From: Rathayibacter sp. VKM Ac-2879
Lineage (GTDB): Bacteria; Actinomycetota; Actinomycetes; Actinomycetales; Microbacteriaceae
DNA length: 64,000 nt
Reading direction: 5' to 3'
NCBI RefSeq assembly: GCF_015351245.1
Contig: NZ_JADKSO010000004.1
Span: forward strand, 287,996-351,995
Part shown: positions 1 through 64,000 of the stretch, piece by piece
Position numbering within the stretch: position 1 is the stretch's first letter
How the letters are laid out: each line of letters opens with the position of its first letter
Position numbers and translations under genes: made by a program
Notes under the pieces: generated by a model
The model's input: the letters and a program-made list of their open reading frames with translations, nothing else
Told to the model about the DNA's origin: nothing
Database searches by the model: none

Positions 1-2
1 CG

Positions 3-812
3 CCAGAGCCGCGGATGACGGTCGTTCGCTGGCTCACGGTGGGCGGCCTCCTGCTCGCGCTCGCGCAGATCCTGAGCGGTCTGGCCACGGGAGAGTATGC
101 CGAGATCCTCGGCATGGCGTCGTTGCTCGGGCCGGTGCTGGCCGCGCTGGTCGCCGCCCTCGGCCCGCTCGTGTTTCCGCGGCTGATCCTGGGGTGGACG
201 GCGCTCGTTCCCGCGCGACGCTCGACCGTGTGGTACCTCGCGCGCCACAGCGCCCAGTACCGTGCCGTGCAGTCCTCGGCCGGGATCCTCGCGCTCCTCC
301 TGTCCCTCTCGCTGCTCGGCGCACTGCTGGCGCCGCCGGCGACCGCGACGAACTGGGTCGCGATCACCCACGAGCTGGACACCGACTACTTCACCGCGGA
401 GACGTCCACCGCGATAGCGAACATCATCCTCCTGCTCGGCGGACCGCTGGCGCTCTCCGTGCTCGGGATCGCGGTCGTGGTCTTCATCGCGGGGTGCGAG
501 CGCAGCCGAGAGAACGCGCTGCTGCGCTCTGCCGGCTCGCTCGGCACGACGATCGTCGCCGCGAGTGCTCTCGAGGCGGTGATCATCGCGGTCACGGCGT
601 TCCTCCTCGGGCTCGCAGTGGTGTCGGCCCTCGCAGTGGCCGTCGCGGTCGCCCTCGGCAGCACATCCGGGGTCGTCGTTCCGCCGGCGGTTCCGCTGCT
701 CCCGCTTGCCGGGGTCGCGGCGGCCGGCGCGGCGCTGATCGCCGTGGCGAGCGTCGTGCCTGCAGCGCTGTCGATGCGGCGTTCCGTCCCGGCCTCCCTT
801 TCGGCCGAGTGA
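3..812 (+). CDS. ABC transporter permease, FtsX-like, C-terminal part (5' partial)
   Basis: The reading frame is open to the left window edge, so the true start lies outside; the first ATG inside is at 15. The visible 265 residues hold about six hydrophobic segments: residues ~5-25, ~32-55, ~85-106, ~134-160, ~178-212 and ~225-250. The spacing (long helix, extracellular stretch with TNWVAITHELD, then three helices) resembles the second half of FtsX/MacB-type permeases that work with a separate ATPase. The segment ENALLRSAGS is similar to the coupling helix found before the last three helices in this family. The two-component system follows 77 bases downstream on the same strand; such pairs often control ABC exporters for peptides or drugs, so a linked function is likely but inferred. 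The substrate cannot be told. Confidence 0.7.
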   Translation, partial: PEPRMTVVRWLTVGGLLLALAQILSGLATGEYAEILGMASLLGPVLAALVAALGPLVFPRLILGWTALVPARRSTVWYLARHSAQYRAVQSSAGILALLLSLSLLGALLAPPATATNWVAITHELDTDYFTAETSTAIANIILLLGGPLALSVLGIAVVVFIAGCERSRENALLRSAGSLGTTIVAASALEAVIIAVTAFLLGLAVVSALAVAVAVALGSTSGVVVPPAVPLLPLAGVAAAGAALIAVASVVPAALSMRRSVPASLSAE

Positions 813-875
813 CCGAGCAGGGGGAGGATTCGGCGCACGATCCGCGCCACGGCGCCGGCGCACCAGGACCGGAGC

Positions 876-881
876 TAGAGT
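876..881 (+). promoter_or_regulatory. -10 element (TAGAGT), leaderless histidine kinase
   Basis: TAGAGT lies 8 bases before the ATG at 890 and no Shine-Dalgarno sequence intervenes. This fits transcription starting at or next to the start codon. Confidence 0.5.
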
Positions 882-889
882 CGCGCAGC

Positions 890-2188
890 ATGACCGTTGC
901 TCCGCGCGACACTTCCTCATGGCGGAAGCCGTCGGCCTGGCCGCTTCGGCTGCTCGGCTACCAGACGATCACCGTCATCATGGTCGCGCTCGCCACGGCG
1001 TGCGTGCTCGCTGTGGTGACCGTGCCCCTCCTGCCGCTGCTCGTGCTGCTGTTCGCGGCGATCGAGCGCCGCCGGGGGGTGCTGCTCGGCTACCCGGCGA
1101 TCCCTCTGCCTCCGCGCGGTCAGGGTGGCGACACCGTCGGTGCCCGGCTGCATCGCGGCCTGGCCTACTCGGTGTCGTGGCGTCCCGTCGCCTCGTTCCT
1201 GGCCACCGTCGTCATCGGCGGCGTGCAGTGCGTGCTGGGGTACTACTGCAGCATGGTGGCCTCGTCGGCCGCGATGCTGCCCGCGCAGGTCGCCGCCTAT
1301 CGCAACGGCACGAGCGGGTGGACGCCGGCCGAGCCGATCCTGCTTCCCAGCAGCGTCAACTTCAGGATCACCGACGCCCCCCAGACGGTGTTCTGGATCG
1401 CGGCGACGATCCTCCTGCTCGCGGTCGCCTGGTATGCGGGATCGGTCCTGGCCCGCGTGCAGGCCCAGGTGGTGGGGCTCCTGCTCTCTCCGCGCGAGGC
1501 GGAGCTAGAGGGAGCGGTCGCCGAGCTCGAGGGCTCGCGGTCGACGCTCATCGACTCGTTCGAGAACGACCGCGTCCGCATCGAGCGCGATCTGCACGAC
1601 GGCGCTCAGCAGCACCTCGTCCTCACCGCGCTTCTCGTGGGTACAGCCGCGCGGCAGGTGCGCGCCCTCGAGGCCGGCAGCGGCAACGGCCCGGTGCTCG
1701 CGACGCTCGAGAAGGCACAGGCGAGCGCCGAGCTGGCGCTCTCGACCCTGAGGAGGACCGTCCTCGGCTTCTACACCGACGTGCTCACGGACCACGGGAT
1801 CACCGCTGCGGTCGAGGAGCTGGCTCAGAGGTCGGTCGTCCCGCTCGCGGTGCACTCGTCGCTCCACGATCGCTACGCGCCGGCCCTGGAGCGGTGTGCC
1901 TACTTCGCCGTGAGCGAGGCGGTGACGAACGCGCTCAAGCATTCCGCCGCCTCGCTGATCGAGGTCCACCTGTCCGACGTGGAGGGGCGGCTCATGGTCC
2001 GTGTCGCCGACGACGGGCACGGCGGCGCGGATCACGCCGCGGGCACCGGGATTCGCGGCTTGCGGGAGCGGGCGCGGAGCCTCGGCGGTACTCTCGCGAT
2101 GTCGAGTCCGAGTGGCGGGCCGACCGTTCTCGCCCTCGAGATCCCCCTCGGGGAGAGGGGTGACGCTCGACGAAGGATGTCCGGATGA
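890..2188 (+). CDS. Sensor histidine kinase, NarL/DesK class
   Basis: A 432-residue membrane sensor kinase. The N-terminal half has about four hydrophobic segments, including residues ~22-58, ~100-130 and ~165-185, with little extracellular sequence, so it may sense the membrane. A short coiled linker leads to the HisKA_3 box ERDLHDGAQQHL, with His236 as the phospho-acceptor. The C-terminal HATPase_c domain shows the N-box (SEAVTNALKHS) and the G-boxes (VADDGHGG, GTGIRGLRERA). The frame is open far upstream, but the ATG at 890 is chosen because the domain structure begins here and a -10 hexamer sits 8 bases before it. It overlaps the response regulator by 4 bases (ATGA), so the two are translationally coupled. 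The signal sensed is unknown. Confidence 0.93.
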   Translation: MTVAPRDTSSWRKPSAWPLRLLGYQTITVIMVALATACVLAVVTVPLLPLLVLLFAAIERRRGVLLGYPAIPLPPRGQGGDTVGARLHRGLAYSVSWRPVASFLATVVIGGVQCVLGYYCSMVASSAAMLPAQVAAYRNGTSGWTPAEPILLPSSVNFRITDAPQTVFWIAATILLLAVAWYAGSVLARVQAQVVGLLLSPREAELEGAVAELEGSRSTLIDSFENDRVRIERDLHDGAQQHLVLTALLVGTAARQVRALEAGSGNGPVLATLEKAQASAELALSTLRRTVLGFYTDVLTDHGITAAVEELAQRSVVPLAVHSSLHDRYAPALERCAYFAVSEAVTNALKHSAASLIEVHLSDVEGRLMVRVADDGHGGADHAAGTGIRGLRERARSLGGTLAMSSPSGGPTVLALEIPLGERGDARRRMSG

Positions 2189-2880
2189 GGATCATCGTCG
2201 CGGACGACTCCGCCCTCCTGCGCGACGGCATCTCGTCGCTGCTCGAGAGCGCGGACCACGAGGTGGTCACCGCGGTCGACGCGACCGACCTCCGTCAGCG
2301 CGTCCTGGCGGCGGGCGACGAGCTCGACCTCGTCATCACCGACGTGCGGATGCCTCCCGGCAACCGCAGCGACGGGGTCGATGCGGCGCTCGACCTTCGC
2401 CGCCAGCGGCCCGGTCTGCCCGTACTGCTGCTGTCGAACTTCATCGCGACCGCCTACCTCTCCGACCTCTTCGCCGAGGACAGCCGAGCCCTCGGCTATC
2501 TGCTGAAGGACCGCGTCGGGCGCGTGGATGACTTCCTCCGGAGCATCGAGCTCATCGCCAACGGCGGAACGGTGATCGACCCCGAGATTTTGTCGAGCGT
2601 CAGCGGGAAGCAGGCGCCCGCGTCGAGCATCGACGTGCTCAGTGCCCGCGAGTCGGAGGTGCTCGCGCTGATGGCGCAGGCGAGGTCGAACCCCGAGATC
2701 GGGTCTCTCCTGCACCTCAGCGACAGCGCCGTCTCGAAACACATCGGCTCGATCTTCGCCAAGCTCGGGCTCGCCGAATCCGACCCCGGCCACCGGCGTG
2801 TGCGTGCCGTGCTGCTGTACCTCGACTCCGTGCGTCAGCGGAGCGACGAGCCGAGAGCATTCGGCGGCCGCACGGCGTGA
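2185..2880 (+). CDS. Response regulator, LuxR/NarL family
   Basis: A 231-residue DNA-binding partner of the kinase just upstream. The receiver domain (residues 1-~120) has the acidic pair D7/D8, phospho-acceptor D53 in LVITDVRMPP, and the conserved lysine K108 in GYLLKDR. The C-terminal LuxR-type helix-turn-helix (~150-200) has the typical LSARESEVLALMAQ start and NPEIGSLLHLSDSAVSKHIGS recognition region. It starts inside the kinase stop codon (ATGA). Targets cannot be read directly; the neighbouring ABC permease and the downstream glycosyltransferase, which carries a perfect palindrome upstream, are candidates. Confidence 0.94.
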   Translation: MRIIVADDSALLRDGISSLLESADHEVVTAVDATDLRQRVLAAGDELDLVITDVRMPPGNRSDGVDAALDLRRQRPGLPVLLLSNFIATAYLSDLFAEDSRALGYLLKDRVGRVDDFLRSIELIANGGTVIDPEILSSVSGKQAPASSIDVLSARESEVLALMAQARSNPEIGSLLHLSDSAVSKHIGSIFAKLGLAESDPGHRRVRAVLLYLDSVRQRSDEPRAFGGRTA

Positions 2881-2930
2881 CAGCGCCTCACGCCGTGCGC
2901 TGATCGGCACGGGGGTGGAGCGGGGCGCGC

Positions 2931-2946
2931 GGGCAGTGCACTGCCC
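2931..2946. promoter_or_regulatory. Perfect 16-bp palindrome upstream of glycosyltransferase
   Basis: GGGCAGTGCACTGCCC is its own reverse complement. It sits 50 bases after the response regulator stop and 61 bases before the next start codon, just upstream of a possible -10 (TACCAT, 2959-2964). It could be an operator for a dimeric regulator. With no loop it is a poor terminator. Confidence 0.45.
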
Positions 2947-3007
2947 TGCACCCGGTCCTACCATCCGCTCCCTTCCCGCTCTCCCGGGTCTTTGATGGGC
3001 TTCTCTC

Positions 3008-4570
3008 ATGTCCCCGAACCATGTCGACCGCCTTCTCTCCGCCGTCTTGCTCGCCCTGTGGTTCGCGCTCTCCGCCGTCGCCGTCCATGTCCTTCCTCCT
3101 GTCGAGGTCGGCGCACCCTGGGTCGGACTGACGCTGACCTGGATGCTCGGCGTCGTGATCGGCACGGTCTGGATGGTGAGCCTCCGCTCGCTCGCCGTCC
3201 TCGTGCTCTACCCGCTGCTCGCCCGACGCCGACACGAGGTCCCGGCATACGAGTCGGACGCGGGGGTCGTCCTGCTCTCCTGCGCGGCCGACGACTTCAA
3301 CCCCCGCGCTCTCCGCGCGTCGATGAACCAGACGCACCCTCGAGTGAGCACCGTCATCCTGGACGACTCGAAGGACGAGCGGGTCCGAGCAGAGATCGAC
3401 TCCTTCGCCGCCCGCACCGGGGCCCGAGTGGTCAGGCGGGCCCGGCGCACGGGATTCAAGGCAGGCAACCTCAACGACTTCCTCCTGCGTGGCATCGACG
3501 AGGAGTATGTGGTCGTCGTCGACAGCGACGAGGTCCTGCCGCCCGACTTCGTCCGGCGTGCGCTCGACCACGCCGTCCACCGGGCACGGTCCGGAGTGCG
3601 GGTCGGCGTGGTCCAGGGCCGGCACCGCACGCTCCGGCGGGTCTCGGGCTTCGCGGACGAGTTCGGGGCGCTGCTCGAGACGCACGTGCGCGTCACGCAG
3701 CTCGTGCGATCCCGATTCGGCTTCTCCCACTTCATGGGGCGCGGCGCTCTGATCAGCACCGAGTGCCTCCGCGCCACCCGAGGGTTCCCGGAAGTCGTCG
3801 CTGAGGATCTCGCGTTCAGCATCGAGGCGACCGCGCAGGGATTCGAGATCGTGTATGCGCCCGAGCTGGTGAGCACAGAGGAGTTCCCCATCGACTATTT
3901 CGCCTTCAAGAAACAGCACGGCAAAGCCGCAGAGGGCAGCGTCGAGATCGTGCGGCAGTATCTCGCGCCGGTGCTTCGGTCGTCGCTGAGGCCCTGGCAG
4001 AAGGCCGACCTCCTCCTCGAGGTCCTGTCTGCCCCGTTGGGCGCGGCGCTGAGCGCGCTCCTGCTCGTCTTCTCGGCGATCGCCTCCTCCTCGGGGGAGG
4101 ACGTGCTGCCAAGCTGGGCCGGGGCCGCGATCGGACTGGGCGGGCTTCTCCCGCTCCTGCCGGAGGCGCTGCGCCGCCTCAGCCGGGGTGAGGTGCGCTC
4201 CGCGGCGGTCTTCCTCCTCCGTGCCCTGGTGCTGTACGCCTCGGTGCTGTGGACGACGGCCGCGGCGGTGTGGCGGGTGGTCGGAGGCGGCGGCGCGCGG
4301 TTCACGATCACCCCCAAGACGCGGAACACGTCGCAGTCGGCATCCTTCCGCAACGATGTGGTGGCGGCACTCGTGCTGAGTGGCCTGAGCGTCGTGGTCT
4401 GTGGTTCGGCGCTGCCCGCGCTCGGCTTCCTCGTGGCCGCGGGATGCGCGGTCTACCTCGGCGCGCGGAGCGGTGCGTGGGCGATTCCTGGACCTCAGAG
4501 GGCAAGCGTCGCTGCGCCGACGGCACACGGGGTGTCCTCTAAGCTGGGCGGATGGTCGACGTGGAGGTGA
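3008..4570 (+). CDS. Membrane glycosyltransferase, family 2
   Basis: A 520-residue cellulose-synthase-like glycosyltransferase. Two N-terminal membrane helices (~8-28, ~40-72) precede a cytoplasmic GT-A domain (~80-320) with LDDSKDE, FKAGNLNDFL, the metal-binding DSDEVLPPDF (DxD) and the catalytic-base region VVAEDLAF. About five more hydrophobic segments follow (~345-485). The usual QxxRW motif is not evident; KKQHGKAAEG stands at that place, so it is a divergent member. It probably uses an NDP-sugar to build or modify an envelope polysaccharide. A 127-base gap with a palindrome separates it from the response regulator. Its last 19 bases overlap the next gene, whose putative -10 lies inside this coding region. 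Confidence 0.85.
   Translation: MSPNHVDRLLSAVLLALWFALSAVAVHVLPPVEVGAPWVGLTLTWMLGVVIGTVWMVSLRSLAVLVLYPLLARRRHEVPAYESDAGVVLLSCAADDFNPRALRASMNQTHPRVSTVILDDSKDERVRAEIDSFAARTGARVVRRARRTGFKAGNLNDFLLRGIDEEYVVVVDSDEVLPPDFVRRALDHAVHRARSGVRVGVVQGRHRTLRRVSGFADEFGALLETHVRVTQLVRSRFGFSHFMGRGALISTECLRATRGFPEVVAEDLAFSIEATAQGFEIVYAPELVSTEEFPIDYFAFKKQHGKAAEGSVEIVRQYLAPVLRSSLRPWQKADLLLEVLSAPLGAALSALLLVFSAIASSSGEDVLPSWAGAAIGLGGLLPLLPEALRRLSRGEVRSAAVFLLRALVLYASVLWTTAAAVWRVVGGGGARFTITPKTRNTSQSASFRNDVVAALVLSGLSVVVCGSALPALGFLVAAGCAVYLGARSGAWAIPGPQRASVAAPTAHGVSSKLGGWSTWR
4540..4545 (+). promoter_or_regulatory. -10 element (TAAGCT), leaderless thioredoxin-like gene
   Basis: TAAGCT ends 6 bases before the ATG at 4552 and lies inside the 3' end of the glycosyltransferase gene, so the small downstream pair can be transcribed on its own. 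Confidence 0.5.
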
Positions 4571-4821
4571 CACTCGTGGGAAAGCCCGGCTGTCATCTTT
4601 GCGACGATGCGCGCTCAGTGGTCGAGGGGGTCCTTGCCACGATCGCCGGCGAGCCCGGTGCCCCGACCGTCTCGGTGAACGACGTCTCGATCCTCGAGGA
4701 CCCGGATCTGCACGAGCGTTTCGTGGAGGAGATCCCGGTGTTGTTGATCGACGGGCGCGTCCACACGTACTGGCGCGTCGATCCGACGCGTCTTCGCAGA
4801 GCCCTCCTGGAGCACGTATGA
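4552..4821 (+). CDS. Glutaredoxin-like (DUF836) protein
   Basis: An 89-residue thioredoxin-fold protein. The redox-type motif CHLC occurs at residues ~14-17 in VGKPGCHLCDDA, and EEIPVLLIDGRVH gives the cis-proline region (P at ~62) and the following strand. The length and pattern match the DUF836/glutaredoxin 2 family, which are putative thiol-disulfide oxidoreductases without a settled substrate. In actinobacteria such genes are often near redox-sensing or respiratory loci. The start at 4552 overlaps the previous gene by 19 bases. The stop overlaps the ATG of the next gene (ATGA), so the two are coupled. Confidence 0.82.
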   Translation: MVDVEVTLVGKPGCHLCDDARSVVEGVLATIAGEPGAPTVSVNDVSILEDPDLHERFVEEIPVLLIDGRVHTYWRVDPTRLRRALLEHV

Positions 4822-5120
4822 CCATCCGACACGTCGTCGCCTGGAAGCTGAACGCCGTCGACCCGGCGCAACGCGCTGAGCACACCACCCAGATCTCGGA
4901 GGCGCTGCGCAGCCTCCTTCCGATCATTCCCGAGATCGAGTCGATGACGATCGGCAAGAACGCGATGTTCCCGAAGGACAACTTCGACATGGTGCTCGTC
5001 GCCGACTACGCCGACGCCGACGCGCTCAACGCCTACGTCGAGCATCCCGATCACCGGCGTGTGGCGGGCTTCATCCGTCCGCTCGTGCGCGAGCGGGCGT
5101 GCGTTGACTTCGAGGTCTGA
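4818..5120 (+). CDS. Dabb (stress-responsive A/B barrel) family protein
   Basis: A 100-residue protein starting MTIRHVVAWKLN, the typical opening of the Dabb domain (dimeric ferredoxin-like alpha/beta barrel). Also visible are PEIESMTIGKN, FDMVLVADYADADALNAY and the HPDHRRVAGFIRP motif near the end, all standard for the family. Members form small dimers and most have no assigned reaction. It is translationally coupled to the DUF836 gene through an ATGA overlap, so the two probably act in the same process. Confidence 0.85.
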   Translation: MTIRHVVAWKLNAVDPAQRAEHTTQISEALRSLLPIIPEIESMTIGKNAMFPKDNFDMVLVADYADADALNAYVEHPDHRRVAGFIRPLVRERACVDFEV

Positions 5121-5222
5121 GCGGCGCCGGATCGCGGCCTCGTGATCCGAATGTTGTAGAACGAACCCTGTTCGGGGGATTCTTCTTCTTCGGGTCCTCT
5201 CGGTTGCCACCTAGGCTCTTCT

Positions 5223-5241
5223 CGGGGAGGCCTGCTCCCCG
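5223..5241 (+). promoter_or_regulatory. Leader hairpin upstream of DP-repeat protein
   Basis: CGGGGAG and CTCCCCG form a perfect 7-bp stem with a 5-base loop, between a possible -10 (TAGGCT, 5212-5217) and the AGGAGG ribosome site before the ATG at 5282. It may stabilise the leader or be a transcription pause site. The rest of the gap 5121-5281 shows nothing recognised. Confidence 0.35.
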
Positions 5242-5281
5242 TGTCCGGGGTGCATTCAGCGTCTCGTGAGGAGGAACGTCC

Positions 5282-6769
5282 ATGTCACGACGCCGTACCG
5301 CGGCTTCCACGCTCGCGCTCGCCGTGCTGCTCCTCCACCTCGCGCTGCCGGCCCAGGCGGCCGAGACCGTTCCGCGCGTGCAGACCGAGGTGGTCGACCC
5401 CGCGGAGCCGACCGATCCTGCCGTCCCCGGGGATCCGACCGATCCGGTCGATCCCACTGATCCGGTCGATCCGACTGACCCCGTCGACCCGACGGACCCG
5501 GTCGACCCCACGGACCCGACCGACCCCGCCACGCCCGACCCGGAGCCGACCGATTCGACGACTCCCGACCCGGGGCCGAGCGAGCCCGCGGTCGACCCCT
5601 CGCCGAGCGATCCCGCACCGAACCCCGATCCGACGACGGTCCCCGATCCGGGAACCGGTGGCGGTACCGGAGGCGGCGACTCCGGGGGTGGCCAGCCCGG
5701 CGGCGGCCAGTCCGGCGGATCGAGCGGTGCCGGAGACACGAGCGGTTCTGCCGGCGGGACTCCAACGAGCCAGGCCGGCAGCGCTGCCCCGCCCCCCTCC
5801 TCGCCTGGGCGCACCCTCCTCTCGACCTCGACGGGCGACGCCGCGTCGGCCCCCGTTCCCGTGACCGGGGGCGCACCCGTCGTCGAATCGGCAGCCCCCG
5901 CCGTCTCGGTTTATCTCACCCGAGACGCCGGCATCGACGCCTCCTCGCTCACGGTCGAACTTGCGCGCTTCTACGGCGTCGGAGTCGCCTACGCGGGTTT
6001 CCAGCGCGAGGAGAACGCGACGCTCAGCCTCCGTGCCCCCGGCGGCACCGAGACGGCGCTCTCGGTCGAGGGCCGCCAGGACGGCGCGACCAGCAGCACC
6101 GGCTCGGCGACCGTGCCCGCCTCCGCCCTGACATCGATCGGCAGCTACACCGTCACCGCTACGGGCGACCGCGGATCGACGGCCGCGACCACGTTCGCGC
6201 TCGCTGCCTCCACCGGCCCGGGCGTGCTCGTCGAGCCACGCGTCTCGACGAGCAGCGAAGCGGGGTCTCCGCGGGGCGCCGTGTGGGGCTTCGGTCCGGT
6301 CGAGAGCGTCTCGGTCCGAGCGTTCACCACCACGGGCGTCCGCGCCGAGCTCGCCGCGGGCGAGCTCTCGGTGCGAGTGGACGCGCTCGGGTGGGCCGGC
6401 CTCGACCTCGGCGCCGCGATCGTGAAGGAGGCGACTGCGCCCGTCTACTGCATCGTCGCCGTGGGGTCGATCAGCAAGCGCACCGCGGCGGTCACCGTCT
6501 CGTACCCGAGCGAGGGCTCCTCCACCTCGCCGCCCGAAGCGTCGCAGGTCTGCGGAGTCGCGATCGAATCGGCGATCTCGGGTCTCGTCGCGCCGAGCTC
6601 CGGCACCCGCGCCGGAGGCCTCTCGGCCGGCGTCGGGCTCGCGATCGGCGCGGGAGTCCTCGTCGCTGCCCTCCTCGCCGGCCTGCTCGCCGCCGTCGTC
6701 GTGCGGCGCCGCCGTGAGAACGCCGACCTGCTCGTCGGCGGCCCGCTCCCGCATCAGCAGCAGGAGTGA
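5282..6769 (+). CDS. Secreted, membrane-anchored surface protein with Asp-Pro repeats
   Basis: A 495-residue protein of unknown function with a clear export layout. A Sec signal peptide (residues 1-26, ending ALPAQA) is followed by a run of (T/V)DP tripeptides (~45-80), a Pro/Asp/Ser-rich stretch and a Gly/Ser-rich linker (~130-185). A mostly beta, Ig-like ectodomain follows (~195-420; APVSVYLTRD-type strands and AAVTVSYP). A C-terminal helix (~449-472) ends in RRRRENAD, a stop-transfer signal. The DP/Gly linker probably spans the cell wall. No sortase motif is seen, so anchoring is by the helix. The ribosome site GAGGAGG precedes the ATG. It is likely an envelope or surface protein. The signal peptide and anchor are clear, the role is not. 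Confidence 0.75.
   Translation: MSRRRTAASTLALAVLLLHLALPAQAAETVPRVQTEVVDPAEPTDPAVPGDPTDPVDPTDPVDPTDPVDPTDPVDPTDPTDPATPDPEPTDSTTPDPGPSEPAVDPSPSDPAPNPDPTTVPDPGTGGGTGGGDSGGGQPGGGQSGGSSGAGDTSGSAGGTPTSQAGSAAPPPSSPGRTLLSTSTGDAASAPVPVTGGAPVVESAAPAVSVYLTRDAGIDASSLTVELARFYGVGVAYAGFQREENATLSLRAPGGTETALSVEGRQDGATSSTGSATVPASALTSIGSYTVTATGDRGSTAATTFALAASTGPGVLVEPRVSTSSEAGSPRGAVWGFGPVESVSVRAFTTTGVRAELAAGELSVRVDALGWAGLDLGAAIVKEATAPVYCIVAVGSISKRTAAVTVSYPSEGSSTSPPEASQVCGVAIESAISGLVAPSSGTRAGGLSAGVGLAIGAGVLVAALLAGLLAAVVVRRRRENADLLVGGPLPHQQQE
5431..5526 (+). repeat. In-frame 9-base repeat encoding DP tripeptides
   Basis: About ten 9-base units of the type GAYCCNRYC/GACCCNACN encode alternating VDP and TDP. Synonymous differences between units (gatccg, gacccc, gaccccg) show some age, but copy number could still vary by slippage. 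Confidence 0.7.
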
Positions 6770-6780
6770 CGTCCGCGGTC

Positions 6781-7383
6781 TCAGACGAGCGCACCCCAGT
6801 CGGTCGCGGTGTCGTCTCGGACGACCTCGACGCTCGCCACTGAGCGCATCCCGCTCCGCATCGGGAACGACAGCCAGACGTCGGTGATGTGCGCCTTCTC
6901 GAGACTCTCCGCGACCGCGGCGTCGTCTGTCGTGCTCAGAAGGATCAGGTGCACCACGAAGCGCTGGCCGTCGCAGGAATGCCGCAGCCGTCGTCCGATC
7001 GCGGCTGTCCCCGACCACCTGCCGTCGGGAGTCATCGCGACTCCATGGTGGGGGTAGTAGACGCCGGGGTCCTCCTCCACGAAGAGGCGGAGGGTGTAGC
7101 CGGCCGGGAGAGGTTCGAAGGAGCCGGAGGCCTCCACGAGATGGCAGTGGCGGCTCCCTGCCAGGGGCTGCTCGAGAGTGTGCTGGAGCCTCTGGGCTGC
7201 ACGTTCGGCGCGGATCCCCGCCCACTGGCGAGAGGCGATGAACGCCACCGACACGATGGCGGACGCGAGGACCACGAGGACGGTCCCCCCGGGATCGAAG
7301 TCGCGGAGGAACGTGATGACAGTCTGAGCGGAGGCGAAGAGCCACCAGAACAGCGTGACTCCGCGGCGCCAGGGGTGCTGCAT
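6781..7383 (-). CDS. Small membrane protein of unknown function
   Basis: A 200-residue protein with two N-terminal hydrophobic segments (~8-24 and ~34-52), a short charged stretch (RQWAGIRAERAAQRLQH) and a soluble, mixed alpha/beta C-terminal domain of about 130 residues. That domain includes GYTLRLFVEEDPGVYYPHHG and ends in DDTATDWGALV. No known family was recognised. It is on the minus strand, 106 bases downstream of the broken lacZ, and converges with the surface-protein gene with an 11-base gap. No strong ribosome site is seen before the ATG. Confidence 0.6.
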   Translation of the reverse strand: MQHPWRRGVTLFWWLFASAQTVITFLRDFDPGGTVLVVLASAIVSVAFIASRQWAGIRAERAAQRLQHTLEQPLAGSRHCHLVEASGSFEPLPAGYTLRLFVEEDPGVYYPHHGVAMTPDGRWSGTAAIGRRLRHSCDGQRFVVHLILLSTTDDAAVAESLEKAHITDVWLSFPMRSGMRSVASVEVVRDDTATDWGALV

Positions 7384-7489
7384 CGCCTCTCCCTCCCGGT
7401 GGCTCGATGAGGAGAAGTGTGGCCTGTCCGGCCGGAGGAGTCACCTGTTCGTGACCTGATCCGTCATCTTTGCCGCTGTGCTCGCGTCC

Positions 7490-10292
7490 TCAACCGAGTG
7501 CGCTGAACCGCAGCACGAGCGAGCGAGCCTCCGGACGCAGCTGCGCGTCAGGCCACACGTCGGGGCCGCAGGCCCGCGAGCCCAGCCCGTGCTGGGCCGC
7601 GTCGATCGACAGCACGGAGCGGGAGGAGACGGGCAGCTCGTGCGGGTGCCGGGCCAGCGCGATCTCCTGCGGAGTGTGCCTCGAGAGGGTGAAGCCGGGA
7701 AGGCGGCCGTGCAGATCGCGTGCCGCCTCGACGCGCAGACGCGGCGTGTCTCCCTCCGACAGAAGGAGCTCGCGCATCGAGCTGCGATGCCCGCTCTCCT
7801 GCGGTCGCGCGTAGCGGGTGGGCAGCTCGTCGATGCCTGCCGAGAAGCGGCCGACGCGTGCCGCGTGCCTGCTGTCCGGGTAGGACTCGCGCGGGCCGGT
7901 CCCGAACCACTCCACGACGTCGATGGAGGCGGGGAGGTCGAGGTGGATGCCCAGGCGCGGCCAGACCATGTCCCAGCGGCCGGTGGGAGCGAGATCGACT
8001 CGCAACACCGCGGAGTCGCCGTCCACGCTCCAACGCTCGTCCGTTGTCGGTCGGCGCGCGCCAGAGCTCGGCGCGCGGACCCTCGATGGCGAGTCCCGCC
8101 AGCTCGACCACGCGCCAGCCGCGGAAGCGGGCCGGCCCTCCGTCGCCCGTCGAGCGAGAGGCCCTGGCCCACTCGGGAACCGGCGCGGGAGCGGAGAGGA
8201 GACGTTGTGCGGTCGAGAGGACGTGCCCCTCCTCGGCCCACTCCGTCGGCGCCGCGAGCACGATGTCGACCGTGAGCCAGACCTCGCCGACGGCGGGCAC
8301 GTCGACCCTCGGCAGCGCAAGACGCGCGGAGGCGCCAGCCGCGATCACGGGTGCGGCGAGCGTCCCCTCCTGCGTCACTCGCCCCTCGAGCTCGACCCGC
8401 CACTCGAGGCGCAGGTCGGCGGTGGAGGCGTCATGGCGCCGGTTCTCGACGTCGATCCCGTCGGCATCGATGTGCGCCCGCACCGGCGCCACGACCTGCT
8501 TCCATTCGAAGAGGCCGGGGCTCGGGGTGCCGTCCGAGAGCACCATGCCATCCATCACGAAGTTGCCGTCGTGGACGATCTCGCCGAAGTCGCCGCCGTA
8601 GGCGAAGTACTCGACGCCTTCGGACGTCCGAGCGCGCAGGCCGTGATCGCGCCACTCCCAGACGAAACCGCCGTGCAGCCGCGGAAACCGCTCCACGAGC
8701 TCCTCGTACTGGTCGATCGCCCCGGGGCCGTTGCCCATCGCGTGCACGTACTCGCAGAGCAGGAACGGCTTGGCCCGCTGACGGGCCGACTCTCCGGGAG
8801 AGCACCCGAGGAGCGGAGAGCGCGAGTCGTCACGCCCGATCCGCTCGGTCTCCGGAACGGAGGAGTACATCCGCGAGTACACGTCGGTGTAGGCGCCCGT
8901 GTAGTCGCCCTCGTAATGCACCGGGCGTTCGGGGTCGCGGGCGTGCACCCAGGCCGACATCGCGGCGAGGTTCGCGCCGGTGCCCGCCTCGTTGCCGAGC
9001 GACCACAGCACGATGCTCGGATGGTTCTTATCGCGCTCGACGGTCCGCTCGATGCGGTCGAGGTACGCCTCGCGCCACGCCGGATCGTCGCTGGGATTGC
9101 CTACCCAGTCGTGCCGCTCGAAGCCGTGCGTCTCGAGGTCGCACTCGAGGATCACCCAGAAGCCGAGCTCGTCGGCGAGGTCGAGGAGGCGGGGGTGCGG
9201 CGGGTAGTGGCTGGTGCGGATCGCGTTGACGTTGAAGCGTTTCATCATCGCCAGGTCGTCGCGGGCGAAGCCCTCGTCGAACGCACGCCCGCGATCAGGG
9301 TGGGTCTCGTGGCGGTTCACCCCGTGGAACACCACCCGCTCACCGTTGACGAGGAAGCGGTCGCCGCGGATCTCGACGGTACGGAAGCCGAGACGGAGCG
9401 AGACCGTCTCGCCGGCGGAGGCGAGCTGCGCGTCGTAGAGGCGCGGCGCCTCCGCCGACCACGGGTCGACCGCCGGCACCTCGATCGGGGCAATCTCCTC
9501 CGCGCTGCCCCAGACGGCCTCGATCCCCAGCTCGGGAACGCGCAGCGTGAGCGGGTACGCGGCCCGCGCTGCCACGACCTCGGTCTCGATGCGGCCCGCG
9601 CCCGTCTCGAAGGAGGCGCGCACCCAGACGTCCTCGATCCCCCCGACCGGTCGGGCGAGCAGATGTACCGAGCGGAAGATGCCGGGCAGCCACCACTGGT
9701 CCTGGTCTTCGATGTAGCTCGCCGCCGACCACTGGTGCACCCGCACGACGACGAGGTTCTCGCCGGGACGGACCACGCCGGTCACGTCGAACTCTTGCGC
9801 GAGCCGGCTCCCCGACCCGATGCCGATCTCCACGCCGTTGACCCACACCCGATACCGCGACTCGACCCCGTCGAACCGCAGGACGATCGCCTCGGCGTCG
9901 GCCCACTCCTTCGGTACCCGGATCGTCCGGCGGTAGTCACCGGTCGGGTTCTCGTCGGGCACGAACGGCGGCTCGGTCGCGAACGGGTACTGAACGTTCG
10001 TGTAGGCGGGTCGGCCGTAGCGGCCCTCGCCCTGCAGCACCCAGTGGGCGGGCACCGGCAGCAGATCCCAGGAGGAGTCGTCGAACGATTCGGCCGCGAC
10101 GGCATCGACACCTTCGCCGTCGGGCAGGACGCCCTCGCCTCCGAGCGTGCCGGGCGCCGCCGGCAGCAGACGGAATCGCCAGTCCCCGTCGAGGCTCAGC
10201 GCGGGGGCGTCGGTGTGCAGCCAGGAGCGGGCGGGCCGACGGCGGCCCGAGCCGGGGCCTGTGTCGTTCAGGTAGTGGGGCGTCGGCGTCAT
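7490..10292 (-). pseudogene. lacZ: Beta-galactosidase (GH2), frameshifted with internal deletion
   Basis: From the ATG at 10292 the frame encodes a normal LacZ: N-terminal jelly roll (FRLLPAAPG, VPAHWVLQGEGRYGRPAYTN), Ig-like domains, then the TIM barrel with HPSIVLWSLGNEAGTG (acid/base Glu) and KPFLLCEYVHAMGNG (nucleophile Glu). After ELWRAPTDNG the frame continues only as non-LacZ sequence to 7548. The expected C-terminal beta domain (WFGTGPRESYPD, GPDVWPDAQ) reads in another frame and stops at 7490. Between RAPTDN and the GPRESYPD region there are ~50 residues where the E. coli enzyme has ~110. So about 60 codons plus a frame are missing near 8040. It is probably inactive, unless this is an assembly error. 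Confidence 0.85.
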
Positions 10293-10438
10293 CGCACGGA
10301 ACCTTCCTCCGGGCCGCGTCGAAGTGCCGCGGTGCGCTCATGCTGTCGTGTTCCAGCGTCCCACGCGAGGGAGGCGCCCCAGGGGAGTCGAGCACGTGCC
10401 GACGATCCGCCTCCCGGCGAGGCAGCCTCGCGGAGGGC

Positions 10439-11794
10439 CTACGGCAGCAGGCGGGTGGGCCCCCGGAAGAGGTAGGTGACCTCGCGCAGGTTGGCCTGGT
10501 GCAGCATCAGCATGATGACGCGGGACAGGCCCATGCCGAAGCCTCCGTGCGGCGGCACCCCGTAGCGGAAGAAGTCGAGGTAGAAGCCGAGTTCCTCGGG
10601 GTCGAGCCCCTTCTCGCGCGCCTGCTCGACGAGCACGTCGACGCGGTGCTCGCGCTGCGCGCCGGTGGAGATCTCGACGCCGTTGTAGATGAGGTCGTAG
10701 CTGTTGGTGATCGTCGAGTCGCCCTCGCGGCGCATGTGGTAGAACGGCCGGATGCTCGACGCATAGTCGGTGAGGAACACGAAGTCGTGGCCGAACTCCT
10801 CTTTCACGTATGCCGCGACGCGACGCTCGCCCTCCGGGTCCATGTCGTCGTCGGCACGGGGGACCTCGTAGCCGCGCTCGGCGACGATGCGCTTGGCGTC
10901 GGCCAGCGGGATGCGCGGGAACGGGGTGCTGGGAACCTCCAGCTCGATGTCGAAGAGAGCCTTCACCTCGGCGCCGTGCTTCTCGACGACGGCGGTGAGG
11001 CCCGCGACCATCAGCTCCTCGTGCAGGGTCATGACGTCCTCGTGCGAGTCGATCCACGACACCTCGGCGTCGACGCTCGTGAACTCGGTGGCGTGCCGGG
11101 AGGTGAAGCTCGGGTCGGCGCGGAACGCCGGACCGACCTCGAACACCTTGCCGAAGCCCGCGGGCTGCGCCATCTGCTTGAAGAACTGCGGGCTCTGCGC
11201 GAGGTAGGCCTTGGTCTCGAAGTACTCGACCTCGAAGAGCTCGGCACGCGACTCCGAGGCGCTCGCCATGAGCTTCGGCGTGTGGATCTCGATGAAGTCG
11301 TGCTCGATCCAGTAGCTGCGCAGGGCGTGCTCGAACGTGGTCTGCACGCGCGCGATGAGGTTCTGCTCGGGGCGGCGCAGGTCGAGAAAGCGCCAGTCCA
11401 TGCGCTTGTCGATGCCGGAGTCGGGGGCGATGGGCGTCTCGGGGATCGACGCCGCCACGACCTCGAGGGTCTCGAGCTTGACCTCGATGCCGCCGAGCTT
11501 GACGCGCTCGTCATGCTTGAGGCTGCCGGTGACGGTGACGAAGGAGCCCAGGGCCAGGCCCGAGATCGTCTCGGTGAGGGCGAGCTTCGCCCGGGCGGCC
11601 TCGTCGCCGTCCTCCGCCTCGCGCACGGTCGGGTTCACCAGCTGCACGGAGCCTGACTCGTCGCGGAGGACGACGAACTGCACCTTCTTCTGGTCGCGCA
11701 CGGTCTCGACCCAGCCGGAGACGCGGACCGGGCCGTCCTCGAGCGCAGCGAGCTTGCGGACGGTGGTGCGGGGGAGGCGGGTCTCGTCGGTCAC
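10439..11794 (-). CDS. aspS: Aspartate--tRNA ligase, archaeal/non-discriminating type
   Basis: A 451-residue class IIb aminoacyl-tRNA synthetase. The N-terminal OB-fold anticodon domain (~1-115; VSGWVETVRDQKKVQFVVLRD) is followed by the catalytic domain with motif 2 (VFEVGPAFRADPSFTSRH) and motif 3 (GGFGMGLSRVIMLML). It lacks the large GAD insertion of normal bacterial AspRS and has the length of the archaeal type. Such enzymes usually charge both tRNA-Asp and tRNA-Asn, with GatCAB then converting Asp-tRNA-Asn. The long upstream frame is spurious: the GTG at 11794 begins the family N-terminus and has a TAGACT hexamer 8 bases before it. Divergent from the SDR gene. Confidence 0.93.
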   Translation of the reverse strand: MTDETRLPRTTVRKLAALEDGPVRVSGWVETVRDQKKVQFVVLRDESGSVQLVNPTVREAEDGDEAARAKLALTETISGLALGSFVTVTGSLKHDERVKLGGIEVKLETLEVVAASIPETPIAPDSGIDKRMDWRFLDLRRPEQNLIARVQTTFEHALRSYWIEHDFIEIHTPKLMASASESRAELFEVEYFETKAYLAQSPQFFKQMAQPAGFGKVFEVGPAFRADPSFTSRHATEFTSVDAEVSWIDSHEDVMTLHEELMVAGLTAVVEKHGAEVKALFDIELEVPSTPFPRIPLADAKRIVAERGYEVPRADDDMDPEGERRVAAYVKEEFGHDFVFLTDYASSIRPFYHMRREGDSTITNSYDLIYNGVEISTGAQREHRVDVLVEQAREKGLDPEELGFYLDFFRYGVPPHGGFGMGLSRVIMLMLHQANLREVTYLFRGPTRLLP

Positions 11795-11802
11795 GAGAGG
11801 GG

Positions 11803-11808
11803 AGTCTA
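11803..11808 (-). promoter_or_regulatory. -10 element (TAGACT), leaderless aspS
   Basis: On the minus strand TAGACT lies 8 bases before the GTG start at 11794 with no ribosome site between. A 7-bp hairpin (CGGGCTC/GAGCCCG, 11813-11831) lies just upstream of it. Confidence 0.55.
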
Positions 11809-11977
11809 CTCGCGGGCTCGGCGGGAGCCCGGGCGCACGGCCTGCGGCGTGCAGCAGGTCGACAAGGCAATCTGCGCCGCCTCTCTGCCGCGGTCCGCAT
11901 CGAGACCGTCCACAGCGTGCGTGAACCGCTAGCATCTTCGAGCGATCCCGTCGTCTGAGGGAAAGCAAGGGGGAGCC

Positions 11978-12817
11978 ATGCCAGATGCCGAGCCTCACTC
12001 GACGGCGACTCGCTCGACCGACCCTGCGCAGCGTGGGTCGCCGCCTCGACAGGTGAGCACCGCGCTCGTCACCGGCGCGTCCTCCGGCATCGGCCTCGCC
12101 TTCGCGCGCGCCTTCGCGCGGCGCGGCTTCGGCCTCGTGCTCGTGGCCCGCGACGAGGCTCGACTCCGCGACGAGGCGGCTGACCTGCGTCGGCGCGGCT
12201 CCCCGCAGGTGGAGGTACTGAGGGCCGACCTCGCCGATCGCGAGCAGGTCGAGAGCGTGCGTCGGCGTCTCGTCGACCCGGCCAGGCCGGTGCGGGTGCT
12301 CGTCAACAACGCCGGTTTCGGGATCGAGGGCAGCTTCGCCGTCCCCGATGTCGCGGCGCAGGATCAGGCGTTCGAGGTCATGGTCCGCTCGGTCGCCGTG
12401 CTCTCGGGCGCGGCGGCGGAGGCGATGGCTGCGCGGGGCCGCGGGGCGATCCTGACGGTCTCGAGTGTCGCCGGGTTCGTGCACCTCGGCCCGTACTCGG
12501 CGGTGAAGGCGTGGGCGACGGCCTTCACGCAATCGCTCGCGGTCGAGCTGCGCGGCACCGGGGTCCGTGCGGCGGTGCTCTGCCCCGGATGGGTGCGCAC
12601 CGAGTTCCACACGCGGGCGGCGATGGACACCTCCTCGATTCCCGCCTTCCTCTGGCTCCGCGCCGACGCGGTGGTGGAGGAGTTCCTCGGCGACGTCGCC
12701 CGCGGCCAGGTGGTCTCGGTGCCGTCGTGGCGTTTCGGCGTGCCGATGGCGCTCGTGCGGCACCTCCCAGGCTGGCTCGTGCGGAGGCTCTCCTCGGCCG
12801 TTCTCGCGCGCCGCTGA
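11978..12817 (+). CDS. SDR family NAD(P)-dependent oxidoreductase
   Basis: A 279-residue classical short-chain dehydrogenase. The Rossmann glycine motif TGASSGIG starts at residue ~32 after a polar N-terminal extension. NNAG (~109), the catalytic Ser in LTVSSVAG and the YSAVK (YxxxK) pair at ~170 follow. The PGWVRTEF segment matches the DltE/YqjQ-like SDR group. The substrate is unknown; a keto or hydroxyl group on a lipid or polyketide-like molecule is a guess. An upstream -10 (TAGCAT, 11930-11935) and AAGGGGGAG ribosome site support the ATG at 11978. It stands alone between aspS and the cytochrome operon. Confidence 0.88.
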   Translation: MPDAEPHSTATRSTDPAQRGSPPRQVSTALVTGASSGIGLAFARAFARRGFGLVLVARDEARLRDEAADLRRRGSPQVEVLRADLADREQVESVRRRLVDPARPVRVLVNNAGFGIEGSFAVPDVAAQDQAFEVMVRSVAVLSGAAAEAMAARGRGAILTVSSVAGFVHLGPYSAVKAWATAFTQSLAVELRGTGVRAAVLCPGWVRTEFHTRAAMDTSSIPAFLWLRADAVVEEFLGDVARGQVVSVPSWRFGVPMALVRHLPGWLVRRLSSAVLARR

Positions 12818-12876
12818 GGTCCCGCCCAGGCCCCACCCAGTCCGGCCGCCGGACCGATCCTGCCGGCGTCGTTCCG

Positions 12877-12882
12877 TACACT
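12877..12882 (+). promoter_or_regulatory. -10 element (TACACT), start of ccs operon
   Basis: TACACT ends 8 bases before the GTG at 12891, with no ribosome site. It is the likely promoter for the phosphatase-tlpA-ccdA-resB run. Confidence 0.55.
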
Positions 12883-12890
12883 TGACGCTC

Positions 12891-13535
12891 GTGGTTGCCG
12901 ATCAGATCCATCTCGTGCGGCACGGCGAGGTGTTCAACCCCGACCGTGTCCTCTACGGGCGACTCCCGAACTTCCGCCTCTCGGAACTCGGCCACCGCAT
13001 GGCGCGTGCCGCCGCCGACGATCTCCTCGAGCGCACGCGACGCGTCACCCGGCTCGTTGCCTCGCCTCTCCAGCGGACGCAGGAGTCGGCTCAGCCGATC
13101 TCGCAGGCCTTCGAGCTCGACGTCCGCACGGACGAGCGCGTGATCGAGCCCTCCAATCGATTCGAGGGCCGCTCGATGACCGCACGCGCCTCCGCCCTCC
13201 GCGACCCCCGGAGCTGGCCGCTGCTGCGCAACCCGTTCGAGCCCAGCTGGGGTGAGCCGTACCTCTCGATCTCCGCGCGGATGTACGCGGCGATCGAGGC
13301 GGCATGGGAGGGAACGGTCGACGGGGACGTCGCGATCGTCAGTCATCAGCTCCCCATCTGGACCGTTCACCGTGCGCTCGCGGGCGAGCATCTGTTCCAC
13401 GACCCGCGCAAGCGGCGCTGCGCTCTCTCGAGCATCACCACGCTCGAGCGCCGCGGCGACCGTTTCGTCGAGGTCGGCTACTCCGACCCCGCCGCCGGTC
13501 TCCAGGGCCTGGCGACCGATGTGGGCGCGGTCTGA
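12891..13535 (+). CDS. Histidine phosphatase family protein
   Basis: A 214-residue histidine phosphatase superfamily protein. The catalytic motif LVRHGEVFN (His at ~10) is at the N-terminus, VASPLQRTQESAQPI supplies the second arginine, and VAIVSHQLPIWTVHRAL has the second catalytic histidine. GTG at 12891 is chosen because the RHG motif must lie near the N-terminus and the -10 is 8 bases away. In many actinobacteria a gene like this begins the cytochrome c maturation operon. Its stop overlaps the tlpA start (TGATG), so it is coupled to it. The substrate is unknown; annotation as phosphoglycerate mutase would be unsafe. Confidence 0.88.
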   Translation: MVADQIHLVRHGEVFNPDRVLYGRLPNFRLSELGHRMARAAADDLLERTRRVTRLVASPLQRTQESAQPISQAFELDVRTDERVIEPSNRFEGRSMTARASALRDPRSWPLLRNPFEPSWGEPYLSISARMYAAIEAAWEGTVDGDVAIVSHQLPIWTVHRALAGEHLFHDPRKRRCALSSITTLERRGDRFVEVGYSDPAAGLQGLATDVGAV

Positions 13536-14125
13536 TGCGCCGCCTCCGCCTCCTCGGCGCCGTCGCGCTGGTCGCCGCGCTCGCTCTCAGCGGGTGCACC
13601 GAGGATCCCCTCGCCGGCCAGTACCGCAGCGGCAGCAACAAGGGCTACATCTCAGGAGACGGAACCGTCACCGAGATCGCCGTCGCCGACCGCGCCGATC
13701 CGATCGCCTTCTCCGGCACCGACGAGAACGGCTCCACCATCGACTCCGCTGAGCTGGCCGGCCGCGTCGTGGTCGTCAACTTCTGGTACGCGAGCTGTGC
13801 CCCGTGCCGAGCGGAGGCCGCTGACCTCGAGAAGGTCAACGGCGAGTTTGCCGGCAAGGACGTCTCGTTCGTCGGCGTCAACGTGCGCGATCAGGCGCCC
13901 ACCGCTGCCGCCTTCGCGACGACCTTCGGGCTCAGCTACCCCTCGATCATCGACACCGACTCCTCGGTGCAGCTCGCCTTCACCGGCACCGTCCCGCCGA
14001 ACGCCGTGCCGACCACGATCGTGCTCGACAAAAAGGGGCGCGTCGCCTCACGCATCCTCGGCCAGCTCCAGGAGGCGTCCATCCTCTCGACGCTCGTGAG
14101 CGACACGCTCGCGGAGCAGGAGTAG
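13535..14125 (+). CDS. TlpA/ResA-like thiol-disulfide lipoprotein
   Basis: A 196-residue extracytoplasmic thioredoxin. A lipoprotein signal peptide ends in the lipobox LSGC (Cys ~23). The thioredoxin fold carries the active site CAPC in NFWYASCAPCRAEA (residues ~88-91), and VPTTIVLDKKGRV includes the cis-proline. It would keep apocytochrome c haem-binding cysteines reduced, taking electrons from CcdA, the next gene. It starts with the ATG overlapping the previous stop (TGATG). The gap to ccdA is 4 bases. Confidence 0.92.
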   Translation: MRRLRLLGAVALVAALALSGCTEDPLAGQYRSGSNKGYISGDGTVTEIAVADRADPIAFSGTDENGSTIDSAELAGRVVVVNFWYASCAPCRAEAADLEKVNGEFAGKDVSFVGVNVRDQAPTAAAFATTFGLSYPSIIDTDSSVQLAFTGTVPPNAVPTTIVLDKKGRVASRILGQLQEASILSTLVSDTLAEQE

Positions 14126-14129
14126 CGGA

Positions 14130-14870
14130 GTGGGCGACATCGTCGTCAGCGGCCAGCTCCTCCTCGCCGTCCCGATCGCCGTGCTCGCAGGACTCGTCTC
14201 GTTCGCCTCGCCGTGCGTCCTCCCGCTCGTGCCGGGATACCTCGCCTACGTCGGCGGATTCACGGACGCCGACGAACGGGCGGCGCGCGGCCGCCGCCGC
14301 TTGCTGCTCGGCGTGCTGCTGTTCGTGCTCGGCTTCTCCCTGGTGTTCGTGCTCTACGGCACCGCGGTCGGCTCGATCGGTTTCTGGATGCGGCAGTACA
14401 GCGACGTCATCACGCGCGTCCTCGGCGTGGTCGTCATCGCGATGGGGCTCGTCTTCGTCGGGCAGTTCTCGTTCCTCCAGCGCACGATGCGGCCCGGTGT
14501 CCGCCCGGCCACGGGCCTCCTCGGCGCCCCACTACTGGGCATCGTGTTCGGCGTCGGCTGGACGCCCTGCCTCGGTCCCACCCTCGCGTCGATCCTCGCG
14601 CTGAGCTACGGCACCGCTTCGCCGTGGCGGGGAGCCCTCCTCGCGCTCGTCTACTGCCTCGGGCTGGGCCTGCCCTTCCTCCTCGTCGCCTTCGGCTTCA
14701 GCTGGGTCACCTCGACGCTCGCGTTCGTGAAGCGCCACATTCGCGTCGTCAACATCGCGGGCGGAGCCGCCCTCGTCCTGATCGGAGTCCTGATGGTCAC
14801 GGGCATCTGGAACACCCTCGTCTATGGAGCGCTCGCAGAGGTGATCAATGGCTTCCAACCCGCACTCTGA
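14130..14870 (+). CDS. ccdA: Cytochrome c biogenesis protein CcdA
   Basis: A 246-residue polytopic membrane protein with six hydrophobic segments. It has the DsbD-type signatures: FASPCVLPLVPGYLAY near the N-terminus and GWTPCLGPTLASILAL in the fourth segment, giving the two redox cysteines that carry electrons across the membrane to TlpA/ResA. The start is GTG at 14130 after a GCGGAG-like sequence, 4 bases after tlpA. The 3' end overlaps resB by 23 bases. Confidence 0.95.
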   Translation: MGDIVVSGQLLLAVPIAVLAGLVSFASPCVLPLVPGYLAYVGGFTDADERAARGRRRLLLGVLLFVLGFSLVFVLYGTAVGSIGFWMRQYSDVITRVLGVVVIAMGLVFVGQFSFLQRTMRPGVRPATGLLGAPLLGIVFGVGWTPCLGPTLASILALSYGTASPWRGALLALVYCLGLGLPFLLVAFGFSWVTSTLAFVKRHIRVVNIAGGAALVLIGVLMVTGIWNTLVYGALAEVINGFQPAL

Positions 14871-16566
14871 GCCGGGCCCCGAGGCCTCCTCGGGCGCCCA
14901 CGCGCGCCCCGACGACGCAGCCCAGGAACGCGCCGACGCGTCGTTCAGGCCCGCCGACCACTACGACTCCGACGGGGCGATCACCCAGCCCGCCCTCGGG
15001 CTCACGGGCTGGCTGCGCTGGATCTGGCGCCAGCTGACCAGCATGCGCACCGCGCTTTTCCTCCTGCTGCTGCTCGCGATCGCGGCCGTGCCGGGGTCGC
15101 TCGTGCCGCAACGCTCGTCCGACCCCAACGGCGTCACCCAGTACTTCGTCGACAACCCCGATCTCGCGCCGCTCCTCGACAAGGTGCAGGCTTTCGACAC
15201 CTACACGTCGGCCTGGTTCTCGAGCATCTACCTGCTGCTGTTCATCTCCCTGATCGGCTGCATCATCCCGCGCACACGGCACCACTTCCAGGCGATGCGC
15301 TCTAGGCCGCCACGGACCCCCGCGCGCCTGCAGCGTCTCGCCGGTTACACGGTCCGCGAGGTCGAGGGGGCGAGCGCGGAGGAGGCGATCGCCTCCGCCC
15401 ACGACGTCCTTCGTCGCGCGGGCTACCGCGTCGAGCGCTACGACGATCCCCGCGGTCGCTGGTCGAGCGTGTCGGCCGAACGCGGCTACCTGCGCGAGAC
15501 CGGCAACCTCGTGTTCCACTCCGCGCTCGTCGGCATCTTGCTCGCGGTGGGCATCGGAGGCGGCTTCGGCTACAGCGGGCAGCGTGTGCTCGTCGAGGGC
15601 TCGCTCGGTTTCGCCAACAACCTCGCCGCCTACGACTCGTTCAACCCGGGCCGCTTCTTCACCAGCAGCCAGCTCGACCCCTACCAGCTCACCCTCGACC
15701 GTCTCGACGTGCGCTACGAGGAGCAGAACCAGACCGCGCTCGGCCAGCCCATCGACTTCACGGCGCACGTCACCACGACCGAGCGGGGCGGCGCACCCCA
15801 GCAGCAGACGATCAAGGTCAACGACCCGCTGTCGATCGGAGGCACCAACGTCTACCTTCTCGGCAACGGCTACGCGCCGACGATCACGGTGCGCGATCCC
15901 TCCGGAAAGGCGATCTTCACCGACGCCGTGCCGTTCCTTCCGCAGGATGCGAACCTCACCTCGGTCGGCGTGATCAAGATCCCCGACGGGCTCTCGCAGC
16001 AGCTCGGCCTCACGGGCTTCTTCTACCCGACTCAGGACACGCTGGCGAGCGGCGCCTCGACCTCGATCTTCCCCGACCTGCAATACCCCGTCCTCTCGCT
16101 CAACGTCTTCGTGGGCGACCTCGGCCTCGACGGGGGCGTGCCCACCTCGGTCTACACGCTCAACACCGACTCGCTCACCCGGCTCACGGGCGGCCAGACC
16201 GGCGTGGCGCCGATCACGCTCAAGCCGGGCGACACCGCGTCACTGCCGAACGGACTCGGCACGGTGACCTTCGAGAACGTCGGGGCCGATCCCTCCCGCG
16301 TGGGCACCGACAGCGTCAAACGGTTTGCCTCGCTCGACATCCACCACGACGCGACTCAGGGGTGGGTGCTCCTGTTCGCGATCCTCGTGCTCGGCGGGCT
16401 GCTGACGTCGCTGTTCGTGCCACGTCGACGCGTGTGGGTGAAGGCGACACAGGAGCAGGGCGGGGGGCTGACCCTCGAGTACGCGGGCCTCGCGCGCGGA
16501 GAGGACCCGCAGCTCGTGCGCGCGGTGCGGACCATCGCCGACCGGCACGCGCCGCTCGACGCCTGA
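14848..16566 (+). CDS. resB: Cytochrome c biogenesis protein ResB (Ccs1)
   Basis: A 572-residue ResB-family protein. A hydrophilic N-terminus precedes four membrane helices (~58-80, ~118-140, ~212-232, ~505-525). A long extracytoplasmic domain lies between the third and fourth helices. Family features are MRTALFLLLLLAIAAVPGSL at the first helix and the YPVLSLNVFVGDLGLD region. With CcsB it forms the system II haem lyase, which moves haem out and attaches it to apocytochrome c. It starts within ccdA (23-base overlap), which indicates one transcript. About 80 bases separate it from ccsB, which has its own promoter-like hexamer. Confidence 0.94.
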   Translation: MASNPHSEPGPEASSGAHARPDDAAQERADASFRPADHYDSDGAITQPALGLTGWLRWIWRQLTSMRTALFLLLLLAIAAVPGSLVPQRSSDPNGVTQYFVDNPDLAPLLDKVQAFDTYTSAWFSSIYLLLFISLIGCIIPRTRHHFQAMRSRPPRTPARLQRLAGYTVREVEGASAEEAIASAHDVLRRAGYRVERYDDPRGRWSSVSAERGYLRETGNLVFHSALVGILLAVGIGGGFGYSGQRVLVEGSLGFANNLAAYDSFNPGRFFTSSQLDPYQLTLDRLDVRYEEQNQTALGQPIDFTAHVTTTERGGAPQQQTIKVNDPLSIGGTNVYLLGNGYAPTITVRDPSGKAIFTDAVPFLPQDANLTSVGVIKIPDGLSQQLGLTGFFYPTQDTLASGASTSIFPDLQYPVLSLNVFVGDLGLDGGVPTSVYTLNTDSLTRLTGGQTGVAPITLKPGDTASLPNGLGTVTFENVGADPSRVGTDSVKRFASLDIHHDATQGWVLLFAILVLGGLLTSLFVPRRRVWVKATQEQGGGLTLEYAGLARGEDPQLVRAVRTIADRHAPLDA

Positions 16567-16633
16567 CACCCCGTTCCATGGGGGACAGGGGAGTCTGTGG
16601 GTCTGCGCAGGGGCGGGCGGCCCGAGGGTCGAT

Positions 16634-16639
16634 TACCCT
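16634..16639 (+). promoter_or_regulatory. -10 element (TACCCT) for ccsB
   Basis: TACCCT ends 6 bases before the GTG at 16646. The bases between and just after read GAGGAGGTG, so a Shine-Dalgarno-like sequence abuts the start too closely for normal use; leaderless initiation fits better. Confidence 0.45.
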
Positions 16640-16645
16640 GAGGAG

Positions 16646-17698
16646 GTGATCGCGACCCTCTCGCAGTACTCGGTGCTGTGCCTCTCCTCCGCTATGGGCG
16701 TCTACGCCCTCGCGTTCGTGTTCTTCGCCATCGACCTCGCCCGACGCGCCTCGCTCGCCGATGGCGAGTCGATCGAGGTCGTGAAGGAGGCGGAGCGCGT
16801 CGCCTCCGCGGCCGCCGCCGACCGTGCCGCAAGCGGACGAGCCACCGTCGCCGGCCCCGGCGCGGGTCGCACCGCGACACTCTCCCGCATCGCCAGCCGC
16901 GTCGAAGACGAGGTCTACAACGCCCCCGCCCGCTCCACGGCGATGCGGATCGGCTTCTCGCTGACGCTTCTCGCCTTCGTGCTGCACCTCGCCGCCACCG
17001 TGCTGCGCGGAGTCGCCGCCGGCCGCGTGCCGTGGGCGAACATGTACGAGTTCTCGATGACCGGAACCCTGATCATCATCGGCGTCTTCCTGGCCGTGCA
17101 ACTGCGCTGGGACCTCCGCTTCCTCGGCGCGTTCATCACAGGACTGGTCCTCGTGCTCCTCGGCGTCGCGACCGTCAACTACTACGTCGCCATCGTCCCT
17201 CTGCCGCCGGCCCTTCAGTCGTATTGGCTCGTGATCCACGTGCTCGTCGCGATCCTCGGCACCGCGTTCTTCGCCCTCGGCTTCGCCCTGTCCGTCACTC
17301 AACTCCTCCAAGCACGGAGGGAGACGGCTGACGAAAGCCCGCGCTCGATCCTCCGATTCCTCCGCACCCTGCCCAGCGCCCTCACCCTCGAGAACCTCGC
17401 CTATCGCGTCACCATCATTGGCTTCATCCTCTGGACCTTCACCCTCATCGCCGGCGCGGTCTGGGCCGAGAAGGCCTGGGGTCGCTACTGGGGCTGGGAC
17501 ACGAAGGAGGTCTGGACCTTCATCATCTGGACCATCTACGCCGGCTACATCCACGCCCGCGCCACCCGCGGTTGGCGCGGCACCCCCTCCGCCTGGCTCG
17601 CCATCGTCGGCTTCGCTGCCGTCATGTTCAACTTCGGCGTGGTCAATGTGTTCTTCAAGGGGCTCCACGCCTACTCAGGCCTCAGCACCGGCATGTGA
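16646..17698 (+). CDS. ccsB: Cytochrome c biogenesis protein CcsB (CcsA/ResC family)
   Basis: A 350-residue polytopic protein with about eight hydrophobic segments. The diagnostic tryptophan-rich haem-binding WWD-type motif appears as WGRYWGWDTKEVWTFIIW (~285-302), with family histidines in the preceding and following helices. It is the haem-handling half of the system II cytochrome c synthase and partners ResB. A cytoplasmic insert at ~45-85 is Ala/Arg-rich. GTG at 16646 is used; a downstream ATG at 16694 would cut off part of the first helix. Confidence 0.94.
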   Translation: MIATLSQYSVLCLSSAMGVYALAFVFFAIDLARRASLADGESIEVVKEAERVASAAAADRAASGRATVAGPGAGRTATLSRIASRVEDEVYNAPARSTAMRIGFSLTLLAFVLHLAATVLRGVAAGRVPWANMYEFSMTGTLIIIGVFLAVQLRWDLRFLGAFITGLVLVLLGVATVNYYVAIVPLPPALQSYWLVIHVLVAILGTAFFALGFALSVTQLLQARRETADESPRSILRFLRTLPSALTLENLAYRVTIIGFILWTFTLIAGAVWAEKAWGRYWGWDTKEVWTFIIWTIYAGYIHARATRGWRGTPSAWLAIVGFAAVMFNFGVVNVFFKGLHAYSGLSTGM

Positions 17699-17712
17699 TC
17701 GGAGGGAGGAGT

Positions 17713-17732
17713 GGGGCTGTCCTTGCAGCCCC
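17713..17732 (+). terminator. Hairpin after the ccs operon
   Basis: GGGGCTG and CAGCCCC form a perfect 7-bp stem with a 6-base loop 15 bases after the ccsB stop. There is no T-run, so it may work with Rho or as a two-way barrier to the convergent hydrolase gene. Confidence 0.5.
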
Positions 17733-17806
17733 AACACCCCACGGATCACTCCGACGTGAGCACGAAGAAAGTAACGGGGGCTCCGCTGCAGAGGTGAGGG
17801 GAGGGG

Positions 17807-18760
17807 TCAGGAGGGGGTGAGCACCGACAAGAGGTGGGGGGCGAAGGGCGTGGCGAGAGACAGGACGAGGCGGGTGCGGGCGTCGGCGGGGTGGACGTCG
17901 CGGTAGAGGCTACGGAGGTCCGCGAGGATCTGGCCGCGGCCCGGACCAGCGGTGGCGTCCACCTCCACGTGGACCCGAGGAGCGGACGTCACGGCGACGG
18001 CGTCGATGGCGATGGCGGCGGCCATCGGATCGTGCATGGCCGCGGTGCGTTCGCCGAAAAGGCCGGCAGAGAAGTCGAAATAGAAGTCGAGCGCCTGCCC
18101 GACTGCCTGCGCGAGCGGATCGGGCGATGTGAGCAGCGCGGCGCGATGCGCCTCCGTCATGAGGTGGCGCATGGTGACGTCGAGAGGGACGAGCGTGAGA
18201 TCCCAGTCGGCGGCCACGACCTCGGCCGCGGCGGCGGGATCGTGCCAGATGTTCGCCTCCGCGACGGCGGTGACATTGCCGGGGACGAGCGCGGCTCCAC
18301 CCATGACGGTGACCGAGTGCAGCAGCCGAGCCAACTCGGGATGCTTCCGCAGAGCGAGCGCCAGATTGGTGAGCGGACCGACCGCGACCAGGCGCAGCTG
18401 CCCCTCCTCCTCGCGGGCGAGGCGCAGGAGAAGGTCGGCTGGGTCCTCGTCGACCGGCTCGGCGCCCGTGGGCAGCACGACACCGCCGATGCCGTTGTCG
18501 CCGTGCACGTGCGGCGAACCGCCCGCGTATGACTCTTCGAGGAAATGGTGGGCGCCGACAGCGACCGGGATGTCGCCCCGACCCGCGAGCGCCAGCAGTC
18601 CGAGGCTGTTGACGGCGGCCTGTCGGGCGTCGGTGTTGCCGCTGACCGTGCTGATGCCGAGGAGGCGAGCGCGAGGCGAGCGCAGCAGATAGGCGAGCGC
18701 GAGCGCATCGTCGATGCCGGTGTCGCAGTCGAGGAAGACGGGGACGGTCGGTGCGGTCAC
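17807..18760 (-). CDS. Ribonucleoside (IU-type) hydrolase
   Basis: A 317-residue nucleoside hydrolase that splits nucleosides into base and ribose. The calcium-binding N-terminus DCDTGIDDALALAYL is intact. VTVMGGAALVPGNVT and AEANIWHDPAAA are typical, and the C-terminal motif MHDPMAAAIAID carries the family histidine and aspartate. GTG at 18760 places the DCDTGIDD motif at residue ~12, as in the family; an upstream TTG at 18784 would add eight residues. It is convergent with ccsB and monocistronic. Which nucleosides it prefers cannot be told; the role is purine or pyrimidine salvage. Confidence 0.9.
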   Translation of the reverse strand: MTAPTVPVFLDCDTGIDDALALAYLLRSPRARLLGISTVSGNTDARQAAVNSLGLLALAGRGDIPVAVGAHHFLEESYAGGSPHVHGDNGIGGVVLPTGAEPVDEDPADLLLRLAREEEGQLRLVAVGPLTNLALALRKHPELARLLHSVTVMGGAALVPGNVTAVAEANIWHDPAAAAEVVAADWDLTLVPLDVTMRHLMTEAHRAALLTSPDPLAQAVGQALDFYFDFSAGLFGERTAAMHDPMAAAIAIDAVAVTSAPRVHVEVDATAGPGRGQILADLRSLYRDVHPADARTRLVLSLATPFAPHLLSVLTPS

Positions 18761-18907
18761 GGAACTCCGATTCTGGAACGGCAAGGGCGTCAGGCGGCCG
18801 GGATCTCCATTCTGCCGGTCGCAGCGACAGGGGAGGACCGGAGCTGCACGGCGTGCGCCGGCTCAGCTCGACGGGGAGGCGGCCTCGTGCCGCGGGCCAG
18901 CCGGTCC

Positions 18908-19906
18908 TCAGAGCAGCGCGTACGCCTCGCCCACCCGGGCGCGCCACCAGGCATGCCGCTCGGGTGACACCGCGTGACGCGCGAGCAGCGCCTCCGAGAC
19001 GTCGACGCGCCCGACCGGGATGCTCCCGTCGACCGGCCGCAAGGGGCTCTCGGTCACGTCGTCGACGAGGAGGGAGGCGGTGCCCAGGCCGCAGTCGAAC
19101 GGCAGCTCGGGGAGCGCGGCGGCCAGAGCGGCGCCCATCGCGAGCCCGACCGAGCTGTCGAGAGCGCTCGACACGACTGCGGGGAGTCCCGCCTCGGCAG
19201 CGAGCGCGAGCGCGCGGCGCACGCCTCCCAGGGGCTGCGCCTTGATCACCACCAGGTCGGCTGCGCCCGCCCGGGCGACGGCGAGCGGATCGGAGGCCTT
19301 GCGCACGCTCTCGTCGACCGCGATCGGGATCCCCATGTACTTCACACGCGTGCGCAGCTGCGCGAGCTCGTCGACGCTCGCGCACGGCTGCTCGACGTAT
19401 TCGAGATCGAAGGCGGCGAGCGCGTGCACCGCGTGCTCTGCCTCGTCCACGTTCCACGCCCCATTGGCGTCGATGCGGATCCGACCCTCCGGGCCGAGCA
19501 CGCGCCGCACCTCGGCGACCCGCGCGATGTCGTCGGCGAGGCTCTGACCCCGCTCGGCGACCTTGACCTTGGCGGTGCGACAGCCGTGGTAGCTGGCGAG
19601 GATCTCGGCGACGGCGGAGGGCGCCACGGCCGGCACTGTCGCGTTCACGGGGATGCTGCTGCGCCGTGGCATGGGCTGCGCGCTCCAGCCGTAGTCGATC
19701 GCGGCACGGAGCCACGCTGAGGACTCTTCGGCGCCGTACTCCAGGAACGGCGAGAACTCGGTCCACCCCTCCGGCCCGCGCATCAGCGCGATCTCGCGCC
19801 GATCGACGCCGCGGAAGCGCGTCCGCAGCGGCAGCGCGACGACACGGAGTCCCGAGTCGAGCTCGCCGAGTGAGGGGAGGGGGGTGGCGGGCACGACATC
19901 GTCCAT
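18908..19906 (-). CDS. menC: o-Succinylbenzoate synthase
   Basis: A 332-residue enolase-superfamily enzyme that dehydrates SHCHC to o-succinylbenzoate in menaquinone synthesis. The catalytic set is complete: TAKVKVAE (KxK general acid/base lysine), the metal ligands in RIDANGAWN, VEQPC and IAVDES, and the second lysine in VVIKAQPLGG. The length is typical. ATG at 19906 is chosen because GACAAT lies 6 bases upstream; an earlier ATG at 19933 has no support. It lies on the opposite strand about 4.6 kb from menB, so it forms a separate transcription unit of the scattered men genes. Confidence 0.93.
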   Translation of the reverse strand: MDDVVPATPLPSLGELDSGLRVVALPLRTRFRGVDRREIALMRGPEGWTEFSPFLEYGAEESSAWLRAAIDYGWSAQPMPRRSSIPVNATVPAVAPSAVAEILASYHGCRTAKVKVAERGQSLADDIARVAEVRRVLGPEGRIRIDANGAWNVDEAEHAVHALAAFDLEYVEQPCASVDELAQLRTRVKYMGIPIAVDESVRKASDPLAVARAGAADLVVIKAQPLGGVRRALALAAEAGLPAVVSSALDSSVGLAMGAALAAALPELPFDCGLGTASLLVDDVTESPLRPVDGSIPVGRVDVSEALLARHAVSPERHAWWRARVGEAYALL

Positions 19907-19912
19907 CCGGCC

Positions 19913-19918
19913 ATTGTC
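19913..19918 (-). promoter_or_regulatory. -10 element (GACAAT), leaderless menC
   Basis: On the minus strand GACAAT ends 6 bases before the ATG at 19906. The fit to the consensus is only partial. Confidence 0.35.
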
Positions 19919-20135
19919 CACCGCGCCGGCCACTCCCGATGCTCGCCGTCTCGTGCACAGCGGAGGCGGACAGCCCGCGCGGTCACGGTGACGGCCTTTC
20001 CCGACCCGCCCGACCCTCGTTCTGCGCGCCTTCGACCGGCGACGGACACGGAAGCTCTACCGCTCCGCTCCGCGCCCGCACGACCGGCCGAGATGCCAGA
20101 CTTGCTCCGCTGCCGCTCGTGAACGGAGGAACGCG

Positions 20136-21056
20136 ATGAGCCAGATCCCCCCGGGCCCGACACCTGCCCAGCCGCCCGTCGAGGCGACATCGAGCGTGAC
20201 GCCCAGCCAGCGCCCCCTCGGTGCAGGGGGCTGGACCGCCCTCGCCGTGAGCGTCGTGGTCGGAGTCCTCTACACAGGGGTGCTCGGCACTCTCCTCGCG
20301 TTCGGCGTCGGCTCGGCCATCGATGCCGCCTCCGAGTCTGCCCCGACCTCTGCCCCGGGAGTCTCGGACGAGCCGTTCGGAGATTCGACCGACGACCCGT
20401 TCAGCAGCGGTGACCCGTCCGACCCGCTCTACGACTATCCCGGCTATCAGGACGGCGACGCGGCCGTCGTGCTCGCGCAGCCCTCGGCCGAGAAGGCGCG
20501 TTCCGAGGCGGAGGCAGGAATCAAGGCCGTCGAGACCGCCGTGCTCCGCGACTGGACCTCGGCCGATGACGAGTACTACGAGAAGACCCAGAACGCGTAC
20601 GGGGGCCCGTCCCTGCTCTACAACTACATCTCCGCGACCGACTACGCAGAAGCCGACCTCTCGACGGACTCCGCCAAGCAGGAGGTGGTCGACCGCTTCA
20701 CGCGTGCCCTCGCCCCGCTCGGGTTCGACAAGGTCGACGTGGCCAGGACGCCCTCAGAGTGGTCGTCGGTGGGCTACGAGTACGAGGGCGACCTCTCGGA
20801 CGACGAGGCGTCGACCGCCCTGTGGATCGTGACGGCGTACTCGGACGCCAGTTCGGTCCCGGCGGTCGAGATCGGCCTCGTCGACCTCGACGCCGATCCG
20901 AGCGGTGACGTGGCCTCGATGCTGGACAAGGTGAGCGTGACCCCGCCTGACCAGGGCGCGTTCCTGGCCGGCTACGCGAACAGTGTCCTCGAGGAGGGTG
21001 ACCGAGCCGAGTTCACGCAGCGAATGCAGGAGTTCGGCGGCATCCCGACAACCTGA
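20136..21056 (+). CDS. Single-pass membrane protein of unknown function
   Basis: A 306-residue protein with a Pro-rich cytoplasmic N-terminus (PPGPTPAQPPVE), one hydrophobic helix (~33-60, LAVSVVVGVLYTGVLGTLL) and an acidic extracytoplasmic domain. That domain begins with a Ser/Asp/Pro linker (~68-110, FGDSTDDPFSSGDPSDP) and contains a folded region with WTSADDEYYEKTQNAYGG. No family was recognised. The composition (long acidic linker, then a compact domain) suggests a wall-spanning protein. ATG at 20136 has the ribosome site CGGAGGAA at a good distance. It stands alone; the 230-base gap before it (19907-20135) shows only the menC promoter. Confidence 0.7.
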   Translation: MSQIPPGPTPAQPPVEATSSVTPSQRPLGAGGWTALAVSVVVGVLYTGVLGTLLAFGVGSAIDAASESAPTSAPGVSDEPFGDSTDDPFSSGDPSDPLYDYPGYQDGDAAVVLAQPSAEKARSEAEAGIKAVETAVLRDWTSADDEYYEKTQNAYGGPSLLYNYISATDYAEADLSTDSAKQEVVDRFTRALAPLGFDKVDVARTPSEWSSVGYEYEGDLSDDEASTALWIVTAYSDASSVPAVEIGLVDLDADPSGDVASMLDKVSVTPPDQGAFLAGYANSVLEEGDRAEFTQRMQEFGGIPTT

Positions 21057-21117
21057 GCCCCGCGTTACCGGCATCGCTCGGGCGGTGCAAGCCCGAGCCC
21101 GCCTCCGCGCTGCCGCC

Positions 21118-21123
21118 TACCGT
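21118..21123 (+). promoter_or_regulatory. -10 element (TACCGT), leaderless GH15 gene
   Basis: TACCGT ends 6 bases before the ATG at 21130; no proper ribosome site is present at the usual distance. Confidence 0.45.
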
Positions 21124-21129
21124 GAGGGA

Positions 21130-22935
21130 ATGGCGGAACCCCGAGCGACCAGACCTCTGCGCGACTACGCGGCGATCGGCGACGGGCGCACCGTCGCCCT
21201 GATCGCCTCGGACGGCAGCGTCGACTGGATGCCGGTGCCCGATCTGGGCTCGACGCCCGCCTTCGCCGCGCTCGTCGACGGTCGCTCGGGAGGCTGCGTC
21301 GAGCTCGCTCCGGAGGAGCCCGCCGAGACCACGCGCCGCTACCTGCACGACACGAACGTCCTCGAGACCACCTTCACGACGGCGTCGGGGACCGTGCGGG
21401 TGACGGACGCGCTCGTCACCGGCATCGCGGGACGACTCCCGTGGGCCGAGCTCGCACGGCGCATCGACGGCGTGGTCGGCGAGGTGCGGATGCGGTGGGC
21501 TGTACGCCCGGGCACCGGGCTGGGCACGTTCTCGCCGTGGATCCAGAACGCCGACGGACGCTCCCTGATCCGTGCCGGCGACGTGACCATCGGCGTCACG
21601 GGCCACGATCACGGGCCCGACGGGGATCATGCCCCCTCGGGAGCGGGCGACGCGCTCACCGGCTCGTTCCTCGCCCGGCCGGAGTCACGCCACGTGCTCG
21701 TCGTCTCGGCGACGCACGACGAGCCCCTGCACTTCCCCGTCGCCGAGAACGTCGACCGTGGCATCGACCGCACCGTCCGCAGCTGGCAGGACTGGTCGGA
21801 GGAGTTCTCGTACGACGGCCCGTGGGCGGAGGCCGTGCAGCGCAGCGCCTTGGCCCTGAAGCTGCTGATCTACTCGCCCACCGGAGCGATCGCGGCGGCC
21901 GCGACCACCTCCCTCCCCGAGTCGCCGCTCGGCGGCAAGAACTGGGACTACCGCTTCGCCTGGGTGCGCGACGCCGCCTACACGGCACACGCTCTCGTGC
22001 GTTTCGGCCTGCGGGAGGAGACGCACGCGGCGCTCTCGTGGCTCCTGCGCACGATCAAGGAGCACGGGCCGGAACTGCACATCTTCTACGGCCTCGACGG
22101 CTCGATGCCCGCGGGGCTGCGCGAGTACGACGTCCCGGGCTATGCGGGGATCGGTCCGGTCGTCTCGGGCAACGGTGCGCAGCGTCAGGTGCAGCTCGGC
22201 GTCTTCGGCGACCTCTTCGACATCTGCCGCATCTACGTCGACGAGGGGAACGTGCTCGACATCCAGACGGGGCAGCTGCTTGCGCGGGTGGCCGACACCA
22301 CCTGCGACCTCTGGCGCAATCGCGACGCGGGGATGTGGGAGTTGGAGGAGGAGCAGCATTACACCTCCTCGAAGATGGGCTGCTGGCAGGCGCTGGACGC
22401 GGCCGTGCACCTCGCCGAGCTCGGGCAGGTCGCCGGCAGCCCCGACCGCTGGCGTTTCGAGCGCGATCGCATCCGCGACTGGATCGAGGAGAACTGCTGG
22501 TCGGAGACGTGGGGCTCGTACGTGATGTTCCCCGGTAGCGAGGAGCTCGACGCCTCCGTGCTTTTGCACGCTCCGAGCGGCTACGAGCGCGGCGAGCGGA
22601 TGATCTCGACGATCGACGCGCTGGTGGCGGAGCTGGGCCGCGGTGCACTCCTGTTCCGCTATTCCGGGATGGAGGGCGAGGAGCATCCCTTCGTCGCGTG
22701 CTCGTTCTGGCTCGTCTCGGCGCTCGCCTGCGTGGGCCGGCACGACGAGTCTGTTGCGCTGATGGACGAACTGGTGGCGACGATCCCGAACGATGTCGGC
22801 CTGATGTCCGAGATGGTCGCGGTCGATGATCTCGCGTTCTGGGGGAACCTCCCCCAGGGGCTCAGTCATCTGGCGCTCATCAACGCCGCGATCACGATCG
22901 AGGAGCTCGCGCCCGAGAGGACCGGCGGCCCGTAA
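21130..22935 (+). CDS. Glycoside hydrolase family 15 protein (glucoamylase/trehalase-like)
   Basis: A 601-residue cytoplasmic enzyme with no signal peptide. An N-terminal beta domain (~1-215; LRDYAAIGDGRTVALIASDGSVDWM is the usual start of this group) precedes an (alpha/alpha)6 barrel. The barrel has GGKNWDYRFAWVRDAAYT and a Glu-rich active-site region, RDAGMWELEEEQHYTSSK. Actinobacterial members include intracellular trehalases and maltodextrin-type glucoamylases, so the substrate (trehalose or alpha-glucan) is uncertain. ATG at 21130 matches the family start; the frame is open further upstream but a -10 hexamer sits just before this ATG. Confidence 0.9.
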   Translation: MAEPRATRPLRDYAAIGDGRTVALIASDGSVDWMPVPDLGSTPAFAALVDGRSGGCVELAPEEPAETTRRYLHDTNVLETTFTTASGTVRVTDALVTGIAGRLPWAELARRIDGVVGEVRMRWAVRPGTGLGTFSPWIQNADGRSLIRAGDVTIGVTGHDHGPDGDHAPSGAGDALTGSFLARPESRHVLVVSATHDEPLHFPVAENVDRGIDRTVRSWQDWSEEFSYDGPWAEAVQRSALALKLLIYSPTGAIAAAATTSLPESPLGGKNWDYRFAWVRDAAYTAHALVRFGLREETHAALSWLLRTIKEHGPELHIFYGLDGSMPAGLREYDVPGYAGIGPVVSGNGAQRQVQLGVFGDLFDICRIYVDEGNVLDIQTGQLLARVADTTCDLWRNRDAGMWELEEEQHYTSSKMGCWQALDAAVHLAELGQVAGSPDRWRFERDRIRDWIEENCWSETWGSYVMFPGSEELDASVLLHAPSGYERGERMISTIDALVAELGRGALLFRYSGMEGEEHPFVACSFWLVSALACVGRHDESVALMDELVATIPNDVGLMSEMVAVDDLAFWGNLPQGLSHLALINAAITIEELAPERTGGP

Positions 22936-23036
22936 CCCCGTCCGCAGCGTCGGCGCAACCCGTTGAGGGAGCAGCGCAGGGGAGCGTAGACCGGTATCGC
23001 CCCCTCGAACCGCAGCTGCAAAGGAGACCCCGCCCC

Positions 23037-23837
23037 ATGGACCTCGGACTCACCGGCCGCACCGCCCTCGTCACCGGAGGCGACTCCGGCATCGGCTGGA
23101 CCACCGCGAAGCTGCTGCTCGCGGAGGGCGTCACTCTCGTGATCTCGGATAAGGACCAGGGGGCGCTCGACGAGGCTGCTGCCCGGCTCGATGCGCCGGA
23201 GGGGCGCCTGCACGCGTTCGCCGCTGACGTCACGAGCACGGAGCAGCTCGCCGAGCTACACCGCCGCGTCGCCGAGTCGGTCGGCGAGATCGACATCCTC
23301 GTGCAGTGCTCCGGGATCACCGGGGCGCAGGGTCTGTTCCACGAGATCGACGACGAGGGCTGGACCACCACCCTCGAGGTCGATCTGCTGGGGCCGGTGC
23401 GGCTCGTGCGCGAGTTCCTGCCCGATCTGCGCGCGGGAGGCTGGGGCCGACTCGTGCTCCTCGCCTCCGAGGACGCGGTGCAGCCTTACGACGACGAGCT
23501 GCCCTACTGCGCCGCGAAGGCGGGCGTCCTCGCCTTCGCCAAGGGCCTCTCGCGCTCCTACGCGCAAGAGGGCCTGCTGGTGAACACGGTCTCTCCCGCG
23601 TTCATCCACACCCCGATGACCGACGCGATGATGCAGAGACGCGCCGACCAGCGGGGGACCTCGGCCGACGAGGCGATCTCGTCGTTCCTCGACGAGAAGC
23701 GCCCGTACATGGAGCTCAAGCGCCGGGGCGAGCCGGAGGAAGTCGCGGCCGTCATCGCCTTCCTCTGCTCCGACCGAGCCTCCTTCGTGAACGGATCGAA
23801 CTACCGCGTCGACTCCGGATCGGTTGCGACCCTCTGA
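23037..23837 (+). CDS. SDR family oxidoreductase
   Basis: A 266-residue classical SDR. TGGDSGIG (cofactor), a divergent position-4 motif VQCSGITGA in place of NNAG, VLLASEDAV with the catalytic serine, and YCAAK (YxxxK) are all seen. The C-terminal FLCSDRASFVNGSNYRVDSGSV is the usual end of tetrameric 3-ketoacyl-ACP-reductase-like SDRs that include the oligomer interface. The ATG has AAGGAGA at a normal distance. The substrate is unknown. It is 101 bases after the GH15 gene on the same strand. Confidence 0.87.
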   Translation: MDLGLTGRTALVTGGDSGIGWTTAKLLLAEGVTLVISDKDQGALDEAAARLDAPEGRLHAFAADVTSTEQLAELHRRVAESVGEIDILVQCSGITGAQGLFHEIDDEGWTTTLEVDLLGPVRLVREFLPDLRAGGWGRLVLLASEDAVQPYDDELPYCAAKAGVLAFAKGLSRSYAQEGLLVNTVSPAFIHTPMTDAMMQRRADQRGTSADEAISSFLDEKRPYMELKRRGEPEEVAAVIAFLCSDRASFVNGSNYRVDSGSVATL

Positions 23838-23933
23838 CCCTGCGCGTCCCACATCCGGGGGGCGCCCAGCCGAAGAAGCCACACTGGGGAGCGGGTCACC
23901 GCACCCCGGCACTGCAAGAGAAAGGAACGGTCC

Positions 23934-24479
23934 ATGACCACCACCCTCGAACGCCACGTCGAAGCCCCCGCGGGCTCCGGTGCCAAGACCAGCCGCCGCC
24001 AGAACGCCGAGAAGGGCTTCAAGGCCTCGAAGGAACTGCTCGACAGCCTCCAGATCGTCCTCGTCGACCTGATCGAGCTCCACGTGCAGGGCAAGCAGGC
24101 CCACTGGAACGTCGTCGGCAAGAACTTCCGCGACCTTCACCTGCAGCTCGACGAGATCATCGAGGCCGCGCGCGAGTTCAGCGACGACGTCGCCGAGCGC
24201 ATGCGCGCCCTGCACGGAATCCCGGACGGCCGTAGCGACACCGTCGCCGCGACCACCACCCTCCCCGAGTATCCGCACGGCGAGATCGACACGGCCGAGA
24301 CCGTCGACCTGATCACGGTCCGCCTCGAGAACACCGCCGCGACTATGCGCGAGGTGCACGATCGTGTCGACGAGGAGGACCCGACCAGCGCGGATCTCCT
24401 GCACGCGATCATCCAGAGCCTGGAGCAGTTCGCCTGGATGGTGTCGGCCGAGAACCGTCGCACCAGCGCGTCGAAGTAG
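23934..24479 (+). CDS. dps: Dps-family DNA-binding ferritin
   Basis: A 181-residue Dps protein. The ferroxidase-site motif KQAHWNVVGKNF (His and Trp) with the downstream D and E in RDLHLQLDEIIEAA is complete. A lysine/arginine-containing N-terminal tail of ~30 residues (KTSRRQNAEKGFKASKE) could bind DNA. It forms a 12-mer that oxidises and stores iron, using peroxide, and protects DNA. An AAAGGAAC ribosome site precedes the ATG. A strong hairpin ends the unit at 24490-24526. Regulation by OxyR or Fur-type proteins is known in the family, but no operator was recognised here. Confidence 0.94.
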   Translation: MTTTLERHVEAPAGSGAKTSRRQNAEKGFKASKELLDSLQIVLVDLIELHVQGKQAHWNVVGKNFRDLHLQLDEIIEAAREFSDDVAERMRALHGIPDGRSDTVAATTTLPEYPHGEIDTAETVDLITVRLENTAATMREVHDRVDEEDPTSADLLHAIIQSLEQFAWMVSAENRRTSASK

Positions 24480-24489
24480 AGCACCGCGC

Positions 24490-24526
24490 GCGTCGGGGCC
24501 CGCTCGTAGGGAGCGGGCCCCGACGC
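24490..24526 (+). terminator. 16-bp stem hairpin after dps
   Basis: GTCGGGGCCCGCTC and GAGCGGGCCCCGAC form a perfect arm pair, with two more pairs outside, around a GTAGG loop. It is very stable, 11 bases after the dps stop, and separates dps from menB. No T-run follows. Confidence 0.7.
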
Positions 24527-24535
24527 CTGCATCAG

Positions 24536-24541
24536 TAGGGT
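24536..24541 (+). promoter_or_regulatory. -10 element (TAGGGT), leaderless menB
   Basis: TAGGGT ends 7 bases before the ATG at 24549. The dps hairpin ends only 10 bases upstream, so a -35 region would overlap the hairpin. Confidence 0.55.
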
Positions 24542-24548
24542 CGACAGC

Positions 24549-25460
24549 ATGAGCACGCAGGTTTCCGAACTCTTCGACGCGGACCGCTGGGCGCCCGTCG
24601 CCGGGTTCGACGGTCTCGACGACATCACGTACCACCACGACCGTTCGGGCCGCATCGCCCGCGTTGCCTTCGATCGTCCTGAGGTGCGCAACGCCTTCCG
24701 GCCGCGGACCGTCGACGAGCTGTTCCGAGCTCTTGAGGATGCCCGCACGAATCCGCGCATCGGAGTCGTCATCCTCACCGGCAACGGCCCGAGCCCGAAG
24801 GACGGCGGCTGGGCGTTCTGCTCCGGAGGCGACCAGCGCATCCGCGGGCGCGACGGCTACCGCTACTCCGACGGCGAGACCGCCGAGGGCATCGACGCCG
24901 CACGCAACGGCCGGCTGCACATCCTCGAGGTCCAACGCCTCATCCGGTTCATGCCCAAGGTGGTCATCGCCGCGGTCCCGGGCTGGGCGGCGGGCGGCGG
25001 CCACTCACTGCACGTGGTCTGCGACCTGACGATCGCCTCGGCCGAGCACGGCCGCTTCAAGCAGACGGATGCCGACGTCGGCTCCTTCGACGCAGGCTAC
25101 GGCTCCGCCTATTTCGCCCGCCAGATCGGGCAGAAGAACGCTCGCGAGGTGTTCTTCCTCGCGCGGGAGTACTCGGCCCAGCGCGCCTACGAGATGGGTG
25201 CCGTCAACGCCGTCGTGCCGCACGGCGAGCTGGAGGCGACGGCCGTGGAGTGGGCCGAGACGATCCTCACCAAGTCGCCCACTGCGATCCGGATGCTCAA
25301 GTACGCCTTCAACGCGGTCGACGACGGCCTGGTCGGCCAGCAGCTCTTCGCGGGAGAGACCACGCGCCTCGCGTACGGCACCGACGAGGCCGTCGAGGGC
25401 CGCGACTCCTTCCTCGAGAAGCGCGAACCCGACTGGTCGCCGTTCCCGTGGCAGTTCTGA
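24549..25460 (+). CDS. menB: 1,4-Dihydroxy-2-naphthoyl-CoA synthase
   Basis: A 303-residue crotonase-fold enzyme that closes the second ring of the naphthoquinone from o-succinylbenzoyl-CoA. Family features are AFCSGGDQRIRGRDGYRYS (oxyanion and disordered active-site loop), VPGWAAGGGHSLHVVCDLT, DADVGSFDAGYGSAY with the catalytic acid, and REYSAQRAYEMGAVNAVVP. The length fits actinobacterial MenB. It heads a run menB-menE-menA with a 16-base gap to menE. Confidence 0.95.
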   Translation: MSTQVSELFDADRWAPVAGFDGLDDITYHHDRSGRIARVAFDRPEVRNAFRPRTVDELFRALEDARTNPRIGVVILTGNGPSPKDGGWAFCSGGDQRIRGRDGYRYSDGETAEGIDAARNGRLHILEVQRLIRFMPKVVIAAVPGWAAGGGHSLHVVCDLTIASAEHGRFKQTDADVGSFDAGYGSAYFARQIGQKNAREVFFLAREYSAQRAYEMGAVNAVVPHGELEATAVEWAETILTKSPTAIRMLKYAFNAVDDGLVGQQLFAGETTRLAYGTDEAVEGRDSFLEKREPDWSPFPWQF

Positions 25461-25476
25461 GCCCGGTGGCGCGGAG

Positions 25477-26634
25477 GTGACTCGTCTCCTTCTCGGCGTC
25501 AAGGCGGCTCCCGACGCGGTGCTGATCGCCCTGCGCGCGGCGCTGGACGGAAGCGGGCCGGCGATCCGGGTCTCCGCTCCCGGTTCCCCTGCGGCCGGTG
25601 CGGAGGCGGTCGGTGCCGGCGCGGTCGTCCCGCAGCGCGTCGCGGTCGTCGTCGAGACCTCGGGATCCTCGGGGCCGCCCAAGCGCGTCGCCCTCTCGAC
25701 CGCGGCCCTGCTCACGAGCTCCTCCGCGACGCTCGCCGAGCTGGGCGGACCCGGCCGCTGGCTGCTCTGCCTCCCGACTCACTACGTCGCGGGAGTGCAG
25801 GTACTCGTGCGCTCCCTCTCGGCCGAGGCGGAGCCGAGGGTCCTGCCTCCCGGCCGCTTCGACGCGGCCGAGTTCTTGGCGCTCGCGCGCACGATGCCCG
25901 AGGGGGAGCGCCGTTACTCCTCTCTCGTGCCGGTGCAGTTGGCGCGCCTCCTCGACCTGGCAGAGCGCGATCCGGCCGCGGCCGAGACGGTGCGTTCGTT
26001 CGACGCGCTCCTCATCGGGGGCCAGGCGACGCCGCAGGAGCTGCGCTCGCGCGCAGCGGCGGTGGGTGCGCGCATCCGTCTCAGCTACGGCTCGAGCGAG
26101 ACGGCGGGAGGCTGCGTCTACGACGGCGAGCCGCTGCGCGGCGTGAGGATGCGCGTGGAGGACGGCCAGGTGCTGCTCGGCGGGCCGACGCTCGCGGAGG
26201 GATATCTCGACGCGGCGGGCGGGCTCGACCGGGAGCGGACGGCCTCCGCCTTCGTCACGCTCGACGGGCAGCGCTGGTACCGCACGGGCGATGCCGGAGC
26301 GATCGTCGACGGGCGCCTCCAGGTGACCGGCCGGCTCGATCGGGTGATCGTGTCGGGCGGTGAGAAGGTGTCGCTCGATGCCGTCGAGGGGGTAGTGCGG
26401 GAGGAGGCGGTGCCCGACGCGGTCGTCGTGCGGCGAGCGGACAGCCAGTGGGGCGAGGTGCCGGTGGTCGTCACGACCGCCTCCGTCGAGCTCGCGGTGC
26501 TGCGCCGGCTGGTCGCGGACCGCCTCGGCCGGGCGGCGGCGCCCGCCGCGGTGCTGACCGTGCCGGCGGTGCCGTTGCTCGGCTCGGGCAAGCCCGATCG
26601 CCGTGCGCTCGAGCGCGCGCTCGGCGCGGTCTGA
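25477..26634 (+). CDS. menE: o-Succinylbenzoate--CoA ligase
   Basis: A 385-residue ANL-superfamily AMP-forming ligase that activates o-succinylbenzoate. It carries the P-loop motif ETSGSSGPPKRVALS, the A5-like YGSSETAGGCVYDGE, the hinge aspartate in WYRTGDAGAIVDGRLQVTGR, and the GSGKPDRRAL lysine near the end. It is shorter than E. coli MenE because the N-terminal part is trimmed, which is common in actinobacteria. GTG at 25477 is in a GGAGGTG context with the ribosome-like bases touching the start. No better start exists, since the upstream region lies in menB. Confidence 0.92.
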   Translation: MTRLLLGVKAAPDAVLIALRAALDGSGPAIRVSAPGSPAAGAEAVGAGAVVPQRVAVVVETSGSSGPPKRVALSTAALLTSSSATLAELGGPGRWLLCLPTHYVAGVQVLVRSLSAEAEPRVLPPGRFDAAEFLALARTMPEGERRYSSLVPVQLARLLDLAERDPAAAETVRSFDALLIGGQATPQELRSRAAAVGARIRLSYGSSETAGGCVYDGEPLRGVRMRVEDGQVLLGGPTLAEGYLDAAGGLDRERTASAFVTLDGQRWYRTGDAGAIVDGRLQVTGRLDRVIVSGGEKVSLDAVEGVVREEAVPDAVVVRRADSQWGEVPVVVTTASVELAVLRRLVADRLGRAAAPAAVLTVPAVPLLGSGKPDRRALERALGAV

Positions 26635-26686
26635 TCTCTCGGCCCGAGAGCGACCGGGACGTCCGCGGTGCGGAGAGGCCACTCGG

Positions 26687-26692
26687 TAGGAT
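26687..26692 (+). promoter_or_regulatory. -10 element (TAGGAT), leaderless menA
   Basis: TAGGAT ends 7 bases before the GTG at 26700. The alternative ATG at 26691 lies within the hexamer itself, so GTG is preferred. Confidence 0.5.
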
Positions 26693-26699
26693 GCCCTCC

Positions 26700-27659
26700 G
26701 TGTCGAGTACGAGTCGCAAGAAGAAACAGAGCGCCAGGTCCCGCAGCGGCCGTCCCGGCGGCACCCCTCGTCGTGTCGAGTCGAAGCCCGCGGGGCCCCG
26801 CGAGTGGATTGCCGGCGCCCGCCTCCGCACACTGCCGCTCGCCATCGCCCCGGTGCTCATCGGCACCGGCGCGACCCAGGTGGTCGACGGGGGGTGGCAC
26901 TGGGTGCGCGCCCTCCTGTGTCTGGTCGTGTCGCTCGCCCTGCAGATCGGCGTGAACTACGCCAACGACTACTCCGACGGCATCCGCGGCACCGACGCGA
27001 ACCGCGTCGGTCCCTCGCGGCTGACCGGCTCGGGCGCGGCCAAGCCCCGCCAGGTACTCACCGTGGCCCTCGTCTTCTTCGGAGTCGCCGCTGCGGCGGG
27101 GCTCATCCTCACGATCCTCTCGGGCTACTGGTGGTTCCTGCTCGTCGGTGCCGCGGCCATCGCCGCCGCCTGGTTCTACACGGGCGGGCGCCGACCCTAC
27201 GGCTATCTCGGGCTCGGCGAGCTGTTCGTGTTCGTCTTCTTCGGGCTGGTCGCCACGGTCGGAACCACCTTCGTGCAGATCGGCCGCACCAATCAGGAGT
27301 CGTGGCTCGGCGCGGTCGCGGCGGGCCTGTTCGCCTGCGCGGTGCTCATGGTGAACAACATCCGCGACATCCCGACCGACCGCCTCTCGGGCAAGCGGAC
27401 GCTCGCCGTGCTGATCGGGCCTGCCGTGTCGCGGGCCGTCTACACGGGATTCGTGCTGGTGCCCTTCGCGATCGCCGTGATCCTCGCGCTGTTCTACCCG
27501 CTCGCGTGGCTGACGCTGTTCGTGCTGCTCGCGATTCTCCCGGCGATCCTGATCACGCTGACGGCGCGCACAGCCAAGGAGCTCCTCCTCGCGCTGCAGC
27601 TGACGAGCCTGGGCGGGCTCGCGTACGCGGCGATCCTGGCGGCCGCGCTGGCGTTCTGA
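26700..27659 (+). CDS. menA: 1,4-Dihydroxy-2-naphthoate polyprenyltransferase
   Basis: A 319-residue UbiA-family membrane enzyme that joins the polyprenyl tail to DHNA. A basic N-terminal tail (SRKKKQSARSRSGRPGG) precedes about eight hydrophobic helices. The first aspartate-rich motif is NYANDYSDGIRGTDANR (~82-98) and the second is NNIRDIPTDRLSGKRTLAV, both with the magnesium-binding aspartates. It is 65 bases after menE but with its own promoter-like hexamer. Confidence 0.95.
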   Translation: MSSTSRKKKQSARSRSGRPGGTPRRVESKPAGPREWIAGARLRTLPLAIAPVLIGTGATQVVDGGWHWVRALLCLVVSLALQIGVNYANDYSDGIRGTDANRVGPSRLTGSGAAKPRQVLTVALVFFGVAAAAGLILTILSGYWWFLLVGAAAIAAAWFYTGGRRPYGYLGLGELFVFVFFGLVATVGTTFVQIGRTNQESWLGAVAAGLFACAVLMVNNIRDIPTDRLSGKRTLAVLIGPAVSRAVYTGFVLVPFAIAVILALFYPLAWLTLFVLLAILPAILITLTARTAKELLLALQLTSLGGLAYAAILAAALAF

Positions 27660-27724
27660 GGAGTCCGGCGAGGCCGGCCGCTCGTCACGCTCGGCCGCTC
27701 GTCACGCTCTGCCGGTCGCGCGAG

Positions 27725-28021
27725 CTACAGCCGCTCGCGGGAGGCGTCGACCGCCGCGTCCTCGACATCGTCGTCCGTCGGCGTGCGCGGAACGTTCTTG
27801 CGCTTCTCGTAGAGGGCCTGCGCGATCCGCTCGCGCGGCGCCCGCAGCAGGATGTACGAGAGCGACATGCTCGCGATCGCCGCGACGAATCCCGCGGTGA
27901 CAGCGGCGGTGAGCTCGGAGTCGACGAAGCTCTGCGCGGGGAAGAACACCAGCACGAACACACCGGCGAACATCGCCAGACGCAGGAGCGAGTAGACGGC
28001 GATCGTGCGGCTCAGTTTCAC
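27725..28021 (-). CDS. DUF4229 family membrane protein
   Basis: A 98-residue protein beginning VKLSRTIAVYSLLRLAMFA, with two hydrophobic helices (~10-28 and ~38-58) and a charged C-terminal tail (RERIAQALYEKRKN...DDDVEDAAV). This matches the DUF4229 family, which in actinobacteria is regularly found next to men genes; its function is not known. GTG at 28021 is chosen because a TACACT hexamer lies 6 bases upstream; the longer upstream frame is spurious. It is divergent from the PLDc_N gene and convergent with menA. Confidence 0.8.
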   Translation of the reverse strand: MKLSRTIAVYSLLRLAMFAGVFVLVFFPAQSFVDSELTAAVTAGFVAAIASMSLSYILLRAPRERIAQALYEKRKNVPRTPTDDDVEDAAVDASRERL

Positions 28022-28027
28022 CGGGTC

Positions 28028-28033
28028 AGTGTA
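28028..28033 (-). promoter_or_regulatory. -10 element (TACACT), leaderless DUF4229 gene
   Basis: On the minus strand TACACT ends 6 bases before the GTG at 28021. Confidence 0.55.
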
Positions 28034-28120
28034 CGTCGCGTTCGCGCTGCGGTCCCGTGAGCACCGTGGGAGCCTCCTGTCCAGCCTCCGCGCCGGAGCC
28101 TCCCGATCGGGTGCCGGACG

Positions 28121-28126
28121 TAGACT
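28121..28126 (+). promoter_or_regulatory. -10 element (TAGACT), leaderless PLDc_N-menD unit
   Basis: TAGACT ends 7 bases before the ATG at 28134, with no ribosome site between. It probably drives both the PLDc_N gene and menD. Confidence 0.58.
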
Positions 28127-28133
28127 CGACCGC

Positions 28134-28505
28134 ATGATCCGCCTCGTTATCGGCCTGCTCGTGGCCCTCGTCGTCTTCACGGTGTACACCGTGATCGACT
28201 GCGCCCTGAGTGACCGACGTGCGGTGCGCGCGATCCCCAAGTGGGGGTGGCTCCTGGTCGTCCTGCTCCTCCCTCTCATCGGCGCGGCCCTCTGGTTCTG
28301 GATCGGTCGTCCGCGCAAGAGCCGCGACGGTGGCCGCCGTTACACGGCTCCCGACGACGACCCCGACTTCCTCGGCACCCTGCGCCGCGACCAAGACCCG
28401 CAGAAGGAGCGCGAGCAGGCGGAGCGCATCGCCCAGCTCGAGCGCGACCTGGCCGACCTCGACGAGCCGGGAGAGGCCGACGGTCCCGGTCGCCGGGATG
28501 CCTGA
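28134..28505 (+). CDS. PLDc_N domain membrane protein
   Basis: A 123-residue protein with two hydrophobic helices (~4-22 and ~40-58). Between them lies [18 protein letters not shown], and IGRPRKSR follows: the pattern of the PLDc_N (phospholipase D nuclease N-terminal) domain, which occurs alone in many actinobacteria. A charged tail with a short coiled segment ([16 protein letters not shown]) ends the protein. No catalytic domain is present. It overlaps menD by 8 bases, and this pairing next to menD is common in the group, although its role is unknown. Confidence 0.85.
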
Positions 28506-30201
28506 CCACCCTCCGGTCGCCCCCTCCACGCGCTTCGCGGTCGACCTCCTCACCCGCTTCGTCGCGCTCGGGATCCGCGACGTCGTCGTCGCCCCAGGAT
28601 CGCGTTCTCAGGCGCTGGCCCTGGTGGCGGCCGAGCTCGAGACGCGCGGGAGCATCCGCCTCCACGTGCGCGTCGACGAGCGCTCGGCGGGGTTCCTCGC
28701 CCTCGGTCTCGCCCTCGAGTCCCGGATGCCCGCGCTCGTGATCACGACGTCGGGCACCGCCACGGCGAACCTTCACCCCGCCGTCCTCGAGGCCGATGCC
28801 TCGGATGTGCCGCTCATCGTGCTGACGGCCGATCGTCCCGACGAGCTCCGCGGCATCCGCTCGAACCAGACCACCGACCAACGCGAGCTCTTCGGCCCCG
28901 CGGTGAGGCTGTTCGAGGATGTCGGCGCCCCCGAGGCACAGTCGCTCTCCGCGGAGGCGCGCACCCTGGCCGATCGCGCGGTCGCCGCCGCCCGGAGCGG
29001 CCCGGTGCACCTCAACCTCGCCTTCCGCGATCCGCTGTCCTCCGCGCTGCCCGCGTTCGAGACGCCTCCGCAGGGCGAGGCGCTCGCTCCCGTGGAGGCG
29101 GCGCCTCCCGAGACCGTGCTCGCCGGGCCGGGGGAGCCGCTCACCGTCGTCATCGCGGGCGACAAGGCGGGGCCCGAGGCCGAGGCCGTGGCGCACGCGG
29201 GCGACTGGCCGCTCCTGGCCGAGGTCTCCTCCGGAGCGCGCTTCGGCCCGCAGCTCGTCGTCGCCTGGCGGCGGCTGCTCGCCGAGCCCGAGTTTGGCGG
29301 GAGGATCCGGCGGGCGATCGTGCTGGGGCATCCGACGCTCTCGCGCGAGGTCCCGGAGCTGCTGCGTCGCTCAGACGTGGAGGCGATCGTGGTCGACTCC
29401 CGGCGCGAGCAGTTCTACAACCCCGGCCGGCGCGCGCGGCGCGTCCCCGCCGTCGAGGTCGTGCGAGCGGAGGGGTCGCCCAGGCCAGATCGCTCCGAGC
29501 GGGCCTGGGCCGGCTCGTGGGTCGCCGCCAGCCGCGCGCTTCTCGCGTCGGCGGATCCTGACGCCCTCGAGGAAACCCCCGACGGAGGCTCGATGTCGAT
29601 CGAGGACCGCCGCGGCTTCGCTCGCAACGCCCTCGCGGCCGTGCGTGCGCCGCTCACCCGCGAGTTCGTGGTCGCGGCCGTCTGGCGGGTCACCTGGCCG
29701 CACGATCGCCTGCTCTTCGGAGCATCGCGGCTCATCCGCGTCGCCGACGCCTCCCTCCCCGGCAAGAAGATCGCCGTGCATGCCAACCGCGGGCTGGCGG
29801 GCATCGACGGCACCGTGTCGACCGCACTCGGCCTCGCGATCGCCTCCCAGTCGGAGGGGAGCGGGGCGGGAGGCGTCACCCGCGCCGTCCTCGGCGACCT
29901 GACCCTGCTCCACGAGGCGGGAGGCCTCCTCCTCGCGCCGGGGGAGCGGCGCCCGCGAGTGCAGCTCGTCGTGGTCAACGACGGAGGCGGCACCATCTTC
30001 GACGGCCTCGAGGTCGCGCGCAGTTCGACTCCGGCCGCCTTCGACCGGGTCCAGTTCACTCCGCAGAGCGCAGACCTCGAGTCCCTCGCGCGGGCCTACG
30101 GCTGGAGCCACCGTCGTGCGGTCACCCGCGGGGAGCTCGAGCAGGCGCTCACCTCCCCGGGCGAGGGGCCGGGCATCGTCGAGGTGCCGCTCTCGCGCTG
30201 A
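28498..30201 (+). CDS. menD: SEPHCHC synthase (2-succinyl-5-enolpyruvyl-6-hydroxy-3-cyclohexene-1-carboxylate synthase)
   Basis: A 567-residue ThDP-dependent enzyme that adds 2-oxoglutarate to isochorismate. The N-terminal Pyr domain has [13 protein letters not shown] and [16 protein letters not shown]. The C-terminal PP domain has [30 protein letters not shown] and [14 protein letters not shown], the MenD form of the cofactor-binding motifs. ATG at 28498 overlaps the upstream gene by 8 bases, so translation is coupled. It is convergent with menF, 32 bases away. Confidence 0.95.
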
Positions 30202-30233
30202 CCCGGCGCCGACGCGGAGACCGGGGCGGTGCC

Positions 30234-31523
30234 TCAGCCCAGAGCGTCCAGCATCGGCCTGAACTTCATGGAGGTCTCGGCCAGCTCCGCGTCCGGGTCG
30301 CTGTCAGCGACGATCCCCGCGCCCGCCCACGCTGTGATCGTGCCGTCGGCGTCGATCTCGGCGCTGCGCAGCCCGACCGCCCACTCGCCGCCTCCCGCGC
30401 CGTCGATCCACCCGACAGGGCCCGCGTACCGCCGGCGGTCGAAGGGCTCGAGCGCGTCGAGCAGGTCGAGCGCCTCGGCGGTCGGGGTGCCGGCGACGGC
30501 GGCGGTGGGGTGCAGGGCATCAACCAGATCGAGGGCCGAGGAGGAGTCGTCGAGCGTGCCCTCCACGTCGCTCGCGAGATGCCACAGATTGGGAAGTTCG
30601 AGGGCGAAGGGCCGGGGAGAGGCCGAGAGGGCGCGGGTGTGCGGGTGGAGGGCGTCGAGGAGGCTCGCGAGGGCGAAGGCGTGCTCCGCGCCGTCCTTCG
30701 CGCTGTCCAGGAGCGCCTCCTCCGCGCGGCGGTCGCTCATGGCGTCCGTCCCGCGGGCGGCGGTGCCGGCGAGGACGCGCGCCGAGACCCTCCCCCTGTC
30801 GACGCTGACCAGCGTCTCCGGGCTGGCGCCGACGAAGCCGTCGACAGCGAAGGTCCAGCAGTCGGGGTAGGCCGACGCGAGAGACCCGAGAAGGCGACGC
30901 ACGTCCGCGTCGGGCCCCAACCTCCCTCGCAGCTCGCGGGCAAGGACGACCTTCTCGAGGAGGTGGCCGGTCTCGCCTCCCGAGCCCGTCCCGCCTCCGC
31001 GGATCGTCGCCACGGCGGAGGCGACGGCCGCTCGGTACGCCTCCGGCGTCATCGCTCCGGGCACGAGCGCGGTGACGGAGGCGGCGCCCAGCGGTGCGAT
31101 GACGGGGCCGTCGGGCAATGCCTCGCCGGCGGGCGCGATGCGGGTGAGCCAGGAGTGGCCGCCCCGAGTGCCGATCACCGTCTGCGGCACGATCAGGAGG
31201 CTCCTCGCGCGTGAGCGGCTCGAGAAGGCGAAGGCGCCGAAGGCCACCAGCCCCGTGCCCGGCAGTTCGAGCTCGTCGTCGACCGTGGCGGAGGCCGACA
31301 GCTCTCGCCACGCCTGCGCCGCGTCCCTCATCCGCGTCGGTCCCGTGAACTCGAGGCGCAGCGCCTCCCCGTACCCCGCGAGGCCGGCTCCCGCACGCTG
31401 CCAGAGGAGGGGACGCTGCGCGTCGCCGAAGCCCACCAACGGGGTGGGGAGGAGCTCTTGCGGGAGGTCCAGCGGGGTCGTCTCCGCATGGAGAGGACGA
31501 GCCCCCGCGCCGATGAGCGTCAC
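30234..31523 (-). CDS. menF: Isochorismate synthase
   Basis: A 429-residue chorismate-binding enzyme that makes isochorismate, the entry to the menaquinone pathway. The signature region is complete: LEKVVLAREL, VGASPETLVSV, VLAGTAARG, LWHLASDVEGTL, LHPTAAVAGTP and YAGPVGWIDGAGGGEWAVGLRSAEI. The homologous DhbC/EntC would make siderophores, but the men context decides. GTG at 31523 has TACTCT 6 bases upstream. It is divergent from menG, and a 12-bp hairpin lies in the gap. Confidence 0.92.
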   Translation of the reverse strand: MTLIGAGARPLHAETTPLDLPQELLPTPLVGFGDAQRPLLWQRAGAGLAGYGEALRLEFTGPTRMRDAAQAWRELSASATVDDELELPGTGLVAFGAFAFSSRSRARSLLIVPQTVIGTRGGHSWLTRIAPAGEALPDGPVIAPLGAASVTALVPGAMTPEAYRAAVASAVATIRGGGTGSGGETGHLLEKVVLARELRGRLGPDADVRRLLGSLASAYPDCWTFAVDGFVGASPETLVSVDRGRVSARVLAGTAARGTDAMSDRRAEEALLDSAKDGAEHAFALASLLDALHPHTRALSASPRPFALELPNLWHLASDVEGTLDDSSSALDLVDALHPTAAVAGTPTAEALDLLDALEPFDRRRYAGPVGWIDGAGGGEWAVGLRSAEIDADGTITAWAGAGIVADSDPDAELAETSMKFRPMLDALG

Positions 31524-31529
31524 TCCTAG

Positions 31530-31535
31530 AGAGTA
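31530..31535 (-). promoter_or_regulatory. -10 element (TACTCT), menF
   Basis: On the minus strand TACTCT ends 6 bases before the GTG at 31523. The intervening bases read CTAGGA, so weak ribosome-site pairing is also possible. Confidence 0.45.
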
Positions 31536-31682
31536 CGCCGCGCCAGGAAGTGAGACGTCCTACGCCTTCAGGGGCAGGCGGAGGGAGGCCGTTGTTACCG
31601 TGATCCGGTTCGGGGCCGCCGGGCGAGGCGGAGCACGACGGCCCCGGCTCCCGTTCCCCCGGAAGATCCGTCGGGGGAGCAC

Positions 31683-31714
31683 GCGGGGCGGCGGATGCAC
31701 AGCCGCCGCCCCGC
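31683..31714. promoter_or_regulatory. GC-rich inverted repeat between menF and menG
   Basis: GCGGGGCGGCGG and CCGCCGCCCCGC can pair as a 12-bp stem with an 8-base loop (ATGCACAG). It lies just upstream of the menG -10 in a divergent gap, so a terminator role is unlikely; an operator or antisense terminator is possible. Confidence 0.4.
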
Positions 31715-31724
31715 CTTCTCGGCC

Positions 31725-31730
31725 TAGACT
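31725..31730 (+). promoter_or_regulatory. -10 element (TAGACT), menG
   Basis: TAGACT ends 8 bases before the GTG at 31739. The ATG at 31733 is only 2 bases from the hexamer and so is unlikely to be the start. Confidence 0.5.
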
Positions 31731-31738
31731 CGATGATC

Positions 31739-32452
31739 GTGACGAAGGCAGACCTCACCAAGCGCCCCGACGAGGTCGCGGCGATGTTCGACACGGTGGC
31801 CCCCGCCTACGATCTGACGAACACGGTCCTCTCGGTCGGCAACGACCGCCTCTGGCGCATCGCGACGACTCGCGCGGTCAACCCGGCTCCGGGCGAGCGG
31901 ATCCTCGATGTCGCGGCGGGAACCGGCACCTCGAGCGCGTCCCTCGCGCGGTCTGGCGCGCGGGTCGTCGCGGCCGATTTCTCGCGCGGGATGATCTCGG
32001 TCGGCCGCCGCCGTCACGCCGACGACGAGCGCATCGAGTTCGTCCACGCCGACGCGATGGACCTGCCGTTCGACGACGACTTCTTCGACGCGGTCACGAT
32101 CTCGTTCGGGCTGCGCAACGTGGCCGAGCCGCGAGTGGCGATCGCCGAGTTCTTCCGTGTCGTGAAGCCGGGCGGCCGTGTCGTGATCTGCGAGTTCTCG
32201 ACCCCTCCGCTCGCACCGCTCGCCGCGGCCTACGACGTCTACCTCTCGAAGGTGATGCCCGCCATCGTCCGGCTCGCCTCGTCGAACGACCCCGCCTACG
32301 ACTACCTCGGCGACTCGATCCGTGCGTGGCCCGCGCAGCGCGTCGTGGCGCAGTGGCTCCGAGAGGCGGGCTTCGAGCGCGTCGCCTACCGCAACCTCAC
32401 GGCGGGCGTCGTGGCTCTGCACCGCGGAATCAAGCCGATCGCTTCCCTCTGA
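31739..32452 (+). CDS. menG: Demethylmenaquinone methyltransferase
   Basis: A 237-residue class I methyltransferase of the UbiE/MenG family, making menaquinone from demethylmenaquinone with S-adenosylmethionine. UbiE signatures are present: MFDTVAPAYDLTN near the start, LDVAAGTGTSS (SAM motif I), DAMDLPFDDDFFDAVTISFGLRNV, and the C-terminal NLTAGVVALHRGIKP. GTG at 31739 is favoured by the -10 position; ATG at 31733 would add two residues. The polyprenyl synthase follows 43 bases later. Confidence 0.94.
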   Translation: MTKADLTKRPDEVAAMFDTVAPAYDLTNTVLSVGNDRLWRIATTRAVNPAPGERILDVAAGTGTSSASLARSGARVVAADFSRGMISVGRRRHADDERIEFVHADAMDLPFDDDFFDAVTISFGLRNVAEPRVAIAEFFRVVKPGGRVVICEFSTPPLAPLAAAYDVYLSKVMPAIVRLASSNDPAYDYLGDSIRAWPAQRVVAQWLREAGFERVAYRNLTAGVVALHRGIKPIASL

Positions 32453-32483
32453 TGGTCGCCGCCGCCCGCCCAGGGCGAGACGT

Positions 32484-32489
32484 TAGGGT
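32484..32489 (+). promoter_or_regulatory. -10 element (TAGGGT), leaderless polyprenyl synthase
   Basis: TAGGGT ends 6 bases before the GTG at 32496. Confidence 0.55.
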
Positions 32490-32495
32490 TTCCCT

Positions 32496-33584
32496 GTGAA
32501 AGCCACTGCGCCCGTCGCCCGCCGCAGCCCGTCGCTGACGGCGCAGCTCGGCCTCTCCGAGCGCATCTTCGCCTCCGCCTCCGATCGCGCCCTCGCGCGG
32601 ACGATCGACGACGGCCTCGAGCGGGTCGAGTCGGGTCTCGTGCGCCAGCTCTCGTTCGCCGACGCTGTGGCGGACGTGTCGACGCGCTACCTCCTCGAGG
32701 CCGGAGGAAAACGCGTCCGCCCGATGCTCACCCTCCTCGCTGCGCAGCTGGGCCGTGGCAACACCGAACAGGTGCTGCTCGGCGCTCAGGCGATCGAGAT
32801 CACCCACCTCGCCTCGCTCTACCACGACGACGTCATGGACGAGGCGGAGAAGCGGCGCGGCGTTCCGTCTGCGCAGACGGTGTGGGGCAACAACGTCGCG
32901 ATCCTCACGGGCGATCTGCTGTTCGCGCGCGCCAACCAGCTGATGGTCGAGCTCGGCGACCGTGCTATCCGCCTCCAGGCCGACACCTTCGAGCGGCTCG
33001 TCCTCGGGCAGCTGCACGAGACGGTGGGGCCGGTCGACGGAGAGGACCCGGTCGAGCACTACCTCTCGGTGCTCGCCGACAAGACGGGCTCCCTCATCGC
33101 CGCCGCGGGTCGCACGGGTGTCGTCTTCGCCGACGGGCCGGCCGAGCACGAGGAGGCGATGCGCGTCTTCGGCGAGAAGATCGGCGTCGCGTTCCAGATC
33201 GTCGACGACGTGATCGACCTCTCACCCCAGCCGGAGGAGACCGGCAAGAATCCGGGCACCGACATCCGCGCGGGCGTCTCGACTCTTCCGATCCTCCGCC
33301 TGCGTGAGCGGGCTTCGGCCGACCGCGAGGCGGCCGTGCTGCTCGCGCGGATCGAGAGCTACGTGAGTCGATCGAACGACGAGATCGCGCACACCGAGGA
33401 GCAGAGCGCCGACATCTCGGATGCCATCGCGCAGCTGCGCGACCACGACGTGACGGCGCAGACCCTCGCCGAGGCCCATCGCTGGGCCGACGAGGCGGTC
33501 GCCGCCCTCGCCCCGCTGCCCGACGGCTCGGTCCGTAAGGCGCTCACGCGCTTCGCCGACACTGTCGTCGACCGCAACGGCTGA
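32496..33584 (+). CDS. Polyprenyl diphosphate synthase (quinone side chain)
   Basis: A 362-residue trans-isoprenyl diphosphate synthase. The first aspartate-rich motif is in ASLYHDDVMDEAEKRRG (DDxxD), the second is VDDVIDLS, and GGKRVRPML and GKNPGTDIRAG are the binding motifs for isoprenyl and allylic diphosphates. It supplies the polyprenyl tail for MenA; tail length cannot be read reliably, though a heptaprenyl/octaprenyl product is usual. It sits between menG and fprA. Confidence 0.92.
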   Translation: MKATAPVARRSPSLTAQLGLSERIFASASDRALARTIDDGLERVESGLVRQLSFADAVADVSTRYLLEAGGKRVRPMLTLLAAQLGRGNTEQVLLGAQAIEITHLASLYHDDVMDEAEKRRGVPSAQTVWGNNVAILTGDLLFARANQLMVELGDRAIRLQADTFERLVLGQLHETVGPVDGEDPVEHYLSVLADKTGSLIAAAGRTGVVFADGPAEHEEAMRVFGEKIGVAFQIVDDVIDLSPQPEETGKNPGTDIRAGVSTLPILRLRERASADREAAVLLARIESYVSRSNDEIAHTEEQSADISDAIAQLRDHDVTAQTLAEAHRWADEAVAALAPLPDGSVRKALTRFADTVVDRNG

Positions 33585-33663
33585 CCCCGACCGTCGCGGC
33601 GCATCCTGGCGCCGCAGGAATGAGACCGGACGTGCGCTGCGGCGCCCCGGCAGGAGGAACACC

Positions 33664-35031
33664 ATGACCAAGCTCAGGCTGGCCATCGTCGGCGCAGGGC
33701 CCGCGGGCATCTACGCCGCCGACCTCATGATCAAGGCCGAGAAGAAGTACGACGTCTCGATCGACCTGTTCGAGCACCTCCCGGCACCGTACGGGCTCGT
33801 GCGCTACGGAGTCGCTCCGGACCACCCCCGCATCAAGGGCATCGTCACTGCCCTCCGCGAGGTGCTCGACCGCGGCGACATCCGCATCTTCGGCAACGTG
33901 CACTTCGGCACCGACATCACGCTCGACGACCTCAAGCGCCACTACCACGCGGTGATCTTCGCGACCGGTGCCGTGCGCGACGCTCCGCTCGACGTGCCCG
34001 GCGTCGACCTTGAGGGGTCGTACGGAGCGGCCGACTTCGTCAGCTGGTTCGACGGTCACCCTGACGTGCCGCGTACCTGGCCGCTCGAGGCCGCCTCCGT
34101 CGCCGTGATCGGCAACGGCAACGTCGCGCTCGACGTCTCGCGGATGCTCGCGAAGCACGCCGACGACCTCCTGTCCACCGAGGTTCCGGCGAACGTCTAC
34201 GAGGGCCTCAAGGCCTCGCCCGTGACCGACGTGCACGTCTTCGGGCGGCGCGGACCGGCGCAGGTCAAGTTCACTCCGCTCGAGCTGCGCGAGCTCGGCG
34301 AGCTGCGCGACGTCGACATGGTCGTGGCCGACGAGGACTTCGAGCTCGACCCCGCCTCGCAGGCGGCGATCGACACCAATAAGCAGGTCATGGTCATCAA
34401 TCGCGTGCTCAACCAGTGGCGCACGCGCGAGGTCGGAGGCGCGTCGCGGCGCCTCCACCTGCACTTCTGGGCGAAGCCGCTCGAGCTCGTCGACGACGGG
34501 ACGGGCCGGGTGGGAGCGATCCGCTACGAGCGCACCGCTCCCGACGGCCAGGGCGGGGTGCGCGGCACGGGCGAGATCCGCGAGATCCCGGTGCAGGCCG
34601 TCTACCGCGCGGTCGGCTACTTCGGCTCGCCTCTCGACGGACTGCCGTTCGACGAGAAGCGCGGCGTGATCCCGAACCGGGAGGGGCAGGTGCTCGACGA
34701 CCAGGACGAGCAGGTCCACGGCGTCTACGCGACGGGCTGGATCAAGCGCGGCCCGGTCGGCCTGATCGGCCACACGAAGTCCGATGCGATGGAGACCGTG
34801 GCGCACGTGCTCAACGACCAGGCCTCCTGGTGGACGCCGGCGCACCCCGAGGAGTCTGCTGTCGTGGCGCTGCTCGAGGAGCGGGGCATCGCGTACACCG
34901 ATCTCGACGGGTGGCACCGTCTCGACGGGCACGAGAGGGCGCTCGGTGCCTCCGAAGGGCGCGCTCGGATCAAGGTCGTGCCGCGCGAGGACATGATCGC
35001 GATCTCGCGGGCGGAGTCGGTCGCGGGCTGA
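33664..35031 (+). CDS. fprA: Ferredoxin--NADP reductase, FprA type
   Basis: A 455-residue FAD enzyme of the adrenodoxin reductase-like group. The FAD-binding motif VGAGPAGIYAADL is at residue ~9, the NADPH-binding GNGNVALDVSRML is at ~157, and ATGWIKRGPVGLIGHTKSDA near the end is diagnostic. It moves electrons between NADPH and ferredoxin. AGGAGG lies 5-7 bases before the ATG. A hairpin 21 bases after the stop probably ends the men/fprA transcript. Confidence 0.94.
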   Translation: MTKLRLAIVGAGPAGIYAADLMIKAEKKYDVSIDLFEHLPAPYGLVRYGVAPDHPRIKGIVTALREVLDRGDIRIFGNVHFGTDITLDDLKRHYHAVIFATGAVRDAPLDVPGVDLEGSYGAADFVSWFDGHPDVPRTWPLEAASVAVIGNGNVALDVSRMLAKHADDLLSTEVPANVYEGLKASPVTDVHVFGRRGPAQVKFTPLELRELGELRDVDMVVADEDFELDPASQAAIDTNKQVMVINRVLNQWRTREVGGASRRLHLHFWAKPLELVDDGTGRVGAIRYERTAPDGQGGVRGTGEIREIPVQAVYRAVGYFGSPLDGLPFDEKRGVIPNREGQVLDDQDEQVHGVYATGWIKRGPVGLIGHTKSDAMETVAHVLNDQASWWTPAHPEESAVVALLEERGIAYTDLDGWHRLDGHERALGASEGRARIKVVPREDMIAISRAESVAG

Positions 35032-35052
35032 CCACGCGCCTCCTTCTGACGT

Positions 35053-35085
35053 CGACGGCCCTCCGGCGCTGACCGAGGGCCGTCG
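35053..35085 (+). terminator. Hairpin after fprA
   Basis: CGACGGCCCTC and GAGGGCCGTCG form a perfect 11-bp stem with an 11-base loop. No T-run follows. Confidence 0.6.
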
Positions 35086-35136
35086 CGATGTCGCACGTCT
35101 CCTCTATGCTGCGGGCACCGCTCAGGAGGAGACAGC

Positions 35137-37377
35137 ATGACCACCCACGACCTCATTCGGGTGCGCGGCGCGCGCCAGAACAACCTGCGCGGAGTCGATG
35201 TCGACATTCCGAAGCGGCGCATCACCGTGTTCACCGGCGTCTCGGGGTCCGGCAAGTCGTCGCTCGTCTTCGGCACGATCGCCGCCGAGTCGCAGCGGCT
35301 CATCAACGAGACCTACTCCGCCTTCGTGCAGCAGTTCATGGGCTCGCCCGCGCGTCCCGACGTCGAGTCGCTCGACGGTCTGTCGGCGACTATCGTGGTC
35401 GACCAGGAGCGGATGGGGGCCAACGCCCGCTCGACCGTCGGTACCGCGACCGACGCCTACACGATGCTGCGCATCCTCTTCAGCCGGCTCGGCGAGCCGC
35501 ACGTCGGCACGAGCGGGGCATTCTCGTTCAACCTGCCCGAGGGCATGTGCCCGCGGTGCGAGGGCACGGGCCGAGCCTCGAGCATCGATCTGGACGCGCT
35601 GTTCGACCGCTCGAAGTCGCTCGAGGGGGGCGCGCTCGACGCGATCCCCAACTTCGTGGTCGGCGGTTGGTACTGGAAGAGCCTCGCCGAGTCGGGGCTC
35701 TATCCCTCCGACGTCCCGATCGCCGACTTCACTCCGCACCAGCTCGCCGACTTCCTCTACAAGCCCGCCACCAAGCTGCCGATCGCGGGTATCAACATGA
35801 CCTACGAGGGTCTGGTGGTGAAGGTCACCCGCCTCTACCTCGCGAAGGAGGCGGCCCAGCCCCACATCCGCGCATTCGCCGAGCGGGTGGCCACTTTCGC
35901 CGCCTGCCCCGAGTGCGGGGGAGCGCGACTCACGCGCGCGGCTCTCTCGTCGCTGGTCGGCGGACGCACCATCGCCGAGTGCTCGGCGATGCAGGCGAGC
36001 GATCTGGCCGGGTGGCTGCGGGAGGTGCGCGACCCCTCCGTCGCGCCCATCGTCCAGACCCTGGTCGACACGCTCGACTCGCTCGTGCAGGTGGGCCTGG
36101 GCTACCTCTCGCTCGACCGCGAGGCGGGCACGCTCTCGGGAGGCGAGGCGCAGCGCGTCAAGATGGTGCGGCACCTGGGGTCGAGCCTCACCGACATCAC
36201 CTACGTGTTCGACGAGCCGACGGCCGGCCTGCATCCGCACGACATCTCGCGCGTCATCGAGCTGCTGCGGCAGCTGCGCGACAAGGGCAACACGGTGCTG
36301 GTTGTCGAGCACAAGCCCGAGATCATCGAGATTGCCGACCACGTCGTCGATCTCGGGCCGCGGGCGGGAGGAGCCGGCGGTGAGATCCGGTTCGAAGGCA
36401 CGGTCGCGGGGCTGCGCGCCTCCGACACCCTCACCGGCAAGCACCTCGGCCACCGGGTGCCGCTCAAGGAGCAGGTGCGCTCGCCCCGAGGAGCGGTCGA
36501 GATCCGCGGCGCGGCGACCCACAATCTCCGCGGTGTCGACGTCGATATCCCGCTCGGGGTGCTCACGGTCGTCACAGGGGTCGCCGGCTCGGGAAAATCC
36601 TCTCTCCTGCACGGCTCGCTCGCGAAGCGCGCGGGAGTGATCGTCGCCGACCAGTCGCCCATCCGGGGCTCGCGGCGGAGCAACCCGGCGACCTACACGG
36701 GAGTGCTCGACGCCATCCGTGCGGCGTTCGCCAAGGAAAACGGTGTGAAACCGGCTCTGTTCAGCGCCAACTCGGCCGGCGCTTGCCCCGTCTGCAAGGG
36801 CGCCGGGCTCCTCTTCACCGAGCTGGGCCCCGCAGCGACCGTGTCGTCGGTGTGCGAGGAGTGCGAGGGCAAGCGTTTCACGGCCGAGGTCCTCGAGTAC
36901 CGCTTGCGCGGCAAGAACATCCACGAGGTGCTCTCGATGCCGATCGTCGAGGCGGCCGAGTTCTTCGGCTCCGGTCCCGCCCACGTCGTGCTGGCCCGGC
37001 TCGTCGACGTGGGGCTCGGCTATCTGACCCTCGGACAACCGCTCAACACGCTCTCGGGAGGCGAGCGCCAGCGCGTGAAGCTCGCGATCAACATGGCCTC
37101 GAAGGGCTCCATCTATCTGCTCGACGAGCCGACGACCGGGCTGCATCTCGCCGACGTCGACACCCTCCTCGGTCTGCTCGACCGGCTGGTCGACTCCGGC
37201 AACTCGGTCGTCGTCATCGAGCATCACCGTGCACTGATGGCTCACGCCGACTGGATCATCGACGTGGGCCCCGGCGCCGGGCACGAGGGAGGCTCCATCG
37301 TCTTCGAGGGCACGCCGCGCGAGCTCGCGGGCGCCGACACGCTGACGGGGAAGGCGCTCGCCGACTATCTGACGTGA
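35137..37377 (+). CDS. UvrA-like ABC ATPase (short paralogue)
   Basis: A 746-residue protein with two ABC ATPase halves: Walker A at GVSGSGKSS and GVAGSGKSS, signatures LSGGEAQRVKM and LSGGERQRVKL, Walker B with VFDEPTAGLHPHD and LLDEPTTGLHLAD. Zinc-finger cysteines are present, including CPVCKGAG ... CEECEGKRF with a 19-residue spacer. It is about 200 residues shorter than UvrA and lacks the UvrB-binding region, so it belongs to the UvrA2/DrrC-like group linked to drug resistance. It is not the repair UvrA. AGGAGGAG lies at a good distance before the ATG. The gene stands alone after a terminator. Confidence 0.9.
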   Translation: MTTHDLIRVRGARQNNLRGVDVDIPKRRITVFTGVSGSGKSSLVFGTIAAESQRLINETYSAFVQQFMGSPARPDVESLDGLSATIVVDQERMGANARSTVGTATDAYTMLRILFSRLGEPHVGTSGAFSFNLPEGMCPRCEGTGRASSIDLDALFDRSKSLEGGALDAIPNFVVGGWYWKSLAESGLYPSDVPIADFTPHQLADFLYKPATKLPIAGINMTYEGLVVKVTRLYLAKEAAQPHIRAFAERVATFAACPECGGARLTRAALSSLVGGRTIAECSAMQASDLAGWLREVRDPSVAPIVQTLVDTLDSLVQVGLGYLSLDREAGTLSGGEAQRVKMVRHLGSSLTDITYVFDEPTAGLHPHDISRVIELLRQLRDKGNTVLVVEHKPEIIEIADHVVDLGPRAGGAGGEIRFEGTVAGLRASDTLTGKHLGHRVPLKEQVRSPRGAVEIRGAATHNLRGVDVDIPLGVLTVVTGVAGSGKSSLLHGSLAKRAGVIVADQSPIRGSRRSNPATYTGVLDAIRAAFAKENGVKPALFSANSAGACPVCKGAGLLFTELGPAATVSSVCEECEGKRFTAEVLEYRLRGKNIHEVLSMPIVEAAEFFGSGPAHVVLARLVDVGLGYLTLGQPLNTLSGGERQRVKLAINMASKGSIYLLDEPTTGLHLADVDTLLGLLDRLVDSGNSVVVIEHHRALMAHADWIIDVGPGAGHEGGSIVFEGTPRELAGADTLTGKALADYLT

Positions 37378-37399
37378 CGACCGGCGCCACGCCTCCCCC

Positions 37400-38053
37400 T
37401 CAGCGCGAGAACGGTCCGTTCAGGGAGGCCCACTGCAGGAGCATGATCGTCTTCGCGTCGACGATCTGCACGCCGATCTGGGTCAGTGCCTCGTCGAACG
37501 AGAGCTCGACCACCTCGGTGTCCTCGCCCTCGTCGGCCAGCCCTGCCCAGGCTCCCTCGCGGGACCCCGCGCGGTAGCGGCCGGCGTAGAAATGCAGCTT
37601 CTCGGTCACCGAGCCGGGGCTCATGTAGGCGTCGAACACGTGCTCGAGGCGGCCCACTGCGAGTCCAGTCTCCTCCGACGCCTCGCGGCGCGCGCCCTCC
37701 TCGGGGCCATCCTCCTCGAGCAGACCGGCCGGCACCTCGAGGAGCATGCCGTCGGTGTTGCCGTTGACGTACGTCGGGTAGCGGAACTGGCGGACGAGGA
37801 TGACCGTGCGCGCCTCCTGGTCGAATAGCAGCACCGCCGCGCCGTTTCCGCGGTCGTAGGTCTCGCGGTGCTCGGTGGTCCAGCGGCCATCACGGTGGCG
37901 GTACTCGAACCGTGTCGAGCGGAGGACGTACCAGTGGCTCGAGAGGAGGGTCACCTCCTTCACCACGACGTCGGGGTTGCCGGTGAGGTCGAACCCCTCG
38001 CGGTCGAGGCCGGTCCGGCCCCGGCGGTCGGGCTCGTCGATCCCGGCGGTCAT
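37400..38053 (-). CDS. NUDIX hydrolase (GDP-mannose pyrophosphatase-like)
   Basis: A 217-residue NUDIX protein. The NUDIX box appears as GLLEEDGPEEGARREASEETGL, matching Gx5Ex7REuxEExGu. The surrounding DRGNGAAVLLFD, QFRYPTYVNG and EVPAGLLEE regions match the NudK/ADP-ribose pyrophosphatase group, which splits nucleotide sugars. The start is taken at 38053, where AGGGAG precedes the ATG; an earlier ATG at 38074 is possible. It is convergent with the UvrA-like gene and sits just after yajQ on the same strand. Confidence 0.88.
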   Translation of the reverse strand: MTAGIDEPDRRGRTGLDREGFDLTGNPDVVVKEVTLLSSHWYVLRSTRFEYRHRDGRWTTEHRETYDRGNGAAVLLFDQEARTVILVRQFRYPTYVNGNTDGMLLEVPAGLLEEDGPEEGARREASEETGLAVGRLEHVFDAYMSPGSVTEKLHFYAGRYRAGSREGAWAGLADEGEDTEVVELSFDEALTQIGVQIVDAKTIMLLQWASLNGPFSR

Positions 38054-38077
38054 GCGTGCTCCCTGAGGCGACATCCC

Positions 38078-38566
38078 TCAGCGGAAGTTCACGAACTGGA
38101 GGTCGAGGTCGAGGTCGGCCCCGCGCAGCAGTGCCATCGTCGCCTGGAGGTCGTCGCGGCTCTTCGACGAGACACGAAGCTCGTCGCCCTGGATCTGCGA
38201 CTTGACCGACTTTGGCGCCTCGTCACGGATGAGCTTGTTGATCTTCTTGGCGTGCTCCTGGTCGATGCCCTCCTTGAGGGTCGCCTCGATCCGGTACTCC
38301 TTGCCTGAGGCGAACGGCTCGCCCGCGTCGAGGCTCTTAAGGCTGATGCCGCGCTTGATGAGCTTCGACTGGAAGACGTCGAGGATGGCGTTCGCCCGCT
38401 CCTCCGTGTTGGCCTTGATGAGGATCTTCTCGCCGCTCCAGGCGATCGAGGCGCCGACGTTCTTGAAGTCGTAGCGCTGCTCGACCTCCTTGTGGGCCTG
38501 GTTCAGGGCGTTGTCCGCCTCCATCTTGTCGATCTTGCTGACGACGTCGAACGTTGAATCTGCCAT
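38078..38566 (-). CDS. yajQ: YajQ family nucleotide-binding protein
   Basis: A 162-residue protein of the UPF0234/YajQ family: [24 protein letters not shown] start, [31 protein letters not shown] and the C-terminal [10 protein letters not shown] are all diagnostic. Family members bind nucleotides; in Xanthomonas a YajQ protein binds cyclic di-GMP, which may not apply here. It has a TAAGCT hexamer 7 bases upstream and is divergent from the lytic-transglycosylase-like gene. The gap to the NUDIX gene is 24 bases, so the two may share a transcript. Confidence 0.95.
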
Positions 38567-38573
38567 GCCTCCG

Positions 38574-38579
38574 AGCTTA
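38574..38579 (-). promoter_or_regulatory. -10 element (TAAGCT), leaderless yajQ
   Basis: On the minus strand TAAGCT ends 7 bases before the ATG at 38566. GGAGG-like bases touch the start too closely to be an ideal ribosome site. Confidence 0.5.
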
Positions 38580-38632
38580 GCTTTCGGGCCTGGTGGAGCC
38601 TTGCCTCAGGTGGCGCTGGTACCTCTGGACGG

Positions 38633-39358
38633 ATGCGCCCCCTCTCAGCTCTCGTTGTCGTGCTCGGGACGGCGACACTCGCCGGCTGTACGAGCGGAAC
38701 GGTCGCCGTCGATCAGGGGGTGCTGACGGTGCCTCCCGCGGCCACGACTCCCGCCGCGGCCGATCCGGCGCTGCTCGCGGACGCCTCCGTCGCCGAAGAG
38801 ACGCCGGTGCGACGCCTCACGAGCGCGGAGTGGCTCACGAGAGCCGCGGAGTCCAGCGGCGTCCCACGGCGTGCGCTCGCCGCCTACGCGGGAGCGGCGC
38901 TGCTCACCTCCTCCGTCGACCCCGGGTGCAGGCTCGACTGGGCGACGCTCGCGGGGATCGGCTACGTCGAGAGTCGGCACGGCACGATCGACGGCGGCGA
39001 GCTCGGCGACGACGGTCGCCCCACCGAGCCGATCTTCGGGCCCCGACTCGACGGCACGCGCTTCGATCGCGTCGACGATCACGACGGGGGAGCCCTCGAC
39101 GGAGACCCCGAGGTCGACCGTGCGATGGGGCCGTTGCAGATCATCCCCGCGACCTGGATGGCCTGGGCCTCGCCGGGTTGGGACCCGCAGAACATCGACC
39201 AGCAGGCTGTGACCGCGGCGCGCTACCTCTGCGCCGCCGGCGGCGACCTCTCGACCGAGTCGGGCTGGCGCGCGGCAATCGCGGCCTACAACCCTGCCGC
39301 GAGCTACGCCGACAAGGTCGCGGAGGCGGCGTCGCGGTACGCCTCGGACGTCTCGTGA
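38633..39358 (+). CDS. Lytic transglycosylase-like lipoprotein
   Basis: A 241-residue exported protein. The lipobox is LAGC, with Cys at ~19. After an Ala/Pro-rich linker, the catalytic-type motif LAGIGYVESRHGTIDGG contains the likely catalytic glutamate, followed by AMGPLQIIPATWMAWA and the AYNPAASYADKVAEA tail of SLT/MltB-like goose lysozyme-fold proteins. It probably cleaves peptidoglycan at the wall. The -10-like TACCTC, 7 bases before the ATG, is imperfect. Divergent from yajQ. Confidence 0.85.
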   Translation: MRPLSALVVVLGTATLAGCTSGTVAVDQGVLTVPPAATTPAAADPALLADASVAEETPVRRLTSAEWLTRAAESSGVPRRALAAYAGAALLTSSVDPGCRLDWATLAGIGYVESRHGTIDGGELGDDGRPTEPIFGPRLDGTRFDRVDDHDGGALDGDPEVDRAMGPLQIIPATWMAWASPGWDPQNIDQQAVTAARYLCAAGGDLSTESGWRAAIAAYNPAASYADKVAEAASRYASDVS

Positions 39359-39449
39359 GCGCGCCGTCCGCTCCGATTTCCGATCCGCTCGCGGCGCGGG
39401 TATCCTTGTCCAGCGCCTCCGGTTGTGAACACGCTGTCGGGTGCGCCGC

Positions 39450-39534
39450 GGCGAGTTACCCTAGCGGCCAAAGGGATCTGACTGTAAATCAGACGGCGTA
39501 GCCTTCGGGGGTTCGAATCCCTCACTCGCCACCA
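39450..39534 (+). tRNA. tRNA-Tyr (GTA)
   Basis: Acceptor stem GGCGAGT/ACTCGCC, A73, CCA encoded (39532-39534), anticodon GTA at 39484-39486 in a CTGTAAA loop, and a long variable arm (GGCGTAGCCTTC region) typical of class II tRNA-Tyr. T-loop GTTCGAATC is present. Confidence 0.95.
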
Positions 39535-39538
39535 TTCG

Positions 39539-39575
39539 AAGCCCCGCTCGAACCTCTTCGGAGGCGGCGGGGCTT
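39539..39575 (+). terminator. Hairpin after tRNA-Tyr
   Basis: AAGCCCCGC and GCGGGGCTT form a 9-bp stem; a T follows, then GTCG. It lies between the tRNA and the convergent NmrA-like gene and could serve both. Confidence 0.6.
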
Positions 39576-39610
39576 GTCGCCGTCGTGAGTGCTGCGCGCC
39601 GTGAGGAGCG

Positions 39611-40441
39611 TCAGCCCCCGGACGCGAGGAACTCCGCCAGCGATAGCGGGGGGCGGCCCGTCAGCCGCTCGACGTCGCGCGAGACGTGGGCGAGTTCGCC
39701 GGCCGCGACAGCCGTATACGTGCTGACCCAGGCGTCTACCTGCCAGCGCGGGGCGTTCCAGCGGCGGCGCGAGGCATACGCCTCCTCGAGCGTCTCATCG
39801 ACGAAGATCGCGGGGCGACCCGCCGTCGTGAGGGAGGCGGCGATCTCGGCGAAGGTGAGCGCCTCCGGGCCGGTGAGCTCGTAGACCGTGCCTCGGTGCG
39901 GCCACGGGGCCCGGAGAATCGCCGCGGCCGCGCGGGCGACATCGGCCCGGGCAACGACGGCGGCGCGGCCCGTGCCCGCGGGTCCGCGGAGGACACCGTC
40001 CTCGCCGAGCATCGCCGGCACGAAGTCGAGGTAGAGGTTGTCGCGGAGGAAAGTCCACTCCATGCCCGAGGCGCGGATCGCCTCCTCGGTCGCGGCGTGA
40101 TCGCGCGCGAGCGTGAAGGTGGCAGTGGGGGAGGCGCCCGCGAACGAGGTGTAGACGATGTGCTCGACGCCCGCCGCGGCGGCCGCCTCGACGAACGCGA
40201 GGTGCTCCGCGAGGCGCTCCTCGTTCTCGGAGGCGGAGACCATCAGTAGCAGTCGGACGCCTTCGAGCGCTCGGCCCGCCTCGAGGAACGAGGCCCGCTC
40301 GACCTCGGCGCCCGGCAGGGCGGGCACACGGGCGGGATCGCGGGCGAGGAGGCGGAGGGGGAGGCCGTCGGCGGCGAGCAGACGGGCGACGCGACCGCCC
40401 ACCGCCCCGGTGACTCCGGTGAGGGCGATCGCAGCGGTCAT
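39611..40441 (-). CDS. NAD(P)-binding NmrA-like protein
   Basis: A 276-residue atypical SDR. The N-terminal TGVTGAVGGRVARLLAADG is the TGxxGxxG motif; ARDPARVP, TSFAGASPTATF, GMEWTFLRDNLYLDFVP and VYELTGPEALTFAEIA match NmrA/QorB-like proteins (NAD(P)-dependent regulators or quinone reductases). The expected catalytic YxxxK is absent, as in that group. ATG at 40441; a GGAGGG sequence touches it, and CATCAT is 6 bases upstream. Monocistronic. Confidence 0.85.
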   Translation of the reverse strand: MTAAIALTGVTGAVGGRVARLLAADGLPLRLLARDPARVPALPGAEVERASFLEAGRALEGVRLLLMVSASENEERLAEHLAFVEAAAAAGVEHIVYTSFAGASPTATFTLARDHAATEEAIRASGMEWTFLRDNLYLDFVPAMLGEDGVLRGPAGTGRAAVVARADVARAAAAILRAPWPHRGTVYELTGPEALTFAEIAASLTTAGRPAIFVDETLEEAYASRRRWNAPRWQVDAWVSTYTAVAAGELAHVSRDVERLTGRPPLSLAEFLASGG

Positions 40442-40567
40442 CCCTCCATGATGCCGTGCGAGCACGCTCGGCGGCCCCGCCTGCCGAGACGGCGGACTCT
40501 CGCCGAGCCACCGTGGACGCCGTGGTGTCTCGGCACGGGAGGCGGTGTCTCTGCCGCGCGTGCTCCG

Positions 40568-40573
40568 TAGGCT
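40568..40573 (+). promoter_or_regulatory. -10 element (TAGGCT), leaderless IMPase gene
   Basis: TAGGCT ends 6 bases before the ATG at 40580. Confidence 0.55.
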
Positions 40574-40579
40574 GGGCGC

Positions 40580-41392
40580 ATGCGCGACACCGCCTCCCTC
40601 CTCGCCATCGCCCGCTCCATCGCCGTCGAGGCGGCGCATCTCGCCCGGCAGCGCAGGGAGGATGGCGTCGAGATCGCCGCCTCGAAGTCCTCGCCGGAGG
40701 ACGTCGTGACCGCGGCCGACCGCGAGGTCGAACAGCTCATCCGTCGGAGGATCGCGCAGGCGCGCCCCGACGATGGGTTCCTCGGGGAGGAGTCGGGCGC
40801 GGGAGGCGGCACCAGCGGCCTCACCTGGGTGGTCGACCCGATCGACGGCACGGTCAATTACCTCTACGGGATCTCCGCCTACGCGGTGAGCATCGCCGTC
40901 GTCGAGGGCGAAGCGGACCCCGCCACGTGGACCGCTCTCGTCGGCGTGGTCGTCAACGCGGCCACGGCCGAGGTCTACACCGCGAGCCGTGGCGGAGGCG
41001 CCCAGCGCGACGGGGTGACGCTACGCGTCTCCTCCCCGAGTTCGCTCGCGCTCGCCCTCGTCGGCACCGGCTTCGGCTACGACGCCGGTCGGCGCATGCG
41101 CCAGGGAGCGATCGTGCGTGAGCTTCTCGGATCGGTGCGCGACATCCGCCGGATCGGCTCGGCCGCGCTCGACCTGTGTGCCGTCGCCTCCGGCCGCCTC
41201 GACGCGTACTTCGAACGGGGGCTCAACCCGTGGGACCTCGCGGCAGGAGCGCTCATCGCTCAGGAGGCGGGCGCGCGCGTGGCAGGGCTCGAGGGGCGGC
41301 CGGCGAGCGGGGAGCTCCTCGTGGCAGCACCAGAGCCGCTCTTCGGCGAGCTCGAAGAACTGCTTCGGGAGCTGCGCGCCGACGAGGCGTGA
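40580..41392 (+). CDS. Inositol monophosphatase family protein
   Basis: A 270-residue metal-dependent sugar phosphatase. FLGEESGAGG and VDPIDGTVNYLYG are the metal-ligand motifs, and NPWDLAAGALIAQEAGARV is the second signature. Family members act on myo-inositol-1-phosphate, fructose-1,6-bisphosphate or related substrates, so the true substrate is unknown. In actinobacteria inositol phosphate is needed for phosphatidylinositol and mycothiol, a plausible link. The start has a TAGGCT hexamer 6 bases upstream. Confidence 0.9.
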   Translation: MRDTASLLAIARSIAVEAAHLARQRREDGVEIAASKSSPEDVVTAADREVEQLIRRRIAQARPDDGFLGEESGAGGGTSGLTWVVDPIDGTVNYLYGISAYAVSIAVVEGEADPATWTALVGVVVNAATAEVYTASRGGGAQRDGVTLRVSSPSSLALALVGTGFGYDAGRRMRQGAIVRELLGSVRDIRRIGSAALDLCAVASGRLDAYFERGLNPWDLAAGALIAQEAGARVAGLEGRPASGELLVAAPEPLFGELEELLRELRADEA

Positions 41393-41506
41393 CCCACGGC
41401 CGGCTGGTGCGGAGGCGCCCCCGAGGTCGATGCGGAGCGGCCCTTCGCGAGGGGGTGTCCACCACGGAAACTCCCGCCGCTCTGGCCAGCTCGCCGTGCC
41501 CGTGGG

Positions 41507-41512
41507 TATCCT
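41507..41512 (+). promoter_or_regulatory. Possible -10 (TATCCT) in an A+T-rich island, M23 gene
   Basis: TATCCT is followed by TTATGAATTC, an A+T island that stands out in this GC-rich region about 110 bases before the M23 start. The implied leader is around 100 bases. No riboswitch was recognised in it. Confidence 0.35.
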
Positions 41513-41622
41513 TTATGAATTCGTGACATTCGCACAGGCTGCGATCATGAATCGGAGCGGCGCTCCGTCCCCCCGCGGATGTGCCCCTCCTCCGCCTGTC
41601 CCCGACGGAAGATCCCGATTTC

Positions 41623-42639
41623 GTGAGCCTCGATTCGCCCGCCCCCGCTGCCTCCGCACCGAGCCCCGGCGAATCCACTCCACCTCTCACCCGCCGTGAA
41701 CGGCGCGAGCGCGAGCGGGCCGAGGCGGGCGCTGCGGCTCAGGCCGATGGCGATGTGGCCCGTAGTGACTCTGCCCGGGGCGACTCGGCCGTCGTCGACG
41801 CCGAGCCCGCCAGCGGTGCGAGTGTCGAGGGCGAGGACGTGGCAGGTCTGCGCGAGGCCGAGGCGCGCATCGCGGCGGTGCGCAGTGCTCCCGCCCCCGT
41901 CGCAGCGCCGCGGGCTGCTTCTGCTCCTCCGGTGCGGGGCCTTCGACGGGCAGGCGGCCTGGTCGCGCTCTCGTTCGTCGCCGCCATCGTCGCCGCGACG
42001 TCGTTCCCGGCCACGTCCCTCCTGACGGCCGAGGACGTGCAGGCGCGCAGCATGCTCGGAGGCACCGACTCGTCTCGCGGGGCACAGACCTTCGTCGCGG
42101 GCGACGTCAGCGCGGAGTCGGCGGCGCGCGACGGCTTCGGAGTGCAGGAGAAGAAGACGCAGACACACGTCGGCGACATCGTGCGCACCTCCGACGCCGG
42201 ATTCACGAACGACCCGAACGCCTCCGTGCAGTGGCCCTTTGCCGTCGGCGTGCCGGTCGGCGACCGCTTCGGCTACCGCAACTGCGCCGGTTGCTCGGTC
42301 GACCACGGAGGCACCGACTTCAACCCGGGCGACGGCTCGCCCATTCAGGCGATCGCCGACGGAGTCGTCCGCACGGTCATCGACGGTGAGGGCTCGCTCG
42401 GCGTCCACGTGATCGTCGACCACGAGATCGACGGCAGGCTCGTCTCGAGCGTGTCCGCGCACATGCAGCACGGTTCGGCGGCCGTCCGTGAGGGCGATCC
42501 GGTGAAGGTGGGGCAGCTGCTCGGACGCGTGGGGACGACCGGCATGTCGACCGGCCCGCACCTGCACTTCGAGATCCGGCTCGACGGTGAGACGAAGGTC
42601 GACTCCTACCTCTGGCTGATGGCGAACGCCGGGCGCTGA
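41623..42639 (+). CDS. M23 family peptidase, membrane-anchored
   Basis: A 338-residue protein: charged N-terminus (TRRERRERERAEAG), one hydrophobic helix (GGLVALSFVAAIVAATSF, ~105-125), a linker, then an M23 (LytM) domain with the zinc motifs HGGTDFN and GPHLHFE. In this group the domain may be an active endopeptidase or a non-catalytic wall-binding LytM. Here the first His and Asp and the HxH are intact, so activity is likely. GTG at 41623 has GGAAGA upstream; GTG at 41581 would extend it by 14 residues. An in-frame stop at 41548-41550 limits the search. Confidence 0.85.
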   Translation: MSLDSPAPAASAPSPGESTPPLTRRERRERERAEAGAAAQADGDVARSDSARGDSAVVDAEPASGASVEGEDVAGLREAEARIAAVRSAPAPVAAPRAASAPPVRGLRRAGGLVALSFVAAIVAATSFPATSLLTAEDVQARSMLGGTDSSRGAQTFVAGDVSAESAARDGFGVQEKKTQTHVGDIVRTSDAGFTNDPNASVQWPFAVGVPVGDRFGYRNCAGCSVDHGGTDFNPGDGSPIQAIADGVVRTVIDGEGSLGVHVIVDHEIDGRLVSSVSAHMQHGSAAVREGDPVKVGQLLGRVGTTGMSTGPHLHFEIRLDGETKVDSYLWLMANAGR

Positions 42640-42656
42640 GCCCCCGCCGTCGTGCG

Positions 42657-44381
42657 TCAGTCGGTGCGCAGCCAGACCGTCGTGTCCGCGGGTAGAGCAG
42701 GCTCGCGCAGCTCCTCCGAGGACAGCACCACGGAGCCGACCGGCAGCTCGACCGGCGCGGAGCCCACGTTCGCGATCACCGTAATACCGCCATTACGGAA
42801 CGCCAGCACCTCATCGGGATAGCCGTCGAGCCACTCGACGGCCCCCGAGCCGAGATCGTCGGCCCGCCGGACGGCTAGGAGCGCACGGTACAGCTCGAGG
42901 GTCGAGCCCTCGACGCCCTCCTGCGAGTCTCGAGCGAACGGCGACCAGTCGCTCGGCTGCGGCAGCCAGGAGGCCCCCGTGGCGTTGAAGCCGTACGCGG
43001 GCGCATCGGCCTCCCACGGGATCGGCACGCGGCAGCCGTCGCGCCCGTAGCGCTCGCCGCCGGTGCGGAACCAGGTCGGATCCTGCCGTGCGGAGTCGGG
43101 CAGGTCGATTGCCTCGGGGAGCCCGAGCTCCTCTCCCTGGTAGAGGTAGGCGGAGCCTGGCAGCGCCAGCATCAGAGCCGTCGCGGCCCGCGCCCGGCGC
43201 AGCCCGAGCGCGGGATCCGGCAGCCCAGGCGTGCGTGGCCCGATCCCATAGCCCTGCGGATTCTCGGCGGTGAGCGCGAGGCGGCTCGCATGCCGCACCA
43301 CGTCGTGGTTCGACAGCACCCAGGTCGAGGGGGCGCCGACCGCGGCGAAGGCGCTCACGGACGCATCGATCGCGTCGCGCAGGGCCGGGCCACTCCACGG
43401 CGTCTCGAGATAGGCGAAGTTGAAGGCCTGGTGCATCTCGTCGGGTCGCACCCAGCGCGCGAGTTGTGAGAGCGGCTGCACCCACGCCTCCGCGCAGAGC
43501 ACGCGGTCGCCGGGGTAGTCGGCCAGAAGGGCGTGCCAGTCGCGGTAGATCTCGTGCACGCCGTCCTGTGCCCAGTAGGGGGCGGTCGCCGGGTGGTCGT
43601 CGTCGGGCCCGACCCCTCCCATCGAGCCGGAGTCGGCGGGCGGCGTGTAGTCGGGCAGTCCCTCGGCCTTGATCATGCCGTGCGCGACGTCGACGCGGAA
43701 GCCGTCGACTCCGCGGTCGAGCCAGAAGCGGAGGACCTCACGGAAGCGCTCGCGCACCCACTCGTTCGTCCAGTCGAAGTCGGGCTGCGACGTGTCGAAC
43801 AGGTGCAGGTACCACTGACCCGGCGTTCCGTCTGGCTCGGTCACCCTGGTCCATGCTGGGCCGCCGAACACCGACTCCCAGTTGTTGGGCGGTAGCTCGC
43901 CGGAGGCACCGCGGCCGTCGCGGAAGAGGTACCGCGCGCGCTCGGCACTGCCTGCCGGGGTGGCCAGTGCCTCCTGGAACCATCGGTGCGCGCTCGAGGA
44001 ATGGTTGGGCACGAGATCGACGATCACGCGGATCCCGAGGGCGTGCGCCCGCTCGAGCATCGCGTCGAAGTCGGCGAGGGTGCCGAAGAGCGGATCGACG
44101 TCGCAATAGTCGGCGACGTCGTAGCCTGCGTCGTTTTGGGGCGAGGTCATGAACGGCGAGAGCCAGATCGCGTCGACACCGAGCGTGGCCAGGCTCGGGA
44201 GCCGGGAGGTGATGCCGGGTAGATCGCCGATGCCGTCACCGCCAGCATCGGCGAAGGAGCGGGGGTAGATCTGATAGATGACCGCGGTGCGCCACCACTC
44301 GCCTGCTGGCCGGTTCTCGACCTCCGTGGAGGGGCCGGGGGAGTTCTCGGGCGCGCCGGAGAGAGCGGAGTCCAGGGTCAT
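42657..44381 (-). CDS. Alpha-glucosidase, GH13
   Basis: A 574-residue GH13 enzyme of the oligo-1,6-glucosidase/alpha-glucosidase type. The conserved regions are DLVPNHSS (region I), GFRVDVAHGM (region II, nucleophile Asp), VLCAEAWV (region III, acid/base Glu) and VLSNHDVVRH (region IV). No signal peptide, so it acts in the cytoplasm on imported maltose- or sucrose-type sugars. The TAAACT hexamer 7 bases before the ATG marks a leaderless start. No linked transporter is seen. Convergent with the M23 gene, 17 bases apart. Confidence 0.94.
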   Translation of the reverse strand: MTLDSALSGAPENSPGPSTEVENRPAGEWWRTAVIYQIYPRSFADAGGDGIGDLPGITSRLPSLATLGVDAIWLSPFMTSPQNDAGYDVADYCDVDPLFGTLADFDAMLERAHALGIRVIVDLVPNHSSSAHRWFQEALATPAGSAERARYLFRDGRGASGELPPNNWESVFGGPAWTRVTEPDGTPGQWYLHLFDTSQPDFDWTNEWVRERFREVLRFWLDRGVDGFRVDVAHGMIKAEGLPDYTPPADSGSMGGVGPDDDHPATAPYWAQDGVHEIYRDWHALLADYPGDRVLCAEAWVQPLSQLARWVRPDEMHQAFNFAYLETPWSGPALRDAIDASVSAFAAVGAPSTWVLSNHDVVRHASRLALTAENPQGYGIGPRTPGLPDPALGLRRARAATALMLALPGSAYLYQGEELGLPEAIDLPDSARQDPTWFRTGGERYGRDGCRVPIPWEADAPAYGFNATGASWLPQPSDWSPFARDSQEGVEGSTLELYRALLAVRRADDLGSGAVEWLDGYPDEVLAFRNGGITVIANVGSAPVELPVGSVVLSSEELREPALPADTTVWLRTD

Positions 44382-44388
44382 AGTCTCG

Positions 44389-44394
44389 AGTTTA
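44389..44394 (-). promoter_or_regulatory. -10 element (TAAACT), leaderless GH13 gene
   Basis: On the minus strand TAAACT ends 7 bases before the ATG at 44381. It sits 32 bases from the divergent -10 at 44426. Confidence 0.6.
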
Positions 44395-44425
44395 TCGGGC
44401 GGAATCGCGGCGTCCCCGTGGCAGC

Positions 44426-44431
44426 TAGGGT
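44426..44431 (+). promoter_or_regulatory. -10 element (TAGGGT), leaderless small membrane gene
   Basis: TAGGGT ends 6 bases before the ATG at 44438. Confidence 0.55.
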
Positions 44432-44437
44432 CGAGGG

Positions 44438-44671
44438 ATGACCGCCGAGACTCCCGAGGAGGCCCGCGCCCGTCGGCGCCGAGCGCTGCTCTGGGTCGTC
44501 CCCCTCCTGATGCTGCTCATCGGGGGACTCGTCGCGCTGACTCTGGCGATCGGGGGCTTCGCGCTCCGCAGCATGACGGCATCCGAGGGTCCGCACGCGG
44601 ACGTCACCCTGGCGCGCACTACGCCTTCCACGTCGTCTCTTTCGGCGGCATCGTGCGCTGCGTGCGCTTAG
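44438..44671 (+). CDS. Small single-pass membrane protein, possibly truncated
   Basis: A 77-residue reading frame: acidic/basic N-terminus (MTAETPEEARARRRRALL), a strong hydrophobic helix (~18-42), then a short tail that ends in a Ser/Ala/Cys run. The tail is low quality. Near the end another frame reads HYAFHVVSFGGIVRC, which looks more protein-like, so the gene may be frameshifted or fused to foreign DNA here. It marks the left edge of the poorly coding patch. Function unknown. Confidence 0.55.
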   Translation: MTAETPEEARARRRRALLWVVPLLMLLIGGLVALTLAIGGFALRSMTASEGPHADVTLARTTPSTSSLSAASCAACA

Positions 44672-44923
44672 TTCACGGAGAACCTCGACCGCAAGGAAGC
44701 TTTGCTCGTCCTCACGTCGAGAGGGCCCGAGTTCTGATGCCGTCATGTTCACGTGCGTCGAAGTTTTCTGTACTTCAGCCTCGTAACACGTCATGACGCG
44801 TCCTCCGCGCTCATCAGGGAACTCCTTGTCTACTCGTCCCGTAGGGGAATTGGGTGGCCAGCGGCGTGAGAAGCAGGGGCGAGGGGCGACGGGGCGAGGT
44901 AGACACGCGTTCGTTCGAGGAGG
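44672..44923. other. Non-coding stretch at the edge of an accessory patch
   Basis: No credible gene, hairpin or repeat was seen over these ~250 bases. Open frames exist on both strands but look like GC-driven shadows. Confidence 0.4.
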
Positions 44924-45337
44924 ATGATGCGTCTTCCGCGAGCGCAGCAACTCAAGCTCGGCGTCGGGGAGTTCGAGCGGGCGTGGTTCTTGGGAACTCT
45001 TCCGCTCCTGAACGATGTCGGCGCGAGCGAGGGCCGGATCGACACGGTCTCGATCCGGTTCATTGGTGATGACGTCGAGCGCACAGCTCTCGACCGGCAC
45101 GGGAAGCACGTATACCGCTCGCAGTGGACGGTGAGACAGGCATCGCCGGGCTTGCTTGTCTCTGAGACGTCCTTTCCGTTGAGTGTGGCGATGAAGCTGC
45201 CGCGACTCGTGGAAGCGACAGTGGCATTCCATGGATGGCCTGAGCTGCGATTCGTGACCGGAGGCATCCCCGAGGAGGTGTCCGCTGCTCGTGCGGCAGT
45301 CTTCGGCTCGAGGGGGCTCGTCGCTTCGTCCCGGTAG
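44924..45337 (+). CDS. Hypothetical protein, unrecognised
   Basis: A 137-residue frame with protein-like composition: QQLKLGVGEFERAWFLGTLP, IDTVSIRFIGDDVERT, PELRFVTGGIPEE. No signal peptide or membrane helix. The sequence GAGGAGG touches the first of two tandem ATGs (44924 and 44927), so the second may be used. The opposite strand has a longer frame (44830-45537) but its composition is poor. It lies in the accessory patch with no family match that I recognise. Confidence 0.5.
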   Translation: MMRLPRAQQLKLGVGEFERAWFLGTLPLLNDVGASEGRIDTVSIRFIGDDVERTALDRHGKHVYRSQWTVRQASPGLLVSETSFPLSVAMKLPRLVEATVAFHGWPELRFVTGGIPEEVSAARAAVFGSRGLVASSR

Positions 45338-45466
45338 CGCGAGAGACGTGCGTATGGTCGTCCGGGGATCGTCTTATGGCCCGCTCGCCGATCGTCGTGC
45401 GGGCGCTCTTCGCCGTTCGGTACAGGCAGTGGTGTGAACACACTGATGACGCGGCATGATGGCGTC

Positions 45467-45871
45467 ATGAGAAGAATCCGATTCAGCAGTCCAGGCTGGG
45501 ACGAGGACTCCGAAGTGGAAACGCCGTTTGAGACCACGCGGGGAGAAAATAGGCGCGAAGCAGGAGCAAAATTTGTAGCGATAACGCTTACCTGTCTCTC
45601 TGTCGTTCCCGCATCGATTCTTGCCCTCCTGTTCTTCCTTGTCAGGCTTCCTCCTCTGGACCGGGATGACTACCCTGACTGGACGCCGCCCGCCGTTTCG
45701 AGCGTGGCACCGTGGCTACTGCTGTTTCTGTTCCCACCTCTCATTAAAGGTGTGATCAGCCGAATAGTTGGCGGTCGCGACAGCCTTCATGGCTTGTGGC
45801 ATCACTGTATGATTTGCTTCCTTGTCATGACGCCGTTCCTCGTCTTTTCGGCGTTATGTCTACTGCCCTAA
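45467..45871 (+). CDS. Two-helix membrane protein, lower GC than neighbours
   Basis: A 134-residue protein with a polar N-terminus (RIRFSSPGWDEDSEVETPFE) and about three hydrophobic segments (~40-58, ~80-95, ~112-132). Codon choice is more A/T-rich at third positions (aaa, gta, ata, tta) than in the flanking genes, which suggests foreign origin. ATG at 45467 has CATGAT 6 bases upstream; a GTG at 45434 would add 11 residues. Function unknown. Confidence 0.55.
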   Translation: MRRIRFSSPGWDEDSEVETPFETTRGENRREAGAKFVAITLTCLSVVPASILALLFFLVRLPPLDRDDYPDWTPPAVSSVAPWLLLFLFPPLIKGVISRIVGGRDSLHGLWHHCMICFLVMTPFLVFSALCLLP

Positions 45872-45993
45872 CCAGTGAGACCGTGTGTGCAGTCGCGGAC
45901 GCACCGCGGCGGATGAAGGCGGCGGGCCGGCAACGCGCGGTTGGCGCACGGCGACTTGTCTCTCGATCCTGTGGGTGGTCGACGACGATCCGG

Positions 45994-46986
45994 CTAGCGC
46001 TGACCCAGGGCGCTGAGGAGTGACCCCTCGTCTGCGTCTTCCAGCCCAGCTTTCATCTCTTCGGCTGGCGCGGATTCGCGCCAGGAGAGCCCGTCGCGCA
46101 ACGTTTCTTCGAGAGGCCGTAGGGACAGCCCCGTCGCCACAGCGCGAGTATTCGAACGGCCGTTGAAGCCATACCAAGAACGATCCATCAGCCACAGAGG
46201 CATCGAGCGAGGGCCGCCCCACTCCGCGACGTCGTGGTCTTGCAGCCACTGCTCGGGCGCGCGCACGGCAACTGCCGAGCTGTGGGCTGCGCGATGGGCG
46301 GCGGCAAGGTGCTCGGGAAGGGCGACCGCCGACCCCGTCGCGTTGTAAACGCCGGATGCAGCCCGCTCAATGCACCGAACGAGCCACTGAGCCAGGTCGC
46401 GAACATCTATGACGGCAACCGGAAGGTCAGGAGCGTCCGGAGTAAGCACCGAGCCCTCCCTGGCGGGGTGAGCAAAACGCCAGGGCCAGTACGTGGTGCG
46501 CTGCGTGTGGTCGCCTGGACCACCGATAAGCCCTGCACGAGCGATCAAGGAACGGTCAGCGCCAAAGGTGGCGAGAACTGCGTTCTCGCACGCGACCTTT
46601 GCGGGGCCATACTCTTCCGGGTCCGAGAAGGTATCTGCAAGCAACGGCTCGTTCAGCGGGGCGCTTTCGTCTGCACCGACCTCGTCCTGGGAGGCATAGA
46701 CGTTGCCGGTCGAAACGAAGAGGTAGCGGTCAACCAAGGAGGCGAGGTCGCGGACAGCTCGACGCACATGCCCGGGCTGTCGAGCCACATCGACGACGGC
46801 ATCCCATCTTTGCCCCGTGAGAGGCCGCAAGGCATCGTCCAGGTCGCGGTTGAGGTTTACCACTCGCGCGCCCTGTGGTGCGTCGGACCCCCGCGCTGCG
46901 CAGGTGACATCGTGGCCTCGAGCTAGGAGAGTTTTCGCGATCTCGTGACTAAGCCATGCCGTACCGCCCAGGACCAGAATCTTCAT
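45994..46986 (-). CDS. NAD-dependent epimerase/dehydratase family protein
   Basis: A 330-residue extended SDR. LGGTAWLSHEIAKTLLARGHD is the Rossmann start (GGTxxxS variant), YLFVSTGNVYAS has the serine region, and a Tyr-x3-Lys is seen at EYGPAKVACE. DVRDLAQWLVRCIE and ASGVYNATG match sugar-nucleotide or reductase-like members that act as loners. The substrate is unknown. It runs on the minus strand inside the accessory patch; its last codons form one copy of a 15-base inverted repeat. An AAGTCT hexamer sits 6 bases before the ATG. Confidence 0.85.
   Translation of the reverse strand: MKILVLGGTAWLSHEIAKTLLARGHDVTCAARGSDAPQGARVVNLNRDLDDALRPLTGQRWDAVVDVARQPGHVRRAVRDLASLVDRYLFVSTGNVYASQDEVGADESAPLNEPLLADTFSDPEEYGPAKVACENAVLATFGADRSLIARAGLIGGPGDHTQRTTYWPWRFAHPAREGSVLTPDAPDLPVAVIDVRDLAQWLVRCIERAASGVYNATGSAVALPEHLAAAHRAAHSSAVAVRAPEQWLQDHDVAEWGGPRSMPLWLMDRSWYGFNGRSNTRAVATGLSLRPLEETLRDGLSWRESAPAEEMKAGLEDADEGSLLSALGQR
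45997..46011. repeat. 15-bp inverted repeat, left copy
   Basis: GCGCTGACCCAGGGC, inside the last codons of the epimerase gene, matches the reverse complement at 47273-47287 exactly. Together they bracket about 1.26 kb. Confidence 0.55.
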
Positions 46987-47120
46987 GGTTGCAGACTTCC
47001 ACAGTTCGATCATCACGCTCAGCTCGTTCGCCGAGAGACGAACCAGCGATCAGGAACGTGGGACTGTTGAGGGTTCGGTTGACTCCTGACATGCGGTGGC
47101 CGTTGATCGCGGCTGGAGGA

Positions 47121-47205
47121 ATGGCAGTTATGCATGGGCCGTGTCCGGAGGAGTTCTGCCGGGATGTCGTCGCTGTGGTGCGGAGAGGTGAGGCCAGGAT
47201 TCACG
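47121..47205 (+). mobile_element. Transposase OrfA-like remnant (IS3-type?)
   Basis: The frame reads PEEFCRDVVAVVRRGEARI after an ATG. This resembles the start of small transposase subunits of the form P-x-EFRRDVV-x-VARKGEAP, common in actinobacterial IS3-like elements. Only about 30 residues match, the rest has drifted or is lost, and no full element or target duplication is seen. Confidence 0.45.
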
Positions 47206-47272
47206 AAACAAGCGTTCTTCGCCTGGAAGAAGCGGCCCTTCTCCGACCGACGGGCTCTCCTGGCGCTAATCA

Positions 47273-47287
47273 GCCCTGGGTCAGCGC
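47273..47287. repeat. 15-bp inverted repeat, right copy
   Basis: GCCCTGGGTCAGCGC is the exact reverse complement of 45997-46011. Beyond the 15 bases the match continues only with gaps (TGA..AG). Confidence 0.55.
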
Positions 47288-47304
47288 CTCAACCGAGAGC
47301 TCCT

Positions 47305-47703
47305 TCAGGTCGTCAGCTCCCCGCCCTCGGGCCGAGCCTCGTCGTCGGCGCGCGCCTCGTCGTCGGCCCGGCTGACTGCCTCCGCGAGCTCGTCGACTAC
47401 CAGGAGCCCGGTCGAGACCGACTCGGCCCGGTAGGCCGCCCGGCCGACCATGTGTGCCGACACAGGCACGGTGAGCAATTGGAACCCGATCACCAGCACG
47501 ATCGTCCCGGCCGCCGCGAAACCCGGATTGCGGATCGCCACCGCCAGCATCACGCAGATCAGCCCGAGCACTTGCGGCTTCGTGCCCGCGTGCATTCGCG
47601 ACAGCAGGTCATCGAAGCGCAGCAGCCCGATGGCGGCGACGAGCGAGAGCAGCGCGCCGACGATCAGCAGCACGGCGGTCACGGTGTCGAGAACGATGTC
47701 CAC
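47305..47703 (-). CDS. mnhG: Na+/H+ antiporter subunit G
   Basis: A 132-residue Mrp/Mnh subunit G: an N-terminal helix (VTAVLLIVGALLSLVAAIG), RFDDLLSRMHAGTKPQVLGL, and a final helix. The LRFDDLLSRMHAGTK segment is the family signature. A C-terminal hydrophilic tail (~100-132) with a repeated ADDEA unit is longer than usual. GTG at 47703 has AGGAGG 8 bases upstream. It is last in the mnhACDEFG operon, 1 base after mnhF. Confidence 0.9.
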   Translation of the reverse strand: MDIVLDTVTAVLLIVGALLSLVAAIGLLRFDDLLSRMHAGTKPQVLGLICVMLAVAIRNPGFAAAGTIVLVIGFQLLTVPVSAHMVGRAAYRAESVSTGLLVVDELAEAVSRADDEARADDEARPEGGELTT

Positions 47704-47704
47704 C

Positions 47705-47971
47705 TCAGTCCTCCTCCCGGTTGGCCATGAACTTCGCGACGCTGATCGAGCCGAATACCGCGAACAGGGCCAGCCCGAGCGCCACCGGCAGTGTGCGCGC
47801 GTGATGGTTGACTGCCATCTCGGCACCGATCCCGCAGATGATCGTCGCGACGAGGACATCGGCTGCCACCACCCGGTCGAGCACCGAGGGCCCGCGGAGA
47901 ATGCGCATCAGCGAGAGCACGCTCGCGACTCCGAACACCGGCACCAAGATCCAGACTAGCCACTCGATCAT
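47705..47971 (-). CDS. mnhF: Na+/H+ antiporter subunit F
   Basis: An 88-residue subunit with three hydrophobic helices and the family motif RGPSVLDRVVAADVLVA in the second loop/helix. It is a small structural subunit of the Mrp antiporter. It overlaps mnhE by 4 bases. Confidence 0.92.
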   Translation of the reverse strand: MIEWLVWILVPVFGVASVLSLMRILRGPSVLDRVVAADVLVATIICGIGAEMAVNHHARTLPVALGLALFAVFGSISVAKFMANREED

Positions 47972-48540
47972 CGGACCACCCCCGCGTCCGCGCCCAGCGG
48001 CTGATCGACCCGGTGCACGTCCTCACGCGAGCCGATGGCGCGGACGATGCGCGCCTCCGTCCGGAGCACCGTGCGGCGCACCTCGTCGATGCGCTCGCCC
48101 TCGTCGTGGGTGACGCCGAGGACATGCAGATAGAGCACATTCTGTTGCGGGTCGACGTCGATCACCAGCGAGCCCGGGACCAGGGAGACGGCTTCGGTGG
48201 TCCACACGAGCATCCCCTCGGAACGGCTGCGCAGGCGGACGGCGACGATCGCGTTGTGCACAGGCACCGGCAGCGTGAGGATCTGCCACGACACTCGGAC
48301 CGAGGCGACCGCGATGTCGACCAGGAGGTGCACCAGGAACACGAGCGCCCGCCAGGGGTTCACCCGGTTCGAGAACTCCACCGGCGGGAGGTAGAAGACG
48401 CGCGTGATGACGAGGGCGACGAGGAAGCCCGAGACGATAGAGAGCACCGAGACGTCGTCCCAGAGCAGCACCCAGATGCCGACGAGGGTCACGAACATCG
48501 CGAAGCGGTTCCAGAAGTCGACTCGGCGGCGCGGGCTCAT
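47968..48540 (-). CDS. mnhE: Na+/H+ antiporter subunit E
   Basis: A 190-residue subunit. N-terminal hydrophobic helices (~12-48) are followed by a hydrophilic domain with VSWQILTLPVPVHNAIVAV and the MnhE signature PGSLVIDVDPQQNVLYLHVL. It is part of the membrane antiporter complex. Overlaps mnhF and mnhD by 4 bases each. Confidence 0.92.
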   Translation of the reverse strand: MSPRRRVDFWNRFAMFVTLVGIWVLLWDDVSVLSIVSGFLVALVITRVFYLPPVEFSNRVNPWRALVFLVHLLVDIAVASVRVSWQILTLPVPVHNAIVAVRLRSRSEGMLVWTTEAVSLVPGSLVIDVDPQQNVLYLHVLGVTHDEGERIDEVRRTVLRTEARIVRAIGSREDVHRVDQPLGADAGVVR

Positions 48541-50132
48541 CGAGGCCCCTCCTCACCGAAGGACGAGTCGCGGTAGACGGTCGCGATGTAACTCGCGGGG
48601 TCGACGATCGCGTTCGCCGCGCGCGCGCTCGCGTCGTAGAGCGGGCCCGCGCCGACCGTGAGCGCCACGCCCACGACCACCATCCCGGCGGTGGCCAGCA
48701 CCATCATCGGAGGCGAATGGCGCGTGCGGATGCTGCCCGTGTCGTGCGGGTCCTCCTGCAACTGGTTGATGAGCGGCGACTCATAGCCGGGCACCTCCTC
48801 CTGTCGACGCCAGAACGCCATGTTCCACACCCGCGCGACGGCGTACAGAGTGAGCAGGGAGGTGATCGCTCCGGCCCCGATGACCGCCCAGATCAGCCAT
48901 GACGGCGTGACGACGGCCGATTCCGTGCCGGCGACGAAGAGGCCGACCTTGCCGAGGAAACCGGTGAACGGGGGGATGCCTCCGAGGTTCATCGCGGGGA
49001 CGAAGTAGAGCAGCGCCAGCAGCGGCGAGGCCTTGAGTAGCCCGCCCAGGCGCAGGATCGACGTCGTGCCTCCGACCCGCTCGATCAGCCCTGTCGCCAA
49101 AAAGAGGGTGGTCTGCACCGTGATGTGGTGGATCACGTAGAAGATCGTCGCCGCGTATCCGGCGGTGGTGCCGATCGCGATGCCGAACACCATGTAGCCG
49201 ATGTGCGAGACCAGGGTGAACGAGAGCATCCGCTTGATGTCGGCCTGCGCGACGGCACCGAGGATGCCGACGATCAGCGTGAGCAGCGCCACCACCATCA
49301 GCATGTCGCTCAGCCTGCCGCCGGGGAACAGGAGGGTCTCGGTGCGGATCAGCGCGTAGACGCCGACCTTGGTGAGCAGGCCGGCGAAGACCGCCGTGAC
49401 GGGGGCCGGGGCCGTCGGGTACGAGTCGGGGAGCCAGAACGACAGCGGAAACACGGCCGCCTTGATCCCGAAGCCCAGCAGCAGCACGACGTGCAGCACG
49501 AGCTGCACGTCGGCGGGCAGCTCGGCGATGCGGATCGAGAGTTGCGCCATGTTGACGGTGCCGGTCGCTCCGTAGAGGAGACCGATCGCCGACAGGAAGA
49601 ACACGCTCGAGACGAGGCTCACGACGACATAGGTCGTGCCCGCTCGCAGCCGGGGCGCCGTGCCACCGAGCGTGATGAGCACATAGCTCGCCGCGAGCAG
49701 GATCTCGAAGCCGACGTAGAGGTTGAACAGGTCACCCGCGACGAAGGCGTTGAGGATTCCCGCCGAGAGGATCAGGTAGGTGGGGTGAAAGATCGTCACC
49801 GGCGTCTCACGGTTGCCGTCGGCCAGGCCCTGCCCGACAGAGAACAGCAGCACCGCGAGCAGCGTGATCGAGGTGATCACGAGCATCAGGGCGGCGAGCG
49901 GATCGACGACCAGCACGATTCCCCACGGCGGCTCCCAGCCGCCCACGTAGACCGCGCTGCCGCCCGTATCGCCCACGAGCACCAGCACGAGGAGAACCGA
50001 GGAGATCACGAGCACGGTCGAGAGCGTCACGATGGTGACGAGGATCTGGGCGCGCCGGTGGCGGCCAAGAATGAGCGCCAGCGCGGCCCCGAGGAGGGGG
50101 AGGGTCACGACGAGCGGGATCAGGATGGTCAT
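48537..50132 (-). CDS. mnhD: Na+/H+ antiporter subunit D
   Basis: A 531-residue NuoN/MrpD-type proton-translocating protein with about 14 hydrophobic helices. The complex I-like core has LYVGFEILLAASYVLITLGG (conserved Glu), YPTAPAPVTAVFAGLLTKVGVYAL (conserved Lys/Pro), and the VSHIGYMVFGIAIG loop. It is a main ion-translocating subunit of the Mrp complex. Overlaps mnhC and mnhE by 4 bases each. Confidence 0.95.
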   Translation of the reverse strand: MTILIPLVVTLPLLGAALALILGRHRRAQILVTIVTLSTVLVISSVLLVLVLVGDTGGSAVYVGGWEPPWGIVLVVDPLAALMLVITSITLLAVLLFSVGQGLADGNRETPVTIFHPTYLILSAGILNAFVAGDLFNLYVGFEILLAASYVLITLGGTAPRLRAGTTYVVVSLVSSVFFLSAIGLLYGATGTVNMAQLSIRIAELPADVQLVLHVVLLLGFGIKAAVFPLSFWLPDSYPTAPAPVTAVFAGLLTKVGVYALIRTETLLFPGGRLSDMLMVVALLTLIVGILGAVAQADIKRMLSFTLVSHIGYMVFGIAIGTTAGYAATIFYVIHHITVQTTLFLATGLIERVGGTTSILRLGGLLKASPLLALLYFVPAMNLGGIPPFTGFLGKVGLFVAGTESAVVTPSWLIWAVIGAGAITSLLTLYAVARVWNMAFWRRQEEVPGYESPLINQLQEDPHDTGSIRTRHSPPMMVLATAGMVVVGVALTVGAGPLYDASARAANAIVDPASYIATVYRDSSFGEEGPR

Positions 50133-50629
50133 CGCTCCTCCTCCCTGTCGTCGGTCATGGCGCTCTCGCCATGCTGGTCTGCTGTGCCCTCGTCGCTCGA
50201 CTCGAGCAGGATGTCGAGGGCCCTGTCGTCGGCCGTCGTCTGCGCCGAGATGCCGGCGGCTTCGGCGCGGACGGACGTGTCGGTCTCGTCGTCCTCGACC
50301 TGGTCGGCGTTGGCGAGTCGCCAGCGCCGATAGATCATCGCGAGGAGAAAGGCGGAGACTCCGAAGGTGATGACGATCGCCGTCAGGATGAGCGCTTGCG
50401 GCAGCGGATCCGCCATCGCGGCAGCCATCTGCTCGTAGGAGCGGCCGTCGGCGGTGACGAAGGGCGCGTCTCCGGATCGGCCGGCCATCAGCAGGATCAG
50501 GATGTTGGTCGCGTTGCCGACGAGGAGGAACCCGATCAGGATGCGGGTGAGGCTGCGTTCGAGCATCTGATAGACGCCCGCCGCGTACATCACCGCCATC
50601 ACGACGACGAGGACGAGGGTGATGCTCAC
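50129..50629 (-). CDS. mnhC: Na+/H+ antiporter subunit C
   Basis: A 166-residue NuoK-like subunit. Three hydrophobic helices include VYQMLERSLTRILIGFLLVGNATNILIL, with the conserved Glu, and DPLPQALILTAIVITFGVSAF. A long acidic C-terminal tail (~120-166) is an addition not needed by the fold. GTG at 50629 is used; the much longer upstream frame is a shadow of mnhA. Confidence 0.92.
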   Translation of the reverse strand: MSITLVLVVVMAVMYAAGVYQMLERSLTRILIGFLLVGNATNILILLMAGRSGDAPFVTADGRSYEQMAAAMADPLPQALILTAIVITFGVSAFLLAMIYRRWRLANADQVEDDETDTSVRAEAAGISAQTTADDRALDILLESSDEGTADQHGESAMTDDREEER

Positions 50630-53600
50630 GAGTCCCCCCTCCCCGGGCCGCCGACGACGGTCGCGCCCGTGGGGAGCGTCGTCTCGAGCCCGTCGACCGC
50701 GCCGGGGGCCTCCTCTGAGGAGTGGGTCACGCCATCGCCTGAGGGGGCGCCGTCCTCCGCCTCCTCGCCGTGCCGGTCGACCTCGCCGCCGAGGCTGCGG
50801 AGGATGTCGAGGGCCAAACCGATCACGATGAGGTAGACCCCGATGTCGAAGAGGGTGGACGTGCCCAGGTGCAGCTCGCCGAGCACGGGGACGTCGAGGT
50901 CGAGCCAGCTCGACTCGAGCACCTGCAGGCCGAAGACGAGCGACGACACGGCGGTGCCGACGGCGAACAGGAGGCCCAGCCCGAGCACCTTGCCCGCGTC
51001 GATCGGAGCTGCCTCGCCGAGTTCGAAGCGTCCCCCCGCGAGGTAGCGCGCGACGAGGGCGAGGCCGGCGAGCAGGCCGCCCGCGAAGCCTCCGCCGGGC
51101 GTGTTGTGGCCGGTGAAGAGCAGGTAGACCGAGACGATCATCGCCGGGTGGAACAGGAGGCGCACCAGCACTTCGAGCACGATCGAGCGGTTCTCGGGGC
51201 GGAGGGTCCTCCCGGCCACGAGCCAGGAGCCTCGGTCGCGGGGGCCCTCTGCGGAGGCGGTGGCGGGTGCCGTGAGGTCGAGGGCGCGTTCGCGGCGCTC
51301 GCTCGCTCCCTGCGGTTCCAGGCGGGGAGCGCCTCCGGCCCGACTGGAGAGGAAGATCAGGCTCGCCACGCCGGTCGCGACGACGACGAGCACCGAGATC
51401 TCTCCCATCGTGTCCCACGCGCGGATGTCGACGAGCAGCACGTTGACGATGTTGCGGCCCTTGCCCTCCTCGTAGGCGAGGCGGGGCAGCTCGACCGAGA
51501 TCGGTGTGGCCGTTCGCGCGCCGAGCGCAATGGTCGCCACGATCGCCATCACGGCGCCGACCGAGATGCCGATCACGGCGCGCAGACGTTTGCGCATCGG
51601 CCGGTGCTTCTGCGCGATGCGGGTCGGGAGGCGGCGCAGCACGAGCACGAAGACCACGAGGGTCACCGTCTCGATGAGCGCCTGCGTGAGCGCGAGGTCG
51701 GGGGCCCCCTGGAGCGCGAAGAGCGCGACCATCCCGTAGCCGGTGGCGCCCGCGAGGAGCACCGCGGCGATCCGGTTGCGGGCGAGCGCGCAGAGGATCG
51801 CGGCGAGGATCATCACGGCCGCGACGGCGAGCTGGGCCGGGCTGTCCCACAGGACGAGCTCGTCGGGCCAGGTGCGCGTGAACGCCGCCGCTCCTCCCGC
51901 CCCGAGCACGAAGACGGCGAAGATCACCGTGAGGTAGCGGGGTAGCGAGCCGCGCTGCACGAACTCGGTGACCGTGCTCGCGACCCGGTCGAGCCAGCGG
52001 ACCGTCGCCCAGTAGCCCTCTGCCGAGTCGATCCAGTGGGGCAGCAGCGACTGGGCGCGCGCGACCGCGACACGCTTCGCGAAGAGGAGGAGCCCGACCG
52101 CGATCACCAGGGCGCTCAGCGCCAGCGCTGGCTCGAAGCCATGCCAGAGCGCGAGATGGTAACCCCCGTGGTCCGAGGCCTCAGCGGCGGCAGCGAGCGA
52201 CGGGTCGGCGTCGGGAGCGGCGAACGGAAGGGTGTCCGCGTAGACCGCGACGAGCGGATCGACGGCCGCCGCGGCGACACCTCCCACGAGGGTCGCCGCC
52301 GCCAGTACGACCGGCGCCGCCGTGAACGTCCGCGGCTCGGCGTGCAGCGAGGTGTCGTCGAGGCCGCGCTTGCGGGCGAAGGCGCCCCAGAAGAAGCGGG
52401 CCGAATACGCAACGGTGAGGATCGAGCCGAGCACGAGCCCGATCAGGGCGACCACTCCCCAGAGCGAGCCCTGCTCGATCGCCGAGATCAGGCTCGTGAA
52501 CACCGCCTCCTTGGCGACGAAGCCGAGCAGCGGCGGGAGGCCTGCCATCGAGAGCACGCCGACGAGCGCGGCTCCCGCGAGCACGGGCGCGCGCCTCCCG
52601 AGCCCGCTGAGCTTGCGGAGGTCGCGGGTGCCCGCGCGGTGGTCGACGATGCCGACCACGAGGAACAGCAGCGCCTTGAAGAGCGCGTGCGCGACGAGCA
52701 GCGCGAGCCCCGCGAGCGCCGCGTCGCGGGACCCGAAGCCGACAGCGACGGTGAGGAACCCGAGTTGACTGACCGTTCCGTACGCGAGCACCAGCTTGAG
52801 GTCGTATTGGCGCAGCGAGCGCCAGCCTCCGACGAGCATCGTCCAGACGCCGACGCTCACTACCACGGGCAGCCAGACGGAGTCGTCGGCGAAGCCCGGC
52901 GCGAGACGCGCGACGAGGTAGATGCCCGCCTTCACCATCGCCGCCGCGTGCAGATAGGCGCTCACCGGTGTTGGTGCAGCCATTGCGGCCGGTAGCCAGA
53001 AGTGGAACGGGACGAGCGCCGACTTCGAGAACGCGCCGAGGAGCACCAGGACGAGCGCCACCGAGACGAGCGGCCCGGAAGGGGCGGCCGCGACGATCCC
53101 CGCGAGGCTCGTGGTGCCGGACTGCACCACGAGGATCACGATGCCCACGAGCATCGCCAGCCCGCCGAGCGTCGTGACGAGGAGTGCCTGCAGGCCTGCA
53201 CCGCGGCTCTCTTTGCGGCCGCTGTAGTGACCGATGAGGAGGTAGGAAAGGACGCTCGTCGCCTCCCAGAACACGAAGAGGACGATGACGTCGTCGGCCG
53301 TGACCAGCCCGTACATGACTCCCGCGAAGGCGAACAGCAGAGCGGCGAAGCGCCCTAGCGAGGGTTCGTCGCGGCGGAAGTAGGTCGCGCAGTAGGCCAG
53401 CACGAGAGCACCGATGCCGCTGACGACGAGGGCGAGCACGAGCGAGAGGGCGTCGAGCCGGAATGACAGCGCAATGTCGAGGGCAGGCACCCACGGGATG
53501 CTCTCGCGTATCTCCCCGCCCGCGAGGACCGTGGGGAGCGAGAACGCCGTGGCGACGAAACTGCCTGCGGGCACGAGCGCCAGGGCATAGAACGTCTTCG

Positions 53601-53670
53601 GGCCGAAGCGGTCGACGACCCACGGAGTGGCGACGGCCAGCAGGAACGAGATCGCCAGGATGAGGAGCAT
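50626..53670 (-). CDS. mnhA: Na+/H+ antiporter subunit A fused with subunit B
   Basis: A 1,014-residue fusion. Residues ~1-780 are MnhA: a NuoL-like core (FVFWEATSVLSYLLIGHYSGRKESRG, KSALVPFHFWLPAAMAAPTPVSAYLHAA) and the NuoJ-like tail (PDLALTQALIETVTLVVFVLVLRRLP). Residues ~850-1000 are MnhB, with PGGGFAGGLLAGLALVARYLAGG. This fusion is typical of actinobacteria. ATG at 53670 follows GGGGAGGA; a GTG at 53700 is a possible longer start. It heads the operon. The complex exchanges Na+ (or K+) for H+ at the membrane and supports pH and salt tolerance. Confidence 0.94.
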   Translation of the reverse strand: MLLILAISFLLAVATPWVVDRFGPKTFYALALVPAGSFVATAFSLPTVLAGGEIRESIPWVPALDIALSFRLDALSLVLALVVSGIGALVLAYCATYFRRDEPSLGRFAALLFAFAGVMYGLVTADDVIVLFVFWEATSVLSYLLIGHYSGRKESRGAGLQALLVTTLGGLAMLVGIVILVVQSGTTSLAGIVAAAPSGPLVSVALVLVLLGAFSKSALVPFHFWLPAAMAAPTPVSAYLHAAAMVKAGIYLVARLAPGFADDSVWLPVVVSVGVWTMLVGGWRSLRQYDLKLVLAYGTVSQLGFLTVAVGFGSRDAALAGLALLVAHALFKALLFLVVGIVDHRAGTRDLRKLSGLGRRAPVLAGAALVGVLSMAGLPPLLGFVAKEAVFTSLISAIEQGSLWGVVALIGLVLGSILTVAYSARFFWGAFARKRGLDDTSLHAEPRTFTAAPVVLAAATLVGGVAAAAVDPLVAVYADTLPFAAPDADPSLAAAAEASDHGGYHLALWHGFEPALALSALVIAVGLLLFAKRVAVARAQSLLPHWIDSAEGYWATVRWLDRVASTVTEFVQRGSLPRYLTVIFAVFVLGAGGAAAFTRTWPDELVLWDSPAQLAVAAVMILAAILCALARNRIAAVLLAGATGYGMVALFALQGAPDLALTQALIETVTLVVFVLVLRRLPTRIAQKHRPMRKRLRAVIGISVGAVMAIVATIALGARTATPISVELPRLAYEEGKGRNIVNVLLVDIRAWDTMGEISVLVVVATGVASLIFLSSRAGGAPRLEPQGASERRERALDLTAPATASAEGPRDRGSWLVAGRTLRPENRSIVLEVLVRLLFHPAMIVSVYLLFTGHNTPGGGFAGGLLAGLALVARYLAGGRFELGEAAPIDAGKVLGLGLLFAVGTAVSSLVFGLQVLESSWLDLDVPVLGELHLGTSTLFDIGVYLIVIGLALDILRSLGGEVDRHGEEAEDGAPSGDGVTHSSEEAPGAVDGLETTLPTGATVVGGPGRGDS

Positions 53671-53794
53671 CACATGTTCCTCCCCAGGGGTACCCAGCAC
53701 ATAGTCGCGACCAGAGTATCGGAGGGGCTCGGAATGGAACCTGAGTGGCAGGAGGCTTGACGAGGGTGTCGACGCCCGTAGGACCCTGTGCGCC

Positions 53795-53800
53795 TAGCGT
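53795..53800 (+). promoter_or_regulatory. -10 element (TAGCGT), leaderless beta-propeller gene
   Basis: TAGCGT ends 6 bases before the ATG at 53807. Confidence 0.5.
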
Positions 53801-53806
53801 GGAGGC

Positions 53807-54703
53807 ATGGCCCGATCCCTGCTCCCCGGACAGCTTTGCCGCCTCCGCCTCCACGATGTCGACTCGGGACTCGTCACGACGGTGTTCGAGTCCGACACGA
53901 TCCTCGTGGAGGCACCCAACTGGTCGCCCGACGGCTCGTCCCTCGTCGTGAACGGTGACGGCGGGCTCTTCCGCCTCCCGCTCGTCGGCCCCCGTGCGGG
54001 GTCCCTCGAGGCGATCTCGCTCGACGGCGTACCCGAAGAGCTCAACAACGATCACGTGCTCGCGCCCGGCGGAGGCGTCGCCTACGTCTCCGCGCGCGAC
54101 GGGCACCTCTACGCGGTCGCCCTCGACGGCTCCGAGCCCGCCCGGCGCATCACGGAGCCGCGGCCCGGCCCTCGCTTCAAGCACTATCTGCACGGAGTCT
54201 CGCCCGACGGGACGCTGCTCGCCCTGATCGGAGGCGGCGCGGACGCCTCCGGTCGGTGGGTCACCAACGTCTACACGATGCCGAGCTCGGGTGGGCCGCT
54301 GACGATGCTCACCGACGATGCGTGGGCCGACGACGGCGTCGACGTCGGGGCCGGCGCGCTGTGGTTCAACTCCGAACGGGGGAGCGGGCGGGCGCAGCTG
54401 TTCCGGATGGCCTTCGACGGCTCCCGGCTCGTGCGCGTCGTCGAGTCGCCGACCGTCGACTGGTTCCCGCACGTATCGCCCGACGGCGCGCGCCTGGTGT
54501 ACCTCTCTTATGCGGAGGGGACGAGCGGGCATCCCGAGAACCTCGACGTGGAGCTGCGGCTGATCGACCTCGTCGGACGTGAGTCGCGCGAGCCCGGGCG
54601 CGTCGTGCAGCGGCTCTTCGGCGGTCAGGGCACCACGAACGTCTCGGGCTGGGCGCCGGACTCGCGCCGCTTCGCCTACGCCGACTATCCGCTGCGCGGC
54701 TGA
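53807..54703 (+). CDS. TolB-like beta-propeller (WD40-type) protein
   Basis: A 298-residue protein with repeated blade motifs of the TolB/DPP-type form: PNWSPDGSSLVVNGDGGLFRLP, RDGHLYAVALDG, HGVSPDGTLLALIGGG, HVSPDGARLVYLSYAEGT and GWAPDSRRFAYADYP. The xSPDGxxLxY pattern recurs about five times. No signal peptide is seen, so it acts in the cytoplasm. Such proteins are common and have no clear assigned reaction. Leaderless start; divergent from mnhA. Confidence 0.85.
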   Translation: MARSLLPGQLCRLRLHDVDSGLVTTVFESDTILVEAPNWSPDGSSLVVNGDGGLFRLPLVGPRAGSLEAISLDGVPEELNNDHVLAPGGGVAYVSARDGHLYAVALDGSEPARRITEPRPGPRFKHYLHGVSPDGTLLALIGGGADASGRWVTNVYTMPSSGGPLTMLTDDAWADDGVDVGAGALWFNSERGSGRAQLFRMAFDGSRLVRVVESPTVDWFPHVSPDGARLVYLSYAEGTSGHPENLDVELRLIDLVGRESREPGRVVQRLFGGQGTTNVSGWAPDSRRFAYADYPLRG

Positions 54704-54798
54704 CGGCAGTCGGTCGGCGCCGCCCGGCCGGGGTGCTATTGTCTAACGGTGCCAAATCGCGGGCACGCCCTGCAAGGGGCACGAGCGCCCGCAGGTAC

Positions 54799-54870
<72 letters not shown>

Positions 54871-54904
54871 CCGTTCCCGGCAGGCCGAGCCTCCGGAAAC
54901 GCGC

Positions 54905-54978
54905 GGCGGGGTAGCTCAGGTGGTTAGAGCACACGGCTCATAATCGTGGTGTCGCGGGTTCAAGTCCCGCTCCCGCTA
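54905..54978 (+). tRNA. tRNA-Met (CAT), elongator
   Basis: Acceptor stem GGCGGGG/TCCCGCT with G-U pairs at both ends, A73, CCA encoded next (54979-54981), and anticodon CAT at 54939-54941 in a CTCATAA loop. T-loop TTCAAGT. The sequence matches the elongator tRNA-Met pattern; a tRNA-Ile2 reading (lysidine) cannot be ruled out from sequence alone. Confidence 0.9.
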
Positions 54979-55038
54979 CCAAGACATGTGTACTCGAACA
55001 AATTCATCGGGATGTTGGCTGAGGCTGGTCTTGGTGGA

Positions 55039-55068
55039 GGCGTCGGAGTTTTTCTCCGGCGCCTTTTT
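55039..55068 (+). terminator. Rho-independent terminator after tRNA-Met
   Basis: GGCGTCGGAG and CTCCGGCGCC pair as a 10-bp stem (one G-T) with a TTTTT loop, followed by TTTTT. This is the only T-run terminator in the window. Confidence 0.85.
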
Positions 55069-55626
55069 GTGTTGCTCCCGCTTGGGCGGCCTCGTGGACC
55101 GTGCTCAGGGCGGGCTGTTCATGCCGGCCCGCACGGGATGCTGGCGGAGCCAGTTGTGTCCGGCATGGTCTTGTCTTCGGGTGCGGGGTGAGCGCCTCAG
55201 CTTGGCGTCGGTGGACGAGTCGCGCGAAAGGGCAGGGCCGCGGCGCCGATGAGCGCGGGGATGGCAGCGCCGAGGATCGCGGACGTTGCGGTGGTGTCCT
55301 CCGACGCGTCGATTGTGGTCGAGCAGCTCGATGTGCCCTGCGCCCAGAGGCGTTGCCGCCAAGGGTCGCCCGGCCCTGGCGGCGCTAGTGTGTCGATGTG
55401 GACGAGGCTGCGGACGCGCCGCATGCTGAACCCACCCGCGCTGCAAACCGACTCCGCGTCTGCCGGGGACAAGCTGTGTGCTGATGAAACGAGCAATCAT
55501 CGCGTGTGCCCTATTGGGGTGAGTCAAGCGTAAACTCGGCGTGTCGCTTTGATTCTGTGCCTCCTCGTCGGGTTCTCTGAGCTGTCTCCCACTTCGCGGA
55601 GGTCGTTTCAGCCTTGGGGGAGTGGC
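55069..55626. other. Gap before the RHS gene
   Basis: About 560 bases lie between the tRNA terminator and the RHS start. A minus-strand frame (55197-55424) is the only protein-like one. The plus strand has only GC-driven frames. No att duplication of the tRNA-Met 3' end was seen. Confidence 0.4.
55197..55424 (-). CDS. Possible small membrane protein
   Basis: A 75-residue frame: MRRVRSLVHIDTLAPPG, then STTIDASEDTTATSAILGAAIPALIGAAALPF, giving one hydrophobic segment (~45-63). No ribosome site or good -10 is seen upstream, so it is offered at low confidence. No family recognised. Confidence 0.3.
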   Translation of the reverse strand: MRRVRSLVHIDTLAPPGPGDPWRQRLWAQGTSSCSTTIDASEDTTATSAILGAAIPALIGAAALPFRATRPPTPS

Positions 55627-58600
55627 GTGTCTCGTCGCCGTATTCGTTCTGTTGTGTCGGTCTTGGCAGCGTCGCTTGCTGTCGTACTAGGGGTCACCGT
55701 CGTTGACGTCAGTTCTGCTTCGGCGTTGACGACGCAAGCGCGGGCGCGTGTGGTCGCCGAGCAGGCGGCTCTCGACGCGGCTGGAAAGACCGATCCGAAT
55801 GTGTACCCCGTCGAGGAGTCGGAGCCGCCTACTCTGGAGGACCCGTCGACGGACGGTGGAGCGGCGCCCGAGGCGATCGTCCCCTCCAACGCTCCGGTTC
55901 CTGAGGAATCCACTGTGCCGACGCCTGCGCCCGAGGAAACCGCCGTCCCGGACCCGGAGGCTCTCGAGGATCTTGAATCGAAACCAGTGGCGGAGCGAGA
56001 CGAGTACTCCACCACCTATGAACTCGAGGACGAGAAGAAGGCCACGGTCATCTCCGCCGCACCGATGAACGTGCAGGACGACTCTGGGAAGTGGGTCGAA
56101 GCGGAGACAGAGCTCTCGACGACCGGCAACAGTTCGTGGCTCGGGCGGGGTGGAGCCGAAGTTGAGCTTCACCCGCTCGCTCCGCAGTTCGCGGAGTACG
56201 CCGATGACGAGAACGTTCTCACGATGACGCGCGACGAGCACTCACTCGGCTTCGAGCTTGAGGGTGCAGCGCACTCCGTGCTGCGTCGGGACCTGTCACC
56301 TTGGGCGGACGACGAGGCGAAGTCGCACCTCGAGTACCTCGATCTCTTTGACGGCGTGGACCTCGTCTACGACGTCGGCCAGGCGGACGTGAAGGAGAAC
56401 TTGCGCCTGAAGAAGGTTCCGGCTCCCGGACAGTCCACCTGGACGTGGGAGGTAGACGCGCCGGGGCTGACTGTGTCGAAGACCGACGACGGCAACGTCG
56501 AGTTCCGCGACGCCGCGGGCGAGGTCGTCTACACCGTTCCCCGGCCTGTGATGTGGGACTCCTCCGGCACCGAGAAGAAGGCGGACGCTGACGCCGAGAT
56601 AGAGCTGACCGTGGCACAGCGGGCCGGCAGAACGCTTCTCTCCATTTCCCCGTCGCGCTCCTGGCTTGAAAGCAGTAAGCGTGTCTATCCGGTATACGTG
56701 GATCCGACGACAGTAGCGAATGTGATTTCGACTAGAGCGTTCAAAAGTAACGGTCAGACTAACGATGGTATGACCCAAGTCGGCAATACTAACTCGAACG
56801 GCGTGTGGCGCTCTATCGTCCATTTTGACTACGAGCAGGTCTTCGGCAAGCAGATCATTGCCACTCAGGTTGACGTGACGAAAATCTGGCCGGACGGTAC
56901 CTCCGGTACGTACACCGGAGGCATCCATGACGTGACCTGCATGGGCTTCAACTGCGCCGGAGCCAAGCTCGCCGACCTCACCATTTCCAACACCAATGGG
57001 ACCTCAACGAACGGCGACGGCCTGAACCGAAAGATCGTCGAGTGGGTGAAGAACCGCAATTCCGGCGGGAATCTCATGATCGGCGGCGACGAGGGCGCAG
57101 GCAACTTCTCCTACCGCCGCGTGGATGTGCAGATGCAGATTCTCTGGAAGGACTACCCGGCCGCCGGCTGGAACCCGCTCCCAGGGGACAAGGCGCCTCG
57201 CCAGACGCTTACACCCGACCTGCACGCGGATGCCTACTATAATCCCACCGATCAGCCGCTCGCCCACCTCTACCGCATCAGCGAGAACCCGAACCCCGAT
57301 GTCGGAACTCTCTGGGACACGGGATGGATCTCCAACGAGACGGTCGAAGTGCCGGTAGGCGTGCTCAAGCGCAACACCACCTATTACTGGCGCACCTGGG
57401 TCCACGACGGATACGACGGCTACCTCGGTCAGTCGACCGTTGCCGTGTCCAACGTCTTCAGCTTCACCACCGACGACGTCCGGTTCGGGCTACCGACCGG
57501 ACCTATCGACGACGCCGTCATCACCACCCTTACGCCCACGCTGACCATCACTGACCCCGCTCAGCCATCCGGCGAGGACGTCGACTACTCCTTTCGCATC
57601 GCCACCGATACAGGCGCCGCGAACGGGCAGGTCGTGAACTCCGGCTGGCAGAAGAGCCCCACCTACACCGTGCCCAAGGGTGCGTTGCTGGACGGCGTCG
57701 CCTACTCGTGGACCGTATGGGTGAAGAACAGCGTCGACGAATGGCGTCCCGACTGGACGAACTCCTTCGTCACCAACCTCCGCGTCAATGATCCCGGTCC
57801 CTCGCCGACCGACACAGTGGGACCCGCAACAGTGAACCTCGCCAACGGAAACCTGGGGCTGAGCTTCACCTCACCCACGGTGGAGACGCCCGGTGGCTCC
57901 ATGGGAATGAACTTTGTCTATAACAGCCAGTCGACCAGCAACTCGGGCCTCGTCGGGACGTACTACAACATCCCCTCCTTCACCGGTTCGCCCTCGAGGG
58001 AGTTCGGCGGGTGGACCCCGAACCTCGTCCGCACCGACCCGACACCCGGCGGCATCTGGAACGACTCCTCCCCGCTCCCGGGGGTGGTCAGTCATGACAA
58101 CTTCACCGCCGATTGGACTGGCCAGATCCGGCCGCCCGCCGGCACCTGGAAGTTCAAGACAGTCCGCGACGACGGCGTAATCCTCGACATCGGCGGCACG
58201 AACCTCATCGACAAGTGGGGCGACGCCGGGACGGATGGCTGGAGCGGCCCGATGGGCTTCGCGTCGGGTGAGTCCAAGACGTTCCGGATGCGGTACTTCG
58301 AACGCACCGGCGGAGCTCAGGTGACGCTGCAAGCGCAAAAGATCGACGCGAACGGCGCCGTGCTGCAAACCGTCGCCTCTGTTCCCGGCGACTGGTTCAC
58401 CAAGCGCACGATCCTTCCGGACGGGTGGGGTGCGTCTGCTCCGCTGGCCGGCGCCGAGTACTTCTACGTGAAGGCCGACGGCAAGGAAGGATCGATCACC
58501 TATACCGACATCTACGGCGCCCAGCACGTCTACGAGAAAAAGTCCGACGGCAGCTACAAGCCTCCGGCCGGAGAGAACGGAATCGCGGCGATCAGCGGGG

Positions 58601-61600
58601 ACGGCATCATCTCCCTCGACGATGCCGGCCTGATCACCACGTTCAAGAAGGACGGCGGCCAGGTCGATCAGGTTGTCAGCACGACGACCGCGACCAAGCC
58701 GATCGCTCCTGTCGTCAGCTATAGGAGTGATGGGCGGATCGACCGGATCTCAGACCGGTTCTCGAAGAAATCGGACGGCAGCTACAGCCGTGTCGTCCGG
58801 TTCCTCTACGGCTCGGACACCGCCTCCTCGAGTGGACTCTCGAACGGGAATGACCAGAGCAGCGGCAAAGTCTGTCTGCCCGGCCCGCAGGGCACCGCGC
58901 CGTCCCCCGTGTATCCGCCGAGCGACTACCTCTGCCGAATCATCTACCCCGGTGACGCGCCCGGATTTGAAGATGACACGAGATTGCTCTATGACAAAAA
59001 CGGATACCTTGTATCAACTATTAACCCAGGTAGCGAGTCGACGAGCTTCGCATACAATGAGCAAAAACTTCTGAAGTCGGTTCGCACTGCGACAATGTCT
59101 GATTGGCTGAAGTCGAGTGGCGCGGTGATATCGGACGCCAACGCGTCACTGACGATCGACTACGCGGCCAACCGTGTCACCCGCATCCTTGGAGCGGCGC
59201 CTGATGGTGTAACCAGCTCTCAGCGCACGGGTAAGTCATATTCCTACGATGTGACGCCTAGTGGTTCGGTTCAGGGCAAGACGACTGTCAAGGCAATTAA
59301 GGCGAACGGATCCGTAATTGCAAACACGGGGAATGCATCAGGTATTGCAAATTCGGTGTCCTATGACGCAGGTTTCCGAACGCTCTCGTCGACCACCGCC
59401 CTCGGACTGACTGCGTCGGCAACGTGGGATGAGCAGGACCTTCAGCTTTCGTCTACTGACCCTCAAGGTAGAATGTCGACAACTCTCTATGACCAGCGAG
59501 ATCGAGCGGTAGCAAGCTACGGTCCGGCGCCGGCCTCGTGTTACGGGACGGACCGCCGCCCGACGCAAGCCTGCGCATCGACGACGGGTCGATCTGAAAC
59601 TGCCTACGATGAAGGCCTACGTGGCCTGTCGGTCGTGGACTTTGATAACGATCAATTTGCAGGTACACCCAAGAGGTATGGACTAGACGTCGGTGCCAAG
59701 GACGGAGTCCTCTCCGAGAACTGGGGATCCGCGCAGATTAACCAGGTCGGCACTGACGCCTGGTCCGCGCGCTTCACGGGAACGATCACCTTCCCGAGCG
59801 CGGGCGATTACCAGTTCAGAACTTTCGCAGACGACGGCACAAACCTGTGGATTGACAACAAGCTCGTTATTCTTGATGTCAAGCCGGCTTCGGCACATTG
59901 GTCTCCAACTGGAACCTTCCACGCGGACTTCGCAGGGCAGGAAGTGACCATCCGGCTCGACTACGCCGATATGGGGGGCGACGCGCGCGTCGAACTTCAC
60001 TGGCAGACTCCCGGCAGCACCGCTGGAACCCTCGTTCCTGGTGACAGGCTCAAGCCGGACTATGGGTTCGCAACGACCGAGAAGACTTTCGATCAAACGC
60101 CAATCGCATCCACAACCTCCGCGCCGTCGACGACAACGAGGAAGGTCTACGGGACGAGCGGGGGAACCGACCAGCAGTGGCTGGGTCTCATCGCCTCGAC
60201 CTCTGTGGATCCAACCGGGTTGAATCTCACGACAGCAACGCAATTCGCCGGGGCGGATCAGGGGTGGCGCCGCACCGGAAAGACTCTTCCAGCCGCAACT
60301 TCCTCCGGAGCGACCGCCGACACCAGTGGTCTCTCGGTGACCTACTACCCCACGTCGGAACTAACCAGCACCGCGGCGTGCGGTGTGCCGGTGGGTACAA
60401 GTCAGGCCGGATTTATAAAGTCCGAGAGGGGAGCCACACCCGCAAGCGGTTCGGCGGTGACGCGAGAGTACATTTACGACGAGCTGGGCCGTACCGCCGG
60501 GAGCAAGAGAACCTCTGATAGTACTTGGACATGCACCTCTAGGGACGACCGGGGCAGGATTATCAGCTTGTCCTATCCGGCGGCTACTGGGACAGTGGCA
60601 CGCACGATTACCACGACCTATGAGACTGCAGCGGGAGATCCGCGGACGACCAAGACTTCTGACACTGGGGTCACTAATTCCCCGAACGGTGGGACTATTA
60701 CGACGACTATTGACCTCTTGGGTCGAGTGACGTCATACACGGACGTGTGGAACACGACCACTCTCACGACCTACGATGCCGCCAGCAGGGCAACCCAGAC
60801 GAAGTCGACGCAGGGCGCGTCAACGTCGACTCGAACGCTTGAGTATGACGTCGACGGAAAAGTGACGAAGGTCAAAGACGGGACTACGGATCTGGCCACC
60901 GTGACCTACGGTGCAAGCGGTGTTGATGCTGGTCTGATCACTAGTGTCACTTACCCCGCGAGCGGCGCAGGCAACGGGACGAGCCTCGGGAACGTAGCTC
61001 GGGACAACGCTGGTGCGCAGACGAAACTGACGTGGACATTCGCATCTGGTGCGGCAGTCACTGACGAGGTCGTTCGGTCACAGGCTGGACGAGTTGTCCA
61101 GAACATGCTAACCGTCGCTGGCCAGTCTGCGCTTGTTTCCAGCTACAAATACGACCCGGCGGGTCGGCTCACAAATGCATCGATCCCCGGTCATTCTCTT
61201 ACTTACGGTTATGCCGATACGAATTGTGCGGCGAATGGCTCCGTGAACGCGGCCGGTAAAAACGGTAACCGCACATCAATGACAGACCAGCCGACGGCTG
61301 GCGGAGCGACAACCGCATCATATTGTTATGATGCAGCAGATCGACTCCTGTCCAGCCAGGTGACCGGCGCAGCCGCAGGTGCCGACCCAGTCGCCGACGG
61401 AGTAGGCGCTACGGAGCTTGCATACGATGCGAAGGGTCGTACGACGAAGCTCGGTGACCAGACCTATAGTTACGACCTTGCCGATCGCCACACGAAGACG
61501 ACTCAGCCCGACAGTACGATCGTCGAGTATGTGAGGGACGCCACTGATCGGATTGTCGCTCGTATCCACACGGCAGCAGGAGAGTCTTCGCGGATAATTC

Positions 61601-62613
61601 GGTACTCCTACACGGGAAGTGGCGACGGAGCGCAGCTCGTTCTGAGCGGTACAAATGCAATCGTGGAGCGCACGACCGTCCTTCCCGGCGGAGCAATTGC
61701 TTCATTCCGTGACGATGGCTCCGAAGTTTGGTCCTACCCGAACCTGCAGGGAAGCATCATTACGACAGCTGACGCTTCCGGAGCTAGAGCTGCGACGGTG
61801 AACAGGTATGACCCGTTCGGACAGCCAATTGATCCCTCCACTGGTCGTATCGGAACTATTGCTGGAGCCGACGCGGTCGCCGACTCGCAAAAGAACTCGG
61901 ACGCTGACTATTCATGGCTCGGAGGTAATCAGAAGCTTTTTGAGCACGCAGGTGGTATCGCCGCGATTGAGATGGGGGCCCGCGTCTATATTGCAGCGCT
62001 GGGCCGCTTCCTGTCACTGGATCCCATAGAGGGCGGAGTCGATAATGACTACACGTATCCCCTTGACCCTATAAATAAGCTCGATTTGACGGGAAAGAGG
62101 GCGTGTGTCGGAAGCGAATGCAACGGCATGCATATTGGCAAGCAGGGTTCGGTCTCCGGTCAGTCCCAGGCGGACTGGATTGCGAGCAAGCCGAATACCA
62201 CCGCTCCTAAAGCTCCAACTGCGCCTAAGCCGGTGGATCCGGCTGATGTCGCGACGATGTATTCCGCTATAAGCCTCGGCTTCACCGCACTGGCTTTCAT
62301 CGCTGCAGCAACCGGCGTCGGTGCGATCCTTTCTCCGTTCCTCTTGGCGGCAGCTGCGGTCACAAGCATCATCTCTGCGGCGGTCACCTGTAGCATCGCA
62401 TTCAATGGCGGAACTGCTCGTGACGGCGTGAATTGTGGGATCTCAGCGGGGGCGGCGGTGATCCCAGGCGTCGGAGCGGGCGTGGCGCGTACACTGACAG
62501 CCACAGGTGTCGTCACGACGCGGGCTACAGCAGGAGCGATAACTCGAGGTTCTTCGTATGCGGGCAGTGCACTGAATTACACAGACAATGTCAACACGTT
62601 CATGGATTGGTAG
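55627..62613 (+). CDS. Secreted RHS-repeat/PA14 protein (polymorphic toxin-like)
   Basis: A 2,328-residue exported protein. GTG at 55627 follows GGGGGAG and begins a signal peptide ([17 protein letters not shown]...SSASA, cleaved ~33); the earlier frame is not needed. Next come a Glu/Pro-rich linker (~45-120), a DNRLRE-like beta domain (~360-510), an FN3-like region, PA14 domain 1 (~774-905), and PA14 domain 2 (~1352-1462). RHS/YD repeats follow (YDELGRTAG ~1617, [10 protein letters not shown] ~1842, [10 protein letters not shown] ~1901) and the RHS core (YDPFGQP ~2060, GRFLSLDPI ~2125). The ~175-residue tip after DLTGK is hydrophobic and Gly/Ala-rich, with no known toxin fold. It resembles WapA-type contact toxins, but the target is inferred. 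Composition changes along the gene. Confidence 0.9.
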
Positions 62614-62662
62614 ATCATTGGCAATAGGGCCTGTTCGGCGCGAAGTCGAACCCGGATGGAAT

Positions 62663-63019
62663 ATGCGCACCTGGGCTAAGTTTTACTGGGCTTTACTTAT
62701 TCCGGCTTTGCTGACACTTGTGATCTTTGTGACAGTTGCAGTCAGTGGAGGCTTTAGTGGGGGGTTGTTAGTACTTCCTCTCATCACTTTGGTGACGACC
62801 GGGCTCATGTCGCTCTTTGGGCCGCGAATGGAAAGACGACGTGAGAAGGAACAGGCGCGCGGTTACTCCACGGCCTGGTTCGCCCCACGAGGGCTCGAGC
62901 AAGTAGAGCCACGAACGGGCCTCGTCATTAAGACCCGAGATGAACCGTGCCTTTCTATGTCGGAGATGCGTGCACGATCCCGAGAGGCGAGACGGCTGAG
63001 TGGAGGCGACGATGATTGA
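62663..63019 (+). CDS. Small membrane protein, candidate immunity partner
   Basis: A 118-residue protein with two hydrophobic helices (~10-30, LLIPALLTLVIFVTVAVSGG, and ~35-55, LLVLPLITLVTTGLMSLF), then a charged cytoplasmic tail with RMERRREKEQARGY and a final acidic run. It starts 49 bases after the RHS stop, the position of immunity genes in RHS loci. Since the RHS tip is hydrophobic, a membrane immunity protein fits. This is inference; no family is recognised. A longer frame from 62588 would overlap the RHS end. A+T-rich codons set it apart from the core genome. Confidence 0.6.
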   Translation: MRTWAKFYWALLIPALLTLVIFVTVAVSGGFSGGLLVLPLITLVTTGLMSLFGPRMERRREKEQARGYSTAWFAPRGLEQVEPRTGLVIKTRDEPCLSMSEMRARSREARRLSGGDDD

Positions 63020-63095
63020 AGATGTTTTTCAAAGTGGGTGGTGGGGAGATGCGTTACGGGGTGCGCCCGTTGAGGGGGCGCCTGTCGGCGCTTAG
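63012..63095 (+). CDS. Tiny ORF coupled to the candidate immunity gene
   Basis: A 27-residue frame, MIEDVFQSGWWGDALRGAP..., overlaps the previous stop by 8 bases. The N-terminus looks protein-like (acidic start, GWWGDA) but a TAG follows after 27 codons. It may be the 5' relic of a gene cut by the adjacent rearrangement. Low confidence. Confidence 0.3.
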   Translation: MIEDVFQSGWWGDALRGAPVEGAPVGA

Positions 63096-63317
63096 CCAAG
63101 AGTCGAACGGTCGGTTTGCAGCCAGTCGGGTCGACGTCGAAGCGGATGAACACCTGGACGTGGTCGCAGCCTACAATTCTCGTTCCCATTCCGCTTCCTC
63201 CGGTCGAATAGATCATTTCGGCGAGACTACGAGCGGCTGGAACATGTGCGGAATACGGGAGCGGGAGCGAGGCGACGGCTTCGTCTTGCCGCCTGAGCGC
63301 GGTCAGCGTCTGCCTCC

Positions 63318-64000
63318 GCAGGCCAGGAGATGAGCATCCGCCTGGACTATGCCGACATGGCCGCCGACGCACGTCTCGAGCTGCACTGGCAGACACCCGG
63401 CAGCAGCAGCGGCACCCTCGTTCCCGGCGACCGGCTCAAGCCCGACTACGGTTTCGCCACCACCGAGAAGACCTTCGATCAAACCCCGATCGCGAACACC
63501 ACCTACGCCCCCTCGACGACGACGAAGAAGATCTACGGCACGAACGGCGGAACCGACCAGCAGTGGCTCGGTATCGTCGCAGCCACCTCGATCGATCCCA
63601 CAGGGCTCAACCTCACAACGGCGACCCAGTACTCGGGCGCTGACCAGGGCTGGCGCCGCACTGGAAAGACGCTCCCCGCGGCTACCGCGTCCAACTTCTC
63701 GCCGGACTCCAACGGGCTGTCCGTGACGTACTTCGCGATCGGCGACACGCTCAGCGCGTCGGCCTGCGGAGTGCCCGTCGGAACGAGCCAGGGCGGCTTC
63801 GTGAAGACTGAGAAGAGCGCGACCTCGGCCACCCAGACGTCTGTCACTCGTGAATACGTCTGCGACGAATGGGGACGGACGGTCGGGTCCAAGCGGACCT
63901 CTGACAGCACCTGGACCTGCACTACCCTCGATGATCGAGGCCGCGTCACGAGCGTCGCCTACCCGGCAGCATCCGGAGTTCCCGCGCGCACCGTGACCAG
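63318..64000 (+). pseudogene. Second RHS module, 5'-truncated (runs off window)
   Basis: From AGQEMSIRLDYAD the frame is homologous to residues ~1437-1660 of the large RHS protein (59936 to ~60614). It holds the end of PA14 domain 2 ([12 protein letters not shown]), the linker [19 protein letters not shown] and the first RHS repeats (YVCDEWGRTVGS). No signal peptide, DNRLRE domain or first PA14 lies in front; the frame begins in mid-domain, with ATG at 63330 as the first start. It looks like a displaced 3' RHS cassette or the 3' half of a decayed paralogue. The 3' tip lies outside the window. Third positions are more GC-rich than in the matching part of the first copy. Confidence 0.65.

Follow-up and report, generated by a model that had tools for sequence, protein, structure and literature searches.

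Does an RHS protein with a hydrophobic C-terminal tip, followed directly by a gene for a small membrane protein, represent a membrane-acting toxin and its immunity protein? The question is raised by a locus in the 64,000-nucleotide stretch of DNA analysed here (the window). A preliminary description of this DNA had reported a large RHS locus made up of an RHS protein, a hydrophobic tip and an adjoining membrane protein, and all three parts were confirmed.

The RHS protein, its tip and the neighbouring gene

The RHS gene (55627-62613, forward strand, GTG start) encodes a protein of 2328 aa by ORF translation and is preceded by GGGGGAG at 55616-55622. Residues 1-33 (55627-55725) show by eye the RRR, hydrophobic core and A-S-A of a Sec-type signal peptide, as had been stated before. 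Two PA14 stretches were found above the Pfam cut-off (E 3.5e-26), the better one at residues 1338-1465 (59638-60021), and YD/RHS repeats above the cut-offs of both Pfam (PF05593, E 1.6e-8) and NCBIfam (TIGR01643), in agreement with the preliminary description. The end of the RHS core, also named there, was placed at residues 2106-2156 (61942-62094) by NCBIfam and core alignment. Rhs_assc_core (TIGR03696) matches here with 31.1 bits, 1.4 below its cut-off of 32.5, and the motifs YDPFGQ and GRFLSLDPI are found. The YD/RHS repeats together with the RHS-associated core place the protein among the RHS polymorphic toxins. A DNRLRE-like domain that had been reported was not recovered in the RHS protein from Pfam or NCBIfam at E ≤ 1; this annotation is borne by two plasmid relatives of the protein. 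The Pfam scan detected no PAAR family and a sequence check no VENN. In eight aligned cores two Asp are invariant, one in L-D-P and one in D-x-x-G (21 residues apart in the window). This pair at the core end is a candidate self-cleavage site, a role suggested by analogy with Tse5 as described in PMC10684867.

The variable tip at the C-terminus has 172 aa (62095-62610, forward strand), as defined by translation, hydropathy and alignment. It begins with about 50 mostly polar residues, followed by a long hydrophobic part, a Cys pair and a stretch of weaker hydrophobicity, and it ends in DNVNTFMDW. The hydrophobic character claimed earlier was borne out by 19-residue hydropathy windows above 1.3 (maximum 2.15) over tip residues 52-107, counted from 62092 (62245-62412). 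The two Cys, residues 100 and 115 of 173 on the same count (62389-62436, forward strand; hydropathy and tip alignment), flank a more polar turn and could possibly form a disulphide. The family scan proposed with the preliminary description gave no Pfam or NCBIfam match for the tip at E ≤ 1, in line with its remark that no known motif was seen. A structure model of the tip has five helices; with a mean pLDDT of 45.1 and a two-row alignment behind it, the model is poor.

The partner gene (62618-63019, forward strand) was assigned from homologues, helices and tail alignment, and its product is a probable immunity protein. The protein has an N-terminal P-G-W motif, two membrane helices (the ORF shows two hydrophobic stretches) and a conserved tail GYSTAW...QVEPRTGLVI, with positive charges outside both helices. 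A two-helix protein beginning 49 bases downstream of the RHS gene had been described; the two helices stand, and the start at 62663 probably has to be moved further upstream. Close homologues have in common an N-terminal motif like V-x-P-x-G-W-S-M-R-x-W (by eye) that precedes ATG 62663 in the window, which makes TTG 62618 (133 aa) or ATG 62588 (143 aa) the probable start; the latter reading overlaps the RHS stop. Depending on the start (62588, 62618 or 62663), the protein has 118-143 residues including the tail. The partner model (helices 3-28, 34-65 and 99-113) is weak, with a mean pLDDT of 60.5 on a two-row alignment. No match to the partner was found above the cut-offs of Pfam and NCBIfam, and none in plasmids.

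A second RHS cassette begins about 295 bases past the partner gene (63314-64000, forward strand). It is N-terminally cut, has 74% DNA identity to 59928-60536 by blastn and runs off the window, its tip lying beyond the window end. Upstream of the RHS locus are tRNA-Thr and tRNA-Met (54799-54981), possibly the landing place of an island. The terminator-like hairpin at 55036-55066, upstream of the RHS gene, is weak evidence because eight such sites were found in the stretch scanned versus 6.0 expected.

Tip and partner in other genomes

When genome contigs were scanned with the tip, a single locus was confirmed: L001, which lies in Microbacteriaceae bacterium VKM Ac-2855 (genome G001), the only genome matched in a genus-level tip search (1 of 15). 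Its tip is 47% identical to the window tip over all 173 residues, the last nine being the same in both, and the next gene after the RHS tip is a partner homologue with 40% identity. The core end of L001 is 78% identical to that of the window. Locus L039 (genome G384) agrees with the window in 85% of the last 131 core residues and in 20% of the tip, the conserved core and variable tip of an RHS polymorphic toxin. In L039 a partner-family gene comes after the RHS gene, and an array of three more lies further along (11829-14215), one of them with an internal stop. The first gene of the array starts 3 bases past an orphan tip fragment ending TADNFNLLGDW. Orphan tips with partner genes were noted by eye in this array and at 5254-6002 of L046.

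A two-row tip profile was run on 398 genomes of the family of G001 (Microbacteriaceae by NCBI name) and matched four at E ≤ 0.001 (G001, G126, G055 and G182). The G126 match (E 2.9e-4) falls at the end of a different type of RHS gene, without the core type of the window, and directly after it lies a partner-family gene (E 3e-16) that was not used in the tip-profile search. The matches in G055 and G182 were counted as chance, with no RHS found there by tblastn. A tblastn search of plasmids with the core end plus tip gave six records, none covering 80% of the query and all from the core end on, and a search of phages with the tip gave no match.

For a census of RHS tips, a profile of eight core ends was used, which found RHS cores in 66 of the 398 Microbacteriaceae-family genomes at E ≤ 1e-10. 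From the window and the fetched loci, with weak or cut core places left out, 100 distinct core-plus-tip rows were parsed. Four open-ended rows, five with tips below 60 residues and one duplicate were dropped to give 90, and one more with less than 450 bases downstream to give 89. A rule applied to the tip only (hydrophobic stretch, Cys, 5-20 residues, Cys, hydrophobic stretch, 35-85 residues to the end) picked 14 of the 89, referred to here as hairpin tips. With "next door" defined as a partner-domain start within 250 bases of the RHS stop, the partner family is next door to 7 of the 14 hairpin tips versus 2 of the 75 others (p=1.5e-5). Leaving out the query loci (window and L001), the counts are 5/12 versus 2/75 (p=3.9e-4). 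One of the two other tips with a partner, L143, is also hairpin-like, without the Cys pair. The partner HMM was trained on matches in these same genomes, which were selected for their sequence, not their position. When the class was drawn by an iterated HMM from the two query tips, which takes in two likely composition matches (L161 and L087) and omits L047, the partner was next door in 7/13 versus 2/76 (p=7.8e-6), and in 5/11 versus 2/76 without the query loci (p=2.3e-4). As gene order, the partner family thus stands in the position of an immunity gene, by adjacency in L001 and G126 and by the census link, and the toxin/immunity pairing proposed in the preliminary description is supported by both.

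The best-scoring next ORF carries at least one predicted membrane helix behind all 14 hairpin tips versus 33 of the 75 others (p=5.2e-5), and two or more helices behind 10/14 versus 26/75, with some starts scored too late. The coding score, trained on one gene, is a weak guide, because at a score above 5 only 4/14 and 36/75 next ORFs remain (helices in 4/4 versus 18/36). Seven of the 14 hairpin tips have next door other membrane proteins of about 70-300 aa that are not of the partner family. Hairpin tips are often followed by a second or alternative gene that encodes membrane helices plus a soluble domain, PH-like by eye (L106, L078, L139, L141, L047, L043 and L046). Several soluble domains of genes behind hairpin tips have this PH-like look, and no Pfam family was found for them among those scanned. 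Gly-rich, beta-strand-patterned RHS tips followed by small predicted two-helix proteins were also seen (L126, L090, L093, L140 and L144). The Cys pair alone is not diagnostic, because 33 of the 75 other tips have one; in the 14 hairpin tips it was part of the rule.

A glycine zipper was tried as a signature of the tip and rejected: the hydrophobic part contains three strict motifs versus 1.0 expected in shuffles (P=0.098), and in each of the other 13 hairpin tips the count likewise does not exceed that of its own shuffles. A profile of 12 aligned tips searched against PDB chains gave four matches up to E 10, none of them relevant (the best, E 0.19, is a ribosomal protein); these were taken as chance, as was an RTX N-terminal match (E 0.014) in one of the 12 tips.

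The partner family was compared across 14 proteins, in which the mean pairwise identity is 16% in the two-helix part versus 36% in the tail (pattern E..GYTT.......L.QVDP.TG.VIR..GE..LS). Such a difference would be expected of a hairpin that determines specificity and a tail with a shared function, the division of labour suggested here. A two-row partner profile matched at least 26 of the 398 family genomes, only the best candidates per genome being scored. The family looks largely bound to Microbacteriaceae, because a 14-row profile matched only 2 of 396 phylum-sample genomes, both already found in the family search. Proximity to RHS was scored for 42 distinct ORFs (E ≤ 1e-8) in long loci and the window, counting an RHS core or repeats up to 3 kb upstream. 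Short members (≤200 residues, plus L001) have RHS there in 8 of 19 cases and long members in 1 of 23 (p=0.006); three of the short members are the L039 array. The family is thus not tied to RHS, and wide occurrence of the partner away from RHS genes, which the preliminary description had held to speak against the pairing, applies in part, mostly to the long members. In L048 and L051 a tip or tip remnant lies directly upstream of a short member (by eye). The long membrane proteins away from RHS (L052, L053, L055, L056, L059, L062, L064 and L072; 322-493 aa, stop to stop) carry the two-helix-plus-tail module, some of them twice. Several long partner proteins apparently fuse the partner domain with a PH-like module (by eye). 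The long proteins may be orphan immunity or something else.

Possible functions of the locus

Since hydrophobic tip and membrane partner recur together in related bacteria, they are probably a membrane-damaging weapon and its antidote. We consider it fairly probable that the locus encodes a polymorphic RHS toxin whose tip depolarises membranes, together with a membrane immunity protein. The RHS protein would be exported via its Sec signal with the variable tip at the C-terminus behind the RHS shell, and the tip would be released near a rival cell. The hydrophobic helices of the tip may then insert into the rival's cytoplasmic membrane and dissipate the membrane potential as an ion-conducting pore or an ionophore. 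The partner would confer immunity as a membrane protein whose two ends both face the cytoplasm. Its variable two-helix hairpin would bind the cognate tip within the membrane, and the conserved tail may serve a purpose that all family members have in common.

It is quite unlikely that actinobacterial RHS proteins use this kind of tip as a generic translocation linker, left here after loss of the enzymatic toxin that normally follows, with an unrelated or leftover gene behind it. Tips such as L081 and L135, which by eye begin hydrophobic and run on into enzyme-like soluble domains, would fit this explanation, and so would the cut paralogous cassette directly behind the locus. The preliminary description had raised a truncated linker as a refutation of its proposal. 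However, the relative in VKM Ac-2855, with its 47% identity, same nine-residue end and partner homologue next in order, makes truncation unlikely, as the tip end is kept to the last residue before the stop in two species with the partner directly after. The L039 orphan tip fragment has a similar end, 3 bases before a partner gene, and the hairpin tips as a class are linked to the partner family. The placement of the hydrophobic part also argues against a linker, although it partly follows from the rule, which asks for 35-85 residues behind the second Cys. In 13 of 14 hairpin tips the first window of strong hydrophobicity starts 45-99 residues past the core (the 14th has none); such windows occur in 50 of the other tips and start within 14 residues of the core in 23 of them.

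A toxin/immunity pair whose tip is not a pore also has a low probability in our view. Such a tip would act on a membrane-bound target or hijack a membrane protein, with the partner masking the target. CDI ionophores, according to PMC11630599, use membrane-protein receptors via separate entry domains, and the roughly 50 polar residues before the hydrophobic part of the tip could be an entry domain; the conserved partner tail, moreover, exceeds the needs of a bare hairpin. Against this, the 12 aligned tips have no conserved polar or catalytic pattern and have in common only Cys and Gly columns (two Cys and one Gly invariant, one Gly nearly so). It is very improbable that the tip is a membrane anchor keeping the RHS protein on the producer's surface, with the partner as an assembly factor and no toxin involved: a Sec signal plus a hydrophobic C-terminus could mean surface anchoring, but nearly the same core with unlike tips, the tandem cassettes, the orphan partner genes and tips of the same core family that resemble GIY-YIG nucleases by eye fit polymorphic toxins.

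If the membrane-depolarising toxin with membrane immunity is the right explanation, this actinobacterial family would offer more than twelve candidate tip/immunity pairs, and the constant tail of the immunity family would give a testable prediction on how membrane immunity works. A wider proposal is offered tentatively, as doubtful in its full form: Microbacteriaceae may possess lineage-bound Sec-exported RHS ionophores, countered by immunity proteins in which a fast-changing hairpin provides specificity and a constant tail in the cytosol binds to some common component of the cell. The second two-helix protein with a PH-like domain would then be a usual partner, and fused long forms would have spread without the toxin as broad orphan immunity.

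Comparison with known systems

Judged by the features examined, the locus would work like the systems named here, such as Tse5/Tsi5 or the CDI ionophores. It is filed under none of them, because it has no relevant match among solved chains, no Pfam match, and a different carrier and export. Tox-WTIP with Imm17/Imm-CdiI (Zhang et al. 2012; PMC3482391) is described as a small two-helix hydrophobic toxin with two-helix immunity classes, as here. The Tox-WTIP features RxxR and W-x-[ST]-I-P are absent from the tip. Imm17 has W-x-W and an R between its two helices, and this W-x-W is absent from the longest reading of the partner, neither protein having a Pfam match at E ≤ 1. The LrhA/LrhI pair of Listeria, as presented in PMC10327511, shares with the locus a Gram-positive RHS toxin and, directly behind it, a candidate immunity protein that is membrane-bound. 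Unlike the partner, LrhI is 261 residues long, with a single predicted membrane segment and a globular part that is predicted to be extracellular, and the pair is T7SS-linked.

EsxX/ExiCD and TspA/TsaI are reported in PMC12744356 as membrane-depolarising T7SS toxins of Staphylococcus aureus with membrane immunity proteins. The exiCD genes also occur as orphans according to the same source, like partner genes here. EsxX differs in its LXG and T7SS delivery, with six predicted helices each in ExiC and ExiD, and EsxX and TelE have a glycine zipper, whereas the zipper motifs here are not above chance. The CDI ionophores (CdiA-CT type 10 with CdiI), in the account of PMC11630599, are helical membrane toxins of great diversity. 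The immunity proteins that neutralise them are two-helix hairpins, 72-100 residues long, whose N- and C-termini both lie on the cytoplasmic side. The ionophores are five-helix bundles; the tip model, poor at a mean pLDDT of 45, also shows five helices. The carrier is CdiA and not RHS; the RHS carrier here is without VENN, and the partner is longer with a conserved tail.

The open-access literature covered (subscription journals were mostly outside the scope) yielded no description of an actinobacterial RHS tip that acts on membranes, and the one characterised RHS pore-former described there is Tse5, a T6SS effector of a Gram-negative bacterium. Sequence kinship of the tip to Tse5-CT was not detected, the 12-tip profile having no relevant PDB match. 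Tse5 is T6SS-delivered with a PAAR-like N-terminus; the protein here carries PA14 domains and, by eye, a Sec-type signal, its host is likely actinobacterial, and the partner, unlike Tsi5, has a conserved tail of about 60 residues. Tse5-CT, the Rhs tip of Pseudomonas aeruginosa, forms ion-selective pores as reported in PMC9637101. In the descriptions of PMC9637101 and PMC10684867, Tse5-CT/Tsi5 resembles the locus in its hydrophobic RHS C-terminal tip and in an immunity protein with two predicted membrane helices; the tip helices and the two-helix partner here are likewise predictions, from hydropathy and the weak partner model.
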